A stretch of DNA of 56,840 nucleotides, taken from contig MGVC01000026.1 in the NCBI GenBank assembly GCA_001800285.1, positions 1 through 56,840 on the forward strand, in the 5' to 3' direction. The notes beneath the pieces are model-generated. The model did no database searches, was not told where the DNA came from, and saw only the letters and a list, made by a program, of their open reading frames with translations. Within the stretch, counting starts at the first letter, position 1. Every line of letters begins with the position of its first letter. Below are positions 1-56,840 of this stretch, one piece after another. The stretch is from Elusimicrobia bacterium RIFOXYA2_FULL_39_19. Its GTDB lineage: Bacteria > Elusimicrobiota > Endomicrobiia > CG1-02-37-114 > XYA2-FULL-39-19. Made by a program: the position numbers and the translations under genes.

Positions 1-29
1 CATTCTCCAAATAGAAATGAATATTTATT

Positions 30-58
30 TTGACAAAACCCTTTTTATCGTCTATAAT
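30..58 (+). promoter_or_regulatory. Consensus sigma-70 promoter of the transposase gene
   Basis: TTGACA at 30-35 and TATAAT at 53-58 are separated by 17 bases, a perfect match to the sigma-70 consensus. Transcription would begin near 65. The ribosome binding site AAGGAGGT at 80-87 sits five bases before the ATG at 93. A transposase with ideal promoter and Shine-Dalgarno is unusual, since most insertion sequences keep expression low. Confidence 0.8.
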
Positions 59-92
59 ATAGACAATAACCGACGGAAAAAGGAGGTACCCA

Positions 93-1427
93 ATGGGTGA
101 AAGCGAAAATAACTGTTTTTGTGTTGAATTTAATAAAAAGTTACGAATAAATTTTAAGGGAGCTCAAGTAACGTCTGATGGAGGACTGTTAGCGATAAGA
201 GAGCTGGATGAAAAATTGGGGCTGACAAAAATGGCGGAAGACTATCTGAAAGACAATCGGTATGGCAAGAATATTCAGCATGAAATGATAGGGCTGTTAC
301 GGCAATCAGTATATTCAAGGCTTGGTGGCTATGAAGATACCAATGATGCGGAAGGATTGAGGAAAGACCCCGGCATGAGAGCAGTAATCGGAGAGCGTGC
401 ATTGGAAAAAGCGGGAGCAGGAGAAACGACAATAGGGAGATTTGAGAAAGAGATACTGCTGGAAGGAAATAATCTGAATCAAATGGACGAATTAATAATG
501 AAATGGATAGAGAAGATAGATTCAGTGCGTGGGCTCAAGGAAATAATACTGGACATAGACAGTTCAGAGAGCCCTGTGTATGGAGAACAGGAATCTTCAA
601 GTTATAACGGACATTTTGGCTTAAAGTGTTATCATCCGTTGTTTGTATTCAATCAGCATGGGGACTGTCTCAAAGTAAAGCTGAGACCCGGCAATGTTCA
701 CAGTGCAGACGGCTGGAAAGAATTTCTGGAACCGGTATTACGGTATTATACTGAGAAAAATATAACTGTAAAGGTGCGGGGAGATGCTGCATTTGCAATA
801 CCGGGGCTGTTTGAGCTATGTGAAGAACTCAAGGTAGATTATGCAATACGGATAAAAGAGAATAACAAGTTATTTGAGAAGGTGGAAGAATATGCAAAGA
901 GACCTGTGGGAAGACCCGGGAATAAACCTGTTATAAAATTCTTGAGTTTCCAGTATCGTGCGGATTCGTGGGACAAGGAACGCAGGATAGTAGTAAAGAT
1001 AGAGCATCACAGAGGAGAATTATTCCCCAGGATAGGCTACATAGTAACCAGCCTGAAATGGGATAACAGAAAGGTAGTGAAATTCTACAACAAGAGGGGC
1101 ACCTGTGAACAATGGATAAAAGAAGGAAAATATGCCCTGAACTGGACAAGACTTAGCTGTCAGGGATTCATGGAAAACGAAGTCAGGCTGAAACTGTTTA
1201 TAATGGCATACAATCTGGGGAACATTTTCAGGACACTGGCATTACCGGAAGGAATAAAGGACTGGTCATTGAGGACGATACAGTTAAAACTGATAAAAAT
1301 AGGCGGAAGGTTGATAAAGCATGCCCGGTATTACCACATGCTTCTGGCAGAGGTGAGTATAAAAGAATGGATATGGCGTGGCATTATGAGTAAGATAAGC
1401 CAACTGTGTCCTGCACCTTCGGGATAA
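93..1427 (+). CDS. IS1380-family DDE transposase
   Basis: This 444-aa protein is a DDE transposase of the IS1380 type, which cuts and rejoins DNA at the ends of its element. The catalytic acidic residues fit D154 or D156 in the block DIDSSE, D231 in RGDAAFA, and E339 or E344 in CEQWIKEGK, followed by the family's NW-RL-C-GF-ENE region. The gene is full length for the family and has no internal stop, so the enzyme is probably active or only recently inactivated. It has a strong promoter (30-58) and an ideal ribosome binding site at 80-87. Assignment rests on remembered family motifs; the family is quite certain, the exact IS name is not. Confidence 0.88.
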   Translation: MGESENNCFCVEFNKKLRINFKGAQVTSDGGLLAIRELDEKLGLTKMAEDYLKDNRYGKNIQHEMIGLLRQSVYSRLGGYEDTNDAEGLRKDPGMRAVIGERALEKAGAGETTIGRFEKEILLEGNNLNQMDELIMKWIEKIDSVRGLKEIILDIDSSESPVYGEQESSSYNGHFGLKCYHPLFVFNQHGDCLKVKLRPGNVHSADGWKEFLEPVLRYYTEKNITVKVRGDAAFAIPGLFELCEELKVDYAIRIKENNKLFEKVEEYAKRPVGRPGNKPVIKFLSFQYRADSWDKERRIVVKIEHHRGELFPRIGYIVTSLKWDNRKVVKFYNKRGTCEQWIKEGKYALNWTRLSCQGFMENEVRLKLFIMAYNLGNIFRTLALPEGIKDWSLRTIQLKLIKIGGRLIKHARYYHMLLAEVSIKEWIWRGIMSKISQLCPAPSG

Positions 1428-1505
1428 CAAAGAAAAGCAATACCGGTTTATAACTAAATATTGACGAGAGAGGTGTCTTTAAAAACAGGCAAACATTGCA
1501 AATCT

Positions 1506-1565
1506 GGTGTCAAAAAATATTTTGTGACAAAGAAATGGAATTCGGCGGCAATTTCATTTGACACC
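1506..1565. repeat. Nested inverted repeat downstream of the transposase
   Basis: GGTGTCAAA (1506-1514) is inverted at 1557-1565 as TTTGACACC. Inside it AAATGGAATT (1533-1542) pairs with AATTTCATTT (1550-1559), with one G-T pair, around the loop CGGCGGC. It is probably the right end of the insertion sequence. The 209 bases between 1428 and 1636 hold no gene that I can support. Confidence 0.6.
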
Positions 1566-1636
1566 CAGGAAAAAAAGAGGTAAACTTAAGCATAAGGTGA
1601 GTGTTTCAGGACAACATTTTTATTTTTCGAGGTTAA

Positions 1637-3934
1637 ATGGAGGATTCCAGTTTATTGCTGTCAGCGGTTGTTTTAATGTCTTTTGTAGGGTTGTCATTTG
1701 CTGAAAATTACACAAAAGTACCGCTTTGGGGCGGAGATATCCAGGTTGCAGCTGTCGCACCCTCTGACCCGCAGGTAGTTTATGTGTGCAGCGCTTACAA
1801 CGGCACCTATGTCACAAGAGACGGCGGGGAAACCTGGACTTCAGTAAAATTTGCAGAATCTCCGGGTTTCGGGCCAGAATCTATTGCGGTGCATCCAACC
1901 CAGCCCAATATCGCGCTTGCAGACAGCTTCAGAACGGACGATTATGGGGCAACATGGAAAAATGCAAGTATAAATATTAGTATAGAGCGGGTAGTTGCCT
2001 CAAAAAACACTCCCGGCACATTTTATATTGCAGGCACTGAAACAGGGCCAAATGCGGTATTCTACAAATCAACCGACAGCGGGCTCACGTGGGGCAGCAA
2101 AACTGCTGTTGCCGCAGGCAACTATGCAACCAGCATAGATGTGGATAGCAACGGGAATCTATATGTTACCGCGCAAAATGCCGCTGATGTCTATCAAACC
2201 GATTACAGCGGATTCCTGTATAAAAGCACTGATGACGGGGCAAGCTGGACTCTTATAAAATCATTTAACTTCTGGCCGGACAATGTCCAAGTTGCTTCAA
2301 ACACGGTTCTGGTAAATGGAAATACCAACTCGGGCGCCACAGACCACTTTTGCGAAATAAGCAACGATAGTGGAGCAACTTTTATTTCAACAACCATATG
2401 CACCGCGTATAGATCAGGAAGACATCTTTCACCGGACGGCGCTAAAATGTATTTTTACACGGGATCTTCAAGAAGCCTGGCTATTTCATCAGCCCCTGCA
2501 TGGGACAACTATACGATTTTATACGCTTCCATGCCTATATCTTATACACAAATGGGAGCAAAACCCGGCGTAGTAGTGCCGGTTGCTTCTGACCCTAGTC
2601 TTTTTTACCTTACAAACAGCGAACAGGGGATTTTAAAAAGCACTGATGCCTGCGCGTCATGGCAACCCGCAAACAACGGTATAGGCGGTGTGATAGCACT
2701 TAGCGGGTGCAAGGACCCTGCCGGAGATATGTACATGATAGGAAACATCACCCTATATAAAGGCACCAATAACGGACAATCCTGGAGAAAAATATACTGC
2801 CCGGATGAAGTTTTCGGTTTATCGCCTCGTGTTGGCGGTGTTGTTGTTTCCCCTTCCACGGGAGTTGTACTTTATGCCGCGCGCGGTGAACTTTTCAGAA
2901 GCGCTGACGGCGGGGACACTTGGCCGGCAAACCCGGTATTTTTCTGTCCATTTTCTGACGTGGTCATAACAAAATTAGTATTCAACAAAGATAATCCTTC
3001 AATTTGTTATCTATCCTATTCAAGCGGAAGCGTAAACACTGCTTCATCGGGGCAATTTTTACATAAATCGGTTGATTACGGCGCTACGTGGTCACAAATG
3101 CCTTTCACGGGAAATTCCGTACATGCGCTGGCCATCGACCCGTCAAACCCAGCAATCCTTTATGCCGGGATAGGCGACCAGCACGGTTATGGTAACTCCG
3201 GAGTAGAAACTTTCGGAGGCATGTGGAAAATCATAGACAACGGCGTTAATACACCTGTAAAAACCCAGGTTACAGGGCTTGATAATTACCTCCCTTATAA
3301 AATCGCCGTTGATACTAACGGCATTGTTTTTGCAATGTGTAAAAGTAACGGCGGGAATGACAGCCTGATGTATTCAAGTGACGGCGGATCAACCTGGCAG
3401 CAGTCGGAAATGCAGGCAAACGACGTGCAGGACATAGCTTTTTCCCAAGGTATTTATTATGTTGCAACGCCACAAGGGATTTATGCAAGTGTATCTCTTG
3501 GCACAGAATTTACCAAAGTAACTGACAGTAATGACATCGGCACTATAAGGTGCCTTGTTTTGGGTTCAATGTACGGCGGGGCAGATTCAGGTCTTTATAA
3601 ACTTGCCTGGGCGCCGGAAACTCTTACCGAAGTCCTGGAAAAACCGAAAGTAATAGGCGGGCCGAATCCGTTTAATCCCAAAAACGGAAATATGGTTATT
3701 AAATACTCCGTTCCGCATGGCCAGACCGCCCGTTCAATAAAGATAAACATCTATAACATCGCCGGTGAATCTGTTTATGATTCTTCCAACAATTCATTAG
3801 CTGGCGGCTATATATATTCTTATTCCTGGGATGGCAAAAATTCATCCGATGAAGCGGTCGCCAGCGGCGTTTATATAGTAGTGTTTAATTCAAGCATAGG
3901 CGTTGCAAAAACAAAAGTAGCAGTTATGAGGTGA
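1637..3934 (+). CDS. Secreted Asp-box (BNR) beta-propeller protein with FlgD-like C-terminal domain
   Basis: The 765-aa protein has a hydrophobic leader ending near residue 22 (SFA-EN) and at least nine Asp-box motifs of the type S-x-D-x-G-x-T-W spread over residues 55-610, as in sialidase, sortilin and YCF48-like propellers. From about residue 670 a beta-rich domain beginning GGPNPFNP and ending in a K-V-A-V-M-R tail matches the FlgD Ig-like / type-IX-like C-terminal domain, which usually directs or anchors secreted proteins. No catalytic set of a known hydrolase is evident, so a binding or structural surface role is more likely than an enzyme. The leader has no positively charged residues before its core, and an in-frame stop sits directly before the ATG; a TTG at 1655 behind GGAGG (1639-1643) is another possible start. 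It may rely on transcription coming from the upstream insertion sequence. Confidence 0.8.
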   Translation: MEDSSLLLSAVVLMSFVGLSFAENYTKVPLWGGDIQVAAVAPSDPQVVYVCSAYNGTYVTRDGGETWTSVKFAESPGFGPESIAVHPTQPNIALADSFRTDDYGATWKNASINISIERVVASKNTPGTFYIAGTETGPNAVFYKSTDSGLTWGSKTAVAAGNYATSIDVDSNGNLYVTAQNAADVYQTDYSGFLYKSTDDGASWTLIKSFNFWPDNVQVASNTVLVNGNTNSGATDHFCEISNDSGATFISTTICTAYRSGRHLSPDGAKMYFYTGSSRSLAISSAPAWDNYTILYASMPISYTQMGAKPGVVVPVASDPSLFYLTNSEQGILKSTDACASWQPANNGIGGVIALSGCKDPAGDMYMIGNITLYKGTNNGQSWRKIYCPDEVFGLSPRVGGVVVSPSTGVVLYAARGELFRSADGGDTWPANPVFFCPFSDVVITKLVFNKDNPSICYLSYSSGSVNTASSGQFLHKSVDYGATWSQMPFTGNSVHALAIDPSNPAILYAGIGDQHGYGNSGVETFGGMWKIIDNGVNTPVKTQVTGLDNYLPYKIAVDTNGIVFAMCKSNGGNDSLMYSSDGGSTWQQSEMQANDVQDIAFSQGIYYVATPQGIYASVSLGTEFTKVTDSNDIGTIRCLVLGSMYGGADSGLYKLAWAPETLTEVLEKPKVIGGPNPFNPKNGNMVIKYSVPHGQTARSIKINIYNIAGESVYDSSNNSLAGGYIYSYSWDGKNSSDEAVASGVYIVVFNSSIGVAKTKVAVMR

Positions 3935-4007
3935 CGCGAAGCGTCATCCGGAGATTCGTAGTGTTTCAGCTTGCTGAACGATTTTGTCGACCAAGGTCGA
4001 CCACTAC
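3933..4007. repeat. Multi-hairpin intergenic repeat
   Basis: Three small hairpins follow one another: GACGC-GAA-GCGTC (3933-3945, overlapping the stop codon), TTCAG-CTTG-CTGAA (3965-3978) and GTCGACC-AA-GGTCGAC (3986-4001). GTAGTG (3958-3963) and CACTAC (4002-4007) enclose the last two, so the unit can fold as a branched structure. It lacks a U-tract, so it is probably a REP/MITE-like repeat rather than a terminator. Confidence 0.7.
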
Positions 4008-4043
4008 AGGTAGTCTCAATCAAATTGCATTATCGGAGGGGCT

Positions 4044-4517
4044 ATGAAAAACTTTTTCATCAGGACCGGACTTATCCTTTACCTGTTATGCACGGTTTCT
4101 TTTGCGGTCCGTTCAGAAGTTAACGGGGGCAATTTTGCTGTTGGGCTAAATTATCCCGGTATCGGGCTGAAGTATTTCCTGACCGACAAAATCCCCTTGG
4201 AGCTTAAAATCCAGACAGACACCAACGTAACCGTTACCGGTTTAAGAGGTTATTATTATTTCAACCCGGAAGCAAAAACACATCTTTATGCCGGGCTGGA
4301 AATGGACACCCTGTCCTTCACGGGAGAAGTAAGCAAGGGCTCGGGATTTGCCACCCTGCTATTTATCGGTGGCGAATACTTCCTTGGTAATTCTTTATCC
4401 CTGCAACTGGATATAGGACCCGCAATGATTTCCCTCTCCGACACAGACACGTCCGTATCCGTATCCGGCATGGAATTCGTTGCAAACCTTGGAATCAATT
4501 ATTATTTCGGAAGATAA
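4044..4517 (+). CDS. Small secreted beta-barrel-like protein, cassette copy 1
   Basis: This 157-aa protein has an N-terminal signal peptide (residues 1-21, cut after SFA) and then alternating short strands rich in aromatic and glycine residues, ending in INYYFGR. That pattern is typical of an eight-strand outer-membrane barrel. A clear paralogue lies at 23901-24395: both share YPGIG near the start, GxRGYYY in the middle, GGEYF and LSLQxD later, and GINYYFG at the end. Both are followed directly by a secreted protein with a related N-terminus, so the two genes probably act together. A ribosome binding site GGAGGGG lies at 4036-4042. Its job is unknown; it could be a small porin or a partner that helps its neighbour reach the surface. 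Confidence 0.75.
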   Translation: MKNFFIRTGLILYLLCTVSFAVRSEVNGGNFAVGLNYPGIGLKYFLTDKIPLELKIQTDTNVTVTGLRGYYYFNPEAKTHLYAGLEMDTLSFTGEVSKGSGFATLLFIGGEYFLGNSLSLQLDIGPAMISLSDTDTSVSVSGMEFVANLGINYYFGR

Positions 4518-4532
4518 AAAAATTGCCCGCTA

Positions 4533-4572
4533 CGCCAAAGGCGAGCGAGGCCGCGCCCGGTATAGAAGGGCG
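4533..4572. repeat. GC-rich paired hairpins between barrel and surface-protein genes
   Basis: CGCC-AAA-GGCG (4533-4543) and CGCCC (4554-4558) with GGGCG (4568-4572) form two short stems in the 66-base gap between the two cassette genes. The second overlaps the purine-rich stretch used as ribosome binding site (GGGCGGGGAG), so folding could limit translation of the downstream gene. That control role is inference. Confidence 0.5.
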
Positions 4573-4583
4573 GGGAGACTAAT

Positions 4584-7499
4584 ATGAAAAAATTTATCAT
4601 TTCACTGACAGCAATTATGTTTGTTTTCGGGGCGCTTTATGCCGCAGGGTTCCATTTTGGAATGCCCAGCGCCGTAAAAAGTCAGGTAAAAGAGCTGGAT
4701 ACTAAAGTAAGGGAAAAAATAGCAACCGGGACCACTGCCCTTAGCATATCCGGAACCGCGGCAAAAGGGAAACCTATAGCATCTAAAACGATAACACTCA
4801 AGGATTCAACTGGCCTATCAAAAACTACTTTAACCGGCAGCGACGGAAAATACACGCTGGATGTTACGGGCATGGCCTTTCCCCTTTTATTAAAAGTAGC
4901 TGATGACACAACAACATATTTCAGCGTGGCAAACGCATCAGGCACGTGCAATATTCACCCGTTCACCGACCTTGTTGTGAGGATGTATTTCAAGTCTTCG
5001 AAAGGTGTTTCTGATGTGAGTACCGCGTTTGACAGCAATTTTTCATCCCTGGGGCAAATACCCTCAACCGAAGTTGTAAATACCATAAAACAGGTGGTGG
5101 TAAATTTAGTGGGCTCCGTGGTGGATAAATACGGCGTGAACCCGAATACCTATGATATGTTTTCAACGCCTTTTGACGCGGACAGTTCCGGTTTTGATAA
5201 AGTATTGGAAGAAACCTCGATTGGTTATGATACTGATTTCAGCAGCGCTATAATCAGGGAAACTGCCACAAATACCGTTATTAATACTATTGCCCCGGGC
5301 GCTAATGATACAACTGCCCCCTCCGTTCCTTCAAATCTTGTTGCCGTGGGCGCAAGCGCTGGCGCAGTTCAGGTTCAATGGCTGCCTTCGCCTGAAACGG
5401 ACGTCGCGGGATATGCAATATACAGGGACAGTGTAAAAATAGCGGTTGTACCTTATACAACTTATGTTGACGGCAATCTTTCGCCAAATACACTGTATAG
5501 TTATACCGTTGAAGCCGTTGACTGGGCAGGAAACAAGTCAGCCAAAACCTCTGCCGTAACCGCCACAACGCTTACAGGCACTGACACTTCTGCGCCTACG
5601 GCCCCTTTAAACCTGCGCGCAAACGGCTTGAGTTCAACCGAGATAGCTCTCCAGTGGAACGCATGCTCTGAAACAGATGTCGCGGGATACGCAATATATA
5701 GAGATGATGTTAAAATCGCAAGCATCCTTTATACAACCTACATTGACCGCAACCTCACTTCGGGAACTACATATGCTTACAAAATAAAAGCTTATGACTA
5801 TGCAGGCAATTATTCAAATGCGAGTTCGGCTGTCCAGGCAACGCCGCTTGCCCAGGCAGATACAACCGCTCCCGCTTTACCCACTGGCGTTTCAGCGATA
5901 GCCACAAGCACAAGCACCGCTGTTATAAGCTGGACAGCATCTGTCTCTGCAGATATTGCAGGGTATTCAATATTCAGGAATGATGCGGAGATAGCCGCAG
6001 TTACAAAAACAACTTATAACGACAAAGGTCTTACACCCAACACTTCTTACAGTTACAAGATACTGGCATATGACTGGTCCGGCAATAAATCAGCCAAGAC
6101 TTCGGCCGTAACAGTATTTATCCCGGCACAAAGCGACACAACCGCTCCTTCTGCGCCGGCAAACCTTAGTGCGACCGCAACAAGTTCTACAACAGTAGTT
6201 CTGTTATGGGCAGTATCATCCGCTTCCGATCTTGCCGGGTATGCTGTTTACAGGGACGGGGCTAAAATTTCCCAGGTAACAGACAGGTCTTACACGGACA
6301 ATAATCTTACCGGGGGAACAACTTATATTTATACAGTAAAAGCTTATGACAATTCGCAAAATTATTCTTCTGCTAGTTCATCGGCTACTGTTATCATGCC
6401 GAGGCCTTTAGCACAAAGCGGAACGCCTACTATAAGCAGCGAATATACTGTTGCGTTGGCAGGAGATGAAGCTGTATGTTCAAGAGGATTAGCATTTGAC
6501 GGTACAAATTATTTGATAGCCATACAAGGAAATGGAACTACTTGTGATAACATTATTGGAAAACTTGTTAATCAATCGGGCAGTGTGGTTAAAACAGTGG
6601 ACCTTGGAGCAAACGGCGGCGCGCCTATCGTAGCGTTTGATGGAACCAAATATCTTATGGAATGGGAAAATGAAGTGGGGTCTAATGACTACGATGCATA
6701 CGGCCAGTTCATAGATACAGACGGAAATCTTTCAGGCTCAGCTTTTGCTATGGATACAGTTGGAAGCAGAGGGAATGATGCTCTAATATATGGCGGAGGA
6801 ACATACCTGTTTGTGTATGACGTGGAAGTGGATTCTAATAATTCAAGAAGCAAAGTTTACTGCAGGACAATTTCGCCGGCAGGTTCTGTGGGCAATGAAA
6901 TAGAGATTAATTCAGGTTATGGTAAGTACTGGGGAGGAGTAGCTTTTGACGGAACTAATTTTCTTATAATATGGACAGAAGATGTAGATGATTATGAAGT
7001 AAGAGGGCGTTTTGTAAGTACTTCCGGAAGCCTTGGAACTGAATTTTCCATAAATTCAAGCACGGCTCCAAGCTACAACTATAATTTTGTGACTTTTAAT
7101 GGAACAAATTACCTGGCCACCTGGCTCGATGAAGTAAGTAACGGTGTATGGGTAAGTTACAGCCAGTTTGTAAATACTTCAGGCAGCCTTGTGGGTGGTG
7201 CAATTCAAACAGGCAACGGAGTTTTTGGCGGAGATGCGTATTTAGTATTAAACTATGCAAATCAAATGACTTCATCCGCTACTATACAAGGCATATTTAT
7301 GGATACTTCCGGCAGTTATACCAGTGATTTATTTACTATATTTTCACCAATAGACGCAAAAATACCGGTAATGGGTCCGATGATTTATGACGGTTCAAGG
7401 TTTGTTATAGCACTTAGCAGGGGAACCCCTGGCGCAAATCCATATATAATAGATGATTATTTAGACATGAGCGTCTATTTAAAATTCATAACACCCTAA
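4584..7499 (+). CDS. Large secreted fibronectin type III surface protein, cassette copy 1
   Basis: The 971-aa protein starts with a signal peptide (1-20) and a short segment A-V-K-x-Q-V-K-E-L-D that also occurs in the protein at 24392-25168. Residues 50-225 hold a carboxypeptidase-regulatory-like beta domain (G-x-A-x-x-G-K-P-I) and a helical part. Four fibronectin type III domains follow at about 241-330, 334-423, 426-515 and 518-605, each opening with D-T-(T/S)-A-P and containing AGYAIYRD-like strands. The C-terminal 360 residues repeat F-D-G-T-N-Y-L strands and probably form a propeller. No enzyme motif is seen; it is most likely an adhesin or matrix-binding protein. It follows the barrel gene closely and probably shares its transcript. 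Confidence 0.82.
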   Translation: MKKFIISLTAIMFVFGALYAAGFHFGMPSAVKSQVKELDTKVREKIATGTTALSISGTAAKGKPIASKTITLKDSTGLSKTTLTGSDGKYTLDVTGMAFPLLLKVADDTTTYFSVANASGTCNIHPFTDLVVRMYFKSSKGVSDVSTAFDSNFSSLGQIPSTEVVNTIKQVVVNLVGSVVDKYGVNPNTYDMFSTPFDADSSGFDKVLEETSIGYDTDFSSAIIRETATNTVINTIAPGANDTTAPSVPSNLVAVGASAGAVQVQWLPSPETDVAGYAIYRDSVKIAVVPYTTYVDGNLSPNTLYSYTVEAVDWAGNKSAKTSAVTATTLTGTDTSAPTAPLNLRANGLSSTEIALQWNACSETDVAGYAIYRDDVKIASILYTTYIDRNLTSGTTYAYKIKAYDYAGNYSNASSAVQATPLAQADTTAPALPTGVSAIATSTSTAVISWTASVSADIAGYSIFRNDAEIAAVTKTTYNDKGLTPNTSYSYKILAYDWSGNKSAKTSAVTVFIPAQSDTTAPSAPANLSATATSSTTVVLLWAVSSASDLAGYAVYRDGAKISQVTDRSYTDNNLTGGTTYIYTVKAYDNSQNYSSASSSATVIMPRPLAQSGTPTISSEYTVALAGDEAVCSRGLAFDGTNYLIAIQGNGTTCDNIIGKLVNQSGSVVKTVDLGANGGAPIVAFDGTKYLMEWENEVGSNDYDAYGQFIDTDGNLSGSAFAMDTVGSRGNDALIYGGGTYLFVYDVEVDSNNSRSKVYCRTISPAGSVGNEIEINSGYGKYWGGVAFDGTNFLIIWTEDVDDYEVRGRFVSTSGSLGTEFSINSSTAPSYNYNFVTFNGTNYLATWLDEVSNGVWVSYSQFVNTSGSLVGGAIQTGNGVFGGDAYLVLNYANQMTSSATIQGIFMDTSGSYTSDLFTIFSPIDAKIPVMGPMIYDGSRFVIALSRGTPGANPYIIDDYLDMSVYLKFITP

Positions 7500-7570
7500 G
7501 TAAAAAACGCAGATTGACACAGAGAAAAAACACAGATTAGCGCAGATATGCTGGGGTCAGGTCTTGCAAT
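7500..7570. repeat. Short repeat remnants between surface-protein gene and island
   Basis: CGCAGATTGACACAGAG (7508-7524) and CACAGATTAGCGCAGAT (7531-7547) are related A-CAGATT units. TGGGGTCAGGTCTTGCAAT (7552-7570) resembles a short sequence that I recall near IS200-like REP-associated transposases in many bacteria. No transposase is present here. These look like decayed mobile-repeat remains. Confidence 0.4.
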
Positions 7571-7890
7571 CAGTATAATTCGGGTTGTGTAGTGAAATCC
7601 TTGCCTTTGAATTCTTTGCAGAGGTAAAGGTCAACTGTCCTGATAGGTGTGTTTCCGTAGTTTTTTCTGTATATCTTTATTGATTTGTATAACTTGAATG
7701 ATATAAACGCTTTGGACAGGTCTTCCCTTAAATCACCGGGCATAGGTTCATAGGTAATCAACAATCCGTTTTTACCTTTCAGGGTATCCCAATTAATAGA
7801 AGTACGGGGCACAAATACTACAAGTAATGAAAATATAATCAGTATTATGAGATTAAAGAATCTTGCAATTACTGGTTTCAGGTCTATCAA
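7570..7890 (-). pseudogene. Probable C-terminal remnant of an unknown gene
   Basis: On the minus strand about 80 codons (from near 7810 down to the stop at 7570) have codon use like neighbouring genes and encode a soluble-looking stretch with WDTLKGKNGLLITYE and CKEFKGKDF. The reading frame can be extended to a TTG at 7890, but that upstream part is hydrophobic, lacks a ribosome binding site and overlaps the first 44 bases of the plus-strand OLD gene. I read it as the 3' part of a gene whose beginning was lost when the OLD island arrived. An intact 106-aa membrane protein with a TTG start is the less likely alternative. I do not recognise the family. Confidence 0.45.
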
Positions 7891-9637
7891 AGATGAAGTA
7901 GTTTTAATCCTAGATGAAAGAGTTTCTATTCTTATTGGCGCAAACGACCATGGAAAATCGAATATTTTAGCAGCGATTCAATGTCTGAACGATGAATTTC
8001 AAATAAAACCAGAGGATAAGAATTGGGATTTGGATAAAGATTCCGTTGTAAAAATTAAATGGCACTTCTCGTATACTGACGATGTGAAAACAATATTGAA
8101 AGGGATGTCCGTGCAAGAAGTTGATTCCCAGCCTGACGTCCAACCTACAACTGCCACAGAAGAGTGTTTCCCAATAAATAGTTCTGAAGAAATTATTTAT
8201 TCAAGAGATAACAACTCTAATAAAATATCAATTGAGTCTCTGCCTTTCAGAATACCTATTTCAAAAGGAAAAGATATTCTTCAATTTAAACCCAGGGTAG
8301 AATTATTTGTTTCGCCGACTACCAATATAGTAGACCAGGTAAAAGTAACAGAATTAACCCAACCACAATTTGAATTTATGCAAGGAATTTTCAGATTGGC
8401 AGGTATTTGGGAGAACAGGCAGGAAATGTTTACTCAAAATGATAAAACTTCAAGGTTATTAGATGAAGCTTCAGAACGTTTAACGAAAATTCTTAACGAT
8501 AAATGGAATCAAGGCAGAGAGCTGAAATGGAAATTTGAGCATACTGGTTCAAATGGTGACACTATTGTTATTAAAATACAAGATCCTGCAATAAAAAGTC
8601 AGTATACTAGACCTTCAATGCGTTCTTCAGGGTTCAAAACATTTTTTTTGCTTTCAATGATTACATCTGCAAGGACTCAAAATAAACCAAATGATTCATA
8701 TATTTTTCTTTTTGACGAACCTGGGACTTACTTACATCCTCATGCTCAATTGGACTTGCAAAGAAGTCTTGAATCAATATCTGAAAATACACAAATCATA
8801 TATACAACTCATTCGATATTTTTGATAAACAAAAATCATCACGACAGAAACCTTGTAGTGAATAAAACTAAACAAGGAACGAAGGTGGACCAAAAACCAT
8901 TCATAAATAATTGGAAATCTGTTCGCGCGTCATTAGGTATATTACTTAGCAATAATTTTTTAATAGCCGATAAAACTTTGTTAGTAGAAGGACCGTCAGA
9001 TATAATTTATGTTCTTAATGCAATGAAAACTTTTAAAAAAGAAAATAAACTTGATATAGACTTGAACGATTTTAGCATAGTTGATGCTGGATGTTCTGAG
9101 AATTATATAGCAATGGCAAAATTGATGTTGTCGGAAGGGAGGGAGGTTGTCGCTTTAATCGATGGTAATGGAACGGGGAGTACTATTGATAAGCAATTAG
9201 GAAAATATTGTGAAGCTGAAATAAAATCGAAAAAATTGAAAATAAAAGCATTGCCGTCAGGTAAATCATCTGAGGATATTTTTTGCAATATTGAGAATTT
9301 ACAGGAATCGATATTGGACGTTGCTCAAGAGCTAGTAGACAGAGGATTGCGTTCTTTCAAACAAGATATAGACGTAAGGAAAAAATCAGAAGCTATTAAA
9401 CCCCATAAAAATGATACGTTAGGTAAAATTATTGAAGACATAACTAAATCATTTTTCCAGCCGGAAGAAAAAATATCTAAATTGTCTATAGCCCTGAAAT
9501 ATGAAGATATCTGTGCCAAGAATTCAAAACTTATTCCAAATACTGCTTTAGCTGAGTTAACGAAAATAAAAGAGATTTTAAAACTACGCAGTGAAAAATC
9601 TAGCGACATTGCTATCCTAGAAGAAACAACAGAATAA
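7847..9637 (+). CDS. OLD-family ATP-dependent nuclease (ABC ATPase plus Toprim)
   Basis: The 596-aa protein has the OLD layout: an SMC/ABC-type ATPase with Walker A GANDHGKSN at residues 31-39 and Walker B FLFDEPG with D290 and E291, followed by THS, then a Toprim domain starting at LLVEGPSD (E381) and containing LIDGNG (D439-x-N441). OLD proteins are DNA nucleases, often in phage-defence islands. No UvrD-like partner gene lies next to it, so it is not a Gabija pair; it looks like a single-gene (class 1) OLD. The usual Toprim D-x-D is D-x-N here. The gene is visibly more AT-rich than its neighbours and sits between two broken genes, both signs of transfer. The ATG at 7847 gives the typical MRLKNLAITGFRSIK start. 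Confidence 0.87.
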   Translation: MRLKNLAITGFRSIKDEVVLILDERVSILIGANDHGKSNILAAIQCLNDEFQIKPEDKNWDLDKDSVVKIKWHFSYTDDVKTILKGMSVQEVDSQPDVQPTTATEECFPINSSEEIIYSRDNNSNKISIESLPFRIPISKGKDILQFKPRVELFVSPTTNIVDQVKVTELTQPQFEFMQGIFRLAGIWENRQEMFTQNDKTSRLLDEASERLTKILNDKWNQGRELKWKFEHTGSNGDTIVIKIQDPAIKSQYTRPSMRSSGFKTFFLLSMITSARTQNKPNDSYIFLFDEPGTYLHPHAQLDLQRSLESISENTQIIYTTHSIFLINKNHHDRNLVVNKTKQGTKVDQKPFINNWKSVRASLGILLSNNFLIADKTLLVEGPSDIIYVLNAMKTFKKENKLDIDLNDFSIVDAGCSENYIAMAKLMLSEGREVVALIDGNGTGSTIDKQLGKYCEAEIKSKKLKIKALPSGKSSEDIFCNIENLQESILDVAQELVDRGLRSFKQDIDVRKKSEAIKPHKNDTLGKIIEDITKSFFQPEEKISKLSIALKYEDICAKNSKLIPNTALAELTKIKEILKLRSEKSSDIAILEETTE

Positions 9638-9651
9638 TATTATTTAGCGTC

Positions 9652-9972
9652 CTAACATATATCTGTCCCAGATGGACTAATATCCTGGCCCATCATCACA
9701 GAAACGCGGCTTTTTTCTTCATCCTCTAGCTCAAGATGTATTGCAGCAGTAGCGTAATCAAAGGCTTCCTTTTGCTTGAATTCTATTGCGCGCTGAACTT
9801 CCCGTTTAGGTATCTTACGCCAGCAGTTGTCTTTTAATTTCTGAACCTGTGTTTCCTGTTTCTTCTTTTCTTCAAGGTAGAATTCTGCATGCTGATATGT
9901 GGCTATAGCTTTACAGGAAAGCCTCAACAGACCGCTAACCGTAGTGTGTTTCCTCAGGGCAAAAGCCTTCAC
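9652..9972 (-). CDS. Hypothetical protein next to the OLD gene
   Basis: A 106-codon minus-strand frame starting at GTG 9972 has sensible codon use and encodes a charged, helix-rich protein with EEKKKQETQVQKLKDN, AIEFKQKEAFDYATAAI and a run of acidic residues. I recognise no family. GGAT five bases before the GTG is a weak ribosome binding site. The frame stays open for a few codons upstream into the phosphotransferase remnant, so the gene may itself be truncated at its start. It faces the OLD gene tail to tail with a 14-base gap and may be the second gene of the island. Confidence 0.45.
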   Translation of the reverse strand: MKAFALRKHTTVSGLLRLSCKAIATYQHAEFYLEEKKKQETQVQKLKDNCWRKIPKREVQRAIEFKQKEAFDYATAAIHLELEDEEKSRVSVMMGQDISPSGTDIC

Positions 9973-10268
9973 TAAATCCAGTAAAGATTTTAAGATTAAT
10001 AAAAAACATTACTGATTGTGCCCGCCTCAACAAAAAAAAAGTGACTGTCTGCGGAGAGATAGGTTCAGACCCGGTAGGCGCCTGCTTACTGGTTGGGCTG
10101 GGAATACAGTCAATTTCAATGAATCCATCCGCCATTGCTGTAATAAGAAAAGAACTATCAAATAAGTACTATAAAGATTTGAAAATGATGGCTGAAGAAT
10201 CATTAACCCATCAAGACAGCGCTGAAATCCTAAAACTGTGGAACAAATGCTACACAACTGCTGATTAA
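9966..10268 (+). pseudogene. C-terminal fragment of a PtsI/PtsP-type PEP phosphotransferase
   Basis: About 100 codons in one open frame match the end of the PEP-utilising TIM barrel of enzyme I proteins: ILRLIK, then VTVCGEIGSDPVGACLLVGL with the family's C-G-E-x-x-x-D-P signature, then SISMNPSAIAVIRK (normally S-M-N/S-P-x-x-I). The first two thirds of the gene, including the His and swivelling domains, are missing, and a stop lies at 9936-9938 in the same frame. A GTG at 10041 could start a 75-aa product, but it would lack the active site. The break point near 9966 marks the right edge of the OLD island. Confidence 0.75.
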
Positions 10269-10305
10269 CACAAAAATAATCTAACCTACCGCGAAGTTTT
10301 CTTAA

Positions 10306-10334
10306 TTGCTTTACAAAACATTATTTTATATAAT
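10306..10334 (+). promoter_or_regulatory. Putative sigma-70 promoter of the phosphate uptake operon
   Basis: TTGCTT (10306-10311) and TATAAT (10329-10334) are spaced by 17 bases and lie 78 bases before the DUF47 start. No Pho-box-like direct repeat was noticed. Confidence 0.55.
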
Positions 10335-10411
10335 TCAATTCACCATTCAATTACAGCTGGTTGCAATCGAAAAGCTTATTTAAAAACTAAAACAACACAA
10401 AGGAGAACATT

Positions 10412-11038
10412 ATGCTATCAATCTTTTTTCCAAAAGACTTCAATATGTTTGACCTGTTTGAAAAACAAGTAGGGATTTCTGTAGAAGGAGCAAAATACTT
10501 TAAACAAATGATTACAGAAGGAAAACTAAGCCAGGAAGCACTGGACAAACTGCATAACATAGAGCACCAGGGGGACGAAGTAGCCCATGATATAATAGAA
10601 CAGCTGAACAAATCTTTCATTACCCCATTTGACCGCGAAGACATACACGCCCTTGTAAAAGAGATAGATGATATTACCGATATGCTTCACACCCTGACCA
10701 ACAGGATGCTGGTTTATAAAATGACAGAGAAGAACGTACATCTGACTGCGTTTGCAAACATGATTGAAGAATCTGTATTGGCAGTAGAATGCGCCGTAAA
10801 AGGCCTGAGAAATACAAAAAATTATAAGTCAGTTAAAGACGCCTGTGTAGAAGTAAACCGCCTGGAAAATGAAGGCGATATGATGAGAGATAAAGTACTG
10901 GCTGAACTTTTTGAAACAGAAAAAGACCCCATTAAAGTAATAAAGCTTAAAGATATTTTTCAGGAAGCGGAAACCATACTGGACATCTGCGAAGATGTGG
11001 CCCACATGGTAGAAAACATATTGGTAAAACAAATATAA
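10412..11038 (+). CDS. DUF47 / PhoU-like accessory protein of the Pit phosphate transporter
   Basis: This 208-aa, entirely helical protein matches the DUF47 (YkaA, PhoU-like) family. It keeps the conserved heptad segments EHQGDEVAHDIIEQLNKSF, FDREDIHAL, DDITD and LENEGD-x-M, in which acidic E-x-x-x-D patterns bind metal clusters in PhoU relatives. Members sit next to Pit transporters and modulate their activity. The pit gene follows after four bases, so translation is probably coupled. A ribosome binding site AAAGGAG is at 10399-10405. Length is normal for the family. Confidence 0.92.
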   Translation: MLSIFFPKDFNMFDLFEKQVGISVEGAKYFKQMITEGKLSQEALDKLHNIEHQGDEVAHDIIEQLNKSFITPFDREDIHALVKEIDDITDMLHTLTNRMLVYKMTEKNVHLTAFANMIEESVLAVECAVKGLRNTKNYKSVKDACVEVNRLENEGDMMRDKVLAELFETEKDPIKVIKLKDIFQEAETILDICEDVAHMVENILVKQI

Positions 11039-11042
11039 ATCT

Positions 11043-12023
11043 ATGACCTTAACAATTCTACTTTTAATCCTTCTTGCCTTAACATTTGATTTCCTAAACG
11101 GCTTTCATGATTCAGCTAACTCTATAGCTACGGTAGTATCCACCCGCGTGCTTTCACCGCGCGCTGCTGTTTTATGGGCTGCATTTTTTAATTTTATTGC
11201 TTTCCTGTTTTTCGGCCTGCATATAGCTAATACTATTGGAAAAGGTATTGTTGATATTAATATAGTTGATAATAGATTCATTTTTGGTGCTCTTATGGGA
11301 GCCTGCGGATGGAACATCATTACCTGGTATTTCGGCCTTCCAACCAGCTCCTCTCATGCTTTAATAGGAGGAATGATTGGGGCAGCATTAGTAAAAGCCG
11401 GCACCAGCGCGCTGGTATTTGAAGGCATAACAAAAACAGTGATATTTATTTTTGTTTCACCGATAGCGGGATTAATATTAGGCCTTTTGTTCGGATTAGC
11501 AGTTTACTGGATGGCTCGTAAAAGCAATCCTTCAAAAGTAGACCATTTGTTCAGAAAAGGACAACTGCTATCTGCAGCTCTTTACAGTTTAGGCCACGGC
11601 GGAAACGATGCACAAAAAACCATGGGTATTATAGCCAGTTTGCTTTTCGGGGCAGGTCTTTTGGGGCCCACGTTTCATATACCTTTCTGGGTTGTAATTT
11701 CCTGCCAGGCAGCAATTGCACTGGGTACCATGTTTGGGGGCTGGCGCATTGTTAAAACCATGGGCCAGAAAGTAGCAAAACTTAAACCTATTGACGGCTT
11801 CTGTGCAGAATCAGGAGCATCTATAATGTTATTTATAGCATCTTTTTTTGGTATTCCTGTCAGTACCACCCACACTATTACAGGAGCTATAATGGGTGTC
11901 GGCTCCGTAAGGCGTTTAACCGCAGTAAAATGGGGAGTTGCAGGTACCATCATTTGGGCCTGGATTCTTACCATACCTTGTTCAGCACTAATTTCCGCTA
12001 TAGCCTACTTCATAGTAAAATAA
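11043..12023 (+). CDS. pit: Low-affinity inorganic phosphate transporter (Pit family)
   Basis: The 326-aa membrane protein is a PiT-family phosphate permease (PF01384), which carries metal-phosphate or phosphate with H+ or Na+ across the inner membrane. The two inverted half-domain signatures are visible: GFHDSANSIATVVSTR near the start and GHGGNDAQKTMGI around residue 185. About ten membrane segments can be counted. At 326 aa it is the short form, similar to other bacterial and archaeal Pit proteins and smaller than E. coli PitA. It is co-transcribed with the DUF47 gene ahead of it. Confidence 0.95.
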   Translation: MTLTILLLILLALTFDFLNGFHDSANSIATVVSTRVLSPRAAVLWAAFFNFIAFLFFGLHIANTIGKGIVDINIVDNRFIFGALMGACGWNIITWYFGLPTSSSHALIGGMIGAALVKAGTSALVFEGITKTVIFIFVSPIAGLILGLLFGLAVYWMARKSNPSKVDHLFRKGQLLSAALYSLGHGGNDAQKTMGIIASLLFGAGLLGPTFHIPFWVVISCQAAIALGTMFGGWRIVKTMGQKVAKLKPIDGFCAESGASIMLFIASFFGIPVSTTHTITGAIMGVGSVRRLTAVKWGVAGTIIWAWILTIPCSALISAIAYFIVK

Positions 12024-12054
12024 AAATCAAGTTTATATGTTAATAAGATGATAC

Positions 12055-12111
12055 GTTGATAAGAATACAAATTTGATTCATATCAACCTAACAACATATC
12101 AACTTATCAAC
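12055..12111. repeat. Long inverted repeat after the pit gene
   Basis: GTTGATAAG (12055-12063) is inverted as CTTATCAAC (12103-12111), with further ATCAAC and CATATCAAC half copies in between. It could fold at the mRNA end of the pit operon, but no U-tract follows, so a terminator role is uncertain. Confidence 0.45.
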
Positions 12112-12124
12112 TGAATTTATCCCA

Positions 12125-13288
12125 ATGAAATCCAAATTCAACCAAATCATTAACCGTAAAAATACAAATTCCGCTAAATGGGACCGGCTAAGCTGGGCTT
12201 TTGGTACGGAAAACATCACACCCATGAGTATTGCCGATATGGATTTTAAAGCCAGCGGCCCAATCCTTAATGCAATAAATTCCATTACCCGCCACGGCAT
12301 TTTCGGCTACTCCTATTATCCCGATACACTGAAAAAAGCTATAACTCAATGGTTTAATAAAAAACATGGAGTAAAACTATCAGAAGCAGACATGGTTTTT
12401 GCGCCCTGCGTGCTGGCCTCTATAAGTTTTCTGCTTGATATTTTTACCAAGCCGGGAGATAAAGTGCTTATCCAGACTCCGGTTTACCCGCCTTTTTTTA
12501 ATATAGTAAAAGAAAACAACAGGGTACTGATAGAAAATCCGCTGATTAACCGTAACGGGCATTATGCAATGGATTTTGAAGATTTTTCAAAAAAAGCAAC
12601 CGGCGTAAAAATTTTTATCCTATGCAACCCGCATAACCCGGTAGGCAGGGTTTGGACAAAAAAAGAACTGGAACAAATAGGAAGAATCTGCGTAAAAAAA
12701 AGAATTCTTATAGTATCTGATGACATTCACTGTGATATCATATATAAAGGAAGCGGTTATGTGCCTATAGCCGGCATAGCAGAAAGTATAGCCCAAAACT
12801 GTGTAACGCTTTATTCACCAAACAAAACGTTCGGCACAGCAGGGCTGGCATGCGCCTGCGCAGTAACAAAAAACGAAGAAATAAAAAAACGGTTCCGTGC
12901 CTATATAATGGCTAAAAAACTTGAATCTGCCAATCGTATAAGCACCTCTGCCTGGGAGGCGGGTTGTAATAAAAGCCGGGACTGGCATACACAACTGATT
13001 AAACACCTTGAAAATAACATGACTTATCTGGAATCTTTCATAAAGGACCGCCTGCCGTTAATAAAGTTTGTAAAACCGGAAGGCACATTTCTGGCCTGGC
13101 TGGACTGCCGGCAAATGAATATGACAGAAAAACAGCTTAAAGATTTCTTTTATAAAAAAGCAGGGGCGGGATTATCCCCGGGCAGTATTTTCGGCGTTGA
13201 GGGAGAGGGATTTATGAGAATGAATATTGCCTGCCCTTTAACGGTGCTTAAAAAAGTGCTATATAGTATTGAAAGGTCCTTTAGTTGA
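12125..13288 (+). CDS. MalY/PatB-type PLP aminotransferase (putative C-S lyase)
   Basis: The 387-aa protein is a fold-type I PLP enzyme of the MalY/PatB group, which typically splits cystathionine or cysteine to give pyruvate, ammonia and a thiol or sulfide. Diagnostic features are PMSIADMDF near residue 35, the PLP-contacting SDDIHCDI, and the lysine K234 in YSPNKTFG that forms the aldimine. The C-terminus GEGFMRMNIACP provides the arginine that binds the substrate carboxylate. Length is normal. The gene stands alone, with about 100 bases before it and repeat-rich sequence after it. True substrate cannot be told from sequence. Confidence 0.9.
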   Translation: MKSKFNQIINRKNTNSAKWDRLSWAFGTENITPMSIADMDFKASGPILNAINSITRHGIFGYSYYPDTLKKAITQWFNKKHGVKLSEADMVFAPCVLASISFLLDIFTKPGDKVLIQTPVYPPFFNIVKENNRVLIENPLINRNGHYAMDFEDFSKKATGVKIFILCNPHNPVGRVWTKKELEQIGRICVKKRILIVSDDIHCDIIYKGSGYVPIAGIAESIAQNCVTLYSPNKTFGTAGLACACAVTKNEEIKKRFRAYIMAKKLESANRISTSAWEAGCNKSRDWHTQLIKHLENNMTYLESFIKDRLPLIKFVKPEGTFLAWLDCRQMNMTEKQLKDFFYKKAGAGLSPGSIFGVEGEGFMRMNIACPLTVLKKVLYSIERSFS

Positions 13289-13291
13289 TTC

Positions 13292-13310
13292 CCACGGGCT
13301 TCGCCCGTGG
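13292..13310. repeat. REP-like hairpin
   Basis: CCACGGGC-TTC-GCCCGTGG is a perfect 8-bp stem with a 3-base loop just after the aminotransferase stop codon. No U-tract follows, so it is likely a palindromic extragenic repeat, though it could also protect the 3' end of the mRNA. Confidence 0.6.
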
Positions 13311-13434
13311 CACAAACACCTACCCCGTGCAGTTTTCATCCTGATTTATCCTTTTACAATAGGATATCTGGATATTGCTCATAAAAAAAACAATTTGAAA
13401 ACTATCGCAGGGGTAAACGTCAAACATGCATTCA

Positions 13435-13453
13435 TCTCCGCCTCAGGCGGAGA
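13435..13453. repeat. REP-like hairpin before the amidase gene
   Basis: TCTCCGCC-TCA-GGCGGAGA is a perfect 8-bp stem with a 3-base loop, ending 17 bases before the amidase ATG. It occupies the place where a ribosome binding site would be expected, and no other good one is visible. Confidence 0.6.
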
Positions 13454-13470
13454 ATTCTGCTACCGTTTAA

Positions 13471-15342
13471 ATGAAAAAACTTTGTTTACTCTTTTGCTTC
13501 GCTTTAATTAATACCTGCCTTTATGCCCAATCTACCGATACCATAAAAGAGATAGCTATATCTACATCCACGCTTATTCAAAATACTACAGAACCACTGA
13601 TTACAGTAGTAGAAGCAAGTACCGGAATCTTACGAATAGTGCACCCTTATGAAGGGATGCGCATGCCCGCGGTAGATTCATCGTTTGTTTACGGCTACGC
13701 AAGGCCTGAAGGTAAACTTACCATAAACGGCAAAGAAACACCTATTCATCCGCAGGGCGGTTTTTTAGCCATGACAGATTATTCACCCGGTAATTTCACT
13801 ATAAAAGCTGAGCTTAGAATTGGCACGACTATTTATACCGTTAAACGCAGTATTATCATAGCCTGCGGTTCTGTAGCTGTCAGCACAAAAACTCTTTTTA
13901 TTAACAACATAGAACCTTCCGCTGATATGGAAGTACTGGCACCTGAGGCGCTTACTGTTTCCTGCAGCGCCACACCGGAAAAGGAAGTTTATTTTAGAAT
14001 TGCAGGCATAAAGAAAAAATACAGGATGACAGGCAATTCAGCAGGTTTTTATCAGGGAACCTGCATAATCCGGCAGGAAATTGAACTTAAAAATACGCGG
14101 ATTATAATAACCATAACGGATAAAGCTACGGGGAAAAGCCTGTCTGCCAAATCAGGCGGTACGATAAGGACTATGGATTTGGATACATTGCAAATTGTTG
14201 AAGTTACTACAAACACAGCTATTTTAAGGGCAGGCCCTTCTACAAATTATGGCGACAAAGCCGCCTATATGCTCTTTCCTCCGATAGGCACCAGACTGCG
14301 CGTAGTAGGAAGAAGAGGCAACGAACTAAAGATTAAAGCCGCTGAAAGGATGGTTTTATATATCAGTAAATTTGAAGTTAAACCTTTACCGGAAGGAACC
14401 GCCTATAAAACAGCCATGGTAGGCAGTCCCAGCGTAAGAGAAAATGACCGCAGTGTCTTGGTGAAAATCCCGTTAAGCATGAAAATACCGGTTGAAGTAG
14501 TGCCCTACGTGAATGAAAACCATATTGATATTATTCTTTTCGGGGCATACTCAAATACAGACTGGATTTTTCAGAACAAATCTACCCGCGCTATAGTGAA
14601 CATGCAGTGGTATCAGGATGAAACAGATATTTACCGTTTCCGTTTGAATACCAGGGCTGATTCCTGGTGGGGCTATGATATCCGTTATGAAGGCTCAACT
14701 CTGGTATTTGAGCTGCGCAGCCCGCCGGAAATTTCCAGTGGAAACCCGTTTAAAGATATTTTAATTGCGCTGGATGCAGGCCACAGCAAAGATACCGGCG
14801 CCGTAGGAATAACTGGCACTTATGAAAAAGATATTAACCTTTCTATTGCTTACATTTTAAAAGATAAACTGCTTAACGAAGGCGCGCAGGTCTTTATGGT
14901 ACGTAAAGGTGAAGAAGACCTTTCCTTATATGAAAGGCCTAAGCTGGCATGGAAAGAACGCGCAGATATACTGCTAAGCATTCACAATAACGCCACCGGG
15001 GAAGGTCAGAACCCTTACGAATACGGCGGTTTTAGCATTTATTACTTTAACCAGCACAGTTTCATTTTGGCAGATGAAATTCATAAAGCCTATATGGAAG
15101 TATTTTCACCGCAGAAAAATCCTGACACAGCGCTGAAAGATAACAATCTGGATTACAGCAGTTTTGTATTGACACGGCCGGCGCAATTTCCGGCAGTGCT
15201 TATAGAATCCGCTTATATGACAATTCCCAGGGAAGAAGCGCTGCTGCGCACGAGAGAATTCCAGGAGATGTGTGCCCAGGCTATGTTTACCGGCCTAAAA
15301 CGCTATTTAACAAACATAAGAAATAAAAACCGCAAAAACTAA
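13471..15342 (+). CDS. Secreted N-acetylmuramoyl-L-alanine amidase (amidase_3) with SH3-like domain
   Basis: The 623-aa protein has a signal peptide (1-20), an uncharacterised beta-rich region, a bacterial SH3-like segment around residues 247-308 (ILRAGPSTNYGDKAAYM), and an AmiC-type amidase_3 domain from about 428 to the end. Zinc ligands fit H438 in LDAGHSK, E452 in GTYEKD and H505 in SIHNNA; the catalytic glutamate is E579 in LIESAYM. Such enzymes cut the amide bond between N-acetylmuramic acid and the stem peptide in the periplasm during cell separation or wall remodelling. The long N-terminal half is an AMIN-like targeting region by position, but I cannot identify it firmly. The next gene is a histidine kinase 42 bases on. 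Confidence 0.9.
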   Translation: MKKLCLLFCFALINTCLYAQSTDTIKEIAISTSTLIQNTTEPLITVVEASTGILRIVHPYEGMRMPAVDSSFVYGYARPEGKLTINGKETPIHPQGGFLAMTDYSPGNFTIKAELRIGTTIYTVKRSIIIACGSVAVSTKTLFINNIEPSADMEVLAPEALTVSCSATPEKEVYFRIAGIKKKYRMTGNSAGFYQGTCIIRQEIELKNTRIIITITDKATGKSLSAKSGGTIRTMDLDTLQIVEVTTNTAILRAGPSTNYGDKAAYMLFPPIGTRLRVVGRRGNELKIKAAERMVLYISKFEVKPLPEGTAYKTAMVGSPSVRENDRSVLVKIPLSMKIPVEVVPYVNENHIDIILFGAYSNTDWIFQNKSTRAIVNMQWYQDETDIYRFRLNTRADSWWGYDIRYEGSTLVFELRSPPEISSGNPFKDILIALDAGHSKDTGAVGITGTYEKDINLSIAYILKDKLLNEGAQVFMVRKGEEDLSLYERPKLAWKERADILLSIHNNATGEGQNPYEYGGFSIYYFNQHSFILADEIHKAYMEVFSPQKNPDTALKDNNLDYSSFVLTRPAQFPAVLIESAYMTIPREEALLRTREFQEMCAQAMFTGLKRYLTNIRNKNRKN

Positions 15343-15384
15343 TAAATAATTTTTACATAATTGATTAACTTTCACGTACAAATC

Positions 15385-16635
15385 ATGAACCAGACAAATG
15401 TATTTAATGAAATTGAGATAAAAAGAAAAACAACATTACTGTATGTTTTGCTCCTTATTGAACTGATTTTCCTTACTTCTTTTGGCATTATTACTTATAT
15501 TCGGCATAACTCACCGTTGAGCATTTATGTCTTTATTACCGAATTTGTCATTATTGTTTCATTTATTCACTACATAACCACAAAAAAGATTTTTTTTATT
15601 AACTATTCTTCTGTGGTTTCTTTAGAGATATTATTTTTGTTTTTGCTGCTTTCAGGAGGAATAAATAACACCGGCCATTTATGGACGTACTTCCTTCCTT
15701 TAACAGCATTTTTTATTTTAGGTTTATCCAGTGGAACTGCTGTTGTTTTATCATTTTTGCTTATTAGCACATTCGTTTTTGCGACCGGATGGCCCCTGAA
15801 CACATCTTTTTACCCGATTGAATTTAAAACAAGATATTTAAGCTCATTTTTTGTTGTTTCCTTAGTTGCATACTTTTTTGAATACACAAGAGATTTAACT
15901 CAAAAAAAACTTGTGCAGGAAAACATTGAAAAACAAAACATTCAGAATCAGCTTATTCAATCGGAAAAAATGTCCGCTGTGGGCCAGTTAGCTGGAGGGG
16001 TAGCTCATGAAATAAATAACCCCTTAGCGGTCATTCTTGGCTTTGCACAAACTATTGCAAAAAAAATAAAAACTGATGATCCTCTTTACCTGCCCCTTGC
16101 CTCTATTGAAAGAGAAGCCCTGCGTTGCAAATATCTCATAGAAAACCTTTTACTGTTTTCACGAAAAGAAAGCAATCTTTTTGTCGAGAGCAATTTAAAC
16201 AAAATTGTAGAAGACGCATTAATTCTTATAGAAACAAGGACAAACATAAACAAAATTCAAATTATTAAAAAATTAGACATTAACCTGCCCCCGATGAAAA
16301 TAAACCCAAATTTTATTACCCAGGTAATTATAAATCTCTGCAATAATTCCATTGATGCCATTCCCGAAAAAGGACAAATTATCATAACTACAAAACAAAT
16401 TGAAAACAACATCCAGCTGACAGTTGCAGATACCGGCACAGGAATTCATGAGAAACTGATAGGGCATGTTTTTGAACCCTTTTTTACTACTAAAAAAGTG
16501 GGAAAAGGCACCGGTCTGGGGCTAAGTTTGTGTTATGAAATTATAAACAAACATTCAGGCGCAATTTCAATAGAAAGCATTGTAAACAAAGGAACAATAG
16601 TAACAGTCTGCCTGCCTATTGAAAACAATAGTTAG
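15385..16635 (+). CDS. Membrane histidine kinase, paralogue 1
   Basis: From the ATG at 15385 the protein is 416 aa (a TTG at 15361 would add eight residues). Five or six membrane segments occupy residues 15-175, then a HisKA helix with QSEKMSAVGQLAGG and the phospho-acceptor H208 in AHEINNP, then a HATPase_c domain with the N box NLCNNSIDA, G1 DTGTGI, F box FEPFFTT and G2 GKGTGLGLS. All residues for autokinase activity are present. No response regulator lies beside it, so its partner is elsewhere. The kinase core is strikingly like that at 21925-23415. The membrane part may itself be the sensor, since no large periplasmic loop is present. Confidence 0.9.
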   Translation: MNQTNVFNEIEIKRKTTLLYVLLLIELIFLTSFGIITYIRHNSPLSIYVFITEFVIIVSFIHYITTKKIFFINYSSVVSLEILFLFLLLSGGINNTGHLWTYFLPLTAFFILGLSSGTAVVLSFLLISTFVFATGWPLNTSFYPIEFKTRYLSSFFVVSLVAYFFEYTRDLTQKKLVQENIEKQNIQNQLIQSEKMSAVGQLAGGVAHEINNPLAVILGFAQTIAKKIKTDDPLYLPLASIEREALRCKYLIENLLLFSRKESNLFVESNLNKIVEDALILIETRTNINKIQIIKKLDINLPPMKINPNFITQVIINLCNNSIDAIPEKGQIIITTKQIENNIQLTVADTGTGIHEKLIGHVFEPFFTTKKVGKGTGLGLSLCYEIINKHSGAISIESIVNKGTIVTVCLPIENNS

Positions 16636-16684
16636 TTACCCTGTTTAAAATCTGGAATTGCTTTTAAAAATAAAGGATACTTTA

Positions 16685-17068
16685 ATGAAAGAAAACAAAT
16701 CAAAAGGCCAAATTGAAGCTCAAATAAGCGAAGCTATAATAAAATTTGAAAAAGAGTATATGGGCCGCGGGCCTCTGGAAACAAAAACTTACATTATCAG
16801 AGATATGATACTGGTGCGCCTTAAAGGTGTGCTGACACCCGCCGAAGAACAACTGACTAAAACTACCGGAGGCGCTGACCTGATAAAAAAAACCCGCGTC
16901 CAACTGTTGGAAAACGGCCGGGCATTGCTTGAACAGATTGTTTTGGATGTAACGGGTATAAAATCAAAAAGTCTGCACACCGATATAAGCACAAAAACCG
17001 GTGAAAGAGTGATAATCTTTGTACTTGAAGAAAATCTGGAAAATAAGTTTTCTATTGATAAAGAATAG
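16685..17068 (+). CDS. DUF2294 family protein
   Basis: The ATG at 16685, behind AAAGGA, gives 127 aa; an upstream TTG at 16658 is less likely. The sequence carries the DUF2294 hallmarks: a start rich in lysine and glutamate, GRGP near residue 31, D-M-I-L-V-R-L-K-G-V-L-T-P-A-E, and the late TDISTKTGERVIIFVL segment. Members are small cytosolic proteins, sometimes labelled as related to sodium-translocating decarboxylases, with no proven function; the family is often found in anaerobes. It lies between a kinase and a likely terminator. Confidence 0.82.
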   Translation: MKENKSKGQIEAQISEAIIKFEKEYMGRGPLETKTYIIRDMILVRLKGVLTPAEEQLTKTTGGADLIKKTRVQLLENGRALLEQIVLDVTGIKSKSLHTDISTKTGERVIIFVLEENLENKFSIDKE

Positions 17069-17152
17069 ATAGTTTTGTTATAATATGTAAACACAACAGT
17101 AATATTATGGAAGATTAAACAGGGCACCTAAATGGGTGTGCTGTGGAATAAG

Positions 17153-17187
17153 CCAACATAAAGTTTAATACTATATGTTGGTTTTTT
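17153..17187 (+). terminator. Probable rho-independent terminator after the DUF2294 gene
   Basis: CCAACATA (17153-17160) pairs with TATGTTGG (17174-17181) across a 13-base loop and is followed by TTTTTT and then G plus TTTTT. The stem is AT-rich and the loop long, so strength is uncertain. Confidence 0.6.
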
Positions 17188-17205
17188 GTTTTTATGGGGG
17201 GAATA

Positions 17206-17739
17206 ATGATAAACAAAAATCCTTATGGGCAATATCCAAGAATAGCTAAATCGGCATACATACACCCGGCTGCGGTAATAATCGGCAATGTAATAATTGG
17301 TAAACAAACCTTTGTAGGACCCGGCGCGGTAATAAGAGCTGATGAACCCGGCACTACCATTACTATCGGACATGGCTGCAACATACAGGACCGTGTAGTT
17401 GTACACTCTTTACAAAACAGTTCTGTTATAATAAATGATGAAACCTCGCTGTCTCACGGATGTATAGTTCACGGCCCGTGTAAGATAGGGAAAAATTGTT
17501 TCATTGGGTTTGGCGCCGTGGTATTTAATGCAACGCTTGGCAGTGGTGTAATAATAAAACAACTTTCAGTGGTAGAGCAAACAGCTATACCGGCAAATAA
17601 ATTAGTAGACGCCCTGCAATTAATAAACGATATAACAAAAGCAAAAAACTTGCCTGTTACCGGAAATGATGACCGTGCTTTTGTAAAAAAAGTAATAGCC
17701 GTAAACAAGCAATTGGTAAAAGGGTACTGTAAAAGTTAA
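17206..17739 (+). CDS. Gamma-carbonic-anhydrase-like left-handed beta-helix protein
   Basis: ATG 17206 follows a GGGGGG ribosome binding stretch and gives 177 aa; the upstream ATG at 17194 overlaps that stretch and is less likely. The protein is built from hexapeptide repeats of the left-handed beta helix. Three histidines stand where gamma-class carbonic anhydrases bind metal: VVVHS, LSHG and IVHG. The flanking NIQDRVV and FIGFGAVVFN are typical of the Cam/CcmM/PaaY/ferripyochelin-binding group. True carbonic anhydrase activity also needs accessory residues that I cannot confirm, so the safe call is metal-binding gamma-CA-like protein. Confidence 0.85.
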   Translation: MINKNPYGQYPRIAKSAYIHPAAVIIGNVIIGKQTFVGPGAVIRADEPGTTITIGHGCNIQDRVVVHSLQNSSVIINDETSLSHGCIVHGPCKIGKNCFIGFGAVVFNATLGSGVIIKQLSVVEQTAIPANKLVDALQLINDITKAKNLPVTGNDDRAFVKKVIAVNKQLVKGYCKS

Positions 17740-17807
17740 TTTTATTTGAATAGCCCTATTGTCATCCCCTAATGATTTTATGGGTGATCCTTTAGAACAA
17801 ATTCCAA

Positions 17808-18674
17808 ATGGATATCCGGGTTAACCCCGAATATGACAACTTAATTCGTACATATCCATATTTGACCTGCCTGCCAAAAAACGATATACTAAAACTAATG
17901 AAAAAGAAAATCAATCAAATTCCGCTTTGGAAAAACCATACAGCCTGGTTGGACTTGTACCTGCTTAAAACAAAAAAGCATTCTTCCCTGGTAATAGTTT
18001 TTCCGGGAGGCGGGTACAATCACAGAGCTGAGCATGAAGGGTCACCCGTAGCACGCTGGCTTAACAAAAACGGTATTTCTGCAGCAGTGTGCCATTACCA
18101 GGTTTCACCAAACCGGCATCCTGTACCGTTAAATGACGCAAAACGTGCAATACGCATCGCACGCTATATGGCAAAGAGATGGAATATAAATCCTAACCGT
18201 ATTGGAGCTTTGGGGTTTTCTGCTGGCGGCCATTTAGTTTCTACCCTGGGAACGCTTTGTAACAAGAAAACCGACACTGCTTCCTCTGATAATATTGATA
18301 AGTTTTCCTGCCGGCCTGACGCGCTGGTACTTTGCTACCCCGTAATATCATTTACAAAACCATACAGACATAAAGGAAGCATAAATAACCTTTTAGGGGA
18401 ACACCCATCAAAAAAACTTCTGCAATTCCTCTCAAGCGAAAAACAGGTAACAAAAAGTACACCACCAACGTTTTTGTGGCATACCGCTGATGACCCGGGA
18501 GTAAGCGTAAAAAACAGCAGAGCGTTTGCCGATGCTCTTCATAAAAATAATGTAGTTTATGAACTGCATGTGTATAAAACAGGGAAGCACGGATTAGGAA
18601 TGGCTCAGGGTGTTAAAGATGTGGAAAACTGGACTAAAAGCTGTATTTTGTGGCTGAAACGGCAGGGATTTTAA
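17808..18674 (+). CDS. Alpha/beta hydrolase, acetylesterase (BD-FAE/Aes-like)
   Basis: The 288-aa cytosolic protein resembles bacterial esterases of the acetyl-xylan/BD-FAE type. The oxyanion-hole region VFPGGGYNHRAEHEG is followed by the nucleophile S138 in GFSAGGH, an acidic residue in HTADDPGV and the catalytic histidine in GKHGLGMA, which completes the triad. Such enzymes remove acetyl or similar acyl groups from sugars. No signal peptide is present. No ribosome binding site precedes the ATG, and a later in-frame ATG near 17899 would still keep all catalytic residues. It ends exactly where the convergent yciB gene ends. Confidence 0.85.
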   Translation: MDIRVNPEYDNLIRTYPYLTCLPKNDILKLMKKKINQIPLWKNHTAWLDLYLLKTKKHSSLVIVFPGGGYNHRAEHEGSPVARWLNKNGISAAVCHYQVSPNRHPVPLNDAKRAIRIARYMAKRWNINPNRIGALGFSAGGHLVSTLGTLCNKKTDTASSDNIDKFSCRPDALVLCYPVISFTKPYRHKGSINNLLGEHPSKKLLQFLSSEKQVTKSTPPTFLWHTADDPGVSVKNSRAFADALHKNNVVYELHVYKTGKHGLGMAQGVKDVENWTKSCILWLKRQGF

Positions 18675-19235
18675 TTATTGAACCGGCTTCTCTTCTTTTT
18701 TTTGAGGCAGGTCTTTCATATAAGGCGCTAAGAAAACACTCTGCAATATTACAAAAACAATCATACAACCCATCAAACCGAACAACTTAAAATTTACCCA
18801 CGTACTTGTAGAATAATTATACATCACATAAAGGTTCAGCACGCCAACTATTGTAAAAAAAGCTACCCAACTGTAGTTTAGGGCATTCCATACCTTTTCA
18901 GGAACCGACAGCTGTTTTTTAAGCATCAGTTCAATAAGGTTTTTCTTAAATACCAGCCGGGCAATTAACAGCGTAGAAGCAAATATCCAGTACAGTATAG
19001 TTGGTTTCCACTTTATAAACATTTCGTTATGAAGAAAAAGCGTAAACCCGCCGAACACTGCCAGCACCAAAACACTGATTAAAAGCATAGGTTCTATTTT
19101 GCGCTTCTTTATATAAACATAAGCCAACTGGATAAACCCGGCTGTTACCGCTACCGCAGTGGCTGTATAAATGCCTTTGAGTTTAAATGCGGCAAAAAAC
19201 AAAATGATTGGGAAAAACTCAAATAACATTTTCAT
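18675..19235 (-). CDS. yciB: YciB/IspZ-like inner membrane protein
   Basis: The 186-aa protein has five hydrophobic segments and matches the septation protein A (YciB, IspZ) family: [14 protein letters not shown] at the start, [12 protein letters not shown] in the middle and WxNFKLFG near the end. In proteobacteria it spans the inner membrane and influences cell envelope integrity and septation. It is read from the minus strand, convergent with the esterase gene and divergent from rsgA, so an 87-base gap at 19236-19322 must hold both start regions; I see no clear promoter there. Confidence 0.9.
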
Positions 19236-19322
19236 GGTATGCTAATCTTACATTTTTTTGGCTGACTTTTCAAACCCTGCATTCAGGCTTCTAATACCTC
19301 TCATTAATTAGTATCATTTATC

Positions 19323-20402
19323 ATGGACCTTAAAACCTTAGGCTGGAACGAATTTTTTGAGAATCATTTCAACGAATTAAAAACCGAACATATTTTTCCT
19401 GCCAGAGTAGTAACTGCCCAAAGAGAAATTTACAGCCTTTACGGTGAATCCGGTGAATTAAAAGCAGGGTTAACCGGTAAACTCCGGTTTAATGCCGCTT
19501 CGCTTGCAGAACTTCCTGCAGTAGGGGACTGGGTATTAGTAAAACTATCGCCGGATAAAAGCATTGCCGTTATTGAAGGCATTCTTCCAAGAATCAGCAA
19601 ACTTTCCAGAAAAGTAACCGGAGAACAAACCCAGGAACAAATAATAGTGGCAAACATTGATGTTATCTTTCTGGTAAACGGGCTTGACGGCGATTATAAC
19701 CTGCGCCGTATTGAGCGTTACCTGACGGTTGCCAAAGACAGCAACACCAAACCCGTTATCCTGCTTAATAAAACTGACGCCTGCCCTGATTATGCACAAA
19801 TAGTAGAAGCAGTAACTGCCATAGCAGACGGGGTACCAATCTGCACCTTAAGCGCCATTAATAATGAAGGCATAGAAAACCTGAAAACTTACATAAAAAA
19901 AGAACAGACCATCGCATTTATAGGCTCTTCCGGTGCGGGGAAATCTACCATCATAAATTGCCTTTTGGGTGAAGGCAGGCAGAAAACAGGCGCTGTCCGC
20001 GAAGGTGATGATCGCGGCAAACATATAACCACTCACAGAGAACTGATAATTTTGCCGGATGGCGGAATAGTAATAGATAATCCGGGCCTGCGTGAAATCC
20101 AGCTATGGAGCGATGAACCCACTCTTAAAGATACCTTTACCGATATTGAAGATTTTTCTTTAACCTGTAGGTTTGGCAACTGCACCCATGAAAGTGAACC
20201 AGGCTGTGCGGTAAAAAGCGCACTGGAAACCGGAACCCTGGATGCAAAAAGATACCAAAATTATCTTAAACTTCAGAAAGAACTAAGATATCTGGCTGTA
20301 CGCAAGGAAAAAATAAAATCCAGAAATGACAAGATAGTAACCGAAAAGAGAATAAGCAGGATTTCCAAACAAATAAAAAAACACAACAAATATGACTTCT
20401 AA
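19323..20402 (+). CDS. rsgA: Ribosome small-subunit-dependent GTPase RsgA
   Basis: The 359-aa protein has the three RsgA parts: an N-terminal OB fold, a circularly permuted GTPase in which the G4 motif NKTD precedes the P-loop GSSGAGKS (201-208) and G3 DNPGLRE, and a C-terminal zinc finger C-x4-C-x-H-x5-C (CRFGNCTHESEPGC). RsgA checks the maturing 30S subunit and releases assembly factors. Length is normal. The TfoX-N gene follows after 33 bases on the same strand. Confidence 0.97.
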   Translation: MDLKTLGWNEFFENHFNELKTEHIFPARVVTAQREIYSLYGESGELKAGLTGKLRFNAASLAELPAVGDWVLVKLSPDKSIAVIEGILPRISKLSRKVTGEQTQEQIIVANIDVIFLVNGLDGDYNLRRIERYLTVAKDSNTKPVILLNKTDACPDYAQIVEAVTAIADGVPICTLSAINNEGIENLKTYIKKEQTIAFIGSSGAGKSTIINCLLGEGRQKTGAVREGDDRGKHITTHRELIILPDGGIVIDNPGLREIQLWSDEPTLKDTFTDIEDFSLTCRFGNCTHESEPGCAVKSALETGTLDAKRYQNYLKLQKELRYLAVRKEKIKSRNDKIVTEKRISRISKQIKKHNKYDF

Positions 20403-20435
20403 TGAATTTCCGCTTTCGGTTGGCTGAGGTTATAA

Positions 20436-20798
20436 ATGGCATCACAGCAAACATTCGTAGATTACGTAGCTGACCAGTTGTCAGCTTTGAGAAACATACA
20501 TACATTAAAGATGTTCGGTGAATATGGTTTATACTACGGCAATAAAATTGTAATTTTAATTTGTGATGATAAAGTTTTTTTAAAAGTTACCGAAACAGGG
20601 GAAAAACTAATAAAAGGCCGGTTTAAACTGGCCCCTGCCTACCCGGGCGCCAAACCCTCATTTTTAATAGGGGAAGATATAATAGAAGACCGCGAACTCT
20701 TTTGCGCTTTAGTAAGCACAACCGCAGATTCCCTGCCTGAGCCGAAAAACAAACAACCAAAACACAAACCAAGCAAAAAAACAACGATAATACAATAA
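20436..20798 (+). CDS. TfoX N-terminal domain protein
   Basis: The 120-aa protein carries only the N-terminal TfoX/Sxy fold (MFGEYGLYYGNKIVILICDDKVFLK is the core, then P-A-Y-P-G-A-K-P) plus a lysine-rich, disordered tail. The C-terminal helical half of full TfoX is absent, as is common for stand-alone members in non-competent bacteria. Function is not known outside gammaproteobacterial competence control. It is probably transcribed with rsgA. A ribosome binding site GGTTG-like stretch is weak. Confidence 0.85.
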   Translation: MASQQTFVDYVADQLSALRNIHTLKMFGEYGLYYGNKIVILICDDKVFLKVTETGEKLIKGRFKLAPAYPGAKPSFLIGEDIIEDRELFCALVSTTADSLPEPKNKQPKHKPSKKTTIIQ

Positions 20799-20953
20799 TC
20801 CTGCATAACAAATACTACTTTAAATTCAATTCGGAAATTGATATAATTTTAAACAAACATTAACATATTAATTAGCAGTATTGTAGGGCGGGTTTTTTAA
20901 ACACGCCGAAATATATAATTCTTCAACTATAAAAAACCAAGAACGGAGGAAAC

Positions 20954-21727
20954 ATGAGCACCACAATTTACTATTTTTCGGGCACAGGTAATTCTTTAGC
21001 CGTTGCCAGAGAACTCTCAAACAGTTTTGGCAGTACAAAAGTTATTCCGATTTCAAAGGCCATTACAGGAGAGATTGATTTATCTGCAGACAAAATAGGG
21101 CTGGTATTTCCTGTGTATATTTGGGGCGCGCCTTTAATAGTGTGTGATTTTATTGCAAAGCTGAAACAAGCTGACAAATATTTCTTTTCCGTTGTCACTT
21201 ACGGCGGTTCTCCGGGAAAAACAAACATACAGATCAAAAAACTGTTAAAGCTGCAAGGTATTGAGCTTAAGGCCGGATTTGCTGTACACATGCCGGGTAA
21301 TTACATACCTATGTACGGTGCCAGAGAAAAAGCAGTACAGGATAAATTGTTTGAAAAAGCAAAAACAAAAATTGCTGAAATTGCGCAATATGTAAGCAGT
21401 GGTAAAACCGGCACCTTTGAAGTTGGCGGGCTGGTAATGAACTTACTGGGAAGTACGCTCCAGTCCATGGGAAGCAAAAGTATGCGCAAGGCAGATAAAA
21501 ACTACCTGGCAGATGAAAAATGCAACGCCTGCAATATCTGTGAAAAAATATGTCCGGTTAAAAACATAAAAATGCAAGACAGCAAACCCGTATGGCAGGG
21601 GAACTGTGAACAATGCATGGCGTGTATTCAGTGGTGCCCGCAGGAAGCCATACAGCACGGCAAAAATACTGCCGGCAGAGCGCGTTACCGCCACCCGCAG
21701 GTAAAAGCAACTGATTTCTTAAACTAA
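20954..21727 (+). CDS. EFR1-family ferredoxin with flavodoxin domain
   Basis: The 257-aa protein joins an N-terminal flavodoxin-like domain (IYYFSGTGNSLAVARELS binds FMN phosphate) to two C-terminal 4Fe-4S clusters, CNACNICEKICP and CEQCMACIQWCP. This is the EFR1-family layout, common in anaerobes, and it acts as an electron carrier whose partner is unknown. A good ribosome binding site GGAGGA lies seven bases before the ATG. Its presence supports an anaerobic or facultative lifestyle. Confidence 0.93.
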   Translation: MSTTIYYFSGTGNSLAVARELSNSFGSTKVIPISKAITGEIDLSADKIGLVFPVYIWGAPLIVCDFIAKLKQADKYFFSVVTYGGSPGKTNIQIKKLLKLQGIELKAGFAVHMPGNYIPMYGAREKAVQDKLFEKAKTKIAEIAQYVSSGKTGTFEVGGLVMNLLGSTLQSMGSKSMRKADKNYLADEKCNACNICEKICPVKNIKMQDSKPVWQGNCEQCMACIQWCPQEAIQHGKNTAGRARYRHPQVKATDFLN

Positions 21728-21734
21728 ACTATTT

Positions 21735-21762
21735 TTGACATATCTAAATAAAGAGGTTTTAT
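21735..21762 (+). promoter_or_regulatory. Possible promoter of the PAS histidine kinase
   Basis: TTGACA at 21735-21740 and TTTTAT at 21757-21762 are 16 bases apart and lie about 160 bases before the kinase start. The -35 is perfect but the -10 is poor. Confidence 0.35.
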
Positions 21763-21924
21763 GGGGCAAGCTGTTTGAAAAATAAAATCAACAGAAACAA
21801 ATTTAAAACATTAAATTAAGACATACCAACTTCTTCTTGAAAGATAATAGAGCACCAAGACTAGCCAATTTCCAAAAAAACAAATAATGAAATGGAGACC
21901 TATGAATTGCCCCTGGGAGAAAAA

Positions 21925-23415
21925 ATGAAGAATATCACATCAGACAAGAATTTTACTAAAGCACTTGAATTACTTAAAGACAAAAATAATCTGTTGGATA
22001 TTTTAATGACTGCAATGGGAGATGGCCTCAGTATTCAGGATGTGAATATGAGGATAATCTATCAAAATAAGTTTATGATTGATAATTTCGGCGATCATGC
22101 AGGAGAATATTGCTTTTCTGTATATGAAAAACGTGAGAAAATATGCGAAGGTTGTCCAATCCAGGCTACTTTTAAGGATGGAAAAGCTCACCAAGCTTTA
22201 CGTGTAGGTATTACCAAGGATGGGAAACCATTCAGATTTGAAAACATTTCAACAGCTTTAACGGATAAAAACGGGAAAATTATAGCTGGAATGGAACTCT
22301 GTAGAATGGTCGAGGAAAGAGAAAAAGCAAAAGATGACCTTCAGAAAAGCGAGGAACGTTACCGCTCTTATATTGAAATTACAGGACAACTAGCCTGGAT
22401 TACAAACGCCAAAGGTGAAATTGAGGAAGATATCCCTTCGTGGAGAAAGTTTACAGGGCAGAGTTATGAAGAAACCAGGGGATTTGGCTGGGCAAAAGCT
22501 CTGCATCCTGATGATGCCGAATGCGCTTTAAAAACATGGAACGAAGCAATAAAAACAAAAACCACTTATAGCGCAGAGTATCGTATTAAAAAATATGACG
22601 GCACTTATAGATTTTTTTGGACAAAAGGTATTCCTGTACTTAATAAAGACGGAAACATTATAGAATGGATTGGTGCCAGTGTTGACATCACTGACAAAAA
22701 ATTAGATGAAGAAGAAAAGCAAAAACTTCAATCTCAACTTATTCAATCTGAGAAAATGGCAGCAATAGGACAGTTAGTTGGAGGGATAGCTCATGAAATT
22801 AACAACCCTATGGGTGTAATACTTGGATTTGCTCAAATTGTTGCTAAAAACATTAAAGAAGAGAACCCGCTTTATATGCCGTTAAAATCAATTGAACGTG
22901 AAGCAATAAGATGCAAAGAACTAATACGTGATTTACTTACATTTTCAAGAATCGGGAAAACACAGGCAGAACTAATAGATATTAATAAAACTATTAACGA
23001 AACCTTATCACTGATTGAATCCCAAGTAAAACTAAAAGAATCAGAGATTATTAAAGAATTCAGCACTGCTTTGCCACTGATATCTGTAAACAAGAATCAG
23101 ATACAACAAATTATAGTGAATTTATGCAACAATGCAATAGATGCAATATCCTACAATGGAAAAATAACAATAAAAACAAAAACAAATGATAACCAAATAG
23201 AAATATACATATCAGATACAGGCAAAGGAATGACTGAGAAAATAAAAAAACATATCTTTGAACCATTTTTCACCACTAAAGAAGTAGGTAAAGGGACAGG
23301 ACTGGGATTAAGTATCAGTTATGAAATAATAAAAAACCATAATGGAACAATTATAGTCGAAAGTGAACCAGGTAAGGGGACTACGTTCATAATAAAACTA
23401 CCTTTATCAGTGTAA
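21925..23415 (+). CDS. PAS-PAS histidine kinase, paralogue 2
   Basis: ATG 21925 follows GGGAGA and gives 496 aa; an upstream ATG at 21892 adds eleven residues. It has no membrane segment. The first PAS domain (about 20-130) contains a Cys cluster, GEYC then CEGCP, often seen in PAS sensors; the second (about 150-265) is PAS_3 type with LHPDD and W-x-G-A-S-V-D-I-T. The HisKA helix holds QSEKMAAIGQLVGG and H290 in AHEINNP, followed by the N box NLCNNAIDA, G1 DTGKGM and G2 GKGTGLGLS. The kinase core is nearly the same as at 15385-16635. No response regulator is adjacent. It precedes the second barrel cassette. Confidence 0.9.
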   Translation: MKNITSDKNFTKALELLKDKNNLLDILMTAMGDGLSIQDVNMRIIYQNKFMIDNFGDHAGEYCFSVYEKREKICEGCPIQATFKDGKAHQALRVGITKDGKPFRFENISTALTDKNGKIIAGMELCRMVEEREKAKDDLQKSEERYRSYIEITGQLAWITNAKGEIEEDIPSWRKFTGQSYEETRGFGWAKALHPDDAECALKTWNEAIKTKTTYSAEYRIKKYDGTYRFFWTKGIPVLNKDGNIIEWIGASVDITDKKLDEEEKQKLQSQLIQSEKMAAIGQLVGGIAHEINNPMGVILGFAQIVAKNIKEENPLYMPLKSIEREAIRCKELIRDLLTFSRIGKTQAELIDINKTINETLSLIESQVKLKESEIIKEFSTALPLISVNKNQIQQIIVNLCNNAIDAISYNGKITIKTKTNDNQIEIYISDTGKGMTEKIKKHIFEPFFTTKEVGKGTGLGLSISYEIIKNHNGTIIVESEPGKGTTFIIKLPLSV

Positions 23416-23472
23416 AGGAAATTCCGTAGAGTTTGTAAAATAAACACGTTTATTCAAATCTTCTTTTTAAAT

Positions 23473-23691
23473 TTGTGCAATTTTACTGTGAAAAAACAAA
23501 CAAAAATTGTATATCCCTGCTGGAAAGTGCAGTATTATGATTCTTCTACCTTGAGCTGGCGCACTATTCCAAAAAATTACACCAGCATAAAACTGGCAGA
23601 AGCCGTAGCCGTAAGATTGCCGTTGCCTAAAGTCCGGCTGATGCAAATAGAAAAAGATAGCCAAACTATTTTACCGGAAATAAAGAAATAA
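23473..23691 (+). CDS. Small hypothetical protein
   Basis: A 72-codon frame (TTG 23473, or 67 codons from GTG 23488) encodes a basic protein with WKVQYYDSSTLSWRTIPKNY and a lysine-rich tail. Codon use resembles real genes here, and the single aromatic-rich beta-like stretch looks natural, but no family is recognised and no ribosome binding site precedes it. Confidence 0.45.
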   Translation: MCNFTVKKQTKIVYPCWKVQYYDSSTLSWRTIPKNYTSIKLAEAVAVRLPLPKVRLMQIEKDSQTILPEIKK

Positions 23692-23815
23692 TATAGTGAA
23701 GCACTATAGCATCTGCTTCATCTTCGGCTAAACCCGCCGAAGAACATCCCCTGGCGCTAACCGCTTCTGCAACATGCAAGGCTCTTTGCCGCATTGCATA
23801 AGCAGCTTTAGGGGA
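23692..23815. repeat. Cluster of hairpin repeats before the second barrel cassette
   Basis: TATAGTG-AAG-CACTATA (23692-23708) is followed by TCTTCGGC (23721-23728) paired with GCCGAAGA (23736-23743). A longer imperfect hairpin, 23747-23815, is closed by TCCCCT/AGGGGA, with ATGCAA/TTGCAT and GGC-TCTTT-GCC inside. The 209-base gap 23692-23900 holds these and a ribosome binding site (AAAGGAG) but no gene. Confidence 0.65.
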
Positions 23816-23900
23816 CACCCTGCAGCGCATTCACGCTCCTATTTTACACTCGGGGCATTCTGCGAAAGCGGGTAATTTAAAAAGGAGACACTAAGCTGTT

Positions 23901-24395
23901 ATGAAACAAAAGAAAACAAATAGTAAATCCTTGAAAATTATACTCCTGCTTTTATCCATTTTCGCAGTAGCTCCTTTTTCTTACGCAGAAAGTCAGAAAT
24001 TTGCTGTAGGGGTTTATTATCCCGGCATTGGTTTCAGGTATACCCTTGCTCCAAAAATAGGCCTTGAAGCAAGGGTTCAATCCGAAGATGAAATAACCGT
24101 GATCGGTGCAAGGGGATATTATTACCTTGGAGACAAATCTAATGTGAGGCTTTTTACCGGAGCCGGATTGCATACCATCTCTTTTAAGGGAGCTTCAAGC
24201 GAAGGCACCGGGACTGCCTTGGAAGGTTTTGCCGGTGGCGAGTATTTTATTGTAGATTACCTTTCACTTCAAATGGACATGGTGCTGGCAATAATATCCC
24301 TTTTAGACACGGCCCATTCAATTACTGAAAGCGGTGGCGAGTTTACATATAGCATCGGGATAAATTATTATTTCGGAATAGGTATAGAAAAATGA
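23901..24395 (+). CDS. Small secreted beta-barrel-like protein, cassette copy 2
   Basis: This 164-aa paralogue of the protein at 4044-4517 has a signal peptide (about 1-29, ending SYAES), a short barrel-like body with FAVGVYYPGIGFRY, GARGYYYLG, GGEYFIVDYLSLQMD and the terminal GINYYFGIG. Similarity to copy 1 runs over the whole mature part. Its stop codon overlaps the start of the next gene by four bases, so the two proteins are translationally coupled. That coupling, seen again next to a similar barrel gene 20 kb away, argues for a joint function such as surface display or export of the second protein. Confidence 0.75.
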   Translation: MKQKKTNSKSLKIILLLLSIFAVAPFSYAESQKFAVGVYYPGIGFRYTLAPKIGLEARVQSEDEITVIGARGYYYLGDKSNVRLFTGAGLHTISFKGASSEGTGTALEGFAGGEYFIVDYLSLQMDMVLAIISLLDTAHSITESGGEFTYSIGINYYFGIGIEK

Positions 24396-25168
24396 GAAAA
24401 ATACTTTTAGGCTTAATGGTTCTTGCCCTTGCCTCATCAACCATTTGGGCTCTTGGCCTTACTGGTGCGATAAAGAAGAAAGTAAGAGAACTGGATTCAA
24501 GGACAACAACAACTGTTTTTAATACTGTTGACAATTATACAGGAAAAACGGATTTAGATATTAGTGATAGTTATTTAGAAAGTATACTTATTTCTTCCGG
24601 AACTGACCCACAAGGTGATTTTGAAGATCCAGTAAGCGGGACTCCTCCAACAGGTGTAACAAATTATCCCCCGAGTGACCTTGTAAGAATAGATATCGGT
24701 TCTGATGGAACATATTTGTATGTTAGATGGAATCTTGCAGGAACAATTCCATCTGATTTAGCATTATTGAGCGATAATGGATATATTCACATTGTGAGTC
24801 TTACTGTTTCAATAGATTCTGATAACAATTCAGCCACAGGTCTGACCGCAAGCAAAACATTGGGTGCAGAAGCGGGATTAGTTTCAAAAGTATGGTATTA
24901 TGCGAGTGACAACATTGTGAGTAACTCATATTTTTGGTGCAAACCTGACAACGAAAACAATACCTTTCAAATTTATGGAGATGCTGAAATAGTACGTTAT
25001 GGCCAAGGACGTAACTATCTTGTGTCGAGATATAAACTGTTGGAATTAGAAATTGCCAATAATTCAACAATAAAAATCTGCGGGGGGCAGGTCGAAGTGG
25101 AAAGCACAAATTATCATCATTATTCTTATGATTGTTTTGATTCATCTTTTACTTATATAGTTAAATAG
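24392..25168 (+). CDS. Secreted protein with shared leader segment, cassette copy 2
   Basis: The 258-aa protein has a signal peptide (1-20), then A-I-K-K-K-V-R-E-L-D-S-R, which corresponds to the A-V-K-S-Q-V-K-E-L-D-T-K of the 971-aa protein at 4584. The rest is a beta-rich body (about 45-258) with YLYVRWNLAG and SIDSDNNSATG, somewhat like a family 9 carbohydrate-binding or DOMON fold; I would not name it. It contains no fibronectin domains, so the two cassette partners share only the leader segment. It overlaps the barrel gene by four bases. Confidence 0.7.
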   Translation: MRKILLGLMVLALASSTIWALGLTGAIKKKVRELDSRTTTTVFNTVDNYTGKTDLDISDSYLESILISSGTDPQGDFEDPVSGTPPTGVTNYPPSDLVRIDIGSDGTYLYVRWNLAGTIPSDLALLSDNGYIHIVSLTVSIDSDNNSATGLTASKTLGAEAGLVSKVWYYASDNIVSNSYFWCKPDNENNTFQIYGDAEIVRYGQGRNYLVSRYKLLELEIANNSTIKICGGQVEVESTNYHHYSYDCFDSSFTYIVK

Positions 25169-25245
25169 AAACAATAATATGTATCAATTTCATGGATGGT
25201 AATGATTCAATATACTGATAGAAAAGACAGAAAGAGAGGTAAAAT

Positions 25246-25755
25246 TTGATAAAACCTGAATCAATTAAAATCGTAAACCTTTATTTCACGCCTTTTGCAA
25301 CAGCATTAATTCTTATAGCACTGCTGATTTCAAATCCCGGAGTAACCTATACCGTGGGATTCCTGTGCCTTATGCTATTTTCGATTGTTTTTAATAACTT
25401 AACAAGCTATTTTGCTAAACGTGAACAAAAATGGTCAAATTTAATAGGAGTGGTACGGCTCTTTTTCAACCTTTTTATGAACATTATTATTGTCTATTTT
25501 CTGGGAAAATTCTGGGGCCCTTTATGGTTGCTGTTCGTATTAACTCCCATAGCTACAGCTATTTATAGTAGCACAAGAAATACCATAGTAATGGCCCTCT
25601 TATGTTCATTAACTTTAATGCTCATCTATTTAGTGAGAGGTTTAAGCGGGATAGTCGGGTGGGGGCAGGCAATTTCTCATGTTCTTTTTATTATAGTTAT
25701 TAGCCTTTTTGTCCACAATTTGATTCTTGTTACATACCGCCCGGATACAAGGTAA
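25246..25755 (+). CDS. Five-helix membrane protein of unknown function
   Basis: TTG 25246, preceded by AGAGAGG, starts a 169-aa protein with about five membrane segments and short charged loops. It ends soon after the last helix (VTYRPDTR). It looks like the sensor half of a membrane kinase or cyclase without its output domain, and the sequence just downstream is full of repeats, so truncation of a longer gene is possible. No known domain is recognised. Confidence 0.6.
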   Translation: MIKPESIKIVNLYFTPFATALILIALLISNPGVTYTVGFLCLMLFSIVFNNLTSYFAKREQKWSNLIGVVRLFFNLFMNIIIVYFLGKFWGPLWLLFVLTPIATAIYSSTRNTIVMALLCSLTLMLIYLVRGLSGIVGWGQAISHVLFIIVISLFVHNLILVTYRPDTR

Positions 25756-25763
25756 GGTTCATG

Positions 25764-26004
25764 GTGAATATTGCAAGGATTTACCCTATTAAACAATATG
25801 AATATGCTTAATAAATATTTTTACATCAAAACCTTCGGTTGACCGTAGGAGCGCAAACGAGATATCCTCCTTCGCTTCACCAATGCTGAGCTACGGAAGG
25901 ACTATGCTTTCAGATGGGGGAACTTGTCCTTCGTAGTCCCGTTAAGCGGGACGAAGTAGGAAAGGTTGAAAATTTGAACCGTTTAGTGAATATAGCAAGG
26001 ATTT
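25764..26004. repeat. 19-bp direct repeat flanking a hairpin-rich segment
   Basis: GTGAATATTGCAAGGATTT (25764-25782) recurs as GTGAATATAGCAAGGATTT (25986-26004) with one change, 222 bases apart. Between them lie hairpins: CCTTCGG-TTGA-CCGTAGG near 25832 and a better one at 25929-25956, in which CTTC plus GTCCCG pairs with CGGGAC plus GAAG around TTAAG. This could be a mobile repeat with its duplicated target or a duplication of the gene end. Apart from the fragment entered separately, 25756-26208 holds no gene. Confidence 0.55.
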
Positions 26005-26118
26005 TGTCGCAAGGGATACAGTTTGCCTAATCCAGCGTGGCGTACAGGCACAATTTTTAACTATGAAACAGGAAGAAATCCTGAGGATATCACAAATTGT
26101 GACATCCTTAAAGCTTGA
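25996..26118 (+). pseudogene. Open gene fragment of unknown origin before the BRO-N gene
   Basis: Forty codons are open between a stop at 25993 and a TGA at 26116-26118. The peptide, with GYSLPNPAWRTGTIFNYETG and NPEDITNCDILKA, has natural composition but no start codon. It looks like the tail of a lost gene. A near-perfect palindrome (26085-26107) lies within it. I do not recognise the family. Confidence 0.3.
26085..26107. promoter_or_regulatory. Palindrome with ACAAATTGT core upstream of the BRO-N gene
   Basis: GGATATCACAA-A-TTGTGACATCC has 11-base arms with one mismatch around a central A. Its core ACAAATTGT recurs in the 27-bp palindrome inside the BRO-N gene (26389-26415), which suggests a common binding protein. 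Confidence 0.45.
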
Positions 26119-26165
26119 TACAAAATAGCAGTAAGTGCGTAATTTGCACATACTGAAATGAATTA

Positions 26166-26190
26166 AACTTGTTCCAAAATGGAACAAGTT
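26166..26190. promoter_or_regulatory. Operator-like palindrome before the BRO-N start
   Basis: AACTTGTTCCA-AAA-TGGAACAAGTT has perfect 11-base arms and ends six bases before the ribosome binding site (AGAGG, 26196-26200). A regulator bound here, perhaps the BRO-N protein itself, would block transcription; alternatively the mRNA hairpin could control translation. It does not match the LexA box. Confidence 0.6.
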
Positions 26191-26208
26191 CAAAAAGAGG
26201 ACAAGATA

Positions 26209-27045
26209 ATGAAAAACACACTGGCTGTTTTTGAAAACTACAAAATCAGGCGTCATTATGATGAAAAGGCTGAATTATGGTATTTTTCAGTAATTGATAT
26301 TATTCAGGCATTGATTCAGCAGCCGGATTACAAAACTGCACGTAAATATTGGAATAAACTAAAAGAAAGGCTAAAAAAAGAAGGTAGCCAGTTGGTGACA
26401 AATTGTCACCAACTGAAATTGGAAGCATCTGATGGAAAGAAATACCTTACTGATGTTGCCAGTCCAGAAACGCTGTTGAGGCTTATACAATCAGTACCCA
26501 GTCCTAAAGCAGAACCAATAAAGCTATGGCTTGCCAAGGTAGGGTACGAACGGATGCAGGAAATGGCTGACCCTGAAAAGTCACTAAACAGGGCTAGAGA
26601 AAACTGGCAAAAACACGGCAGAAGCGAAAAATGGATTCAGCAGAGAATGATGGGACAGGAAACCCGCAATAAACTTACAGATTACTGGAACAAACATGAT
26701 ATAACCAAAGACGAAGAATATGCCATACTCACAAACATTATTCATCAAGAATGGTCTGACCTGACGGTGAAAACCCATAAAGAAATCAAAGGACTGAAAA
26801 CTCAAAACCTTCGTGACCACATGACCGAAGCTGAACTGATTTTTACAGCTTTAGCTGAACTTTCAACAAGACAGATTGCAGAAACCTCTGATGCCACAGG
26901 AATGGACGAAAATGCAATAGCCGGTATCAAAGGCGGGCGGATTGCAAAAAAAGCCAGGCTTGAGCTTGAATCCAAAACCGGCAGAAAGGTAGTTTCCGGT
27001 GAAAATTATCTGCCGCCAAAAAACTCAAAGAAACAAATGAAATAA
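26209..27045 (+). CDS. BRO-N domain protein (DinD / phage antirepressor-like)
   Basis: ATG 26209, eight bases after AGAGG, gives 278 aa; an ATG at 26179 lies inside the palindrome and is unlikely. Residues 8-105 match the BRO-N DNA-binding domain: VFENYKIRRHYDE, the W-Y-F-S-V-I-D-I-I-Q-A-L strand-helix, VTNCHQLKL, and SVPSPKAEPIKLWLAKVGYER. Residues 106-278 are charged helices of the DinD-like C-terminal type (DPEKSLNRARENWQKHGRSEKW). Such proteins are phage antirepressors or DNA-damage-inducible factors; DinD inhibits RecA filaments in E. coli, but that cannot be assumed here. It stands alone among repeats and is probably mobile. Confidence 0.85.
   Translation: MKNTLAVFENYKIRRHYDEKAELWYFSVIDIIQALIQQPDYKTARKYWNKLKERLKKEGSQLVTNCHQLKLEASDGKKYLTDVASPETLLRLIQSVPSPKAEPIKLWLAKVGYERMQEMADPEKSLNRARENWQKHGRSEKWIQQRMMGQETRNKLTDYWNKHDITKDEEYAILTNIIHQEWSDLTVKTHKEIKGLKTQNLRDHMTEAELIFTALAELSTRQIAETSDATGMDENAIAGIKGGRIAKKARLELESKTGRKVVSGENYLPPKNSKKQMK
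26389..26415. repeat. 27-bp near-perfect palindrome inside the BRO-N gene
   Basis: CAGTTGGTGACAA-A-TTGTCACCAACTG has perfect 13-base arms and codes for Q-L-V-T-N-C-H-Q-L, a conserved BRO-N segment. Perfect symmetry across nine codons is unlikely by chance. It may be an operator within the gene or an mRNA hairpin. Confidence 0.7.
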
Positions 27046-27096
27046 ATATTGATCAGCCACACACAACTTATTAAGGATTTTTGAAATAACTTAAAT

Positions 27097-28398
27097 ATGA
27101 CAGAAAAAACAATGAAAAAGTACTACATTAAAACCTTCGGTTGTCAGATGAATGCGGCGGATTCAGATATGTTCAGCGAATATCTGATTAGCTGCGGCTA
27201 TTTGCCCACTGACACCCCTGATAATGCCGATATTGTAATTATTAACACCTGTTCAGTGCGCCAGCATGCGGAAGAACGCGCCTTTACCGAAATAGGCGAC
27301 ATGAAACATTATAAAGCCGCTAACCCAAACGGCAAAGTAATAGTGGTAGGCTGTATGGCAGAAAATTTGGGTGATGAAATTAAAAAAAAGTATCAGCAGG
27401 TTGACCTGGTGATAGGCGCAAAAAATACGCAAAACTTCCCGGAAATAATGACGCAATCCGGAATAATTCAAAAAGGCATTGCCGCGGCTGTTGCTAAAAA
27501 TGACAATAAAATCTCGTCACATATAACCATTATGCGAGGGTGCAACAACTTCTGTTCATACTGTATAGTGCCCTATGTACGAGGCCCGGAACAAAGCAAG
27601 CCTGTAGACGAAATATTAAAAGAGATTACTGATTTGACAGAAAGGGGAATCAAAGAAATAAGTCTTTTAGGCCAAAATGTAAATTCCTACTTTTCAAACA
27701 ATGTTGATTTTGCTGACCTGCTTGCCAAAGTAAGTGAGATAAAAAATATTAAACGCATCCGCTTTATGACTAACCACCCTAAAGACGTAAGCGATAAACT
27801 GCTGAAATCTATTAGCACACTAAATAAAGTATGCCACCATATCCATCTGCCGCTTCAGTCCGGCTCTGACAAAATACTGGAATTAATGAATAGAAAATAT
27901 ACTTTTGAAAACTATTACCAGTTAGTCAGGAAAATCCGCTACTATATTTCAGAAATTTCCATAACTTCAGATATTATGACAGGCTTTCCTACCGAAACAG
28001 ATAAAGACCATAAAGCTACTATTGAAGCTATAAATAAAATAGGGTTTGATTTTACCTACGTATTTAAGTATTCACCCAGAAGTAAAACCGAAGCCTTTAA
28101 ACTGAAAGATGACGTAACCAAAGAAAAAAAAGAAAAGTGGCATAAAGAGCTGCTGGATTTGTGTAACAGCATAGCCAAAGAAAGAAACACAAAACTTATC
28201 GGTACGCTTTCAGAAGTGCTGGTAGAAAGTTCCGCAGATACGCCGGAAATAAACGACGATAAAAAAGAATTTTTCGGCAAAGGCCGCGATAACAGAGGCA
28301 TTGTTTTCAGGTCTGCAAAAAATTTGATTGGCCAGTCAATAAATGTTAAAATAACCCAGGCAAAAATCCATTCTCTCATTGGTGAAGTAGAAAATTAA
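27097..28398 (+). CDS. miaB: tRNA-2-methylthio-N6-dimethylallyladenosine synthase MiaB
   Basis: The 433-aa radical-SAM methylthiotransferase adds the 2-methylthio group to i6A37 of tRNAs reading UNN codons. The N-terminal UPF0004 domain has the three cluster cysteines in FGCQMN, NTCSVR and GCMAE; the radical SAM motif is C149-x3-C153-x2-C156 (CNNFCSYC); a TRAM domain closes the protein. An ATG at 27112 is an alternative start. miaA, which makes the i6A substrate, lies 6 kb downstream in the same gene run. The mutS gene follows after 39 bases. Confidence 0.96.
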   Translation: MTEKTMKKYYIKTFGCQMNAADSDMFSEYLISCGYLPTDTPDNADIVIINTCSVRQHAEERAFTEIGDMKHYKAANPNGKVIVVGCMAENLGDEIKKKYQQVDLVIGAKNTQNFPEIMTQSGIIQKGIAAAVAKNDNKISSHITIMRGCNNFCSYCIVPYVRGPEQSKPVDEILKEITDLTERGIKEISLLGQNVNSYFSNNVDFADLLAKVSEIKNIKRIRFMTNHPKDVSDKLLKSISTLNKVCHHIHLPLQSGSDKILELMNRKYTFENYYQLVRKIRYYISEISITSDIMTGFPTETDKDHKATIEAINKIGFDFTYVFKYSPRSKTEAFKLKDDVTKEKKEKWHKELLDLCNSIAKERNTKLIGTLSEVLVESSADTPEINDDKKEFFGKGRDNRGIVFRSAKNLIGQSINVKITQAKIHSLIGEVEN

Positions 28399-28437
28399 CT
28401 TTTCTTCACTGCAATTAACTACGCGACTTACATCAAA

Positions 28438-31092
28438 ATGACCAAACAAGAAAAAGATGCCCTAACGCCTTTGATGCAGCAGTACCACAATATAAAAACC
28501 GAATACTCGGACTCTATTTTATTTTTTAGGCTGGGTGACTTTTATGAAATGTTCGGCGATGATGCCCTTAAAGCCAGCCCTGTGCTGGAAGTGGTGCTTA
28601 CCAAACGCCAAACAGTGCCTATGTGCGGGGTACCGTTTCACAGCGCTTCCGGTTATATTTCAAAACTTATTAAAAAAGGTTTTAAAGTTGCTATTTGTGA
28701 ACAAACGGAAGACCCATCAAAAGCCAAAGGCATTGTAAAGCGCGAAGTTATACGGCTTATTACGCCGGGCACCTTAGTAGAAGATAACCTGCTTGATAAC
28801 CGCAAAAACAATTACCTCATGGCAATTTATGCGCATAAAAACCCCAAAACCGCAGAACAGAGCTTCGGCATTGCTTACATAGACATTTCTACCGGCGAAT
28901 TTTATATTACTGAACTTACCGGAGCTGATGCAGTACAAACAACAAAAAATGAAATCAGCAGAATAAATGCCAGCGAATATATACTTCCTGCCGGACTTAA
29001 AGACTCTACACTGATTAAAAACCTTGCACTGGGCACTGATGCCATTAATTTTTCTGATGACTGGAACTTTGACCCGGGCAACTCACAGGAAGTCCTTAAA
29101 AAAACATTTAACGTAACTGCTTTAAAATCTTTTGGCATAGATAGCTATACCCGTGCGCTTTGCGCCTCCAGTGCAATTATAAAATATATTCAAAGCACAC
29201 AAAAACATAATATGCCGCCGCTAAGGCCGCCAAAATATTACGCTCCAAATGATTTCATGCTTTTAGATGATACCGCCATACAAAACCTGGAACTGGTAGA
29301 AAACCTTTCTACAAAAAAAAGGGAAAACTCACTTTTAGAAATTATTGACCATACCAAAAGCGCCATGGGTTCACGGCTTATCAGAAGATACCTACTTCAT
29401 CCACTTACAAACACACAGGAAATAATTTCCCGGCAGGACGCAGTAGCTTTTTTTATAAATGAAGGCGTTATGAGGCGCACGCTTTCGGAGTTGCTAAAAT
29501 CCGCCTGTGATTTAGAAAGAATAGTATCGCGCCTTTCTTCCGGAATGACCTCACCCAGAGAATTAGTATCTTTGAAAGACACCTTAAATCTGGTACAGGA
29601 ACTTAAAGACATACTCAAACATCCGCAAACAGTTATTGATACAAGCCCCTGCATTATAAATTCCATTATAAATGACCTTTTAGATTTATCTGTAATTTCA
29701 CAACAAATTACACACTGCATTGCAGACAATCCGCCGGCAGATATTTCAAAAGGCGGTTTTATCCGGGAAGGTTACCACTCAGAACTTGATGACCTTAGAA
29801 AAATTGCCAGACGCGGGAAAGAGTATCTGGCAGAGCTTGAACAAAAAGAAAAAAACCGAACAGGAATAACCTCGCTTAAAATTGGTTATACAGGCGTGTT
29901 CGGTTATTATCTGGAAGTTACAAAATCATATATGCACCTGGTTCCGCAGGATTACATAAGAAAACAAACCCTGGTAAATGCAGAAAGATTTATCACTCAA
30001 GAGCTGAAAGAATACGAAGAAAAAGTTTTAACCGCAGAAGAAAAAAGCGTTAAAATTGAGCAAACACTTTTTGGGGAATTAAAAAACCGAATTTTAGAAC
30101 ACGCAAACAGCATACATCTTATTGCCTCCGCTATTGCCCGTTTAGATGTTTTTATTTCATTTGCAAAAATATCCCAGGAAAATAATTACTGCAGGCCTGC
30201 AATAAATAATGGCTATATAATTGATATCAAAGAAGGCCGGCACCCGGTCCTTGAAAAAATGCATTTCATGAAAGCATTTGTACCAAATGATACGCTTCTT
30301 GACGGTAATGACAATCAGATAATTATTTTTACCGGCCCCAACATGGCGGGTAAATCCACCTATTTAAGACAGGTTGCACTTATTACCCTTTTAGCACAGA
30401 CAGGTTCTTATGTCCCTGCTTCAAGCGCAGAAATCGGTATTTTAGACAGGATTTTCACCCGTATGGGCGCCAGCGATAACCTCTCTGCTGGAGAATCCAC
30501 ATTCATGGTAGAAATGAGAGAAACGGCAAATATACTGCATAACGCTACACCGCGCAGTCTGCTTATTTTAGATGAAGTGGGCAGGGGCACCTCAACCTTT
30601 GACGGTATTTCCATTGCCTGGTCAGTTATAGAATATCTCTCCGGTTTAAGGCACACAGATAAGAATATCTCTGACCAGCAGGGCCCCAAGGTATTGTTTG
30701 CCACGCACTATTTTGAATTAACAGAACTTGCCGGTCAAATGCCGGGAGTAAAAAACTACAATGTCAGCGTGCGGGAATGGCAGGATGAGGTTGTTTTTAT
30801 ACACAAGGTAGTAGAAGGACCTTCGGATAAAGCTTATGGAATTCATGTAGCTAAACTGGCAGGCCTGCCTAAGAAACTTATTGAGCGGGCCCGTGGAATT
30901 CTTTCAGAACTGGAAGGCAAATCACAGCTAAAAACACTTGATAATAAAGAAGATAATTCATATAATCAATTAAATCTTTTTGCAGGAAAACATCCTTTGC
31001 AGGAAGACCTGGAAAACACAGATACGGACAACCTGACACCTATAGAAGCACTAAAACTTATTTCACAATGGAAAAAGAGGTACGAAAAATGA
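28438..31092 (+). CDS. mutS: DNA mismatch repair protein MutS
   Basis: The 884-aa protein is a full-length MutS1. The mismatch-binding F-Y-E motif occurs in LGDFYEMFGDDA near residue 35, the connector, lever and clamp domains follow, and the ATPase shows Walker A GPNMAGKST at about 633-641, then LILDEVGRGTSTFDG and ATHYFELTEL. A dimerisation tail ends the protein. It recognises base mismatches and recruits MutL, encoded 440 bases downstream. Its stop codon overlaps the start of the PilZ gene by four bases (ATGA). Confidence 0.98.
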   Translation: MTKQEKDALTPLMQQYHNIKTEYSDSILFFRLGDFYEMFGDDALKASPVLEVVLTKRQTVPMCGVPFHSASGYISKLIKKGFKVAICEQTEDPSKAKGIVKREVIRLITPGTLVEDNLLDNRKNNYLMAIYAHKNPKTAEQSFGIAYIDISTGEFYITELTGADAVQTTKNEISRINASEYILPAGLKDSTLIKNLALGTDAINFSDDWNFDPGNSQEVLKKTFNVTALKSFGIDSYTRALCASSAIIKYIQSTQKHNMPPLRPPKYYAPNDFMLLDDTAIQNLELVENLSTKKRENSLLEIIDHTKSAMGSRLIRRYLLHPLTNTQEIISRQDAVAFFINEGVMRRTLSELLKSACDLERIVSRLSSGMTSPRELVSLKDTLNLVQELKDILKHPQTVIDTSPCIINSIINDLLDLSVISQQITHCIADNPPADISKGGFIREGYHSELDDLRKIARRGKEYLAELEQKEKNRTGITSLKIGYTGVFGYYLEVTKSYMHLVPQDYIRKQTLVNAERFITQELKEYEEKVLTAEEKSVKIEQTLFGELKNRILEHANSIHLIASAIARLDVFISFAKISQENNYCRPAINNGYIIDIKEGRHPVLEKMHFMKAFVPNDTLLDGNDNQIIIFTGPNMAGKSTYLRQVALITLLAQTGSYVPASSAEIGILDRIFTRMGASDNLSAGESTFMVEMRETANILHNATPRSLLILDEVGRGTSTFDGISIAWSVIEYLSGLRHTDKNISDQQGPKVLFATHYFELTELAGQMPGVKNYNVSVREWQDEVVFIHKVVEGPSDKAYGIHVAKLAGLPKKLIERARGILSELEGKSQLKTLDNKEDNSYNQLNLFAGKHPLQEDLENTDTDNLTPIEALKLISQWKKRYEK

Positions 31093-31526
31093 AGCATGCC
31101 AATGAAAGAAGAAAACACGTAAGATTCCCGGTAATGAAAAATATTGCAAAACCTGTTGAGCTAATGATAGGAGAATCCACTGTGCCTGTACCCGCAATTC
31201 TTATGGACCTTTCTTTAGGAGGCATGGGCCTTTTAACTTTTGTATCCATTAAAACAGGCACAAAATTAGCCACAAAAATAAACCTGCCGGGCTTTCAAAC
31301 AAACTCCATAGACTGCAGGATAGTCTGGGACGTATGCAAGGAAAGCACTTTCCGTATTGGTATAAACTTTGTTAAGTTAGAAAATACAGATTTTAAAAAA
31401 ATAGAAACCATGTCCCGGGATTATGCCGACTGTGAAACAAGAATTGCCGGCACAGAAAAGCATGTCTGCAAGACTGAATGCCATTATAAACCGCTCTGCG
31501 AAAAAAAACAGAAATCCCGCGGTTAA
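31089..31526 (+). CDS. PilZ-domain protein with Cys-rich tail
   Basis: ATG 31089 overlaps the mutS stop (ATGA) and follows AGAGG, giving 145 aa. The PilZ signature is present: basic ERRKHVRFPV near the start and DLSLGGMGL about 30 residues later, the two elements that bind cyclic di-GMP (usually R-x3-R and D/N-x-S-x2-G). The first motif reads R-R-K-x-x-R. The last 30 residues contain four cysteines (DCET, HVCKTECHY, PLCEK), unusual for PilZ and able to bind a metal. It sits between mutS and mutL without an obvious repair role. Confidence 0.85.
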   Translation: MKHANERRKHVRFPVMKNIAKPVELMIGESTVPVPAILMDLSLGGMGLLTFVSIKTGTKLATKINLPGFQTNSIDCRIVWDVCKESTFRIGINFVKLENTDFKKIETMSRDYADCETRIAGTEKHVCKTECHYKPLCEKKQKSRG

Positions 31527-31529
31527 AAA

Positions 31530-33311
31530 ATGCCAAATATCCATATCCTTCCTAATGAAGTAATCAACAAAATAGCTGCCGGTGAAGTAGTAGAACGCCC
31601 CTCAAGCATTGTAAAAGAACTCCTGGAAAACGGCCTGGACGCACAAGCAAAATACATAAATATTGAAATTGAAGATGCCGGTAAAAAACTTATCCGTGTT
31701 ACCGATGACGGTAAAGGCATGGATAAAAAAGATGTAGAGCTTTCTGTTATCAGGCATGCTACCAGCAAACTGTCTGATTTTTCAGATTTGTTCAAACTTC
31801 AGACACTGGGGTTTCGCGGTGAAGCACTAGCCTCTGTTTCAAGCGTATCAAATTTTTCCATAAGCTCAAAAGACGCCGATTCACCTGCCGGATGGGAAAT
31901 AGAAATAGAAGGCGGAAAAACAGTAAACAGCAAGGAAACCAGCCACGCCCGGGGCACTACTGTAACGGTAAAAGATTTGTTTTTTAACGTGCCGGCAAGA
32001 AGAAAATTTTTAAAATCCGCAAATTCTGAACAATCACATATTATCAGAACTCTGGAAGAAACCGCCCTGGCACATCCCGGCACAGGATTTTCCGTTAAAA
32101 ACGACGGCAAAAATCTTTTTACTGCACCTCCTTCTAAAAATTATGACGGCCGCATAATAGACATACTGGGAAACAAAATTTATTCCAACCTGCTTAAAAC
32201 CCAAACCGAACATCACTTTATAAAACTTACAATCTTTGTATCAAAACTTGATGCCACAAACTCAAATAAAAACCTGCAATATTATTTTGTTAACAGCCGT
32301 CCTATAACAAGCAAGCTTATTTCACAGTCTCTTTACGATGCTTTCAAAGACAGCCTGTCCATAGGCAGGCACCCGATTGCCCTGATATACCTGGAAATCA
32401 ATCCTCAGCATTTAGATGTTAACGTTCATCCCACAAAAAAACTGGTCAAATTCTCAAACGAAACAGACATCTATGAATCACTGCGGCACGCTATCAAAGA
32501 ATGCCTTACAAGACAGGAAGCCCCTGGTTTTAGTTTTAATCAACAGAATATATCAAAACAAAATTCAAACAGCATTTTTCCAAAACAGTTTTCACAACAG
32601 GCTGTTTTCAGCTACAAAGATAATGCGCTTGAAACTTTAAACCAACGTCAGTCCGCCTCCGCTGAAACAAATCTTGCAGACGCTAATTTAATTGACTATA
32701 AAACCGAAACCCAAAAAACATTTTTAAGTGAATACCATATCCTGGGAGTTCTGCATGATACTTATGTACTTATAGAAACTGCTGAAGGCCTTTTAGTAAT
32801 GGACCAGCACGCTGCTAATGAAAGAGTACTTTATGAAAAATTCCTTAACCAGAGTTTAAATCCTGACAATATTCCCGTACAAAAACTTCTGATTCCGTTT
32901 ACCTTTCAAGCCGCCCCGCACGAATTAAGCATACTTATGAAAAATCTTCCTGAAATAAACGCACTGGGTTTTGAACTTTCTGAGTTCGGCAAAAACACTC
33001 TTGTTTTCAAAACAATGCCTGCAGTGTTCGGCAACATGGAACAATTCAAAGATTTTTTAAGAGAATTCATTTCCGTGCTTATTGACGGTTTTGCAGATAA
33101 AGATAACCTGACGCTTAAACCCAGAGAAAAAATAATCAGAGCATCCTGCAGAGCCGCCGTTAAAGCCAGAGACAAAATATCCGTAAGTGAAATAGAAGCT
33201 TTGATAAGAGATTTAAACAATTGCACCCTGCCTTTATGCTGTCCGCACGGCAGACCGACAATAATCAACATAACTATAAATGAACTACAGAAAAAATTCC
33301 GACGCATATGA
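31530..33311 (+). CDS. mutL: DNA mismatch repair protein MutL (endonuclease type)
   Basis: The 593-aa protein has the GHKL ATPase domain at the N-terminus (IAAGEVVERPSSIVKELLEN, DDGKGM, TLGFRGEAL, GTTV) and a C-terminal domain with DQHAANERVLYE from residue 425, the metal-binding endonuclease motif DQHA-x2-E-x4-E, plus SCRAAVKA and CPHGRPT. It should therefore nick DNA, as expected for a bacterium without MutH. It starts three bases after the PilZ gene and overlaps miaA by four bases. Confidence 0.98.
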   Translation: MPNIHILPNEVINKIAAGEVVERPSSIVKELLENGLDAQAKYINIEIEDAGKKLIRVTDDGKGMDKKDVELSVIRHATSKLSDFSDLFKLQTLGFRGEALASVSSVSNFSISSKDADSPAGWEIEIEGGKTVNSKETSHARGTTVTVKDLFFNVPARRKFLKSANSEQSHIIRTLEETALAHPGTGFSVKNDGKNLFTAPPSKNYDGRIIDILGNKIYSNLLKTQTEHHFIKLTIFVSKLDATNSNKNLQYYFVNSRPITSKLISQSLYDAFKDSLSIGRHPIALIYLEINPQHLDVNVHPTKKLVKFSNETDIYESLRHAIKECLTRQEAPGFSFNQQNISKQNSNSIFPKQFSQQAVFSYKDNALETLNQRQSASAETNLADANLIDYKTETQKTFLSEYHILGVLHDTYVLIETAEGLLVMDQHAANERVLYEKFLNQSLNPDNIPVQKLLIPFTFQAAPHELSILMKNLPEINALGFELSEFGKNTLVFKTMPAVFGNMEQFKDFLREFISVLIDGFADKDNLTLKPREKIIRASCRAAVKARDKISVSEIEALIRDLNNCTLPLCCPHGRPTIINITINELQKKFRRI

Positions 33312-34249
33312 TTTTTTTAGCCGGACCTACCTGTACAGGCAAAACCGCAGTAGCTGTAACCCTGGCAAAAAGGCTGGAAACTGAAATAATTTCCGCAGAC
33401 TCCCGCCAAATTTACCAAAAACTTAACATTGGTACAGCCAAACCTGAAGGTGCTTACCAGAAAATATCCAATTCTTCTTTTTTTGTTTATAAAGGTATTG
33501 TTCACCACCTTATAGATTTTCTTGACCCAAAAGAAACTTACAGTGCCGGGGATTTCATTGAACAGGCAAACACATTGGTTTCTTCTCTTAAAAATAAAAA
33601 CAAAACACCGGTTATTGCCGGTGGTACAGGATTGTACATCCATTCACTGATTAAAGGATTAGCTAAACTTCCTGAAAAAAACCACAGCATAAGACAGGAA
33701 CTGGCCGAACTGGAAAACAAACACGGAAGAAACTATCTGTATGAAAAACTCCGTTTGTTTGATCCGGAGTCTGCGGAAGTAATACACCCAAACAATATTA
33801 ACCGGATAATCCGCGCGCTTGAAGTTTACTATATTACAGGTTCACCGATTTCTGAAATTCATAGAAAACCCGTAAGCGACAAACTAAAATCCGGACAATA
33901 CCGTATTTTCGCGCTTCATTGTGAAAGAGAAAAACTTTATGAAAATATTAACAACCGGGTTGATGTAATGCTTGAAAATGGATTTATAAAAGAAGTTGAA
34001 AATCTGCTGAAAGAGGGTTTTAAAATTGAAAACTCTCCTGCATTAAACAGCGTAGGGTATAAACACATAATTGCTTTTCTGGAAAATAAAATATCTGAAA
34101 CAAATATGAAGACTTTAATTGCACAGGACACCCGTAACTATGCCAAACGCCAGATTACCTGGTTTAAAAAAGATAAAAACATTATCTGGATAGACAGTAC
34201 AGATTTTAACGAAAACAGAATAACGGATGAAATATGGAAAATGTTATAA
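33308..34249 (+). CDS. miaA: tRNA dimethylallyltransferase MiaA
   Basis: The 313-aa enzyme transfers a dimethylallyl group to A37 of tRNA. P-loop AGPTCTGKTAVA, SADSRQIYQKLNIGTAKP, HHLIDFLDP and GGTGLYIHSLIKG are all characteristic. Its product is the substrate of MiaB, encoded upstream. It overlaps mutL (ATGA) and hflX (16 bases), which is the classical mutL-miaA-hflX order found in many bacteria, here without hfq. Confidence 0.97.
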   Translation: MIFLAGPTCTGKTAVAVTLAKRLETEIISADSRQIYQKLNIGTAKPEGAYQKISNSSFFVYKGIVHHLIDFLDPKETYSAGDFIEQANTLVSSLKNKNKTPVIAGGTGLYIHSLIKGLAKLPEKNHSIRQELAELENKHGRNYLYEKLRLFDPESAEVIHPNNINRIIRALEVYYITGSPISEIHRKPVSDKLKSGQYRIFALHCEREKLYENINNRVDVMLENGFIKEVENLLKEGFKIENSPALNSVGYKHIIAFLENKISETNMKTLIAQDTRNYAKRQITWFKKDKNIIWIDSTDFNENRITDEIWKML

Positions 34250-35496
34250 CGGTAGGTGTAAAAATCCCGCAAGTTTCTTATAAAGAACTCTATAATTCAC
34301 TCGATGAATTAAGCAGGCTGGCCAATACTGCAGGAGGGGAAGTGTTTACTTCTTATGTCCAGAACCGGGCCAAGTTTGATTCTGCTTATTTTATCGGTGA
34401 GGGAAAGGCTCGGGAAATTGGCGAAGTGGCAAAAAATAATAAAATAACTACCGTTATCTTTAATGATGAACTCAGCCCAACCCAGCAAAGAAACCTTGAA
34501 GAACTGATGGATGTTAAAATAATTGACCGCACCCGTTTAATATTAGACATTTTTGCGCACCGGGCCAGAACCAGCGAAGCTGAACTGCAGATAGAACTGG
34601 CACAGATGAGCTACTATCTTCCGCGTTTAAACCAGAAAGGCGTGTATCTGGATAACCAGCTTGGCGGAATAGGTACAAAAGGCCCCGGAGAAAGAAAACT
34701 TGAATATGACAGGCGCCGTTTAAGGGATAAAATATCATTCTATAACAAACAAATTGACAAAATAAAGTATCATAGGAAAGTACAGAAAGCCAGAAGAAAA
34801 AACGATGGTATTCCCGTTGTTGCCATAGTGGGTTATACTAATGCAGGAAAATCCACGCTTTTAAACAGGCTGGTTTCTTCCTTAATGAAAAAGAAAGAAA
34901 ATGCCGTTTATGCTGATGATAAGCTTTTTGCTACATTAGACCCCACTACCCGCAGGATTGTATTTCCTTCCGGAAAAGAAATATTGATGACAGATACGGT
35001 AGGGTTCATAAACAAACTACCGCACCAGTTAATTGCCAGTTTCAGGTCAACCCTAGAAGAGATAGCAGATGCGAATTGTATTCTTATTGTAAACGATCTT
35101 TCCAATCCGGATTATCAGGAACAGGAGAAAATTGTAAACAAAACAATAGCAGAGCTGGACATTAAAGGAATTCCAATTATTTATGTAAACAACAAATCAG
35201 ATTTATTACCCAAGGATTCTCCGCTGGCTGATTCTGCTGGTAACAATGGAGTAACAATTTCAGCTAAAACTTCACAAGGAATAAGCGTTTTGCTTGACAA
35301 AATTGAGAAAGTTCTATATACTTCTGAAATAACAAGAGTTATCACGGTTAAATACAATAAACCCAATCTAATGGATTTTATTTTTTCCAGAACAAAGATA
35401 CTTGAAAAAACTTATAAAGAAAACCACCTGAAGATTAAAATTCAAACTGACAGTATTACCCTGGAAAAAATAAGAAAACTCAATGAATATCGCTAA
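34234..35496 (+). CDS. hflX: Ribosome-associated GTPase HflX
   Basis: The 420-aa TRAFAC GTPase splits stalled or stressed ribosomes. The N-terminal HflX domain with GKAREI and FNDELSPTQQRNLE is followed by a glycine-rich linker (GGIGTKGPGERKLE) and the G domain: P-loop GYTNAGKST, DTVGFINKLPHQL, and NKSD. A short C-terminal extension follows. It overlaps miaA by 16 and pgsA by 14 bases, so the genes are read as one mRNA. Confidence 0.96.
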   Translation: MENVITVGVKIPQVSYKELYNSLDELSRLANTAGGEVFTSYVQNRAKFDSAYFIGEGKAREIGEVAKNNKITTVIFNDELSPTQQRNLEELMDVKIIDRTRLILDIFAHRARTSEAELQIELAQMSYYLPRLNQKGVYLDNQLGGIGTKGPGERKLEYDRRRLRDKISFYNKQIDKIKYHRKVQKARRKNDGIPVVAIVGYTNAGKSTLLNRLVSSLMKKKENAVYADDKLFATLDPTTRRIVFPSGKEILMTDTVGFINKLPHQLIASFRSTLEEIADANCILIVNDLSNPDYQEQEKIVNKTIAELDIKGIPIIYVNNKSDLLPKDSPLADSAGNNGVTISAKTSQGISVLLDKIEKVLYTSEITRVITVKYNKPNLMDFIFSRTKILEKTYKENHLKIKIQTDSITLEKIRKLNEYR

Positions 35497-35995
35497 TTTC
35501 ATCACAATCTCAAGGATAATTATTGTTCCTGTTTTTGCCTACTTTCTTTTCCTTAACAGGCATTCAAACATAATACTTACACTTTTTATTATCTGCATTA
35601 TCACAGACCTCCTTGACGGTTTTCTTGCCAGAACTTTAAAACTTCAAACCAGCCTGGGATCTACTTTAGACCCGATAGCAGACAAGCTTTTAGTTATCAC
35701 TTCTTTTTATATTTTTTCACTGCAGGGCAAAACACCGGTTTGGCTTTTTGTTACTATTCTGGGAAAAGACATCATATTAATTTGCGGAGTAATCATTATT
35801 TACACAATGACGCACAAGTATAGAATTTCAGTACACTTTTTAGGAAAATTCACGGTTTTTATGCAGATGTTCACTTTATTTGCCGTATTAATACACTTTC
35901 CTTACTTAAGAGCACTTTTTGTTGTTACAGGACTTTTAACAATAGCCGCAACTGTAGATTACTGCCTTAAGGGTCTTAAGCAAATCACCGCCTAA
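35483..35995 (+). CDS. pgsA: CDP-diacylglycerol-glycerol-3-phosphate 3-phosphatidyltransferase
   Basis: The 170-aa inner-membrane enzyme joins CDP-diacylglycerol and glycerol-3-phosphate, the committed step to phosphatidylglycerol. The CDP-alcohol phosphotransferase motif D-G-x2-A-R-x8-G-x3-D-x3-D is complete (DGFLARTLK to STLDPIAD). About five membrane helices are seen. With plsY and gpsA next to it, the cluster makes and uses glycerol-3-phosphate for phospholipid synthesis. PssA shares the motif, but the short length and N-terminal NIANFITISRI favour PgsA. Confidence 0.94.
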   Translation: MNIANFITISRIIIVPVFAYFLFLNRHSNIILTLFIICIITDLLDGFLARTLKLQTSLGSTLDPIADKLLVITSFYIFSLQGKTPVWLFVTILGKDIILICGVIIIYTMTHKYRISVHFLGKFTVFMQMFTLFAVLIHFPYLRALFVVTGLLTIAATVDYCLKGLKQITA

Positions 35996-35999
35996 AAAT

Positions 36000-36599
36000 A
36001 TGCAAATTATACTTTTAAACATTTTATCGGCTGCAGTTATATCCTATTTACTGGGAAGTATACCTTTTGCTTACATCTTTGCCAGAATGATTAAAGGCAT
36101 TGATATCAGACAACACGGGTCCGGCAACCCCGGAGCCACAAACGTTTTCAGAACAGTGGGAAAAACGGCCGGTATTATTGTGTTCATTTTGGATATGCTT
36201 AAAGGTTTTATGGCAGTTTTTATTGTAAACGCTTTATTTCACAATAACTATTTCAACCTTATTTCCGCACTTTCAGCCATTGCCGGGCACACATGGACTG
36301 TCTGGCTTAGCTTTAAGGGAGGAAAAGGCGTAGCAACCAGTGCCGGCGTTGTAATAATGCTTGTACCTGTTTCTGCAGTAATAGGCCTCAGTGCTTTCTT
36401 TATCTGCCTTTTTATAACCCGTTATGTATCCATATCATCCATGCTTGCCAGCATTTTAGTGGCCACCAGCACCTGGTATTTTACAGACAGCCTGCCTTTG
36501 AAAATAGCCATAACATTGCTTGCTTTATTGATAATTTACAGACATAAAACAAATATCAGCCGTTTAATTAATAAACAGGAGCCGAAAATAAAAATATGA
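36000..36599 (+). CDS. plsY: Glycerol-3-phosphate acyltransferase PlsY
   Basis: The 199-aa membrane protein transfers an acyl group from acyl-phosphate to glycerol-3-phosphate, giving lysophosphatidic acid. The three PlsY motifs are seen: GSIPFAYIFAR, HGSGNPGATNVFRTVG and FKGGKGVATSAG. Five or more membrane helices fit the family. It begins four bases after pgsA and overlaps gpsA by four bases. The acyl-phosphate maker PlsX is not in the window. Confidence 0.97.
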   Translation: MQIILLNILSAAVISYLLGSIPFAYIFARMIKGIDIRQHGSGNPGATNVFRTVGKTAGIIVFILDMLKGFMAVFIVNALFHNNYFNLISALSAIAGHTWTVWLSFKGGKGVATSAGVVIMLVPVSAVIGLSAFFICLFITRYVSISSMLASILVATSTWYFTDSLPLKIAITLLALLIIYRHKTNISRLINKQEPKIKI

Positions 36600-37624
36600 A
36601 CATTAAACCTAAAATAGCGATATTAGGCGGAGGAGCCTGGGGAACAACCCTTGGAACTCTCCTGGCTAAGAAAAATTATCAGGTAAGCGTATGGGAAATA
36701 ATTCCTGAAAAGTGTATGAAAATGCAAACCGAAAAGAAACTGGAAATATTCGGAGGAGCAGAAACTTTTACCCTTGAAATACCGTCAACTGTAAAATTTT
36801 ATAATGATATAAACAAAGCTGTTGAAGGAAAAAACATAATAATGCTGGCAGTACCGTCACACTGTTTTTTAGATACTGTACAAAAACTTAAAAACACAAA
36901 AATTGATATAAACAAATGTATTTTCTTAAGCGTAGTCAAGGGCATAAAAACCGATTCATTGAAAAGAATGACACAGCTGCTTAAAGACGAACTTAAAGTG
37001 AAAGATAAAAATATCTGCGTGCTTTCAGGACCCAGTTTTGCCATCGAGGTGGCAAAAGGGTACCCTACTGCAGTAGTAGCCGCTTCTACAGACAGCCGTA
37101 CATCAAAAACTATACAAAACATGTTTATGACACATAATTTCCGTGTTTATACACATGATGATGTTATAGGTGTGGAAATAGGCGGTTCACTAAAAAATGT
37201 AATTGCTATAGCCTGCGGGTTAAGCGACAACCTGCAACTAGGCGACAATACCAAATCTGCACTGGTAACAAGAGGGTTAAGGGAAATGATAATGCTTGGC
37301 AACAAGCTGGGAGGAAAAACCCATACGTTTATGGGGCTTGCCGGCTTAGGTGATTTGATAACTACCTGTTTTTCCCGCCATTCAAGAAACAGAAATTTTG
37401 GGGAAAAAATAGGAATGCACATTAACCTGAATAAAGCACTCAATGAAAACATTACCACAACGGAAGGTTATAGAACCGCAAAATCAGCATACCTTTTGGG
37501 AAAGAAATACAAAATTGAACTACCCATAATTAACGAAATTTATACAGTAATTTACAAAAATAAAAGCCCTGAAAAAGCTGTCCGGGATCTTATGACCAGA
37601 AAACCAAAATCAGAAGAGGAATAA
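36596..37624 (+). CDS. gpsA: Glycerol-3-phosphate dehydrogenase [NAD(P)+]
   Basis: The 342-aa enzyme reduces dihydroxyacetone phosphate to glycerol-3-phosphate. The Rossmann motif GGGAWGTTLG opens the protein, GPSFAIEVAKG and the catalytic lysine region GGSLKNVIAIACG follow, and the C-terminal helical domain has GLAGLGDLITTCFS. Length is normal. It supplies the substrate for the plsY and pgsA products encoded just before it. The HU-like gene begins directly after its stop codon. Confidence 0.98.
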   Translation: MNIKPKIAILGGGAWGTTLGTLLAKKNYQVSVWEIIPEKCMKMQTEKKLEIFGGAETFTLEIPSTVKFYNDINKAVEGKNIIMLAVPSHCFLDTVQKLKNTKIDINKCIFLSVVKGIKTDSLKRMTQLLKDELKVKDKNICVLSGPSFAIEVAKGYPTAVVAASTDSRTSKTIQNMFMTHNFRVYTHDDVIGVEIGGSLKNVIAIACGLSDNLQLGDNTKSALVTRGLREMIMLGNKLGGKTHTFMGLAGLGDLITTCFSRHSRNRNFGEKIGMHINLNKALNENITTTEGYRTAKSAYLLGKKYKIELPIINEIYTVIYKNKSPEKAVRDLMTRKPKSEEE

Positions 37625-37885
37625 GTGAACAAAGAAAACCTTGTATTATCGTTAACGAAAGTTTTAAGCACAAAACGTGAAGCAAAAATGGCTCTTGAAC
37701 ATTTATTTGCAACAATAAAAGAATCCCTGAAATCCGGAGAAAAAGTAATTGTTTCCGGATTTGGAAGCTTCAACATTACCATACACAGGGCAAAAAAAAT
37801 AAAAAACCCTAAAACAGGCAAGATAATCCTCATCTCTCCGAGGAAGAAAGTAAAGTTTAAACCTGCCGTTAACTTGCTTGATTAA
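37625..37885 (+). CDS. HU/IHF-family DNA-binding protein
   Basis: GTG 37625, immediately after the gpsA stop and behind AAGAGGA, begins an 86-aa protein of the bacterial histone-like family. The beta-arm region V-S-G-F-G-S-F with R-A-K-K-I-K-N-P-K-T-G-K is the usual DNA-bending arm. It is a little short at the C-terminus. IHF-like and HU-like forms cannot be told apart from this alone. It precedes a MerR gene, an order often seen for ihfA-merR after pheT in other bacteria. Confidence 0.93.
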   Translation: MNKENLVLSLTKVLSTKREAKMALEHLFATIKESLKSGEKVIVSGFGSFNITIHRAKKIKNPKTGKIILISPRKKVKFKPAVNLLD

Positions 37886-37908
37886 TTTAAATTTGCTTTA
37901 ATTTACCC

Positions 37909-38265
37909 GTGGATATTATTCTTCCTGACAAAGAATTTTTTTCTATTGGAGAAGTGGCAAAAATAACGGATTTGCCGCAGTACGTTCTCAGATATTGGGA
38001 AACGGAATTTGCTGTATTAAAACCCCAAAGAAGAGATTCAGGCCATAGAAAATTTACAAAAAAAGACATACAGTATATTACAGAAATAAAAGAACTTTTA
38101 TACAATAAAAAATTTACAATTGCCGGTGCAAAAAAACATATTTCGTCTCAGAAACACAACAAATCAGAACAATTAAACCTTGAATTAAAACAGTCTTCCG
38201 AAGCTATTGAACTTCTAAAAGATACAAAAAAAACAATTCAAGAAATCCTAAAAATATTGAAATAG
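37909..38265 (+). CDS. MerR-family transcriptional regulator
   Basis: GTG 37909 starts a 118-aa protein with the MerR winged-helix domain: FFSIGEVAKITDLPQYVLRYWETEF, then the wing LKPQRRDSGHRKFTKKDI, and a short coiled helix at the end. No effector domain or cysteine set for metals is present. This small type follows ihf genes in many genomes and its target is usually unknown. It lies 23 bases after the HU-like gene. Confidence 0.92.
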   Translation: MDIILPDKEFFSIGEVAKITDLPQYVLRYWETEFAVLKPQRRDSGHRKFTKKDIQYITEIKELLYNKKFTIAGAKKHISSQKHNKSEQLNLELKQSSEAIELLKDTKKTIQEILKILK

Positions 38266-38286
38266 TTCTGATATAAACAGGTTAAT

Positions 38287-38358
38287 CGGGGCGTGGCCCA
38301 GGGGTAGGGCGCTCCTTTGGGGTGGGAGAGGCCGTGGGTTCAAGTCCCACCGCCCCGA
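38287..38358 (+). tRNA. tRNA-Pro(GGG)
   Basis: Acceptor stem CGGGGCG (38287-38293) pairs with CGCCCCG (38351-38357), discriminator A38358. D stem GCCC/GGGC, anticodon stem CTCCT/GGGAG with loop TTGGGGT (38317-38323), so the anticodon is GGG at 38319-38321. T arm GTGGG-TTCAAGT-CCCAC is perfect. The C1-G72 pair and A73 fit bacterial tRNA-Pro. CCA is not encoded. Confidence 0.95.
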
Positions 38359-38391
38359 TATTTTTTTACCAGTTGTTATCGGAACATTCTT

Positions 38392-38460
38392 TGATAAAAT
38401 AGAAAGATCGGGGTAGCAAGCAGCATCCCGATATCAAATGATAAAATAGAAAGATCGGGG
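38392..38460. repeat. 22-bp tandem duplication with mini-hairpin between the tRNA-Pro genes
   Basis: TGATAAAATAGAAAGATCGGGG... occurs at 38392-38413 and again at 38439-38460, where it runs into tRNA-Pro(CGG). After the first copy comes a short stretch that ends in CATCCCGAT, so ATCGGG and CCCGAT can pair as a reduced acceptor-stem-like hairpin. It looks like a duplicated tRNA start whose body was deleted. Confidence 0.65.
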
Positions 38461-38529
38461 CGTGGCCCAGTGGTTTAGGGTGCATGGTTCGGGACCATGA
38501 GATCGGTGGTTCAAATCCACTCGCCCCGA
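38456..38529 (+). tRNA. tRNA-Pro(CGG)
   Basis: Acceptor CGGGGCG (38456-38462) pairs with CGCCCCG (38522-38528), discriminator A38529. Anticodon stem CATGG/CCATG with loop TTCGGGA (38488-38494) gives anticodon CGG at 38490-38492. T arm GGTGG-TTCAAAT-CCACT has one G-T pair. CCA is not encoded. It shares its acceptor stem with the upstream tRNA-Pro(GGG). Confidence 0.95.
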
Positions 38530-38846
38530 TAGAATATTTGAACTTTGTTTTTGGTTCTTTTTTAATATTTTATGTCGCTGTTTACATTTTTCACGATAAT
38601 TTGAGTTTATATTTCTGTTCGCCCCTATAGAATTTATGAACTTAGCTTTTAGCGGTTTTCTAAAGCTATTGTTTAAATTTATAGATTTATCGCTTTTTTT
38701 AGTCTTTTCATCTTTTCGCCCTGACTTATTCTTTTATAAGTTGTTGTCAGGATGCTAATTGCTACCCCTATAGAATTATCGAACTTAGCTTTAAGCAATT
38801 TCTAAAAGCTAATGTTTGATTTTATAGATTATTCGCTCTTAATTTT
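38522..38846. repeat. Degenerate tandem copies of the tRNA-Pro 3' end and trailer
   Basis: The tRNA end plus trailer, CGCCCCGATAGAAT with TTTGAACTT (from 38522), recurs as CGCCCCTATAGAATTTATGA (from 38620) and CCCCTATAGAATTATCGA (from 38765). The last two copies extend for about 80 bases with AGCTTT/AAAGCT stems and a closing CTATAG/TATAG. Between them CCTGACTTAT and ATAAGT/GTCAGG form another hairpin (38720-38751). The 366-base gap 38530-38895 holds no gene. Confidence 0.6.
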
Positions 38847-38895
38847 AGCTAAAGCATTTTTCTCAACAGATTAACCGCAGCATCGTTTCAATATA

Positions 38896-39573
38896 ATGAA
38901 TAAAATCTTACCAATTCTTATTTTACTTCTTTTCTTAAATAACAACTCTATTTTTGCTCAGGACGAAAATTATAAGTACATTATTAACTCCCAAAGCCTT
39001 TTAGGTTATACCGGGAATATTGTAACTGTTTCACCCTACATTACTGATTATAAAAAATTCAGTTTTGGACTACACAGATTTAACGTAGGTGTAAATTATG
39101 GTTTTTCAAAAAATATTGAAGCCGGCATTTCTCTGGATCTCAATGAGTTATCACCTATTACAAATGATACCTTTGAGAACAAGACATCTACTATTGCAGC
39201 CTTTCATATTAAATATAACGTTTTAAGGCAGGGTTATGATGAACAACCTTTTGATTTTTCTTTTGGTACACATCGAAAAACATTATATTTCGTTTGCGGA
39301 AGACAGTTTGATACACTTTTTAATTCTGTAATCGGAAGCGGTGTAGATATAAATTTCTCAAGTCAGGATAAAATAAGTTATTTCATGTCATTTTCTTTTC
39401 CAGCAAAATATTCATCGGTGATAATTGACTACAAGTCTTCTATGGGTCAGGTTAATTTTGGTCTGCGTTCACTTCTTTCCGAAGATGTCAAGCTGGATCT
39501 TTTTTTAACAGATGTGCAGAATGTTAAAAATGTTTTTAATAATTTTGTTTTTGGCTTAACACTTACAAATTAA
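38896..39573 (+). CDS. Putative outer-membrane beta-barrel protein (YjbH-like)
   Basis: The 225-aa protein has a signal peptide (1-21, ending IFAQ) and a body of alternating strands with aromatic ends, for example FGLHRFNVGVNYGFSKNIEA and FGLRSLLSEDVKLDLFLTD, closing with FVFGLTLTN. The pattern resembles YjbH-type outer-membrane proteins, which act with exopolysaccharide export, but the family link is weak. Its stop touches the acylphosphatase start, so the two share an mRNA. Confidence 0.65.
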   Translation: MNKILPILILLLFLNNNSIFAQDENYKYIINSQSLLGYTGNIVTVSPYITDYKKFSFGLHRFNVGVNYGFSKNIEAGISLDLNELSPITNDTFENKTSTIAAFHIKYNVLRQGYDEQPFDFSFGTHRKTLYFVCGRQFDTLFNSVIGSGVDINFSSQDKISYFMSFSFPAKYSSVIIDYKSSMGQVNFGLRSLLSEDVKLDLFLTDVQNVKNVFNNFVFGLTLTN

Positions 39574-39849
39574 ATGATGATTAATGTGAATATAATTGTT
39601 CGTGGCAAGGTGCAGGGTGTTGGGTTCAGGTATTTTGCGAAAGATTTGGCAATAATGTATAATATATCCGGTTGGGTTAGAAATAACAACAACGGAACAG
39701 TTGAACTTGAAATATCCGGTGAAAACGAAACAGTAGAAAGATTTGTATCTGACTTAAAAACTAAACACCCTTACGCAAAAGTAACAGATATTGAGCTTCA
39801 GTCGCTTCCGTATAACAATCATTATCAGGACTTTAAAATAACTTATTAA
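39574..39849 (+). CDS. acyP: Acylphosphatase
   Basis: The 91-aa protein is a small ferredoxin-like-fold acylphosphatase, which hydrolyses acyl-phosphates such as 1,3-bisphosphoglycerate and acetyl phosphate. The catalytic arginine lies in GKVQGVGFRYF and the catalytic asparagine in GWVRNNNNGTVE. Length is standard. It starts right after the barrel gene and is followed ten bases later by the sigma factor gene. Confidence 0.95.
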   Translation: MMINVNIIVRGKVQGVGFRYFAKDLAIMYNISGWVRNNNNGTVELEISGENETVERFVSDLKTKHPYAKVTDIELQSLPYNNHYQDFKITY

Positions 39850-39859
39850 GGACATCAGA

Positions 39860-40696
39860 ATGAAGACTAGCGATACTAATAACCAGTACCTAAGTGAAGT
39901 TAACCGTTTATCCAAAAAAAGATTAACTAATCCTAAGGACATTAAAAAACTCTGGAAAAGAATTAGAAACGGAGACAAATCTGCTGAGATTGATTTAATT
40001 GAAGGAAATCTGGGCCTTGTTTTTCCGATTGCAAGAAAATATCAAAAATACGGTATTGATGTATCTGATTTAATTGAAGAAGGAAATATCGGTTTAATTC
40101 ACGCTATTAAAAGATATAATCCGAGAAAAAAAGCAAAGTTTTCAACGTATGCTGTTTACTGGATTAAACAATTCATAAGAAAATCCGTAGAAGAAACCTC
40201 AAAAGACATAAGAATACCCACCTATATCTGGGAAAACCTGCGCAAGTGGATAAAAAACTGGGAATCACTGCATTCTGAACTGGGCAGATATCCTACAATT
40301 AATGAAATGACGCTTAAGCTTAACCTATCTACAAAACAAATCAGAAATATCATTGAAACTATTGAAATGTTCCAAAGCATACGCTCTTTGGAAGCGCCCA
40401 TTGATGAAGACGGCGATTTGTGCATAAAAGACATTATTACCGACAAATCGGCAAAAACTCCTGATCTTATATTTACCAATTTTAAAATGCATGATGATTT
40501 ATTAAAAGCCCTGGATAAACTAAACCCGAGGGAAAGAACTATTCTCAGTCTTCGTTACGGACTGGATAATAAAAATTCTTATACACTTGAAGAAATTGGT
40601 AAAAAACTTAAAATATCAAAAGAACGTGTCAGGCAGCTGGAAAAAAGAGCTTTATATCAGTTGAAATGGATTGCACAAAAAATGAATCTTTTATAA
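39860..40696 (+). CDS. RpoD-type sigma factor
   Basis: The 278-aa protein is a sigma-70 factor without the non-conserved N-terminal part. Region 2 (about 40-110) has DLIEEGNIGLIHAIKRYNP and FSTYAVYWIKQFIRKSVEE, region 3 spans about 120-195, and region 4 has TILSLRYGLDNKNSYTLEEI and the helix-turn-helix ISKERVRQLEKRAL. Region 2.4, which reads the -10, differs from the housekeeping consensus (YAVYWIKQFIRKS rather than YATWWIRQAITRA), so this is more likely an alternative group 2/3 sigma than the main one. AAGGA lies ten bases before the ATG. Confidence 0.9.
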   Translation: MKTSDTNNQYLSEVNRLSKKRLTNPKDIKKLWKRIRNGDKSAEIDLIEGNLGLVFPIARKYQKYGIDVSDLIEEGNIGLIHAIKRYNPRKKAKFSTYAVYWIKQFIRKSVEETSKDIRIPTYIWENLRKWIKNWESLHSELGRYPTINEMTLKLNLSTKQIRNIIETIEMFQSIRSLEAPIDEDGDLCIKDIITDKSAKTPDLIFTNFKMHDDLLKALDKLNPRERTILSLRYGLDNKNSYTLEEIGKKLKISKERVRQLEKRALYQLKWIAQKMNLL

Positions 40697-40708
40697 AGGA
40701 GCGCAAAG

Positions 40709-41221
40709 ATGGACATAAAAAAGTTAATCAGAGATGTTCCGGATTTTCCAAAAAAGGGTATAATTTTTAAAGACATTACACCACTATTAAAAGATAAAAA
40801 AGCATTTAGTTTATCTATAGACCTGCTTGCAAAAAAGTATAAAAACAAACGCATTGACAAGATAATCAGCATGGAATCAAGAGGATTTATTTTCGGCTCT
40901 GCTCTTGCTTATAAACTTAAATGCGGTTTTGTGCCGGTAAGAAAAAAAGGAAAACTGCCCTGGAAAACAAGAAGCGTCAGTTATGATCTGGAATACGGTA
41001 CAGACACTCTTGAAATACATCAGGATGCTTTCAGTAAAGGCGAAAACATTCTGATAGTTGATGATGTCTTGGCAACCGGAGGAACGGCAAAAGCAGTAAC
41101 TTCTCTTGTAAAAAAAACCGGCGCCAAACTGGTGGGGCTTTGTTTCCTTATTGAACTTTCTTTCTTGAAACCAAGAACAAAAATCAAAGATATTGAAATA
41201 TTTTCGCTTATAACATATTAA
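40709..41221 (+). CDS. apt: Adenine phosphoribosyltransferase
   Basis: The 170-aa purine salvage enzyme joins adenine and PRPP to AMP. The PRPP-binding motif VDDVLATGGTAKA and the Apt-specific FKDITPLL, ESRGFIFG and YDLEYGTDTLEIH are all present. Length matches the family. A ribosome binding site AAGGAG is 10 bases before the ATG. It follows the sigma gene by 12 bases and precedes tRNA-Arg. Confidence 0.97.
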   Translation: MDIKKLIRDVPDFPKKGIIFKDITPLLKDKKAFSLSIDLLAKKYKNKRIDKIISMESRGFIFGSALAYKLKCGFVPVRKKGKLPWKTRSVSYDLEYGTDTLEIHQDAFSKGENILIVDDVLATGGTAKAVTSLVKKTGAKLVGLCFLIELSFLKPRTKIKDIEIFSLITY

Positions 41222-41232
41222 ATTAAAGGAAT

Positions 41233-41306
41233 GCCCCTGTAGCTCAATTGGATAGAGCGGCTCCGTCCTAAGGAGAAGGTTGCCTGTTCAACTCAGGCCA
41301 GGGGCA
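41233..41306 (+). tRNA. tRNA-Arg(CCT)
   Basis: Acceptor GCCCCTG (41233-41239) pairs with CAGGGGC (41299-41305), discriminator A41306. D arm GCTC/GAGC, anticodon loop GTCCTAA (41265-41271) with anticodon CCT at 41267-41269, T arm GCCTG-TTCAACT-CAGGC. The top anticodon-stem pair is G-A. CCA is not encoded. Confidence 0.94.
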
Positions 41307-41321
41307 TGAATAGGAAAAAAA

Positions 41322-41990
41322 ATGGATATCTTTTCAAAAATCGGCTTAGATTTAAGAAACAAGAACCCTGAAGAAATTATTATTGAAATAATCACCTGGG
41401 TTAAAAACCGCTGGCAGTCTATTGCAAGCATAGCAGGTATACTTGTTGTTTTCGGAGGCCTTGCAATTTATTTTATATCAAATTATAATTCGGCAAAAAT
41501 TCAAAGCTGGGAAAAAATTTCCTATGCGCAAGGGTATGCTTCCCAGGAAATGACAGCGCAGGCTATCCAGCTGCTGGATGAAATTATTTCAAAATATCCT
41601 AACAGTGACGTAGGGCAGTTTGCCAAGTTTACAAAAGCAGAAATATCCTACAAAACAAACAATTTTAATTTAGCTGCAAGTTTGTACCAGGAAATAGTAA
41701 CTTCCGGGAAATCAAAAAACATAACTCCTTTTGCTTATGCGGGGCTGGGGAACTCGAAAGAAAACCTGGGTAAATTTCAGGAAGCCATAAGTGCATACAA
41801 CGAATTCCTTGCAAAAAACCCGGATCATTTCCTTGCTTCAAGAATTTATGACTCATTAGCAAGATGCTATCTTTTAAATGGAAATGCTGAACAGGCAAAA
41901 GAAATTTACAATAAAATCGTTACCTTATATCCCGGATCCTATTGGTCAAACCAATTACAAAAACAAGCCCAGCCACAACAAAACAAGTAA
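41322..41990 (+). CDS. Membrane-anchored TPR protein (YfgM/CpoB-like)
   Basis: The 222-aa protein has a cytosolic start, one membrane helix (about 35-55) and then five or so TPR-type helical pairs (AIQLLDEIISKYPNSDVGQFAKFTKAE, KNPDHFLASRIYDSLARCYLLNGN). This layout resembles YfgM, which sits next to SecYEG, or the TPR part of CpoB; assignment below that level is not safe. It precedes a FecR protein and a porin and probably starts their transcript. Confidence 0.8.
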   Translation: MDIFSKIGLDLRNKNPEEIIIEIITWVKNRWQSIASIAGILVVFGGLAIYFISNYNSAKIQSWEKISYAQGYASQEMTAQAIQLLDEIISKYPNSDVGQFAKFTKAEISYKTNNFNLAASLYQEIVTSGKSKNITPFAYAGLGNSKENLGKFQEAISAYNEFLAKNPDHFLASRIYDSLARCYLLNGNAEQAKEIYNKIVTLYPGSYWSNQLQKQAQPQQNK

Positions 41991-42002
41991 TCGGAGAATA
42001 AA

Positions 42003-42785
42003 ATGTCCAAACTTTTAAAAATTATTATTTGTTTATCAGCTACATTGCTTATTTGTGGAAATATTTTAAATGCAAAAGGAACCAATCTTTATGCGGTTGT
42101 TACGAAGATTGAAGGCACTGTTGTTTTCCAGCCTGAAAACTCTACGAAGTGGCATAAAGCTAAAACAGGATTAGGGCTTCTCAAGGGTGATACTTTAAAA
42201 ACAAGTGTTAACTCCAGAATAATCATAGTTATTGAAGGCGGCACAACTTTTAAAATTGAACAAAACACAAAAATTCAAATAGAGGCTCTGGTAACTGATT
42301 TTAAATCGAAAAAATGTGAAGTCGGGTTGAACCTTCCTGAAAAAGGTTCTGTTTATTCTTCTATACCTAAAAACAAGAAAAACAGATTTTCTATCAAAAC
42401 ACCTGTCTGCACGGCCTCTGTCAGAGGAACCGGTTTAGCTGTTGATGTTATAGATGAAGAAACAACCAGCATAACAGTTTTTGAAGGGAAAGTTATTGTT
42501 AAGGATTTTGTAGCCGAGGCTGGCCTTTCAGCCGATGGTAATGAAATGCTATTGGATTTCCTGCATGAAATTTCTATGCAGGCGGATCAGACCACTACCG
42601 TAACAACAAAGGGCATAAACCAGCCTGAAAAGATTAAAGATAATCAGCTGGCTCAGAAAGAAGAATTTAACAAATTGAAGCAGGAATCGGAAAATATACA
42701 GAAATCCTGGAATAAAACTTCCTTTGAAAAAAGAAATACAGACAGAAACGCAGTAAGAGAAGAGGCTCTTTCAAAAGGTGAGTAA
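42003..42785 (+). CDS. Secreted FecR-domain protein
   Basis: The 260-aa protein has a signal peptide (about 1-23) and a FecR-like beta domain: GTVVFQPENSTKWHKAKTG, LLKGDTLKTSVNSRIIIVIEGG, TPVCTASVRGTGLAVDVID and VFEGKVIV are the usual landmarks. Free periplasmic FecR proteins of this sort occur in many anaerobes near porins or secretion genes, and need not act in iron signalling. A charged C-terminal coil follows (residues 200-260). The next gene overlaps by eight bases. Confidence 0.85.
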   Translation: MSKLLKIIICLSATLLICGNILNAKGTNLYAVVTKIEGTVVFQPENSTKWHKAKTGLGLLKGDTLKTSVNSRIIIVIEGGTTFKIEQNTKIQIEALVTDFKSKKCEVGLNLPEKGSVYSSIPKNKKNRFSIKTPVCTASVRGTGLAVDVIDEETTSITVFEGKVIVKDFVAEAGLSADGNEMLLDFLHEISMQADQTTTVTTKGINQPEKIKDNQLAQKEEFNKLKQESENIQKSWNKTSFEKRNTDRNAVREEALSKGE

Positions 42786-44214
42786 TATCAGAAAACATCT
42801 TATCCTTGCGGTTATTGCCGTTTCTGTAATATCAAATTATAGCAGCGCTACTTCGCTTAGCATAGAAAATGAGTATGACCTTACCGGTATATCCTATCCA
42901 AATTTAGATTTTGACACCAGCACATCAACAGACTCAATAGCTTTTTATACTCAAAGATTAAGAGTTTCGATATCAGGCAAATTCTCTCCGGAACTGGAGG
43001 TTTTTACAAAGTTCCAGATGCTGGGTGTAGTGGGTAGCTCTAATCCGTGGCAGCAATTCAATTGGCAGAAAAACTATCCATATCCTAACATGAACTTTCA
43101 GCCCTTTATAGAAAATGCTTATATGAAAGCCTACGGTTTTGAAGACCTGCCCATAGAGCTTACAATAGGGAAACAACCGCTGGAATACGGAGCCGGGCTT
43201 ATTATTTCCGACAATGATGCCGGAATAAATGCCTTAAAGCTTGTAGTTAACTATCCTTTTGAACTCCGTACTGAAATTTTTACTGCTAAGTTAAAAGAAA
43301 ACTTTTTTCAGTCTTCCGATCTTGATTTGCAGGGCGTAGTAGCAATTTATCCACTAAATGATAAAAAACTTGAGATAGGGTTCTTTGAAGAAAGAGATTT
43401 CACCGGAACTCCTTATGTTCAGGGATTAACATCAAAATTAACCAATAAAATCAATAAAATATATTATGACCTGCGTTATTCAAAACAAGGCAAAACCGGG
43501 CATTACTTCGTAGAGCTTGCTTACCAGAAAGGAACCATTGACCTTCAGGACGGCACAAATATGATTCTTGACGGCAAAGCCTTCTCGGCCCAGGTTTTTA
43601 TGACAAATGAGAAATCAAGAATCGGTAAAGTTACTGCTTTTGGCAATTTTTCAGCATCGTCCGGAGACCAGAATCCTACAGGCACAAGCGCAGGAAATAT
43701 TGACGAATCGTTTAATCCCAGCTTTTCCAGAAGATATAACGGGCTGAAGAAAAAGGGTTGGGGAGAATATTTTTCTTCAAGTTTCTCTGACTGCTTATGG
43801 GACGTACCGCGCGATGCGGCAACAGGCATACCCAATTATTCAGGACTTGGCGTTATAGGTTACGGGTTGGATTTTTCACCCTGGTTCGGATGGACTTTCG
43901 GGATTGCACAATACGGATATTCCGCATCGGAATCAATTAACACCAATGCACCAAAACTTTCAGGCGGTTCAATTTCAATCGGTGGATCCGGCGCTTCTAT
44001 TGAAAGCCTTGGAGGCATATTAGTATCAGGTGATTTAACAAAGAAAATTTATAATCTCGGCGGTGAATTAAATTTAACTATGAGTTACACTTATTCAAAA
44101 TATTTGCTTTTTAAATTCGGATTTTTAAGATACACGCCTCCTGTTTTTGCTGAAATATGGCCCAGAAGCGAAACTACTGAAGCCTTTACCTTTGAAACGA
44201 ACTTTAAGTTCTAA
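42778..44214 (+). CDS. Outer-membrane porin-like beta-barrel protein
   Basis: GTG 42778 (overlapping the FecR end) gives 478 aa with a signal peptide (1-25). The mature part is strand-rich, with FYTQRLRVSISGKFSPELEVFTKFQM, AYMKAYGFEDLPIELTIGKQ, and the closing TFETNFKF, whose terminal aromatic residue is typical of barrels folded by BamA. The IGKQPLEYGAGLIISD segment resembles alginate-export (AlgE-like) porins. It lies directly before a GH57 gene, so a role in moving oligosaccharides is plausible but unproven. Confidence 0.8.
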   Translation: MSNIRKHLILAVIAVSVISNYSSATSLSIENEYDLTGISYPNLDFDTSTSTDSIAFYTQRLRVSISGKFSPELEVFTKFQMLGVVGSSNPWQQFNWQKNYPYPNMNFQPFIENAYMKAYGFEDLPIELTIGKQPLEYGAGLIISDNDAGINALKLVVNYPFELRTEIFTAKLKENFFQSSDLDLQGVVAIYPLNDKKLEIGFFEERDFTGTPYVQGLTSKLTNKINKIYYDLRYSKQGKTGHYFVELAYQKGTIDLQDGTNMILDGKAFSAQVFMTNEKSRIGKVTAFGNFSASSGDQNPTGTSAGNIDESFNPSFSRRYNGLKKKGWGEYFSSSFSDCLWDVPRDAATGIPNYSGLGVIGYGLDFSPWFGWTFGIAQYGYSASESINTNAPKLSGGSISIGGSGASIESLGGILVSGDLTKKIYNLGGELNLTMSYTYSKYLLFKFGFLRYTPPVFAEIWPRSETTEAFTFETNFKF

Positions 44215-44216
44215 CT

Positions 44217-46481
44217 ATGTCCCAAAAAATTCATATTGCTTTCCTATGGCACCAACACCAACCAGTTTACAGAGACGCTCCTGTTTCTATTGATAAACCC
44301 ACTCAGCCTTGCAGTGTATCCTACTTAATGCCCTGGGTCAGACTCCATGCAACTAAAGATTATTATGATACCGTTGCAATTCTTGAAGAATTCCCTAAAA
44401 TTAAAGCCAACTTTAATTTGGTACCGTCGCTTATGCTTCAGCTGGAAGAATATGCTTCCGGTGTTGCCTGTGACAAATGCCTTGAACTCAGCTTAAAACC
44501 CGCCACTGAACTTACCGATGATGACAAAGTTTATATTTTGCTTAACTTCTTTATGTGTAACTGGGATACTATGATTTATCCATATCCAAGATATTTGGAA
44601 CTCCTGAACAAAAGAGGAAAAAACGTTCCCTTAAGCGAGATTAGCAGGGTAGCCAAACATTTAAAAGAACAGGACTATATAGACCTGCAGGTGTGGTTTA
44701 ATCTTACTTGGATGGACCCCTACTGGAAATGGAATGACTCTTTTATAAAGAACCTTTATGAAAAAGAAAGAAATTATACTAATGCCGAAAAACTGGAATT
44801 ACTTGATAAACAAAAACAAATCTGCGGGAAAATAATAGATAAATATAAGGAAATGCAGGGAAAAGGCCAGATTGAAGTATCAGTCACACCTTTTTATCAT
44901 CCGATACTACCTTTAATTTGTAATACAGACACAGCTAAAATTGGTATGCCGGACGTTGTTTTGCCGAAAAAATTTTTTCGCCCGGAAGATGCCAAAGTTC
45001 AGATTGAAAAAGCTGTAAATTACTATGAAAAACTCTTCGGAATAAAACCCAGAGGTATGTGGCCTTCTGAAGGCAGTGTTTCAGAAGACATCATTCCATT
45101 GATAGCTGATACCGGTATAAACTGGATAGCTACAGATGAGCAAATTCTTTACAATACCATTCAAAACCAGCAAGGTGGCAATATATCTAAAAGCCCCAGG
45201 GAATTATTTTATCAACCTTACAGAGTCGAAAAAAATACCAATGAAGGTACAAAATCCCTAAACATCATTTTCAGAGACCGCGTACTTTCAGATTCCATAG
45301 GATTTGTTTACAGCCACTGGGATCCCAAAGACGCTGTAAACGACTTCATGACCAAGGTACACAGGCTGAAAGAAAGCCTGTGGCATGATAAAAATTCTGC
45401 TTTTTTAATTCCTGTAATTCTTGACGGGGAAAACTGCTGGGAATTTTACAGAAATGACGGCTGGGATTTCCTAAGAGAGCTTTATGCCCGGCTTTCCAGT
45501 GACCCCGAAATTGAAACGGTTATCGTTTCTGATTTTCTTAAAGAACATCCGGCTCAGATTACTTTAAAACATCTGTTCCCGGGTTCCTGGATTAATGCAA
45601 ATTTCGGCGTCTGGCTGGGCCATCCGGAAGATAACTTGGCTTGGGAATACCTGCTGAAAACAAGAAATTTTCTTGATGATTATATAAAAAAACATCCTCA
45701 AAAAACGGATTCTCCCGAACTAAAATGTGCTTTTGAAGAGCTCTATATAGCTGAAGGAAGCGACTGGAACTGGTGGTATGGTGATGACCACTCTTCCTGC
45801 CACGATGAAATGTTTGATTATCTGTTTAGGAAACATCTGATAAACATATATAAACTTCTTCATGAACCCGTCCCGGATGAACTGCACATTGCTATAAAAG
45901 GCAAGTTCAAACAAGCAGCACCCATTCAGGGCCCGCGTGATTTCATAACCCCTGCAATTGACGGTAAAATAACGAACTATTTCGAATGGATTTCTGCCGG
46001 TTTTTTCAATGTAGGCCATAAGGGCGGTACGATGCACCAGGTAGAGTCTCTTATATCCAGGTTTTATTACGGGTTTGACGTAAACAATCTCTTTGTAAGA
46101 ATTGATTTAAGAGCCCATAAAAACGAGAAAGACACAAACCCACTTGAAAACATTCAGTTTCAGGTCCTTGTTTTAAAACCATTTAACAAAACTATAAACA
46201 TAAAAATATCATCAGATAACAGCGTATCCTGTGTAATGGAAAGCGAAGACAAATCAATCAAACCTATAGATTGTGCCTATAAAAAGATAATTGAATTATC
46301 AATTCCATTTGAACTGCTTGGAGCCAAAGAAAACGACACCCTTGAATTTGTAGTAACAGCCAATAAGCTGGTTGTTGAAAACAACAAATCTAACCTATAT
46401 GAAATAGAACGCTGGCCTTACCAGGAAAGCATAAAATTTCTTAAACCAACGGAAGAATTTTACCTTCAAAACTGGTCCTAA
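44217..46481 (+). CDS. Glycoside hydrolase family 57 (alpha-glucan enzyme)
   Basis: The 754-aa protein is a GH57 enzyme. It begins IHIAFLWHQHQPVY (motif 1), the catalytic nucleophile fits E285 in WPSEGSVS (motif 3), and the acid/base fits D403 in LDGENCWEF (motif 4); EGSDWNWWYGDDHSS (motif 5) is also present. A C-terminal beta domain (about 600-754) is typical of the long bacterial type. No signal peptide is seen, so it acts in the cytosol, probably as an alpha-amylase or 4-alpha-glucanotransferase on glycogen-like glucans; which one cannot be told. It follows the porin gene after two bases. Confidence 0.92.
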   Translation: MSQKIHIAFLWHQHQPVYRDAPVSIDKPTQPCSVSYLMPWVRLHATKDYYDTVAILEEFPKIKANFNLVPSLMLQLEEYASGVACDKCLELSLKPATELTDDDKVYILLNFFMCNWDTMIYPYPRYLELLNKRGKNVPLSEISRVAKHLKEQDYIDLQVWFNLTWMDPYWKWNDSFIKNLYEKERNYTNAEKLELLDKQKQICGKIIDKYKEMQGKGQIEVSVTPFYHPILPLICNTDTAKIGMPDVVLPKKFFRPEDAKVQIEKAVNYYEKLFGIKPRGMWPSEGSVSEDIIPLIADTGINWIATDEQILYNTIQNQQGGNISKSPRELFYQPYRVEKNTNEGTKSLNIIFRDRVLSDSIGFVYSHWDPKDAVNDFMTKVHRLKESLWHDKNSAFLIPVILDGENCWEFYRNDGWDFLRELYARLSSDPEIETVIVSDFLKEHPAQITLKHLFPGSWINANFGVWLGHPEDNLAWEYLLKTRNFLDDYIKKHPQKTDSPELKCAFEELYIAEGSDWNWWYGDDHSSCHDEMFDYLFRKHLINIYKLLHEPVPDELHIAIKGKFKQAAPIQGPRDFITPAIDGKITNYFEWISAGFFNVGHKGGTMHQVESLISRFYYGFDVNNLFVRIDLRAHKNEKDTNPLENIQFQVLVLKPFNKTINIKISSDNSVSCVMESEDKSIKPIDCAYKKIIELSIPFELLGAKENDTLEFVVTANKLVVENNKSNLYEIERWPYQESIKFLKPTEEFYLQNWS

Positions 46482-46483
46482 TT

Positions 46484-47137
46484 ATGGTCAAAGTTGCCGG
46501 AATAATCCCGGAAATCAACTATTCAATAACAACCAATAACATATCATGCGATATTCTTGAAATTCGCTTTGACCTGTTTAAAGACCAGTCTATCCCAAAA
46601 ACCATAACCTATTTGAAACACCTGAAAAAAACCATAAAACTACCCTTAATCCTGACAATTCGTTTAGAAAAAGAAGGGGGAAAGCATAAAAAAGATGAAT
46701 CCCGCCTCGAATTTTTTTCCCTGCTTATCCCCTTTTGTGATTTTATAGATATTGAATATAACTCAAAAATACTTCCTAAGGCCGTCAAATTGGCAAATAA
46801 AAGCCATAAAAAAGTTATTATTTCATATCATAACTTCAAGCACACCCCGGACAATGCCTTTTTGCTTAATCTGCTTAAAACTTCAAACAAGCTTACCCCT
46901 GCACTTACAAAAATAGCCGCTTTTGCCAAAAACAACAATGATTTCCTAAGGCTTATAGCTTTTACCAGTCAAAACAGCCAAAACTCGCCTCTTTGCGTTA
47001 TACCTATGGGTCATAACAGCAGTCTTGGCAGGCTTATCTGCCCATTACTTGGATCTGCCCTTAGTTATGGGTATATCCATAAACCTGTAGTTCCAGGCCA
47101 ACTTAGCATAAAAAACCTTAAAAAACATCTACATTAA
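46484..47137 (+). CDS. aroD: Type I 3-dehydroquinate dehydratase
   Basis: The 217-aa enzyme of the shikimate pathway turns 3-dehydroquinate into 3-dehydroshikimate. The substrate-binding EIRFDLF, the catalytic histidine in ISYHNF, the Schiff-base lysine in TKIAAF and the terminal VVPGQLS are all present. It begins two bases after the GH57 gene. It is the last gene of the plus-strand run; no clear terminator follows at once. Confidence 0.94.
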   Translation: MVKVAGIIPEINYSITTNNISCDILEIRFDLFKDQSIPKTITYLKHLKKTIKLPLILTIRLEKEGGKHKKDESRLEFFSLLIPFCDFIDIEYNSKILPKAVKLANKSHKKVIISYHNFKHTPDNAFLLNLLKTSNKLTPALTKIAAFAKNNNDFLRLIAFTSQNSQNSPLCVIPMGHNSSLGRLICPLLGSALSYGYIHKPVVPGQLSIKNLKKHLH

Positions 47138-47682
47138 CCAATACATCTACATGTCACTACTAGGAAAAACTAAGTAATTACTACACAATTACTACTTTAT
47201 AAGCCATTTATAACTTCTCTAAATTTACTTATAGATGAGACTTTAGCCAGGGGCTCTTGCTTATCTTGGCCTTTCTAAACCTTAATTTCTATCTAAAAAC
47301 AAATCTTTGTATCTTTCATTTGAAATCACCTTAATTTACGACGGAAAAACTATATCAAATTATAGTAAAAAACAGTCTATTTTAAGCCTTTTGCCCTATA
47401 TTATGGTTCCGATAAGAAATATTATGTTAGGTTACAGGTCATATTCAGTCACATCTACTTATTTAATGTATCGCTTTAATATTCATCTATATATATACGC
47501 AAAAGCGCCTATTATTGACTATGTTATAATGTTTTACTTTAACTATTTATTACTGGCACTCTATGTTTTTAAATTTTTGCCAACTTTTTTACATTTTTTT
47601 GCGAATTTTAAAATAAATAAAAATAATTCAAAATTTGTAAAAATTGAAAAGTGAAAAACTTGGCAAAAGTTAAAAGGAATTT

Positions 47683-47700
47683 CCTGCCCAAATTGGCAGG
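47683..47700. terminator. Possible weak terminator hairpin
   Basis: CCTGCC-CAAATT-GGCAGG is a 6-bp stem followed on the plus strand by ATTTTGATTT. It could end leftover plus-strand transcription from aroD, more than 500 bases upstream, but the U-tract is broken. Confidence 0.3.
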
Positions 47701-48138
47701 ATTTTGATTTGAAAAAAAACTATAAAAGACGCAATCCTGGCTATTTTGGCAAATATAAGGTTTTTGCCAAATTTACCGTTTTTATTACATGGTCTATTGG
47801 GACTGCAGGAACACCGGCGTTTTGCCAAAAATGACAAAAACAGCGTTATTTTACTACCTGTCTTTGGCAAAAAACACCCTATTTTACAGGCAGCCTACCT
47901 TATAATAAGGGTTGTATTAAGCTCAATTTTAACCAGTTTTACACTAATAGAAATTGAACAATAAGAATAAATCTGAAAGGTTTGGGCATACTAAAAATTG
48001 CCCTGAAAAAGGCCGTGAAAGGCTAAAAAATGGCAAAAATCACGTGTTTTTTTGATTCAAATTTAGCTAAAATCAATGAAAAATATTCACAATTTTTTGC
48101 CAAGATATCAAACATTTTTGTGATGTTTTTGCATTTTG

Positions 48139-48242
48139 AAAAGACCATGCAAGGATTTTTATGATAATTTATGAAACGGTCAAAAAGACCATGAAAGGAG
48201 AAAAAAATGACTGGTTTCAAAAAACACGGTCTTTCATGGTCT
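48139..48242. repeat. AGACCATG direct and inverted repeats
   Basis: AAAAGACCATGCAAGGA (48139-48155) recurs as AAAAGACCATGAAAGGA (48183-48199), and AGACCATGAAAG (48186-48197) is perfectly inverted at 48231-48242 (CTTTCATGGTCT). The 12-base arms flank 33 bases. The unit lies in the non-coding gap between convergent genes. Confidence 0.6.
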
Positions 48243-48401
48243 GCCAGCAATTGAATAAAGGCAGTCACCATTTGAAAAGCTTTAATGGTCTAACTTACTG
48301 GTTGCATGTTGTTTTTTTGGGGTTTGATTGTGGATTTCACGGCTCTAGTAACTGCCAACGTGCAAAACCCGTGGAATTCTGCTGCTGTTTGAAAAGAATT
48401 G

Positions 48402-48701
48402 TTATTTAGATTGGCTGGTATTTTGATTTGCCTGAGCTTTCGAGTCCGGAAAAATAATGCCTATACCAATAATAATGTAAGCAGCTATTATCATAAAAGG
48501 CGAAATTACGCCCGCCCAGTTTTGACCATAAGAATCAGTTTTTGAAAGCACAAAAAAACCAAGTAAGAGGAGTAAAATACCGGAAAAAATTACCTTTTTC
48601 CCCCTGCCTGATATCCCCGTTACAGGTTTTACCTGAATAACCGGTGCCTGCTGATGATGGGCCTGCTGTTTATGCTGGTTTTTCTTATCTTTGTGCTTCA
48701 T
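48402..48701 (-). CDS. Small two-helix membrane protein
   Basis: The 99-aa protein has a basic, Gln/His-rich start (about 1-35), two membrane helices (around 38-53 and 67-85) and a short polar tail. No family name is known to me. It is the last gene of the long minus-strand operon, three bases after the receiver-protein gene, so it may act with it. Confidence 0.7.
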   Translation of the reverse strand: MKHKDKKNQHKQQAHHQQAPVIQVKPVTGISGRGKKVIFSGILLLLLGFFVLSKTDSYGQNWAGVISPFMIIAAYIIIGIGIIFPDSKAQANQNTSQSK

Positions 48702-48704
48702 TTA

Positions 48705-50765
48705 TTATACCTTTTTGAATGCATCAATATTGAATTCGTATATGTTAGCTCCCAGAGAATTAAGCTCAGAAATTTTACCGGCAAATACATTATAATCTAC
48801 CGCAAAAACACTTGTGGTGCCGAAAATATCCGTTAGAACATTTACTTCTTGAGAATTCATTTCTAAACCAACAGCTATAACAAGGATAGTTTTATTGTCT
48901 GCTCCAGGCCTTTTCTCTATGATTTTGCCGTTAGAAAACACTATTATCAAATCTTTTATGGATATACCTGTTATACCGTAATACTTCGTTAAAGGAGCCT
49001 TTTCTGCGCTATTCTGGGTATATATCTGTACAGGAGCCTGATACAAAGGCTCCGGCGTTTTTGCCGTTTCTGCTGATGCTTTAATAAATATATCAGGAAG
49101 CTTCACACTATCTTCATCTTCTTCAGGTTCCTGTGGCGGCTCAGGGGTTGGCTCCGGAATATCCAGTGCCTGACGGGCTCTCTGTTCCAGTTTTTCAGAA
49201 AATGCTTTCATCATGTCAGCACTGCCAAACTGTACTGTTTTCTCAGCAATAGGCGAATCTTCGCTTTTAGAATCCTGTGCTTCAGGGATAAATTCCGGTG
49301 TCTGGCCTAAATTAATATCGGGTTGAGTAACCGGAGGCTGTTCTTCCTGCGGAAATAATGACGAAACAGATGCTTGCATAGTTGATTCAAAAGGCGATGC
49401 ATCTCCTGACGGCTGTTCTTCACTTCTGGTATCCGGCTGAGGAGTTTCAGAAACTTCAGCATTAGCCTCAGCGGGATCTTTTGTAAGAAACTGCATAGTA
49501 TCTTCAGGATTTTTATTTTCAAACACTGAATCAATGTTTTCTTTATTAAAAGCCGCAAGATCACCCGGAGAAAGTATTACGGTTTTTTCTACTGCATCTT
49601 CTTTTTGCGGCTCTTGTACGGGATCTTCCGTTTTAAACGGATCTGATTTCATTTGAATTGTCGATTCAGCACTAAACACATCGGTGCTGCGGGGCTGTGC
49701 TTTAAAGGGATTTATTGGAAGATCATTAGGTGAAAGAACTACTGTTTTTTCTGCTTCAGGCGTTTTAAAAGGGCTTGAAGGCAGGTCATTGAATGCATCA
49801 GCATTCATATGTATAGTTGATTCAGTTTTGGGTGCTTCCGGTTTTGGCCGTTCAAATGGATTAATCGGCAAATCGTTTGGATTCATGACTACTGTTTTTT
49901 CTACATCTGATATTTTTGGAGAGGCCTTAAAAGGGCTCGGAGGTAAATCATTAAATACATCAGAATTCATTTGTATTGTGGATTCAGTTTTGGGTGCTTC
50001 CGGTTTTGGCCGTTCAAATGGATTCATCGGTAAATCGTTAGGATTCATAACTACTGTTTTTTCAACATCCGATATTTTTGGAACGGATTTAAAAGGGCTC
50101 ATCGGCAGATCATTGAATGTTTCCGCGTTCATTTGTATTGTTGATTCTGCTTTAGGTACTTCAGCAGGTTTTGGCTGTTCAAATGGATTTATAGGCAAAT
50201 CGTTCGGATTCATAACTACTGTTTTTTCAACATCTCCGGTTTTCGACGCACCTTTAAAAAAAGGAAGCTGAACCGTTGATTCTGTAACAGGCATATCAGC
50301 TGAGTTTCTTAATCTGGGTCCGCCAAAATGGCTGGTAGGCAGATCTCCGGGAGCCAGTACTACAGTTTTTTCTGAACCGCCTACTTTAGGCGTAGGATTA
50401 TCACCCTGATTTAAATCACTGAATATATTTTTAACAATGGAAAGAACGTTTTTTTCATCAAACGGCTTCATAATAAAATCTTTAATAAAAACCTTAATGG
50501 GTGTTTCTCTGTCAATTTTCGAATCAATAAGCATCACTATGGGAACATTTACGCATTCCACGGTGTTCTTTAGTTTTGGTATTATTTCAATTGCCTGAAG
50601 TTTATTGTCAAACAAAATAAGATCCGGCTTGAAAGATGAAGCCATACTGAAAGCATGTTTTCCGTCTTCCGCTTCCATTACTTCAAAATCAATTTTTTCC
50701 AGAAATATTTTCAGCAGATTACGCAATTCCCACTCGTCTTCTGCTATAAGTACTCTTCTTGCCAT
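48705..50765 (-). CDS. Receiver-domain protein with tandem E-x-T repeat region
   Basis: The 686-aa protein starts with a response-regulator receiver domain (1-118; acidic pocket E9/D10, phospho-acceptor D53, conserved lysine K100 in IMKPFD). From about 130 to 515 it is proline-rich and disordered, and repeats a unit of about 54 residues. The units contain EKTV at 132, 180, 235, 289, 339, 393 and 508 and E-(S/D)-T-(I/V/M)-(Q/H) at 162, 207, 261, 315, 367, 421 and 460. Each threonine is followed by a hydrophobic residue at +1 and nearly always L, M or F at +3. The last 110 residues (575-686) form an alpha/beta domain I cannot name. There is no DNA-binding output domain. Ribosome binding site GGAGG is ideal. 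Confidence 0.85.
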   Translation of the reverse strand: MARRVLIAEDEWELRNLLKIFLEKIDFEVMEAEDGKHAFSMASSFKPDLILFDNKLQAIEIIPKLKNTVECVNVPIVMLIDSKIDRETPIKVFIKDFIMKPFDEKNVLSIVKNIFSDLNQGDNPTPKVGGSEKTVVLAPGDLPTSHFGGPRLRNSADMPVTESTVQLPFFKGASKTGDVEKTVVMNPNDLPINPFEQPKPAEVPKAESTIQMNAETFNDLPMSPFKSVPKISDVEKTVVMNPNDLPMNPFERPKPEAPKTESTIQMNSDVFNDLPPSPFKASPKISDVEKTVVMNPNDLPINPFERPKPEAPKTESTIHMNADAFNDLPSSPFKTPEAEKTVVLSPNDLPINPFKAQPRSTDVFSAESTIQMKSDPFKTEDPVQEPQKEDAVEKTVILSPGDLAAFNKENIDSVFENKNPEDTMQFLTKDPAEANAEVSETPQPDTRSEEQPSGDASPFESTMQASVSSLFPQEEQPPVTQPDINLGQTPEFIPEAQDSKSEDSPIAEKTVQFGSADMMKAFSEKLEQRARQALDIPEPTPEPPQEPEEDEDSVKLPDIFIKASAETAKTPEPLYQAPVQIYTQNSAEKAPLTKYYGITGISIKDLIIVFSNGKIIEKRPGADNKTILVIAVGLEMNSQEVNVLTDIFGTTSVFAVDYNVFAGKISELNSLGANIYEFNIDAFKKV

Positions 50766-50791
50766 TTTTCCTCCGAAAAATGTATAATTCC

Positions 50792-51238
50792 TTAATTGTC
50801 CTGTTTCTGTTCAAAATTTCTTTTGTCAACAATATACTTTAACTCATCCATCAGCTGAGGATTGCCTGATATCTGATCCTGAAAGGTATCTTTGAAAAGC
50901 ACAAATAGTTCTATCGGTTCAGAGGCTATTACCGTAGCACTGCAGGGATGGTCGGTTACCAGGGACATTTCACCGAAGAAACTTCCCGGCCCGAGCTCTG
51001 TAACCATTTTCTTGCCGAATAAACCTTTTTTCTTCCAGACCTGCACCTTACCCTTAAAGAGTATGTAAAAAGCTCTGCCTTCTCCGCCTTCTTTTATAAT
51101 TACTTTATCTTTCGGATAATCGTATTTTTCTATTCTTTTTACCAAGGTTTCAATATTGGAGAGGTTGAATGACTGGAAAAAATTAATGTTTCTTAATGAC
51201 TGGAACAACCATCTGGTTTCTTCTTCATTGATTGCCAT
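50792..51238 (-). CDS. Single-domain cyclic-nucleotide-binding-like protein
   Basis: The 148-aa protein is one CRP-type beta barrel with flanking helices and no DNA-binding part. The phosphate-binding cassette reads FGEMSLVTDHPCSATV; the arginine that normally contacts the cyclic phosphate (P-R-S-A) is cysteine here, so ordinary cAMP or cGMP binding is doubtful. It is encoded 16 bases after htpX and 26 bases before the receiver protein, and may work as a sensor with it. An AAGGGGG ribosome binding site is present. Confidence 0.88.
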   Translation of the reverse strand: MAINEEETRWLFQSLRNINFFQSFNLSNIETLVKRIEKYDYPKDKVIIKEGGEGRAFYILFKGKVQVWKKKGLFGKKMVTELGPGSFFGEMSLVTDHPCSATVIASEPIELFVLFKDTFQDQISGNPQLMDELKYIVDKRNFEQKQDN

Positions 51239-51254
51239 TTAAGCCCCCTTAAAA

Positions 51255-52109
51255 TTATACGTGCAAACCGGTCAAACTTTCCAACCGGCGTATTCTTTCA
51301 TTAATAGGCGGATGCGTAGAAAATAAAGAAAGCAGATTTTCCGCTTTCAAAGGATTAACAATGAATAAATGCGCAGTTGCAGGGTTTGAATTCATGGGTA
51401 CTCTTTTTGTAATTTCAGTAAGTTTTCTCAGCGCATTTGCTAAAGCAAGCGGGTCACCGCTTATTTTAGCGGCAGATTCATCTGCTACATATTCCCTGGC
51501 TCTGGAAATTGCAAGCTGAATAACCATCGCAGCAATGGGAGCGATAATAACCAATACCAGGGCCAGCATTCCGCCGCCTCTGTTATTATCATCACGTGAC
51601 CCCATCCCGCCGAACATCATGGCCCACTGCGCCATTCTGGCAAGCATAAATATAGCGCCTGCTATGGAAGCCGCCATAACGGAAATAAGCGTGTCACGGT
51701 TTTTTATATGGGATAATTCATGTGCAATTACACCGGAAAGCTCTCTGTTATCAAGCAGAGATAATATGCCTGAAGTAAACGCTACGGCAGAGTGTGCAGG
51801 GCTTCTACCCGTGGCAAAAGCATTGGGTGCAGGCGATTCTATCATATATATTTTCGGCATTGGCATTTGAGCTTGCTGGGAAACGTTGGCAACGAGAGAA
51901 TAAAGATTTGTTGCTTCATTCTGTTTAACTTCTTTTGCCCGGTACATCATAAGCACTATTTTATCGCTGAACCAATAGGTTGCAAAATTCATTATCAGTG
52001 CCATGAAAAATGCGGTAATCATACCTGTCTGACCGCCTAAAAACTGGCCTACCCAGACAAACAAAACAATCAAAACCAGCATCAAAATAAAAGTTCTGAA
52101 TGAATTCAT
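51255..52109 (-). CDS. htpX: Membrane zinc metalloprotease HtpX
   Basis: The 284-aa M48B peptidase degrades damaged membrane proteins from the cytosolic side. The zinc motif H130-E131-L-S-H134 is followed by the glutamate in YVADESAAK. Two membrane helices precede and two follow the active site. Length is normal. The start overlaps the DUF116 stop by four bases. In E. coli htpX is under envelope stress control, but no such signal is seen inside this operon. Confidence 0.96.
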   Translation of the reverse strand: MNSFRTFILMLVLIVLFVWVGQFLGGQTGMITAFFMALIMNFATYWFSDKIVLMMYRAKEVKQNEATNLYSLVANVSQQAQMPMPKIYMIESPAPNAFATGRSPAHSAVAFTSGILSLLDNRELSGVIAHELSHIKNRDTLISVMAASIAGAIFMLARMAQWAMMFGGMGSRDDNNRGGGMLALVLVIIAPIAAMVIQLAISRAREYVADESAAKISGDPLALANALRKLTEITKRVPMNSNPATAHLFIVNPLKAENLLSLFSTHPPINERIRRLESLTGLHV

Positions 52110-52630
52110 TTTGTTTCCCTTTTTGTTATTTTCTGCAATATTTTTTCTACGTTTTTGGCATCAACCCGGGTATTTATACACGGACCGTTGGGCCTTGCGT
52201 TTATTACACCAATGACGTTAAACGGGTAAACAGCCGCAATACCTTCCAATAATTCCTTTTCACAGGCTACAGCAATTATAAAATCCGGTTTAATTTCAAG
52301 AATCCATCTTTTTGCAAGTCTTCCACCGGAAGCTACCTTCGCCATTATACCAAATTTTTCCGTTAAATTCATTAGGTTTCCTATGTCGCATTTACCGCAA
52401 TTTTTACAATTTTGAATGGTTTTTAAAAGCCTGTGCTCGCAGTCATCATTTTGAAGGCAATGAGGAAGCAGTAAAAGTACATTTTCAGGCTTTTTCTTAA
52501 AGCTCTGCTGAGTTATTTTATTATTTTTTTCAATAAACCAGCGCTCCAAAGCTTCTTTTTGTTTTGGAAACAGCTTTGCCAATACGATAATCAGCGGATA
52601 TGTTATAAAACTTAAAATCCATTTTTTCAT
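52106..52630 (-). CDS. DUF116 family protein
   Basis: The 174-aa protein matches DUF116: a hydrophobic N-terminal helix, LLLLPHCLQNDDC, NCKNCGKCDIGNL with cysteines that may bind an Fe-S cluster or metal, IAVACEKELLEGIAA and the final VIGVINARPNGPC. The role of DUF116 is not established. It lies between fmt and htpX with 2-base and 4-base junctions. Confidence 0.88.
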   Translation of the reverse strand: MKKWILSFITYPLIIVLAKLFPKQKEALERWFIEKNNKITQQSFKKKPENVLLLLPHCLQNDDCEHRLLKTIQNCKNCGKCDIGNLMNLTEKFGIMAKVASGGRLAKRWILEIKPDFIIAVACEKELLEGIAAVYPFNVIGVINARPNGPCINTRVDAKNVEKILQKITKRETK

Positions 52631-52632
52631 TT

Positions 52633-53568
52633 TTATTTAAACCTGTCTCCAATCTTCATTCTTGCCCCCTGCCAGAAATCCCAGGCGGCCATTGGTTTCC
52701 TGTTTTCACGCTGAACATTTTTTATTTCCAGTAAGCTTTCTTTGCATTTTACTACAAAACCTCTGCCTTTAATCAAGGCAGTTATTTCACCTGACAGGGA
52801 TCCGGTATTGTTTTTTATTTCTTCTGTTTCTTTAAAAGGACAGGCATCAATTATCTTAAGGTTAAATATTTCTTTTTCTTCCAGCGCTGTATGCGCGCCC
52901 GGCCAGGGCCTAGTACCTTTAATTAGGTTAAATACTTCTACGGCTGTTTTTTCCTGCCAGTGTATTATTCCGTCTGACTTTTTTAAAGGCGGAGCATTGG
53001 TTACAGTCCCTGACTGTTTACTATACTTAACAGCGCTTTTTTTTATTAACTCTATTGATTCGTTCATTATTGCTATGCCTGCATTATTCATTTTCTTTTC
53101 AAGCGCCGGAAAATCATCAATTTCTTCAATATTAACTTCTTTCTGCAAAATAATATTACCTGTATCCAGCCCTTCATCAATAAAAAAACTTGTCACTCCT
53201 GTAGTATTTTCACCGTTAATAATTGCCCACTGCATGGGTGAAGCCCCGCGATATTTCGGTAACAGGGAAAAATGAATATTTATTGTCCCGTTAACAGGAA
53301 AGGAAAAAGTTTCTTTTTTAAGTATTTTACCGTAGGCTACTGCTATGGCCAGCCCGGGCTTTTCAGGTAAGGCCTTGTATTGCTCTAAATCCAGCACAGG
53401 AATGTTGTTTTTTTGAGAAAATATTTTTACCGGAGAGGAATGCATTTCCAGACCGCGCCCCGAAGGTTTGTCAGGACGGGTTACTACTGCTGTTACCTGT
53501 TCATTTTTTATAAGTTCCCTTAAAAATTCCACGGAACTATCATTAGAACCTAAAAAAACTATTTTCAT
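52633..53568 (-). CDS. fmt: Methionyl-tRNA formyltransferase
   Basis: The 311-aa enzyme formylates initiator Met-tRNA. The catalytic segment NIHFSLLPKYRGASPMQWAI (N, H and the later D in DEGLDTG) is intact, and a C-terminal OB-like domain with GTRPWPGA follows. It overlaps the upstream small membrane gene by four bases. The usual partner def is not adjacent and is not in this window. Confidence 0.97.
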   Translation of the reverse strand: MKIVFLGSNDSSVEFLRELIKNEQVTAVVTRPDKPSGRGLEMHSSPVKIFSQKNNIPVLDLEQYKALPEKPGLAIAVAYGKILKKETFSFPVNGTINIHFSLLPKYRGASPMQWAIINGENTTGVTSFFIDEGLDTGNIILQKEVNIEEIDDFPALEKKMNNAGIAIMNESIELIKKSAVKYSKQSGTVTNAPPLKKSDGIIHWQEKTAVEVFNLIKGTRPWPGAHTALEEKEIFNLKIIDACPFKETEEIKNNTGSLSGEITALIKGRGFVVKCKESLLEIKNVQRENRKPMAAWDFWQGARMKIGDRFK

Positions 53569-53888
53569 TTGCTTATTTTTCCGCGTATTTTATTAACTGC
53601 TGATATGACGGCAACAACAAGAAGGGCTGTTATCACAAACCAGAACCATACCGGCAGATTTCTGCCAAACACGGCTACGTATAAAAAAGGGGCAACTATA
53701 GTAAACCCCATAAGAAAAACCCAAATAAGCAGTTTTTCCTTTTTTCCTTTTTTTATGCATTCAACCATTTTATAGAAACTGTACCAGAACGGCGGGATTG
53801 TTACTACATATATTACTGCAAAGATATAAGGATTTATACAGTAGCTTTTTTGAATATTTGCTATCCAGGTATTTATAAATTCAATCAT
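53565..53888 (-). CDS. Small three-helix membrane protein
   Basis: The 107-aa protein has three membrane helices (about 20-40, 52-72 and 80-97) separated by basic loops (KKGKKEK). This type of short protein is common in uncultured bacteria, but I know no function. It overlaps fmt by four bases (ATGA), so it is translated with it. Confidence 0.75.
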   Translation of the reverse strand: MIEFINTWIANIQKSYCINPYIFAVIYVVTIPPFWYSFYKMVECIKKGKKEKLLIWVFLMGFTIVAPFLYVAVFGRNLPVWFWFVITALLVVAVISAVNKIRGKISK

Positions 53889-53911
53889 TTATAGCTATTC
53901 TCTTTCTGTGT

Positions 53912-55162
53912 TTATAGTAAACTCAACTGCTGGTCTGCCAGCGAATCCGCCTGCGCTACCGGCAGATTTATTTTTACAGACCCGTACAAACCGTCATAGC
54001 CTTGGGCTATGCTTACATCGCCATGCCTCATTCTGATAATAGCTTCAGCAATTCTCTGATCTGAAATAGTGTTTAATTCACTTTCTGTTAATTCAGTCAG
54101 CAGATTAATTTCAGAACCATATTTATATACCAGCCTAAAATATTCTTTTTTTATTTGTGCAGAATTTCTGCCTTTTTCAGTTACATTGCTTATAATTTCT
54201 TCCAGGGGCATTACTTTTTTGTACGGTATGCTTTCCCTGGGCTCAAACCCTTCTTCTCTGTCAGCTAATTCCTCTACTCTATGCATTACTCCGTAAGCTA
54301 TCTGTTTTTTGCACGAAGGACAGGGGTTTATTATTTCTGTAGTTTTTACCGGCTGTATTTTTACTCCGCATTCTTTATGGCCATTGTAGAAGTGCCTGCC
54401 TTCTTCCGGATAAGTTTCAATTGTATATAAAAACTTGCTGTTATCTTTTGCTATAAGCATTTCCAAAAATTCTGTGTATAAATCATCCATATCATTCACT
54501 TCAAACACATTGGCTTCTCTGCCAATTTCGGTAGGAGCGTGCGCGTCGGAGTTGGATAGCAGAGTCATAGTATCCAGCTGTGAATGACGCCAGTTCATAG
54601 ACGGGTCGCTGGAAATACCCGTTTCTATGGAATTGATATAACGGATCTGGCTGCCGAAACATTCAATCAAACTGCTAAACCCTGCATTAGACCCGAACAA
54701 AGAAAACTGCTGTTCCCAGACATGGGAAGGAACTACTATGCATTTGTCTGATATATCCATCATTAGTTTTACCAGTTCCGCACAATCCAGCGCCAGCGTA
54801 GGCCTGCCTTCAATAAGTAAATTGCCGTATCTTGATAAAACAATGTTTATTTTTTCAACAGCATTAAAATCCGGTGCAAAAATCAGGTTATGTATTTTTC
54901 TCACCTTGGCGTTTTTCTGATACATGTTGCTGACTTCCGTAACAAGAAAATAATTTACTCCGTCGTATTGGTAATGGTAATTCCCGGCAGGCTTTAAGTA
55001 TTTTTTTAATTCCTGCAGCCATAGCGGATGGGTAAAATCCGCGCTGCCTACAAGATTTACACCTTTAAGCTTTGCCCACTGGCTGATAGTAGGCACATCC
55101 ATGTCCTGGCTGGTAGCCTGTGAAAACTTTGAGTGAAGATGGAAATCAGATATTATTTTCAT
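53912..55162 (-). CDS. EndoQ-like PHP-domain endonuclease
   Basis: The 416-aa protein has an N-terminal PHP metal-binding domain (H8-x-H10, then further His/Asp in GSADFTHP, PSHVWEQQ and NSDAHAP), a zinc segment with C265, C281 and C284 (ECGVK, CPSCKKQ), and the strongly conserved GVMHRVEELADREEG, which I associate with the endonuclease Q family. EndoQ cuts DNA on the 5' side of uracil, hypoxanthine and abasic sites, so this may repair deaminated bases. Helical hairpin-like motifs end the protein. The PD-(D/E)XK gene lies one base upstream, which supports a joint DNA-processing task. Confidence 0.82.
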   Translation of the reverse strand: MKIISDFHLHSKFSQATSQDMDVPTISQWAKLKGVNLVGSADFTHPLWLQELKKYLKPAGNYHYQYDGVNYFLVTEVSNMYQKNAKVRKIHNLIFAPDFNAVEKINIVLSRYGNLLIEGRPTLALDCAELVKLMMDISDKCIVVPSHVWEQQFSLFGSNAGFSSLIECFGSQIRYINSIETGISSDPSMNWRHSQLDTMTLLSNSDAHAPTEIGREANVFEVNDMDDLYTEFLEMLIAKDNSKFLYTIETYPEEGRHFYNGHKECGVKIQPVKTTEIINPCPSCKKQIAYGVMHRVEELADREEGFEPRESIPYKKVMPLEEIISNVTEKGRNSAQIKKEYFRLVYKYGSEINLLTELTESELNTISDQRIAEAIIRMRHGDVSIAQGYDGLYGSVKINLPVAQADSLADQQLSLL

Positions 55163-55163
55163 C

Positions 55164-55946
55164 TCAAAAAGGTACCTCCTCGGGTTCTGGAACTTGTTTT
55201 ACAGGCGCTGTTTTAGCGCAATCACACTGGTCCGTAAAATCGCATATTCTGCAGAAACTTCCCGGTTTGGGAAGAAATTCTTTTTCAGCTAATATTACTT
55301 TTGCCGCATTAATAACTTTATCATAAACATTTTCCAGGTATTCTACTGTAGGTGATAAAGATAATTCCTGATAATTTTCTAAATAGATGTACATGATTTT
55401 TTCTATTTTTGTCAGCATTTTTTTTCTTACCAGAATGCCGTACATACCCAGCTGGTAATCTGTATTTAAAAATTCGTCTTTATCTGCGGGAGGTTTGCCG
55501 GTTTTATAATCAATAATTATCAGAGAACCGTCCGCGGATGTATCGATCCTGTCTACTTTACCGCAAAGCGTAATGTTAGCATCATAGGGGACTTTATAAA
55601 ATTCTTCTAAAGCTGCAGGTTTTGCTTTTATATCATGTTTATCAAAAAATGAACCCAGCATGGCGATGGCTTTTTCACCGTACGTTTTTTCTTCCAGAGT
55701 TGTTTTAAATGCTTTTTTTCTGTCCGAGCTGCTTCTCCAGGCCTTTCTGAGCAAATCCTCCAGCACCGGCTTGGTCCTCTGCTCTGTATCCGCTATAAGA
55801 AAAAAGTCTTTTAAGGCGGCATGCACGCTATTAGCCATAAGCAGTACAGGTTTTACCTTTGACGGCAATTTTTCTACGTACCTGTATTTATAGGCTTTCG
55901 GGCACTGTTCAAAAAGTTTCAACTGTGTATAACTGACCCAGATCAT
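55164..55946 (-). CDS. PD-(D/E)XK nuclease with Fe-S cluster (RecB/Cas4-like)
   Basis: The 260-aa protein belongs to the PDDEXK_1 (RecB-type) family. Active-site parts are GKVDRID, IIIDYKTGK and the following Q-L-G-M-Y-G motif. Four cysteines, C15 and C232-x2-C235-x5-C241, match the 4Fe-4S set of AddB and Cas4 nucleases. No CRISPR array or cas genes are near. It overlaps the HEAT-repeat gene by four bases and abuts the EndoQ-like gene, so the two nucleases are made together, perhaps for excision of damaged DNA ends. Confidence 0.9.
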   Translation of the reverse strand: MIWVSYTQLKLFEQCPKAYKYRYVEKLPSKVKPVLLMANSVHAALKDFFLIADTEQRTKPVLEDLLRKAWRSSSDRKKAFKTTLEEKTYGEKAIAMLGSFFDKHDIKAKPAALEEFYKVPYDANITLCGKVDRIDTSADGSLIIIDYKTGKPPADKDEFLNTDYQLGMYGILVRKKMLTKIEKIMYIYLENYQELSLSPTVEYLENVYDKVINAAKVILAEKEFLPKPGSFCRICDFTDQCDCAKTAPVKQVPEPEEVPF

Positions 55947-56728
55947 TTTTTTATTCTCGCATCAATTTTGTCTATAGCTTCTTTTGTGCATTTTACTACC
56001 GAGGCATCCTTATCATCCAAATATTTTTCAAGTTCTCTTTTTGTTTTTTTATCACCTAATTCACCCAGTGCTTCTACGGCAGACCGCCTGACGGGTGCAA
56101 TGGGGTAGCTTAAAACTTCTGTTATAAGTGCTATAGAATCCTTTATTTGCAGTTTTGCAGAAACTTTCATTGCCTCTATTTTTACACCTTCAGCAGGGTC
56201 TTTTATTTTTGCGGTAATCAATGCATACGTATCAGGAGAGCCATATTCTCCAAGCGCGCTTAAGGCATAAGTTCTGATAATCGGGTCTTCATTATTTGTT
56301 AAGTTTATTATATTTTTTAAAGAAGGTTTGTATTTAAAGCGGGCAACTACATTAAGGCAGGCCATTTTTACGCTTGGATCAGTTTCTTTTTCCAGAGTTT
56401 CTGCTACGGGTTTTACTATTTCTTCCGCGGTGCCTGTTTCATTAAGCGCATTTACAGCTGTGCGCCTGACATCAGCAGACGGGTCGGCAAGCAGTTTTAA
56501 AAATTCCGGCAAATGTTTTTTATTTCTCTGCCTAGATAATATTGTTGCGGAATTGAGCCTCACAGCAGGATTTACATCTGTTAGTTTTTCAATATCTGTT
56601 CTTGTATCTACTGCTACTTCATAATTTTTAATGGTTTTTGCTTTTACGGGCTGGGGTTTTACTTTTTCGGCGGAGTGAATGTTGGTGCTTAGGGCAAGAA
56701 TTGCTATCGCAATCCCAATTTTATTCAT
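55943..56728 (-). CDS. Secreted HEAT-repeat protein
   Basis: The 261-aa protein has a signal peptide (1-19, ending IHSAE) followed by six or so HEAT/PBS-lyase-type repeats such as NPAVRLNSATILS, SADVRRTAVNALNE and IAPVRRSAVEALGELG. These form a curved helical scaffold for protein binding in the periplasm. It is the first gene of the operon, although its periplasmic location does not match the nucleases behind it. The start is supported by GGAG nine bases upstream. Confidence 0.88.
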   Translation of the reverse strand: MNKIGIAIAILALSTNIHSAEKVKPQPVKAKTIKNYEVAVDTRTDIEKLTDVNPAVRLNSATILSRQRNKKHLPEFLKLLADPSADVRRTAVNALNETGTAEEIVKPVAETLEKETDPSVKMACLNVVARFKYKPSLKNIINLTNNEDPIIRTYALSALGEYGSPDTYALITAKIKDPAEGVKIEAMKVSAKLQIKDSIALITEVLSYPIAPVRRSAVEALGELGDKKTKRELEKYLDDKDASVVKCTKEAIDKIDARIKK

Positions 56729-56840
56729 TACACGCTCCGTTTTTTACTTATTTTAAATATTTATATCATTACATGTGTGTCCAAATTAGGAATTGAAAAA
56801 GCCTAATCCTTTTCTTATAATGGTTGATGATAAAGTCATT
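56729..56840 (-). promoter_or_regulatory. Leader region of the minus-strand operon
   Basis: The 112 bases before the HEAT gene should hold the operon promoter on the minus strand. ATATAAAT near 56756-56764 (minus strand) could be a -10, but no convincing -35 at the right distance is seen. AATTAGG (56784-56790) and CCTAAT (56802-56807) form a small inverted repeat. Confidence 0.3.

Follow-up and report, generated by a model that had tools for sequence, protein, structure and literature searches.

A receiver-domain protein with fourteen threonine motifs in an Elusimicrobiota bacterium, a candidate multisite docking scaffold for an FHA protein

Genes and domains at the locus

The stretch of DNA analysed here (the window) comprises 56,840 nt of contig MGVC01000026.1 from Elusimicrobia bacterium RIFOXYA2_FULL_39_19 (assembly GCA_001800285.1). 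Its reverse strand carries a gene for a protein that combines a receiver domain, a linker bearing an array of threonine motifs and a C-terminal domain (Table 1). The linker (residues 126-590) is rich in Pro, Glu, Ser, Lys and Thr and has pLDDT values below 50 almost throughout in the full-length AlphaFold model. With only four sequences to draw on, this model is poor, and the low values are therefore weak evidence of disorder. The C-terminal domain, which the original prediction called unknown, indeed matches no Pfam family and no PDB fold at E ≤ 0.001, and it is kept in both orthologues of the protein, from the related genomes G001 and G002. Directly downstream of the gene (48402-48701) is an ORF for a 99-aa His/Gln/Lys-rich, two-helix membrane-type protein that lacks a Pfam match.

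The receiver domain had been described as normal, a description that has to be revised. Residues 5-111 score above the cut-off of the Response_reg family model (45.4 bits against 30.2), and alignment to receivers in the PDB identifies the phospho-acceptor D53 and the conserved K100. However, the switch Thr expected after β4 of a classical phospho-switch is replaced by Ile (VMLID compared with VMLTA), both in this protein and in the two orthologues, and the β3-α3 loop that follows the phospho-acceptor is three residues shorter. A homologue in a further genome, G006, retains the switch Thr and a full-length loop. Since the switch Thr is replaced and the loop is shortened, a classical phospho-switch is doubtful, and the receiver is unlikely, judging from these residues, to act as one. 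No histidine kinase gene lies beside the receiver gene. Together with the missing switch Thr, this weakens the two-component side of the scaffold first proposed, which was to join two-component and Ser/Thr-kinase signalling, whereas its phospho-threonine docking side fared better, as set out below.

Elsewhere in the window, two gene pairs (4044-4517 with 4584-7499, and 23901-24395 with 24392-25168) look by eye like paralogues, each with a gene for a small outer-membrane-like protein ahead of one for a secreted protein that starts with a K-x-V-[KR]-E-L-D segment. At the window edge, a 444-aa ORF (93-1427) resembles, again by eye, an IS1380-type transposase.

Table 1. Coordinates, in the window, of the receiver protein gene, its encoded features and the upstream gene
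Feature	Position	Strand	Basis
686-aa receiver/motif-array/C-terminal-domain protein gene	48705..50765	-	ORF; syntenic orthologues in G001, G002
Atypical receiver domain, residues 1-125	50391..50765	-	Pfam Response_reg 1.1e-11; alignment to PDB receivers, homologues
Disordered motif array, residues 132-513, 7 EKTV + 7 E[SD]T[VIM]	49227..50372	-	Low pLDDT; profile; background rate
Class A EKTVVL, residue 132	50355..50372	-	
Class B ESTVQL, residue 162	50265..50282	-	
Class A EKTVVM, residue 180	50211..50228	-	
Class B ESTIQM, residue 207	50130..50147	-	
Class A EKTVVM, residue 235	50046..50063	-	
Class B ESTIQM, residue 261	49968..49985	-	
Class A EKTVVM, residue 289	49884..49901	-	
Class B ESTIHM, residue 315	49806..49823	-	
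Class A EKTVVL, residue 339	49734..49751	-	
Class B ESTIQM, residue 367	49650..49667	-	
Class A EKTVIL, residue 393	49572..49589	-	
Class B EDTMQF, residue 421	49488..49505	-	
Class B ESTMQA, residue 460	49371..49388	-	
Class A EKTVQF, residue 508	49227..49244	-	
Clean 162-bp tandem repeat, 2.9 copies	49765..50235	-	
C-terminal alpha/beta domain, residues 590-686	48708..48998	-	AlphaFold2 pLDDT 77, pTM 0.69
148-aa cNMP-binding-type protein, upstream of receiver gene	50792..51238	-	Pfam PF00027

The motif array and its conservation in relatives

As originally reported, fourteen E-x-T motifs lie between the receiver and the C-terminal domain, seven of the form EKTV (class A) and seven of the form E[SD]T (class B). 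Their start-to-start distance is mostly 24-30 residues, with a range of 18-48. A recount bore out the stated preferences around the Thr: position +1 is V, I or M in all fourteen, and position +3 is L, M or F in thirteen, the exception being ESTMQA. Class A motifs have V or I at +2 in six of seven cases (EKTVQF has Gln) and L, M or F at +3 throughout, whereas class B motifs carry Gln or His at +2 and thus follow the FHA-ligand pattern (Glu at -2, hydrophobic residues at +2 and +3) in part only. The motif Thr is never exchanged for Ser or any other residue in the fourteen units; the linker contains 18 further Thr residues outside the motif. Between the Thr motifs, the linker also repeats another element, DLPxxxF, eight times, mostly as DLPx[NS]PF.

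Linker composition does not account for the array. When the linker was shuffled 100,000 times, E-x-T-[VIM] occurred 0.44 times on average and at most 6 times, compared with 14 observed; when L, M or F was also demanded at +3, the mean was 0.056 and the maximum 3, compared with 13 observed. The background rate of the motif in 892 other proteins is 0.10 per 1000 aa, which gives an expectation of 0.05 in the linker. The shuffles and the background rate rule out a chance product of a Pro/Glu/Ser/Thr-rich sequence.

Both orthologues, which occupy the same gene neighbourhood, retain the motif. The G001 protein (353 aa) has four copies (EKTVVL, EKTLVL, ELTIQV and EATIQG), of which three match strictly, a number reached in 3 of 20000 shuffles; the G002 protein (416 aa) has seven variants, one of them ERTSVF, with six strict matches, a number reached in none of 20000 shuffles. 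A search of 248 genomes of the phylum turned up no other full-length orthologue, and named genomes scanned for the receiver protein gave no match. The expectation that the repeats would be conserved in close relatives therefore holds for the motif and not for the number of units, and the suggestion that this number can change is borne out between species, which have 4, 7 and 14 motifs.

The 162-bp (54-residue) tandem repeat noted at the outset is real, yet it accounts for about three units and not for the whole array, since elsewhere the Thr motif recurs in diverged spacers. Within the motifs, the Thr codon varies synonymously (ACA, ACT, ACC and ACG). As the motif codons differ in this way, the motif is preserved at the protein level and not merely through a young DNA duplication. 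The regularity could nevertheless merely reflect a recent copying of the DNA for a disordered linker, the tandem duplication being neutral and functionless; the genuine tandem and the different motif numbers in relatives would fit. We regard this explanation as very improbable: the tandem spans only part of the array, the residues of the motif have stayed constant while its codons diverged, and diverged copies exceed chance in both orthologues. The synonymous divergence and the orthologues likewise disfavour a purely recent DNA duplication.

The motif in FHA and kinase linkers

Absence of FHA proteins or Ser/Thr kinases from the genome had been named as evidence against phospho-threonine docking. 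Both are present: the genome has a single FHA gene and two genes for Ser/Thr kinases. The FHA gene forms a cassette on contig C63 with genes for a PP2C, a CHASE2 Ser/Thr kinase and a cyclic-nucleotide-binding-type protein; the second kinase, on contig C2, is fused to a cyclic-nucleotide-binding-type domain. The FHA protein has an N-terminal FHA domain with GarA as its best match among PDB chains (3.3e-7), and the pocket residues R30, S44, H47, T65 and N66 are invariant. Inspected by eye, its C-terminal half resembles a degenerate second FHA domain (L004:2269-3027); Pfam reports the first only. The cassette and the receiver gene are on different contigs, which counts against the scaffold reading. 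A weak and circumstantial tie between the array gene and the cassette is provided by the cNMP-type protein encoded directly upstream of the receiver gene, a paralogue of the cassette cNMP protein (28% identity, E 6e-17); a small cNMP-type protein is found nearby in 12 of 80 sister cassettes.

The linkers of the cassette proteins, though variable elsewhere, contain the array motif or a related form of it. In the FHA protein, DKTVVL lies shortly after the FHA domain, and its Thr is the sole invariant column of this linker in seven members of the class. The cassette CHASE2 kinase has GDTVIM in its juxta-kinase linker, ahead of the kinase domain; kinases of this class have GDTVIM- or EGTVIM-like linkers in which T-V-I is invariant across ten members. 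We compared 80 cassette loci from Elusimicrobiota, Nitrospirota and Deltaproteobacteria, and across these three groups [ED]xT[hydrophobic] is retained in 66 of the 80 FHA linkers and a similar motif in 52 of 64 kinase linkers.

Of these FHA linkers, 48, all from other genomes and none from the receiver protein family, were used to build a profile. Among 1293 proteins, some of them overlapping, the receiver protein ranked first for multiple matches, with five, and its G002 orthologue had three. Class B motifs (with Gln at +2) and two class A motifs fell below the profile threshold, and position -2 is Asp in 40 of the 48 linkers as opposed to Glu in the array; both points count against the scaffold reading. 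The only other protein with multiple matches was the kinase of the sister cassette L133, whose C-terminal tail contains DKTVVL three times and DKTIVM once; a shorter form of this array is present in the L137 kinase, and the L114 and L134 kinase tails have pairs of [ED]ETLVL. All four (L133:1994-6163, also L137, L114 and L134) are CHASE2 kinases of other Elusimicrobiota with long disordered C-terminal tails in which [ED]xT[VIL]V[LM]SPG is repeated. The L133 FHA protein, which adjoins the array-tailed kinase, has lost its own linker motif.

Such tails are one reason to ask whether the motifs are sites for the kinase only, used as kinase substrates or docking sites in a multisite phosphorylation counter or a bulk charge switch that involves no FHA binding. 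The similar motif in the juxta-kinase linker of the kinase itself, as a kinase consensus would predict, points the same way. We consider this explanation unlikely given that the FHA linker motif keeps the same position across three bacterial groups and resembles structurally proven FHA ligands, among them that of DgcB, where the hydrophobic +3 residue enters the FHA cleft. Slightly less probable still is a role independent of phosphorylation, in which the EKTV, EST and DLPxxPF elements would be recognised by another protein, the C-terminal domain acting in trans being one example, or would let the protein associate weakly with itself. The copies of DLPxxxF between the Thr motifs and the poor fit of class B motifs to the FHA-linker profile favour such a role; the unchanged Thr in every unit, and a Thr motif common to the FHA and kinase linkers of one cassette, speak against it.

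Clients in the same genome were sought with the patterns [ED]KTV[VI], [ED]xTV[VI][LMI] and EST[VI]Q. Most other matches were discarded as clients, lying in structured proteins or off-frame, and the only accessible-looking matches of these pattern searches beyond the array were those in the FHA linker and an ERTVIM in a C-terminal tail (L210). The latter belongs to a 454-aa protein (L210:196-1557), DEAD-box helicase-like by eye, which carries the Thr motif in its basic tail, QPSERTVIMNNFRRSRGPIRRR, and is possibly, to judge from this motif, a further FHA client.

Co-occurrence of the motif with FHA proteins was compared in four genomes. The G006 homologue of the receiver protein is motif-free, and neither an FHA nor a Ser/Thr kinase domain was detected in that genome (95% complete). 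In G002, no FHA protein or kinase was detected though the motifs are present, which counts against the scaffold reading; this assembly is 79% complete.

A candidate multisite docking platform

The array resembles known FHA ligands in several, though not all, positions. The ligand of the Bdellovibrio DgcB FHA domain is LEKpTSIV, with the +3 residue entering the FHA cleft in the crystal structure, and the tails of DgcB, GarA and OdhI have in common a hydrophobic residue at -3, Glu at -2, Ser at +1 and hydrophobic residues at +2 and +3 (PMC6733907). The phosphorylation site of GarA is ETTS (PMC5448819), and a review of peptide specificity notes that the FHA +3 rule is not absolute (PMC4037201). 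The array has Glu at -2, Thr at 0 and a hydrophobic +3 in common with GarA and OdhI, whose ETTS tail is phosphorylated by a Ser/Thr kinase and recognised by an FHA domain, and it shares with DgcB the EKT core and hydrophobic residues at +2 and +3. The Ser at +1 of GarA, OdhI and DgcB is absent from the array, and this counts against the scaffold reading; the ERTSVF of the G002 orthologue does have Ser there. The cassette FHA protein, with a motif in its own linker, can be likened to GarA with its own tail, except that the motif follows the FHA domain and in GarA and OdhI precedes it. The array itself differs from GarA and OdhI in being a separate protein with fourteen sites and a receiver domain, and from DgcB, where one site acts in cis and controls a diguanylate cyclase.

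The cassette also recalls the PpkA/PppA/Fha module of type VI secretion, likewise a Ser/Thr kinase, a PP2C-type phosphatase and an FHA protein, for which clustering via condensate formation has been reported (PMC12607579). Two things differ from that module: the kinase here is equipped with a CHASE2 sensor, and the module contains nothing that corresponds to the array protein. In Mycobacterium tuberculosis, the FHA ABC transporter Rv1747 forms phosphorylation-dependent clusters through its FHA domains and a phosphorylated linker (PMC9312465). Its FHA domains and sites reside in one membrane protein, unlike the array, which belongs to a protein distinct from the FHA protein. Eukaryotic multisite docking scaffolds include MDC1, with TQxF sites for the FHA domain of RNF8, and KNL1, with MELT arrays. 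In both, a disordered region repeats a short Thr motif, and each copy docks a partner in a phospho-dependent manner, but their sequences are unrelated to the array; the receiver protein scored 17.1 bits with the Pfam MELT model, below the cut-off of 30, so the likeness is one of analogy only. FHA tails, kinase/phosphatase/FHA trios and phosphorylation-driven clustering (Rv1747, PpkA/Fha) are each already known singly. In the open-access literature searched, neither this array nor any 14-site array borne by a separate protein with a receiver domain is reported, and nothing was found on FHA signalling in Elusimicrobiota.

Because the FHA protein shares the array motif and the kinase beside it has a related one, the receiver protein is probably a multisite docking platform on which FHA proteins assemble once the kinase is active. 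We put the probability that it is a multisite phospho-threonine scaffold recruiting the sole FHA protein at about 0.68. Docking at phospho-threonine, the core of the original prediction, is well supported by comparison with cassette linker motifs across phyla and by likeness to solved ligands; phosphorylation, binding and clustering of the array are what we infer from the sequences. Either the CHASE2 kinase or the kinase with the cNMP domain would phosphorylate the linker at E-x-T-[VIM]-x-[LMF] sites, whereupon the FHA protein, itself the bearer of one such site, would dock on them. The number of sites would determine how many FHA molecules come together in one place, so that recruitment could be graded or clustered; removal of the phospho-threonine marks would fall to the PP2C of the cassette. 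The receiver and C-terminal domains may supply location or partner binding. Class B motifs, which fit less well, may have a lower affinity for the cassette FHA domain or serve a different partner. More tentatively, the receiver protein may build multivalent assemblies or condensates, tuned by phosphorylation, with an FHA protein dedicated to it, and Elusimicrobiota lineages may repeatedly have derived such arrays from the FHA/kinase motif, here on the receiver protein and elsewhere on the L133, L137, L114 and L134 kinase tails.

In bacteria, the known FHA partners usually offer a single site, as in GarA, OdhI and DgcB. If the scaffold reading is true, fourteen sites on a separate protein would give bacteria an equivalent of the eukaryotic multisite docking scaffolds, and the proteins with 4, 7 and 14 motifs would offer a natural series for relating site number to recruitment or clustering. 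The short motif would also serve as a handle by which partners of kinase/PP2C/FHA cassettes in Elusimicrobiota, Nitrospirota and Deltaproteobacteria may be sought from sequence alone.
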